A stretch of 10,442 bases of DNA from an uncultured Oscillospiraceae bacterium (GTDB lineage: Bacteria > Bacillota_A > Clostridia > Oscillospirales > Oscillospiraceae). This document shows, in pieces, positions 1 to 10,442 of this stretch. Below the pieces are notes generated by a model that saw only the letters and a list, made by a program, of their open reading frames with translations, was not told the DNA's origin and searched no databases. The stretch's first letter is position 1; the number at the start of each line of letters is the position of its first letter. The stretch lies in the NCBI GenBank assembly GCA_944386965.1, contig CALXDE010000250.1, forward strand, positions 1 to 10,442, written 5' to 3'. Made by a program: the position numbers and the translations under genes.

Positions 1-843
1 CACGGTCCCCCGGGTCTGGGCAAGACCACCCTCAGCGGCATCATCGCCAACGAGATGGGGGTCAACATCCGCATCACCTCCGGCCCGGCCATTGAGAAGG
101 CGGGGGATCTGGCGGCGCTGCTGACCAATTTGAACGAGAACGACATCCTCTTTGTGGATGAGATCCACCGCCTCAACCGTTCGGTGGAGGAGGTGCTCTA
201 CCCGGCCATGGAGGACTACGCCATCGACATCATCATTGGCAAGGGGCCCTCCGCCAACTCCATCCGCCTGGACCTGCCCAAATTTACTCTCATCGGGGCT
301 ACCACCCGGGCCGGGCAGCTCTCCGCGCCCCTGCGGGACCGGTTCGGCGTGACGCTGCGGCTGGAGCTCTATACCCCGGAGGAGCTGACACAGATCGTTA
401 CCCGCTCCGCCGGCATCCTGGACGTGCCCATCGAGCCGGAGGGGGCCATGGAGATCGCCAGGCGCTCCCGGGGAACCCCCCGCATCGCCAACCGGATGCT
501 CCGGCGCGTGCGGGATTTTGCCCAAGTGAAGGCCGGCGGCGTCATTACCCGGGAGGTGGCGGACCTGGCCCTCACGGCTCTGGAGGTGGACTTCCTGGGG
601 CTGGACAGCATCGACCGGCGGATGCTCTCCGCCATCATCCAGTTCTACGGCGGCGGGCCGGTGGGGCTGGAGACGCTGGCGGCCACCATCAACGAGGAGG
701 CGGTGACCCTGGAGGATGTGTATGAGCCCTACCTTATGCAGATCGGCTTTTTGACCCGGACGCCCCGGGGCCGCTGTGTCACCCGAAAGGCTTATGAGCA
801 CCTGCATATGGACTATGCCGGGGACGAACAGCTGAGTTTATAG
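1..843 (+). CDS. ruvB: Holliday junction branch migration DNA helicase RuvB (5' partial)
   Basis: The reading frame is open from the first base, so the N-terminus lies outside the window; 280 residues are visible of a family length of roughly 330-350. RuvB is the hexameric AAA+ motor that, with RuvA, moves Holliday junctions during recombinational repair. Seen in order: a Walker A loop (GPPGLGKTT) at the window edge, Walker B ([11 protein letters not shown]), the sensor 1 stretch (LIGATTRAG), the arginine-finger region (APLRDRFG), and then the small ATPase domain and C-terminal winged helix ([16 protein letters not shown]; the TRTPRGR turn near the end). All diagnostic motifs are intact. The gene ends in TAG and is followed by an 83-base gap. 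ruvA would be expected just upstream but cannot be seen. Confidence 0.97.
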
Positions 844-926
844 AAGAATACGTTTTGTAATCGCCGGCTGAGAGGAATTTTTCGGCGCGCGGGGCGAATA
901 CACGCTGTATTACAGGGGGGCTGCAG

Positions 927-1688
927 GTGGACCGGCGGTATGTGGAGAGCATCTTTTTGAACAGCCCCCTGCCGGAGGGCTCCTATCTGCGGGCCCTGCC
1001 GGCGGTGCGGGCCATCGGGGACCGGGAGCATCAGCTGCCCTTTGACGCGGATGTGACCTTCCTGGTGGGGGAGAACGGCAGCGGCAAGTCCACGCTCCTG
1101 GAGGCCATCGCCATCTGCTGCGGCTTCAATGCCGAGGGCGGCACCCGGAACTTCCGCTTCTCCACCCGGGATACCCACTCCCGGCTGTGCGACTGTCTCA
1201 CCGTGGCCCGGAGCCGCTACCCGCGGGACGGCTTTTTCCTCCGGGCGGAGAGCTTTTACAACGTGGCAACCAATATTGACGAGATGGACGAGGAACCCGC
1301 CTTTGGCGGCCGGGTCATCGACAGCTACGGCGGCGTCTCCCTCCACCACCAGTCCCACGGGGAGAGCTTTCTGGCGCTGGTGCAGAACCGCTTCGGCGGC
1401 CATGGGCTCTACCTTCTGGATGAGCCGGAGGCGGCCCTGTCCCCGGCCCGGCAGCTGACCCTCCTGGGACAGATGCACCTCTTGGTGGGGGAGGACGCCC
1501 AGTTCATCGTGGCCACCCACTCGCCCATCCTCATGGCCTATCCCGGCGCCCGGATCTATCTCCTGGACGAGGAAGGCATCCGGCCGGTGCGCTACGAGGA
1601 GACGGAGCACTACCAGCTGACCAGGCGGTTCCTGGAGGACCCGGACCGGATGCTCCGGTATCTCTTTGCGGAGGAGGAAGGGGAATGA
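927..1688 (+). CDS. AAA family / ABC-type ATPase, function unknown
   Basis: A 253-residue soluble ATPase with an ABC/SMC-like nucleotide-binding fold. Visible motifs: Walker A GENGSGKST (about residues 48-56), a signature-like SHGES (143-147), Walker B LYLLDEPE (161-168) followed by a D-loop-like ALSP, and a switch histidine in VATHSP (197-200). There is no transmembrane segment and no coiled-coil arm of SMC/Rad50 size, so it is a compact predicted ATPase of the kind annotated only as 'AAA family ATPase'. The start is GTG at 927, preceded by an AGGGGGG ribosome binding site (914-920). Its TGA stop overlaps the ATG of the next gene (ATGA, 1685-1688), suggesting translational coupling to the SdpI-like membrane protein. 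The substrate is unknown; the pairing with a membrane protein does not by itself make it a transporter. Confidence 0.88.
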   Translation: MDRRYVESIFLNSPLPEGSYLRALPAVRAIGDREHQLPFDADVTFLVGENGSGKSTLLEAIAICCGFNAEGGTRNFRFSTRDTHSRLCDCLTVARSRYPRDGFFLRAESFYNVATNIDEMDEEPAFGGRVIDSYGGVSLHHQSHGESFLALVQNRFGGHGLYLLDEPEAALSPARQLTLLGQMHLLVGEDAQFIVATHSPILMAYPGARIYLLDEEGIRPVRYEETEHYQLTRRFLEDPDRMLRYLFAEEEGE

Positions 1689-2098
1689 CAGGGGCCTGGA
1701 TTGCCATGACGGCCTGCGCCCTGCTGGTGCCGGCGGTGATGGCGCTCTTTGGATGGATCTTCCTCCGCCGCCCGCCCAAGAGCATCAACAGCGTCTACGG
1801 CTATCGCACCCGCCGCTCCATGGCAAGCCCGGAGGCTTGGGCCTTTGCCCACCGCGCCTGCGGGCGGGTGTGGCTGCGCTGGGGCATGAGGACGGCCGTC
1901 CTCAGCGTTCTCCTGATGCTGCCGGCCCTTGGATGGGATGTGGAGGCGGCGGCCTGGTGGACGCTGGGCCTGACGACGCTCCAGTGCGCGGCGCTGTTTC
2001 TGAGCATGATCCCCGTGGAGCGGGAATTGAAGCGAAATTTTGACCTGTCCGGGCATAAAATAGCCAGGGACGATCTGGAAAATAAAAAGAATTTGTAA
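1685..2098 (+). CDS. SdpI family membrane protein
   Basis: A 137-residue membrane protein with hydrophobic segments at about residues 4-27, 69-85 and 90-110. Between the first two lies the segment YGYRTRRSMASPEAWAFAH (38-56), which resembles the conserved G-[YF]-R-T...S...W...N/H core of the SdpI family. The founding member, SdpI of Bacillus subtilis, gives immunity to the SdpC killing factor and sequesters the SdpR repressor. Most family members, including this one, have no toxin gene nearby, so an immunity role is not supported here. The C-terminal tail is charged and lysine-rich. It overlaps the upstream ATPase by 4 bases and precedes glmM by 16 bases, so it sits in a continuous plus-strand unit. 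Confidence 0.78.
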   Translation: MTGAWIAMTACALLVPAVMALFGWIFLRRPPKSINSVYGYRTRRSMASPEAWAFAHRACGRVWLRWGMRTAVLSVLLMLPALGWDVEAAAWWTLGLTTLQCAALFLSMIPVERELKRNFDLSGHKIARDDLENKKNL

Positions 2099-2114
2099 CG
2101 AGGTGTTTTGATTT

Positions 2115-3470
2115 ATGGGAAAATTGTTTGGGACTGACGGCATTCGCGGCATTGTTGGAGAAAATTTGACAGCGGATCTGGCCTTCCGGGTGGGGCAGGC
2201 GGTGACAAAAGTCCTCTTTGAGGAGAAGGGAGCAAAGCCTCTCCTCACCATCGGCATGGACACCCGCATCTCCTCGGACATGCTGGAGGGGGCCCTGATC
2301 GCGGGCATCTGCTCCGCCGGCGGCGACGTGATGCCCCTGGGCGTTATCCCGACCCCGGCGGTAGCCTATCTGACCATTCAGGTGGGGGCGGACGCCGGCA
2401 TCGTCATCTCCGCCAGCCACAATCCCTTTGAGCACAACGGCATCAAGGTCTTCAACGGCCAGGGCTACAAGCTCTCCGACGCGCTGGAGGAGCGGGTGGA
2501 GGAGAAGATTCTCTCCGAAGAGGAGATGGCCACAGCCAAGGGCGCGGACATCGGCAAGCGTATCCACGGCATGAAGAAACTCAAGTATGAGTACATCAAG
2601 TACTTGGCCGGCACCATTGCCGACGACTTGGATGGACTGCGGATTCTGGTGGACTGCGCTAACGGCGCCGCCTCCGCCACGGCTCCGGATCTGTTTTCCC
2701 GCTTCTCTCTGGAGGCGGACTTCATCCACCGCAAGCCCAGCGGCGTGAATATCAACGACCGCTGCGGCTCTACCCACCTCAAAAGTCTGGCGGCTATGGT
2801 GACCGCCGGGGAGTACGACCTGGGGGTGGCCTTCGACGGCGACGCGGACCGGTGCCTGATGGTGGATGAGCAGGGCAATATCATCGACGGCGACAAGATC
2901 ATGGCCGTCTGCGGCGCCTATATGAAGCAGCAGGGCACCCTGACCGGCCACACCATCGTGGGGACGGTGATGAGCAACCTGGGCCTCCACGAGTTCTGCA
3001 ACAAGAACGGGCTGCGCCTGGTGTGCACGGCCGTGGGGGACCGGAACGTGCTGGAGAAGATGCTGGAGCACGGCTACCGCATCGGCGGCGAGCAGTCCGG
3101 CCATATGATCTTTACCGACTACGCCACCACCGGCGACGGGCAGCTCACCGCCCTGCAGTTTTTGCAGATCCTCCGGCGCAGCGGGAAGAAGGCCAGTGAG
3201 CTGGCGGGGATCTGCCCCCAGTATCCCCAGGTTTTGGTCAATGTCCGGCTGGAGAATGTGACGGGGCTGAAGGAGCGGATTATGGCGGACCCGGCGCTGC
3301 TTTCCGCCGCGCAGAAAGAGGAGGAGGCCATGGCTGGAGAGGGCCGGGTCCTGGTCCGGGCCTCGGGCACGGAACCCCTGATCCGCGTCATGGTGGAGGC
3401 CAAAACGGAGGAGATTGCCCAGTCCTGCGCGGACCGGCTGGCCGCATTGGTGAATTCGCTAAAAAAGTAG
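2115..3470 (+). CDS. glmM: Phosphoglucosamine mutase GlmM
   Basis: This enzyme converts glucosamine-6-phosphate to glucosamine-1-phosphate, the step before UDP-GlcNAc formation for peptidoglycan, and acts in the cytoplasm. At 451 residues it has the normal family length. Landmarks: N-terminal KLFGTDGIRG (3-12); the phosphoserine loop VISASHNP (97-104), with the catalytic serine at S101; the magnesium site DGDADR (241-246); the sugar-binding loop GGEQSGH (324-330); and the phosphate-binding loop RASGTEPLIRV (415-425). GEQSGH and the overall length favour GlmM over phosphomannomutase or phosphoglucomutase. The ATG start has a GAGGTG ribosome binding site at 2100-2105. Codon use is strongly GC-rich, like its neighbours. 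No promoter of its own is obvious in the 16-base gap, so it is probably co-transcribed from upstream. Confidence 0.97.
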   Translation: MGKLFGTDGIRGIVGENLTADLAFRVGQAVTKVLFEEKGAKPLLTIGMDTRISSDMLEGALIAGICSAGGDVMPLGVIPTPAVAYLTIQVGADAGIVISASHNPFEHNGIKVFNGQGYKLSDALEERVEEKILSEEEMATAKGADIGKRIHGMKKLKYEYIKYLAGTIADDLDGLRILVDCANGAASATAPDLFSRFSLEADFIHRKPSGVNINDRCGSTHLKSLAAMVTAGEYDLGVAFDGDADRCLMVDEQGNIIDGDKIMAVCGAYMKQQGTLTGHTIVGTVMSNLGLHEFCNKNGLRLVCTAVGDRNVLEKMLEHGYRIGGEQSGHMIFTDYATTGDGQLTALQFLQILRRSGKKASELAGICPQYPQVLVNVRLENVTGLKERIMADPALLSAAQKEEEAMAGEGRVLVRASGTEPLIRVMVEAKTEEIAQSCADRLAALVNSLKK

Positions 3471-3501
3471 GGAATTACCGGGAAAAAATTTGACATCATT
3501 C

Positions 3502-3531
3502 TTGACAAAACCCCACTTATATAGGTATAAT
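3502..3531 (+). promoter_or_regulatory. Consensus vegetative (SigA-type) promoter of the sigH-like gene
   Basis: TTGACA (3502-3507) and TATAAT (3526-3531) both match the consensus exactly, with an 18-base spacer. A second TTGACA (3490-3495) sits 12 bases further upstream but has no matching -10 box. The expected transcription start is about 3537-3539, which falls on the first candidate start codon of the gene. Confidence 0.85.
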
Positions 3532-3536
3532 AAAGT

Positions 3537-4151
3537 ATGGTTTTTTTCAATATGGATCTCGACACCCCGGATGCCGCCTGCAGCGATGAAGAGCTGTGCG
3601 CCAGATCCGCCGCCGGAGACAGACAGGCGGAGGAAGCGCTGGTGAAGCGCTACAACCGGCTGGTCCGTCAGATCACCCGGCCGTATTTTCTGGCTGGGGG
3701 CGACAGTGACGATCTGATTCAGGAGGGGATGTTGGGACTCATGAAGGCTGTTCGTGAGTTCGATTGCTCAAAAGAGGCGTCTTTTCGCACATTCGCAGAG
3801 GTATGCATACGAAATCGCGTTTATTCCGTCCTGCGAGCGGCGGCCCGTGAGAAGCACAGTCCGCTCAACCACTCGATTTCCATTGAAACCCCTTTCTTTG
3901 AAAGCAATTCCTACACCGCGATTGATGGCCATGAAGCCCAGGAGAATCCGGAGGATCTGGTAATCCGCCGGGAAAACCGGAGCCATGACCTGCTTCGGAT
4001 CAACCAGCAGCTCTCCCCGCTGGAGGGGAAGGTGCTCTCCCTGTATCTGGATGGTTTGACCTACACGCAGATCGCGCAAGCGCTGCACAAGCCGCCCAAA
4101 TCCGTGGAGAACGCCGTTCAGCGCATTCGCCGGAAGGCTGCCCGGCGTTAG
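3537..4151 (+). CDS. sigH: RNA polymerase sporulation sigma factor, SigH-like
   Basis: A 204-residue sigma-70 family protein. Region 2 is clear: RYNRLVRQ, then DLIQEGMLGLMKAVREFD (59-76) and SFRTFAEVCIRNRV (82-95). Region 4 follows as LSPLEGKVLSLYLDGLTYTQIAQAL...KSVENAVQRIRRKA (159-201), a helix-turn-helix for the -35 element. The motif series closely parallels Bacillus subtilis SigH (DIVQEGMIGL, FKAFAELCI, LVLYLDG, KSIDNALQRVKRK), the transition-state sigma factor that starts sporulation. Length and the lack of region 1.1 or 3 agree. The start is uncertain: ATG 3537 coincides with the predicted transcription start, and ATG 3552 (MDLDTPDAAC) would leave a leader of about 13 bases. Neither has a visible Shine-Dalgarno site, which is unusual in this window. 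Confidence 0.88.
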   Translation: MVFFNMDLDTPDAACSDEELCARSAAGDRQAEEALVKRYNRLVRQITRPYFLAGGDSDDLIQEGMLGLMKAVREFDCSKEASFRTFAEVCIRNRVYSVLRAAAREKHSPLNHSISIETPFFESNSYTAIDGHEAQENPEDLVIRRENRSHDLLRINQQLSPLEGKVLSLYLDGLTYTQIAQALHKPPKSVENAVQRIRRKAARR

Positions 4152-4155
4152 TCTG

Positions 4156-4191
4156 GCGCAATCAGCGAAGGCTGATCGCAATATATTTTTT
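4156..4191 (+). terminator. Weak hairpin plus T-run after the sigH-like gene
   Basis: ATCAGC (4161-4166), a GAAG loop, and GCTGAT (4171-4176) form a perfect 6-bp stem. It can be extended by GCG (4156-4158) with CGC (4177-4179) across a two-base bulge. A T-rich stretch follows at 4185-4191. The distance from stem to T-run is longer than in a classical terminator, so it may only attenuate transcription into the zinc-ribbon gene. Confidence 0.4.
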
Positions 4192-4214
4192 CTTTCAAAG
4201 AGAGGGTTAGAAAC

Positions 4215-4496
4215 ATGTACGAAGACAAGACTTTAGTGTGCAAAGAGTGCGGCAAGGAGTTCGTGTTCACCGCCGGTGAGCAGGAGTTCTATGCAGAGCG
4301 CGGCTTCCAGAATGAGCCCCAGCGCTGCAAGGCCTGCCGGGATGCCCGCAAGAACGCGGCCCGCGGTCCCCGCGAATACTTTACCGCTGTTTGCGCAGCC
4401 TGCGGCGGGGAGGCTCGGGTTCCCTTTGAGCCCAAGAGTGACCGTCCCGTGTATTGCAGCGAGTGCTTCGCCAAGATGAAGGAGCAGCAGGGCTGA
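4215..4496 (+). CDS. Small zinc-ribbon domain protein
   Basis: A 93-residue protein with four CxxC pairs: C9/C12 and C38/C41, then C60/C63 and C81/C84. These could form two four-cysteine zinc sites, one per half. The first half (VCKECGKEFVFTAGEQEFY...RCKACRDARK) matches the zinc-ribbon module common in small clostridial proteins annotated 'zinc-ribbon domain containing protein'. The second half resembles the CxxC-dependent DUF/CxxCxxCC-like ribbons. Its function is unknown; nucleic-acid binding is plausible but unproven. An AAGAGAGG ribosome binding site (4198-4205) lies 9 bases before ATG. It follows the sigH-like gene by 63 bases and is closed by a strong terminator. Confidence 0.82.
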   Translation: MYEDKTLVCKECGKEFVFTAGEQEFYAERGFQNEPQRCKACRDARKNAARGPREYFTAVCAACGGEARVPFEPKSDRPVYCSECFAKMKEQQG

Positions 4497-4516
4497 TTGT
4501 CCCGAGGACACAACAG

Positions 4517-4555
4517 GGGAGGGCTGGGTAACCCAGCCCTCCCGTTTTGTTTGGG
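4517..4555 (+). terminator. Strong intrinsic terminator after the zinc-ribbon gene
   Basis: GGGAGGGCTGGG (4517-4528), loop TAA, and CCCAGCCCTCCC (4532-4543) form a perfect 12-bp GC-rich stem followed by GTTTTGTTTG. It ends the plus-strand unit. On the minus strand the stem is followed by only a weakly T-rich stretch (CTGTTGTGT), so it may also partly stop the convergent XRE operon, whose last stop codon is at 4577. Confidence 0.92.
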
Positions 4556-4576
4556 ATTTTATGAGAGAACGGCGAT

Positions 4577-4789
4577 TTATTCCTGGAAATAGAACAGTTC
4601 CTCAAATTTTTTGTCCAGGGCGATGCAGAGAATCAGGGCCAGCTTGGCGGTGGGGTTGAATTGCCCGGTTTCGATGGAGCTGATGGTGTTCCGGGACACG
4701 CCCACCAGCTGGGCCAGCTGGCTCTGGGACAGGCCCCGCTCCGTCCGGGCCTCCTTCAGGCGGTTCTTTAGAACCAGGCTTTCATCCAT
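4577..4789 (-). CDS. Small XRE-family helix-turn-helix regulator
   Basis: A 70-residue single-domain regulator of the Cro/CI (XRE) type. The sequence LKNRLKEARTERGLSQSQLAQLVGVSRNTISSIETG...PTAKLALILCIALDKKFEELF contains the standard five-helix HTH_3 fold, with the recognition helix at VSRNTISSIE. It is complete for the short YozG-like subgroup. The start was set at ATG 4789 because AGGAGGG lies 6-8 bases upstream; a longer frame up to 4831 would lie inside the preceding gene and lacks family similarity. The TAG stop of the upstream membrane-protein gene is part of this ribosome binding site (TAGGAGGG), so the two genes are translationally linked. It probably represses its own operon through the two palindromes at 5139-5184. 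Confidence 0.92.
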   Translation of the reverse strand: MDESLVLKNRLKEARTERGLSQSQLAQLVGVSRNTISSIETGQFNPTAKLALILCIALDKKFEELFYFQE

Positions 4790-4800
4790 TGCGCACCCTC

Positions 4801-5115
4801 CTAAGCCAGCAGGACGGACAGGATGTGGCACACCAGGAAGAGGAGGGAGGCGAGCCCACCCATGATGGTGACGGCCAGAAAGGAGCGCTTCCCGGTGAAG
4901 CGGTACTTGGGATAGGCCTCGGCTGCGGCAAAGGCCCAGAACATAGCTATGGGCACATAGTTGGGCTGGTCGGTGAGGCCGTTGAAGATCAGGATGATGA
5001 CCTCCACCAGGGCGAAGGCCCGGATGCCGATGCGCCGGCCCTTCTCCTCCGCATCCCGCATGCCCTCGTCGTTCTGCTCCGCCCGGCTGCGCGCCAGGAT
5101 TTCGTCTTTGTTCAT
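4801..5115 (-). CDS. Small three-helix membrane protein, DUF6442-like
   Basis: A 104-residue protein with a charged N-terminus (MNKDEILARSRAEQNDEGM...) and three hydrophobic segments at about residues 31-47, 53-67 and 79-104. The opening M-N-K-[DE]-E-I-L-x-[KR]-S-R followed by three helices is typical of the DUF6442 group. I recall that group being encoded next to short XRE regulators; no search was made. Its function is unknown. The start is ATG 5115, directly after a near-perfect AAGGAGGT (5122-5129). A longer frame reaching 5181 would run through the promoter and is rejected. It is the first gene of the operon, with the XRE regulator 11 bases downstream. Confidence 0.8.
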   Translation of the reverse strand: MNKDEILARSRAEQNDEGMRDAEEKGRRIGIRAFALVEVIILIFNGLTDQPNYVPIAMFWAFAAAEAYPKYRFTGKRSFLAVTIMGGLASLLFLVCHILSVLLA

Positions 5116-5138
5116 ATCGGGGACCTCCTTTTGTTTTG

Positions 5139-5152
5139 CCAAGTTTACTTGG
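5139..5152 (-). promoter_or_regulatory. Operator palindrome 2 at the transcription start
   Basis: CCAAGT-TT-ACTTGG is a perfect inverted repeat with 6-base arms, lying just past the -10 box over the expected first transcribed bases. Its centre is 33 bases from that of operator 1, about three helical turns, so both sites face the same side of the DNA. Confidence 0.7.
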
Positions 5153-5159
5153 TATTTAT

Positions 5160-5188
5160 AGTATAGCGCCGCCAAGTACACTTGTCAA
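5160..5188 (-). promoter_or_regulatory. SigA-type promoter of the membrane protein-XRE operon
   Basis: Reading the minus strand, TTGACA (5188-5183) and TATACT (5165-5160) are separated by 17 bases. The expected transcription start is about 5153. One operator palindrome occupies the spacer and a second begins near the transcription start. Confidence 0.85.
5173..5184 (-). promoter_or_regulatory. Operator palindrome 1 in the promoter spacer
   Basis: CAAGT-AC-ACTTG on the plus strand is a perfect inverted repeat with 5-base arms. It lies between the -35 and -10 boxes and touches the -35. It shares its arms with the palindrome at 5139-5152, which suggests one repressor, most simply the XRE protein of the same operon. 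Confidence 0.7.
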
Positions 5189-5190
5189 CG

Positions 5191-5216
5191 GTTTTGCAAA
5201 GAAAACTTTGCAAAAC
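5191..5216. repeat. Perfect 11-bp inverted repeat in the divergent intergenic region
   Basis: GTTTTGCAAAG (5191-5201), AAAA, and CTTTGCAAAAC (5206-5216) form a perfect inverted repeat. It starts 3 bases beyond the -35 box of the minus-strand operon and lies 54 bases before the -35 of the DUF1858 gene. No T-run follows on either side, so it is not a clear terminator; a regulator binding site is more likely. Confidence 0.7.
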
Positions 5217-5269
5217 ACAGAAGCGGTGGGAATCTGGGTCCGTTGGCGGCATCTGTGGGAAATTGGGAG

Positions 5270-5298
5270 TTGAAAAATCGGGAAAAGTGGGGTATACT
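5270..5298 (+). promoter_or_regulatory. SigA-type promoter of the DUF1858 gene
   Basis: TTGAAA (5270-5275) and TATACT (5293-5298) are separated by 17 bases. The transcription start would be near 5305, giving a leader of about 44 bases with a GGGAGG ribosome binding site at 5337-5342. Confidence 0.72.
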
Positions 5299-5348
5299 AC
5301 ATTCGCAATACAAACAAAACCGGGCCCGGCCCGTGAGGGAGGTTTATT

Positions 5349-5549
5349 ATGGTCAACATTACAAAGGACACGATCATCGGCGATATCCTGGACATCGCGC
5401 CGCAGACTGCCCCGATCTTCATGTCCATCGGCATGCACTGCCTGGGCTGCCCCAGCAGCCGCGGCGAGACGGTGGAAGAGGCCTGCATGGTCCACGGTGT
5501 GGATGTGGACGCCCTGCTGCGGGCGGTCAACGAGGCTGCCAATCAGTAA
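5349..5549 (+). CDS. DUF1858 domain protein (hybrid cluster protein-associated redox disulfide domain)
   Basis: A 66-residue protein that is essentially one DUF1858 domain: an N-terminal ITKDTIIGDILDIAPQTAPIFMSIGMHC and the CxxC pair C31/C34 (MHCLGCPSSRGETVEEA), with a third cysteine at C46. The family was named from its neighbourhood or fusion with hybrid cluster protein (prismane) and is thought to carry a redox-active disulfide or bind metal; its exact role is unsettled. There is no signal peptide, so it is cytoplasmic. A GGGAGG ribosome binding site lies 6 bases before ATG. It has its own promoter and terminator, so it is monocistronic. No hybrid cluster protein gene is present in the window. 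Confidence 0.92.
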   Translation: MVNITKDTIIGDILDIAPQTAPIFMSIGMHCLGCPSSRGETVEEACMVHGVDVDALLRAVNEAANQ

Positions 5550-5563
5550 GTTTTGGAAAAAAA

Positions 5564-5603
5564 GGGAGGACGTCAGGTCACAAGCCTGGCGCCCTCTTTT
5601 TTT
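5564..5603 (+). terminator. Intrinsic terminator after the DUF1858 gene
   Basis: GAGGACGTCAGG (5566-5577), loop TCACAAG, and CCTGGCGCCCTC (5585-5596) form a 12-position stem with one A-C mismatch and one T-G wobble. Seven T residues follow (5597-5603). An A-run upstream of the stem means it could also act on the opposite strand. Confidence 0.9.
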
Positions 5604-5676
5604 GTCCCTGCCGGGTATATGAGACGTTATGATAAAATATTGTAAGGCGCAAAAGGGGACCTTCCTGCAAAACAGA

Positions 5677-5710
5677 ACCTCCGTCCTCATAAGATGGTGG
5701 GGACGGAGGT
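5677..5710 (+). promoter_or_regulatory. Hairpin that buries the ribosome binding site of the amidase gene
   Basis: ACCTCCGTCC (5677-5686) is the exact reverse complement of GGACGGAGGT (5701-5710). A T-G and a C-G pair (5687-5688 with 5699-5700) extend the stem to 12 bp around a 10-base loop. The 3' arm holds the GGAGGT ribosome binding site for the GTG start at 5717. No T-run follows, so this is not a terminator. It is a candidate cis-acting translation control. Confidence 0.6.
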
Positions 5711-5716
5711 GTGTTT

Positions 5717-6229
5717 GTGTCTCTTACATTGCAACCCTATGACCGGGCCGGGGCGGTCGCCTATGCCCACCACTGGGCCTATGGCCGCAATCCCCGGTTT
5801 TATGACTACGAGCGCTTGGGCGGTGACTGCACCAATTTTGCCTCCCAGTGTCTATACGCCGGCGGCGGAGTGATGAATTTTGTACGGGATTTTGGATGGT
5901 ACTATGTTGATCCCAACCAGAAAGCGCCCGCCTGGACCGGTGTGGAGTATCTTTTCCAATTTTTGACCCGAGAACAGCCCTCGGCCGGTCCGGCGGCCGT
6001 CGAAGGCGGACCGGAGGATATGATGCCCGGCGATATCATCCAGCTCTCCTTTGATGGACAGCGGTTCGCCCACTCGCCGGTGGTGGTGGTGGGGGGGACG
6101 GAACGTCCAGACAGGACGCTCCAGCTCCTGGTTGCCGCCCACAGCCATGACTGTGACAACAGGCCGCTTCACACCTATCCCTTTCAAAAAGCGCGCTATC
6201 TCCACATAACCGGTATCTACCGGCCCTAA
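5717..6229 (+). CDS. Amidase_6-domain protein (putative cysteine amidase/peptidase)
   Basis: About 170 residues forming a single Amidase_6-like domain. Visible motifs: the opening YDRAGAVAYAHHWAYGRNPRF, the nucleophile segment GGDCTNFASQCLYAGG (C38), the MMPGDIIQL turn typical of NlpC/P60- and CHAP-like folds, and the histidines H119 (FAHS) and H142 (AAHSHDCDN); H119 is the better candidate for the catalytic base. Such domains are thought to cleave amide bonds, often in cell-wall material, but the substrate is unknown. There is no signal peptide or anchor, unlike many wall-active members. GTG 5717 was chosen because GGAGGT (5705-5710) lies 6 bases upstream; GTG 5711 touches that site. The stop overlaps that of the convergent recombinase gene by 3 bases (CTAA at 6226-6229). 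Confidence 0.85.
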   Translation: MSLTLQPYDRAGAVAYAHHWAYGRNPRFYDYERLGGDCTNFASQCLYAGGGVMNFVRDFGWYYVDPNQKAPAWTGVEYLFQFLTREQPSAGPAAVEGGPEDMMPGDIIQLSFDGQRFAHSPVVVVGGTERPDRTLQLLVAAHSHDCDNRPLHTYPFQKARYLHITGIYRP

Positions 6230-7245
6230 GTTTCGGATTTCGATTTGGACTTCGGCTTCACGTGGCCCAGCGGGTTGGCTCTGGCCGCCACCCGCAGGGC
6301 TTCGTTGTCGATGTGGGTATAGATCTCCGTGGTGTTCAGGTGCTCATGGCCCAGCACCTCCTGTACCGCTTTTACATCCACGCCGTTCTGGAGCATCAGC
6401 GTGGCCGCCGTATGGCGCAGCTTGTGGGAGGAGTACTCCTTGCTGTCCAGGCCCGCCTTGGCCAGATACTTCTTTACCAGGGCGTGGACACTAGAGCGGC
6501 TGATGCGCTGATCCCGGGAAGAGAGGAAGAGGGCGGCGGCATCCCGGCCGGTGATCGGATGGCGAACGGCCAGATAGCGGCGCAGGGCCTCCTGACAGGC
6601 GTCGTTGAGATAGACGATCCGGACCTTGTTGCCCTTGCCGTAGACCCGCAGAGCGTCGTCCTGGATATCGTTGAGGTTGATACCGATGAGCTCAGAGATC
6701 CGGAGCCCGCAGTTGAGAAAAAGCGTGAGGATACAGTAGTCCCGCTCCTGCTGAACGCCGTCCACGGCCTCCAGAAGCTCCATGGATTCTCCCAGAGTCA
6801 GATATTTGGGCAGAGATTTTTGAAGCTTGGGGGAGTCGATGTCCCGAATGGGATTTTCCGCCAGAAGGTGGGCCTTATTGGTAAGATAGTTAAAAAATGA
6901 ACGAAGTGTGGCGATCTTTCGCGCCCGGGAGGAGGCGGACAGGCCATATCCGGAGTACCGGCTGTTTTGATGGAGCACCCGGTCCCGGCTGAGATAGGCC
7001 ATATAGCCGTATACATCCGTCAGCGTGATGGTGCGGATAAAGTCGATTTCCACATCCCGGATGTCGATTTCATCCAGTTCCTTGTCCCGAAGGGCTGGGT
7101 TTCGGATCTGTTTCATGTAGCGCAGGAAATTGCGCATATCCAGATAATACTCATCAACAGTTTTTTGGGAATGGGCCTTGATCGTCTCATGGTAGGATAG
7201 AAAATCAATCAGGATGCGCGGAGAATCCGCCCTATAGTCCAACAT
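6226..7245 (-). CDS. Tyrosine recombinase, XerC/XerD-like
   Basis: A 339-residue phage-integrase-family recombinase. The N-terminal SAM-like DNA-binding domain spans about residues 8-125 and the catalytic domain about 145-325. The catalytic set is complete: R182 (NCGLRISEL), K207 (GKGNKVR), H274-x-x-R277 (SSHKLRHTAA), H300 (EVLGHEHL) and the nucleophile Y309 (TTEIYTH). The tail is short and basic (KPKSKSKS). It may be the chromosome-dimer-resolution enzyme or a paralogue; surrounding housekeeping genes argue against recent arrival on an integrative element. The start is uncertain: ATG 7245 begins the family-like MLDYRADSPRILIDFL. GTG codons at 7266 and 7326 are alternatives, and none has a convincing ribosome binding site. 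A perfect palindrome lies upstream at 7335-7362. Confidence 0.9.
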   Translation of the reverse strand: MLDYRADSPRILIDFLSYHETIKAHSQKTVDEYYLDMRNFLRYMKQIRNPALRDKELDEIDIRDVEIDFIRTITLTDVYGYMAYLSRDRVLHQNSRYSGYGLSASSRARKIATLRSFFNYLTNKAHLLAENPIRDIDSPKLQKSLPKYLTLGESMELLEAVDGVQQERDYCILTLFLNCGLRISELIGINLNDIQDDALRVYGKGNKVRIVYLNDACQEALRRYLAVRHPITGRDAAALFLSSRDQRISRSSVHALVKKYLAKAGLDSKEYSSHKLRHTAATLMLQNGVDVKAVQEVLGHEHLNTTEIYTHIDNEALRVAARANPLGHVKPKSKSKSET

Positions 7246-7334
7246 ATCCAATTCGGGACGCCGCACATATGGATGAGGCGGAGCGGTGAGAACGCGCCAG
7301 CCGGAGCCGCCGCAAGCCCGGACCACTCCCCTAT

Positions 7335-7362
7335 ATTGAACAAAATTTTTATTTTGTTCAAT
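7335..7362. repeat. Perfect 28-base palindrome upstream of the tyrosine recombinase
   Basis: ATTGAACAAAAT (7335-7346), TTTT, and ATTTTGTTCAAT (7351-7362) form a perfect 12+4+12 inverted repeat. It is AT-rich in GC-rich surroundings and lies between radA and the recombinase gene. It lacks a GC stem and T-run, so it is unlike a terminator. It could be a recombinase or regulator binding site. Confidence 0.75.
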
Positions 7363-7412
7363 TATGTGTGGACCCCCAAACCTCCTCTCTCTTGCATCAT
7401 TCCGCGCGGAAA

Positions 7413-8795
7413 CTATTTTCCCAGCACAGCCCGGATTGCCTCGCCGATGTTGGCGACTTCAATAAGCTGCAAATTTTCAAAGGTTCCCAGCTTTTGCCGG
7501 TGCCGCTTGGGAATGACGCACCGGCGGAATCCCAGTCGATGAACCTCCGAGAGCCGCTGGGCCAGCTGGTCCACGCTGCGCAGCTCGCCCGTCAGGCCGA
7601 CCTCGCCGATGGCCGCCAGATCAGCGCTGACGCTCTTGTCCAGATAGCTGGACGCCAGGGCCAGAATGGCCGCCAGGTCCGCCGCGGGCTCGTCCAGCGT
7701 CAGCCCGCCGATGATGTTCAGGTAGGAGTCGCAGACAGACACTTTCAGCCCGCCCCGTTTCTCCAGCACCGCGATCAGCATGGCGGCCCGGTTGTAGTCA
7801 AAGCCGTTGCTGGTCCGTCGGGGCACGGAGAAGCTGGTGGGTGCCAGCAGGGCCTGGATTTCCGCCAGCACCGGCCGGTTTCCCTCCATCACACAGGTGA
7901 CGCAGGTGCCGGGCGCATCCTCCGGCCGACCGGAGAGCAGCATCTGGGAGGGATTTTCCACCTCCGCCAATCCGTCCCCCTGCATCTCGAAGACGCCGAT
8001 CTCGTTGGTGGCGCCAAAGCGGTTCTTGGCCGCCCGGAGAATCCGGTAGCTCATGTGCTGGTCCCCCTCGAAGTAGAGGACGCAGTCCACCATGTGCTCC
8101 AGAACCTTGGGGCCGGCGATGGAACCCTCCTTGTTGACATGGCCGATGACAAAAACGGTGGTTCCCTCCCCTTTTGCCAGCTCCATCAGCCGCAGGGTGC
8201 AGTCTTTCACCTGGCCTACACTGCCCGGGGCGGAGTCCAGGGCGCTGTTGTAGAGGGTCTGGATGGAGTCCACGATGAGAATATCCGGCTGCTCCTGTTC
8301 TACGGACGACAACACATCCTCCAACTCGGTTTCTGAGAGAACATACAGGTTCTCCCCCACCACGCCCAGCCGCCGGGCCCGCAGTTTCAGCTGCCCCACC
8401 GACTCCTCGCCAGAGACATACAGCACCTTGGCAAAGGCGCAGAGCGTCTGGCAGATCTGGAGCATCAGGGTGCTCTTGCCGATGCCAGGCGCGCCGCCCA
8501 CCAATACCAGGGACCCCCGCACCGCGCCGCCCCCCAGGACCCGATCCAGCTCACGCATACCGGTGGAGAAACGGAGTTCTTCTTCTGCTTCAATCTCTGT
8601 TAAAGGAATTGCCTTTACAGTATGAAATGAACTTTTGGACCTTCCCGCGCTGCCCTTTCTGCCTTTTCCATTGCTGTCTGGCTGCTCGACAATGGTATTC
8701 CACGCCCCGCAGGCCGGGCATCGCCCGGCCCATTTGGGCGTTTCACTGCCGCACTCGGTACAAAAAAAGACGCTTTTATTTTTCATCGCTTTCAT
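7413..8795 (-). CDS. radA: DNA repair protein RadA (Sms)
   Basis: RadA is a RecA-like, hexameric DNA-dependent ATPase that drives branch migration of recombination intermediates. The 460 residues match the family length. In order: an N-terminal four-cysteine zinc finger (C12, C15, C26, C29: FCTECGSETPKWAGRCPACGAW), Walker A GAPGIGKST (102-109), Walker B ILIVDSIQT (172-180), the RadA-specific KNRFG motif (257-261), and a C-terminal Lon-protease-like domain (about 300-455). The start was set at ATG 8795 because it overlaps the TGA of cwlD as ATGA (8792-8795), a coupling arrangement. ATG 8786, three codons on, is an alternative; longer in-frame starts up to 8921 lie inside cwlD and lack family similarity. 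The next gene on the strand begins about 170 bases further on. Confidence 0.97.
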   Translation of the reverse strand: MKAMKNKSVFFCTECGSETPKWAGRCPACGAWNTIVEQPDSNGKGRKGSAGRSKSSFHTVKAIPLTEIEAEEELRFSTGMRELDRVLGGGAVRGSLVLVGGAPGIGKSTLMLQICQTLCAFAKVLYVSGEESVGQLKLRARRLGVVGENLYVLSETELEDVLSSVEQEQPDILIVDSIQTLYNSALDSAPGSVGQVKDCTLRLMELAKGEGTTVFVIGHVNKEGSIAGPKVLEHMVDCVLYFEGDQHMSYRILRAAKNRFGATNEIGVFEMQGDGLAEVENPSQMLLSGRPEDAPGTCVTCVMEGNRPVLAEIQALLAPTSFSVPRRTSNGFDYNRAAMLIAVLEKRGGLKVSVCDSYLNIIGGLTLDEPAADLAAILALASSYLDKSVSADLAAIGEVGLTGELRSVDQLAQRLSEVHRLGFRRCVIPKRHRQKLGTFENLQLIEVANIGEAIRAVLGK

Positions 8796-9535
8796 CCGCC
8801 TTCGCAGCTCTCCGTAGTCTTGTATTGCAAATAGCCCGCCGCAATGGTCAGGGCCAGTTTGGTCTGATACGGGTCCGACCGGAGGAGCGCTGTCTCCTCC
8901 GCGTTGGAGAGAAAGCCGCATTCCACCAGGATACCCGGCGCGTCAACATGGCTGAGCAGGTAAACGGAGCTGCCGATGGCTTTCTCCTGTTTCTCGTTGC
9001 CGGAGTTGACTGCCTGGTTCAGCGCTGCCTGCACCGATGCGGCCAGCGTGTCCGCCCCCTCCCTCCCGTTGTAAAAAACCTGGGCGCCGTGGACGCTTCG
9101 CACCTGGGGCAGGCTGTTCTGATGGATGCTGATGAGGGCGGCATCCCCTGCGGCATTGACCAGGTCCACCCGGTTGTGGATGTCGGATACCTTTTGATTC
9201 CGCAGACCCTCTACCCCTTCGCTGTGGATGGAGACATCCTCTGTGCGGACCATCGCCGTCTCCTGTCCAAGCAGGGTCAAAACGGCCTCCAGCCGCTTGG
9301 CCACCGCCAGATTGACCGACGCCTCCGTGGTCCCGTCCTCCGCCACGGCTCCGCCGTCCGCGCCGCCGTGTCCCGCATCGACCACAACTACCTGAGCAGA
9401 CGGCCTTCCCTTCCCAGACGCCTGCAGCGCCGGAGCGCTTTCGCCTCCCCGCCAGCCAATGACCCCAAGGATCAGCAGACAGGCGGCAGCACACAGATAA
9501 GCGGCGCCTCTTCGGCCCTGTATCACAAAAAACAC
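8792..9535 (-). CDS. cwlD: N-acetylmuramoyl-L-alanine amidase CwlD (spore cortex maturation)
   Basis: A 247-residue Amidase_3 enzyme. CwlD removes peptide side chains from cortex peptidoglycan on the way to muramic-delta-lactam, the mark recognised by germination lytic enzymes. An N-terminal hydrophobic segment (about residues 11-27) acts as signal or anchor. The catalytic domain shows zinc ligands H56 (VDAGHGG), E71 (DGTTEASVN) and H138 (ISIHQN), and the catalytic glutamate E205 (LVECGFLSN). The short form with one hydrophobic N-terminal segment fits CwlD rather than a vegetative CwlC/LytC-type amidase. GTG 9535 was preferred over GTG 9544 because GGTGG lies 5 bases upstream of it, whereas 9544 is inside that site. 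It is followed by radA with a 4-base overlap. Confidence 0.9.
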   Translation of the reverse strand: MFFVIQGRRGAAYLCAAACLLILGVIGWRGGESAPALQASGKGRPSAQVVVVDAGHGGADGGAVAEDGTTEASVNLAVAKRLEAVLTLLGQETAMVRTEDVSIHSEGVEGLRNQKVSDIHNRVDLVNAAGDAALISIHQNSLPQVRSVHGAQVFYNGREGADTLAASVQAALNQAVNSGNEKQEKAIGSSVYLLSHVDAPGILVECGFLSNAEETALLRSDPYQTKLALTIAAGYLQYKTTESCEGG

Positions 9536-9545
9536 GCAATCCACC

Positions 9546-9566
9546 CCCGTTCACTATATGAACGGG
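9546..9566 (-). promoter_or_regulatory. Leader hairpin before cwlD
   Basis: CCCGTTCA (9546-9553), CTATA, and TGAACGGG (9559-9566) form a perfect 8-bp inverted repeat. In the cwlD message it ends exactly where the GG-rich ribosome binding site begins, so it may affect translation or be an operator. On the minus strand its loop also gives CATATAGT, similar to a SigE -10 box. Confidence 0.5.
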
Positions 9567-9578
9567 TGATTTCTCTTT

Positions 9579-9607
9579 ATTCTACCACAGCTTGTCCGGA
9601 CTGTCGA
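9579..9607 (-). promoter_or_regulatory. Candidate promoter of the cwlD-radA operon
   Basis: Reading the minus strand, TCGACA (9607-9602) and TAGAAT (9584-9579) are separated by 17 bases, each one mismatch from the SigA consensus. The transcription start would be near 9572, giving a leader of about 37 bases that contains the 8-bp hairpin. A sporulation sigma factor cannot be excluded. Confidence 0.55.
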
Positions 9608-9632
9608 CACTTTTCCGGCGGCGGCATACAAT
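9604..9632 (+). promoter_or_regulatory. Candidate promoter of the cotJ operon
   Basis: TCGACA (9604-9609) and TACAAT (9627-9632) are 17 bases apart and would suit SigA. The same -10 region reads CATACAAT (9625-9632), which matches the -10 consensus of SigE, the mother-cell factor that controls cotJ in Bacillus subtilis. The SigE -35 is poor here. The -35 box overlaps that of the divergent cwlD promoter in the palindrome TGTCGACA (9602-9609). Confidence 0.6.
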
Positions 9633-9639
9633 GGGATGA

Positions 9640-9654
9640 GTGCGCTGCGCGCAC
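9640..9654 (+). promoter_or_regulatory. Small GC-rich hairpin in the cotJ leader
   Basis: GTGCGC (9640-9645), TGC, and GCGCAC (9649-9654) form a perfect 6-bp stem about 15 bases before the AGGAGG ribosome binding site. It would lie near the 5' end of the transcript and might stabilise the message. Confidence 0.35.
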
Positions 9655-9683
9655 CGTGAACACAAGTTAGGAGGAACCATCCC

Positions 9684-10136
9684 TTGTACAACGAACCTGC
9701 CAACACCGGCGATGTGCTGGACGGCAATCTGCCGGGCAAGCGCGCCGGCATGGTGTTTCCCTATGTTCCCATGCAGAACAGCAGTCCCGCCGTGTATGAA
9801 CAGGCGGAGGGCCTGGAGAATGGTACGCTGTTTCCGGGCCTGAATCTCCCCTTTCACAAGGAGATCAAGACTCGCCTCAACTGTAATAATACTCCCCTGT
9901 GTGAGCTGATGGCCCTGGATTTTGCTGTGGCGGAGCTGGGGCTGTATCTGGACACCCACAAGGAGGACCGGGAGGCCTTCGCGCTCTATCAGAAATATGC
10001 CGCCATGTATCAGGAGGGCAAGGCCAAATATGAGAAGCAGTACGGTCCCCTGGAGCAGAGTTCAGCCGCCCAGGGCTCCAGCTACAACTGGCTGGAAAAT
10101 CCGTGGCCCTGGGATTATGTGGGAGGTGGCAAATAA
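9684..10136 (+). CDS. cotJB: Fused CotJA-CotJB spore coat protein
   Basis: A 150-residue protein joining two coat proteins that are normally separate. Residues about 24-57 (VFPYVPMQ...VYEQAEGLENGTLFPGLNLPF) match the CotJA pattern. Residues about 70-144 match CotJB: LALDFAVAEL-type opening, LGLYLDTHKEDREA, YEKQYGPL and the diagnostic YNWLENPWPW. The frame is continuous with no stop between the parts, so this is a genuine fusion or a reading of one. The start is TTG 9684, supported by AGGAGG (9669-9674) 9 bases upstream; no ATG in frame is near. The proteins are mother-cell products that assemble in the inner spore coat with CotJC. The stop overlaps the next start as TAATG (10134-10138). Confidence 0.88.
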   Translation: MYNEPANTGDVLDGNLPGKRAGMVFPYVPMQNSSPAVYEQAEGLENGTLFPGLNLPFHKEIKTRLNCNNTPLCELMALDFAVAELGLYLDTHKEDREAFALYQKYAAMYQEGKAKYEKQYGPLEQSSAAQGSSYNWLENPWPWDYVGGGK

Positions 10137-10336
10137 TGTTTGTCTATGAGAAGAAGCTCCAGTATCCGGTAAAGATCAAGAACACAAACCCCAAACTGGC
10201 GGCAATCATTATCTCCCAGTACGGCGGACCGGACGGAGAGCTGGGCGCCTCGCTGCGCTATCTGAGCCAGCGTTTCTCCATGCCCTATCCCGAGCTGAAG
10301 GGACTCCTCACCGACATCGGTACCGAGGGGTCATAA
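10136..10336 (+). pseudogene. cotJC: CotJC manganese-catalase-like coat protein, truncated after residue 64
   Basis: The first 64 residues (MFVYEKKLQYPVKIKN...LAAIIISQYGGPDGELGASLRYLSQRFSMPYPELKGLLTDIGTE) match CotJC closely, with no decay. Family members run on for about 190-200 residues, continuing GTE-ELAHLEM, which holds metal-binding Glu and His. Here GTE is followed by GS and a TAA stop at 10334-10336. None of the three plus-strand frames downstream to 10442 resumes CotJC sequence, so a simple point frameshift is excluded within the visible region. A GGAGG site (10122-10126) lies 9 bases before ATG, and the start overlaps the cotJAB stop. The 5' part therefore looks fully functional for expression. 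The break is best explained by an insertion or other rearrangement at about 10328; misassembly is the alternative. Confidence 0.8.
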
Positions 10337-10440
10337 TGACACCCTCTTTTGCGGTGGAGGCTCGTAATGGACTCCAATACAAAGCGCCACTTGGCGGGGA
10401 GCAGATTCAATCGTATTTCCAGACGTCGATTTGGATACAC
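10285..10440 (-). CDS. Possible C-terminal tail of a large serine recombinase (partial)
   Basis: This minus-strand frame enters from the right window edge and is open for 51 codons to a TAG at 10287-10285, inside cotJC. It begins VYPNRRLEIRLNLLPAKW. The pattern V-Y-x-x-[KR]-R-[LI]-E-I-x-[LF] is what I would expect near the C-terminus of clostridial large serine recombinases, whose genes usually sit at the edge of their element with the 3' end next to the attachment site. The later part (about residue 38 onward) would be read from host cotJC DNA. The evidence is one short motif, and another minus frame ends at 10331, so this may be chance. Confidence 0.25.
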   Translation of the reverse strand: MYPNRRLEIRLNLLPAKWRFVLESITSLHRKRGCHYDPSVPMSVRSPFSSG

Positions 10441-10442
10441 GA
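10328..10442. mobile_element. Possible left edge of an element inserted in cotJC
   Basis: From about 10328 cotJC homology ends abruptly. The last 112 bases are roughly 49% G+C by my count, whereas the surrounding genes are clearly more GC-rich. The codon pattern in every open frame lacks the strong G/C third-position bias of the neighbours. A near-palindrome spans the junction (10325-10346). A plus-strand frame opens at ATG 10336 with GAGGGG upstream, overlapping the cotJC stop (TAATG); its 35 visible residues (MTPSFAVEARNG...) are not recognised. On the minus strand one frame resembles a recombinase tail. Too little is visible to name the element. Confidence 0.4.

Follow-up and report, generated by a model that had tools for sequence, protein, structure and literature searches.

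Break of the coat gene cotJC at a serine-recombinase element in an uncultured Oscillospiraceae bacterium and its relatives, and its possible excision in the mother cell

The fdxN element of heterocyst genes is excised in the terminal cell by a serine recombinase, XisF. In spore formers, developmental DNA excision has so far been described for a handful of genes with one element each, as far as the available literature goes. The skin element splits sigK of B. subtilis and C. difficile, a mother-cell gene interrupted by a large-serine-recombinase element as in the locus described here (PMC5025042, available part). Also comparable is gin, a non-prophage element in the mother-cell gene gerE of B. 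cereus ATCC10987, for which a large serine recombinase (GirC), a directionality factor (GirX) and a 9-bp consensus at the crossover are given in the available text (PMC5595907). Other named intervening elements of sporulation genes are SPbeta in spsM, vfbin in spoVFB and yin in yabG (PMC10747680, in the part available); cotJC is absent from the main text of that paper. What comes nearest to an element within cotJC is the C. difficile prophage phi027, described directly beside a cotJC-like gene (PMC11222575, PMC12122855, available parts). No element within cotJC is reported in the available portions of the cotJC literature examined (PMC8878733, PMC11222575, PMC12122855), a search that left most subscription papers and preprints aside.

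Here we describe a split cotJC gene in a 10,442-nt stretch of DNA (contig CALXDE010000250.1, called the window below) from an uncultured Oscillospiraceae bacterium. The cotJ genes form a mother-cell coat operon. In the window, a fused cotJA-cotJB ORF of 150 aa (9684..10136, + strand; Pfam CotJA 1.6e-11, CotJB 4.2e-27) lies 5′ of cotJC. Ahead of the cotJ genes, CATACAAT (9625..9632, + strand) resembles a sigma-E/K -10 element by pattern alone; an ATA-type -35 is missing upstream of this putative -10. The 5′ part of cotJC, codons 1-64 (10136..10327, + strand), was delimited with PF05067 and the intact cotJC of two relatives, L207 and L208. It starts with an ATG at 10136 and encodes 64 CotJC residues, which are followed by G-S and a stop at 10334-10336. 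The match to Pfam Mn_catalase PF05067 (E 5.4e-20) covers profile positions 1-65 of 284, CotJC similarity ends at codon 63/64, and none of the three forward frames of 10329-10442 contains a CotJC continuation. The original prediction of a cotJC that stops after 64 conserved residues, with no CotJC frame downstream, is thereby confirmed; the drop in GC that it noted is present but weak (0.50 over the 114 nt past the junction, 0.57 for 9684-10328 and 0.60 for the whole window). It had also proposed a comparison with intact relatives, and this revealed an empty site in both best-matching genomes: L207 and L208, which match best among 400 genomes searched (77% and 75% identity over ∼1.5 kb), both have an intact cotJC. 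Over codons 1-63 the window is 87% identical to the first of these two loci and 84% to the second; past codon 64, the values for the next 114 nt are 25% and 19%.

In a phage collection the window junction matched one record, MT839280 (L001), a 4.4-kb human faecal scaffold labelled UNVERIFIED and unannotated. Its ORFs resemble a host locus (radA-like, amidase-like, cotJAB, and cotJC as in the window), and a 562-aa recombinase ORF lies on the opposite strand past the cotJC cut. As cotJC is cut at the identical codon in this second, diverged faecal contig, whose cotJ genes are 69% identical to those of the window, the cut is not a chance event. At 1465-1959, where the window has the fused cotJA-cotJB, the same scaffold has one ORF of like length. 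No match to the junction DNA was found in plasmids, nor to the exact 20-base junction pattern in viral contigs. Rfam at gathering thresholds gave no match in the window, which thus contains no known intron or riboswitch. The window also encodes a 366-aa tyrosine recombinase with a Phage_integrase domain (6226-7326, - strand), situated between amidase-like and radA-like genes in what is apparently host chromosome.

The DNA past the junction (10329..10442) is the left end of an intervening element that continues past the window end; its forward frames are free of cotJC, and the minus strand encodes the C-terminus of a recombinase. The 51 residues and stop at 10285..10440 (- strand) belong to a large serine recombinase; compared with a set of 120 proteins, they align with recombinase C-termini at 51-55% identity, with a best E of 2e-15. 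This frame, read from 10440 to 10285, is open across the junction, and its final 12 residues, VPMSVRSPFSSG, are encoded by antisense cotJC; recombinase and host gene therefore overlap at the junction. Within the overlap, GGTAC (10319..10323, + strand; codons G62-T63) is the presumed attachment-site core at the left junction, by comparison with the GG. and GG.AC ends of the relatives. A P[MIT]S[VLF] tail, the product of the overlap with cotJC, occurs in 89 of the best 120 homologues listed out of 7912. Since the tail arises in this way, it is a sign that many of these homologues may sit in cotJC. The insertion and the recombinase end are directly visible in the window itself.

To gather related loci we used an alignment of 15 homologues (A1), which gave 80 loci from GTDB genomes (the best 80 of at least 578 relatives) and 75 from IMG/VR. 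A recombinase was seen at most 700 nt from the edge of a cotJC cut at the window's position, hereafter site B, in 60 of these best 80 GTDB loci, 49 times at the 5′ part of cotJC and 11 times at the 3′ part only, and at a cotJC cut in 5 of the 75 IMG/VR loci. Outside the 60, L018 and L043 have a split cotJC with the edge further from the recombinase. Both ends could be paired for 22 site-B elements, a set that includes L203. In L075, which has two cotJC copies, two pairings that crossed from one copy to the other were removed. Twenty-one are 2,437 to 10,130 bp long; some others are larger, among them one of ∼72 kb by coordinates in G011. In each of the 22 the left edge carries a GG. codon and the right edge GG.AC, mutually in frame, and the 3′ halves begin at EL[A/G/N]H. 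The joined cotJC reading exceeds 150 aa in 19 of the 22. As for the three exceptions, L058 is cut upstream too (its 5′ start is not real), L077 runs off its contig and L038 has a second break. The joined readings of L014 and L046 are not whole genes, because both also begin at site A. One stop was found in 29 listed rows of 3′ halves (28 genomes, L080 being identical with L188), and it lies in L038 beyond the second break. The inspected 3′ halves have no start codon of their own and show no decay, and the ligands E65, H68, E136 and H169 are retained in 23 of 23 C-halves checked. Counting sites A to D together, a recombinase ORF was present in 27 of 27 two-ended elements. The original prediction had placed the missing 3′ half at the far end of an element with a short repeat common to both ends. 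Both were found in the relatives, where the 3′ half joins in frame and the repeat occurs in all 22 elements; the window, which ends 114 nt past the junction, gives the left core alone. Likewise, for the proposed serine-recombinase element in cotJC, the recombinase C-terminus and the left core come from the window and the right core from the relatives.

The breaks in cotJC are not confined to site B. A CotJC query was run against 150 genomes of the Oscillibacter sp. ER4 (G001) family and 150 of the Eubacterium sp. 14-2 (G011) family and matched 117 and 94 genomes, respectively. Rows of at least 45% identity among the matches listed were classified and paralogues at 30-35% were dropped, which kept 115 and 94 genomes. 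Of these, 44 of 115 and 40 of 94 were scored as having a split cotJC, by local-alignment boundaries in draft genomes where a contig end can mimic a break (candidates are G053, and also G441 and G436 at residues 91-112); 69 and 53 genomes had intact copies only, and 2 and 1 were ambiguous. An intact copy was also listed in 1 of the 44 and 10 of the 40 split genomes, all figures being from drafts. Unlike in the original picture of one insertion site, cotJC has four main sites. Site A (codons ∼29-34) was broken in 11 genomes of the G001 family and 15 of the G011 family, site B (codons 62-63) in 26 and 16, site C (codons 134-136) in 9 of each family, and site D (codons ∼173-176) in 12 and 8; each of the four has examples in which the junction DNA was read. 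The intact CotJC of L207 aligns with 1jku and other Mn catalases of known structure. By this alignment the metal ligands E35, E66, H69, E148 and H181 of 1jku map to CotJC E35, E65, H68, E136 and H169. Site A thus lies before E35, site B before E65, site C at E136 and site D just after H169. We read this as the recombinases targeting the best-conserved DNA of cotJC.

Some genes are cut more than once. Two or more sites were counted in 14 and 8 genomes of the two families, which are upper bounds because of alignment boundaries, contig ends, draft assemblies and the possible pooling of both copies in two-copy genomes. On one contig of G082 (L203), a 4.8-kb element at B and a 9.2-kb element at D separate cotJC pieces at 1229-1420, 6217-6564 and 15808-15885, all in frame. 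One contig of G028 (Acetivibrio alkalicellulosi, in a record titled UNVERIFIED_CONTAM) combines A (3.2 kb) with B. G010 has B on one contig and C divided with another contig, and G068 has a break at C plus one at D, the far side of which was not found. A regular expression for right ends at site D gave no match. In G169 (contig C1), two cotJC pieces at 71980-72309 (- strand) and 129685-129870 (+ strand) lie 57 kb apart in opposite orientation, as if the DNA between were inverted.

Ten cotJC stretches were re-read, the majority of them flagged with stops in the genome searches. The cotJC part was stop-free in G547, G583, G598, G587, G576 (two pieces) and G014 contig C44; the G583 stop comes after residue 191, where the match ends. 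G014 contig C36 holds a second, partial 3′ copy from near residue 110 with a stop upstream of the similarity, and G568 has an unsplit cotJC copy with a TAG at codon 9. In G531 the stop is outside cotJC, and both edges (contigs C38 and C18; L281 and L272) carry GGAATTGG at codons 65-67. This shared sequence defines a fifth insertion point, which neighbours site B by a few bases and whose halves also join in frame; G531 is counted under site B in the tally above. The flagged rows outside the ten are mostly alignments running past the cut edge.

Each main site in cotJC is associated with its own recombinase type. In the same draw of 150 G001-family genomes, all 11 A-split genomes contained the A recombinase (L187), as did 3 of the 139 remaining ones (Fisher p 2e-14); of these three, G017 and G080 look A-split on other rows. 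The B recombinase (A1 profile) was present in 21 of 26 B-split genomes and 8 of 124 others (p 9e-15). For the C recombinase (L196, at least 53% identity, without the 42-46% matches in G056, G103 and G158 and a second, additional match in G117) the counts were 8 of 9 and 0 of 141 (p 2e-12). The D recombinase (L203) gave 8 of 12 and 6 of 138 (p 2e-7) and is the weakest case, as beyond L203 itself its matches have 35-39% identity and several are not at cotJC. The smallest p among the 12 off-diagonal pairs of recombinase and site was 0.014. All five A, C and D recombinases scanned have Resolvase and Recombinase domains, and four of the five have the Zn-ribbon.

Upstream of the recombinase in site-B elements, on the same strand, a small ORF, called at 38-159 aa, was detected by HMM in 54 of the 74 genome loci and in 13 viral ones; the 15 seeds of the HMM are members of the counted set, and 20 of the 74 genome loci gave no detection. 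Four of these partner proteins were scanned, three against Pfam and four against NCBIfam, with no match above cut-off. Within ∼200 nt upstream of the partner-recombinase unit we sought the pattern ATA-N15-17-CATANNNT. It was present in 20 of 56 cotJC-adjacent genome loci and absent in the other 36, whereas among 1193 control ORFs taken from the same loci 29 had it; with one locus per cluster it was present in 9 of 40 (p 1e-6 vs controls). No such promoter is visible in the window. Among genome loci with no adjacent cotJC in view the count was 3 of 19, and it was 1 of 5 for cotJC-adjacent viral loci and 1 of 64 for other viral relatives. An RRACAR box lies 4-5 nt inside the match in ten of the 20 promoters, where 0.55 would be expected from shuffled spacers, although five of the ten form one close group. 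These patterns are presumably sigma-E and SpoIIID signals. The sigma-E-like pattern does not amount to a general rule: within 500 nt upstream it is missing at all 14 A recombinases and present at one of 8 C recombinases, while all four weaker C-like recombinases, which have no tie to site C, carry it at a distance of 195-279 nt. In the available part of PMC5025042, spoIVCA of B. subtilis and the C. difficile directionality factor gene CD1234 are described as controlled by sigma-E and SpoIIID.

We consider it likely that the recombinase element splitting cotJC of the window is excised in the mother cell, which would restore the gene. The main alternative is an ordinary mobile element, site-specific with conserved cotJC codons as its attB, that is excised occasionally for its own transfer, cotJC being dispensable and lost and sporulation playing no part. 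The elements do move. In seven pairs, drawn from six genomes of different species, dS is 0.15-0.37 for the recombinases, far below that of the cotJC 5′ halves (0.97 to saturation), so the elements spread horizontally between species. Recombinase omega in these seven close pairs is 0.06-0.12, and the recombinases are thus under constraint. Some elements also carry cargo such as lacto-N-biose phosphorylase and sugar epimerases, and the larger ones contain DUF4143 ATPases and a histidine kinase as well. In the site-B element of L046 (10802-16724), the phosphorylase is accompanied by a solute-binding protein, probably for host-glycan use. Other intervening elements contain an Orn/Lys/Arg decarboxylase (L196, 5810-7282) and an RsgA-type GTPase (L038, 6307-7494).

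Three further points favour such a mobile element. For two C. difficile cotJC genes, insertional mutants reportedly have lower catalase activity and no significant coat defect (PMC11222575); a quarter of the split G011-family genomes, as counted above, keep an intact copy; and the promoter signal is nil at A and almost nil at C. Against it stand the lack of decay in the inspected 3′ halves despite their having no start of their own, the sigma-E-like and RRACAR signals ahead of the B recombinases, and the second insertions in genes that were already split, whose pieces are still in frame. Moreover, 43 of the 44 split genomes of the G001 family, drafts as they are, list no intact copy. Intact 3′ halves alone are no proof of use after insertion, because the elements have moved recently between species; they could partly reflect young insertions. 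For the same reason, and with dS mostly saturated, we rejected dN/dS as proof of selection after insertion; the values do not count from the time of the insertion. On balance we judge an ordinary mobile element without a link to sporulation to be improbable. The insert had initially been described as prophage-like, of which the recombinase element stood; a prophage is unsupported by the 12 cargo proteins scanned from seven elements, none of which is a phage protein, but may still apply to the large elements of 20-70 kb. Most two-ended elements are 2.4-10 kb, and the elements move between species.

That cotJC of the window is pseudogene debris, interrupted by an element that is itself dead, could be argued from the window, which contains the left end of the element only; the recombinase frame, open across the junction, and the low recombinase omega in the seven close pairs of relatives make this very unlikely. 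An assembly error or chimera, suggested by a junction 114 nt from the window end, is negligible in view of like junctions in L001 and in the 60 of the best 80 genome loci (of at least 578), including Oscillibacter sp. ER4, and is not tenable for a family of loci.

Taken together, the split structure of cotJC is secure, and the relatives have core repeats, halves that join in frame, a spread over species and an association of recombinase type with site. On the favoured reading of excision in the mother cell, vegetative cells would have cotJC split at G62-T63 and the element would be inherited along with the chromosome. The mother cell would make the recombinase and its small partner from a sigma-E promoter, perhaps also under SpoIIID. 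The recombinase would then join both cores and the element would leave as a circle, restoring the reading frame of cotJC at the time the cotJ operon is required, while the spore would retain the split copy. The timing of excision, a role of the partner as directionality factor and the use of restored CotJC are inferred, and the window element presumably has the promoter and partner of its relatives. With some reserve, we lean to a more general proposal, that in many Clostridia cotJC is an assembled gene: recombinase types would have their own sites beside ligand codons, two or more elements could occupy one gene, and each would be excised by its own recombinase in the mother cell before CotJC with a whole active site is made. 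If true, several site-specific recombinases would build one bacterial gene out of three or more pieces during development, and this in a large share of species. Mobile DNA may have a general refuge in terminal mother cells if excision is developmental, and the recurrence of the pattern in cotJC provides many natural tests of this. The elements also offer recombinases with defined attachment sites, and in the small ones a directionality factor should be easy to find.

Compared with the described systems, what is new is a single coat gene found split in some two fifths of the CotJC-positive genomes from the two sampled families, at fixed active-site positions, with different recombinase types and sometimes twice. 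The fdxN element belongs to cyanobacteria and nitrogen-fixation genes, unlike the cotJC elements; the B recombinase matches NCBIfam XisF with E 8e-37, which is below cut-off (127 of 375 bits), and scores higher with CcrB, also below cut-off. The yin element is reported as unique to one strain in the available text of PMC10747680, whereas the cotJC elements are widespread. At 28.6 kb, gin (PMC5595907, available part) lies in a different gene and is far larger than the smallest cotJC elements, which at 2.4 kb have little room beyond recombinase and partner. The target of skin is a sigma factor and here it is a coat catalase, with four main sites in the one gene, most two-ended elements of 2.4-10 kb and no phage gene among the proteins scanned. 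The cotJC elements are best read as elements of the skin and gin type on a new gene, with several per gene.
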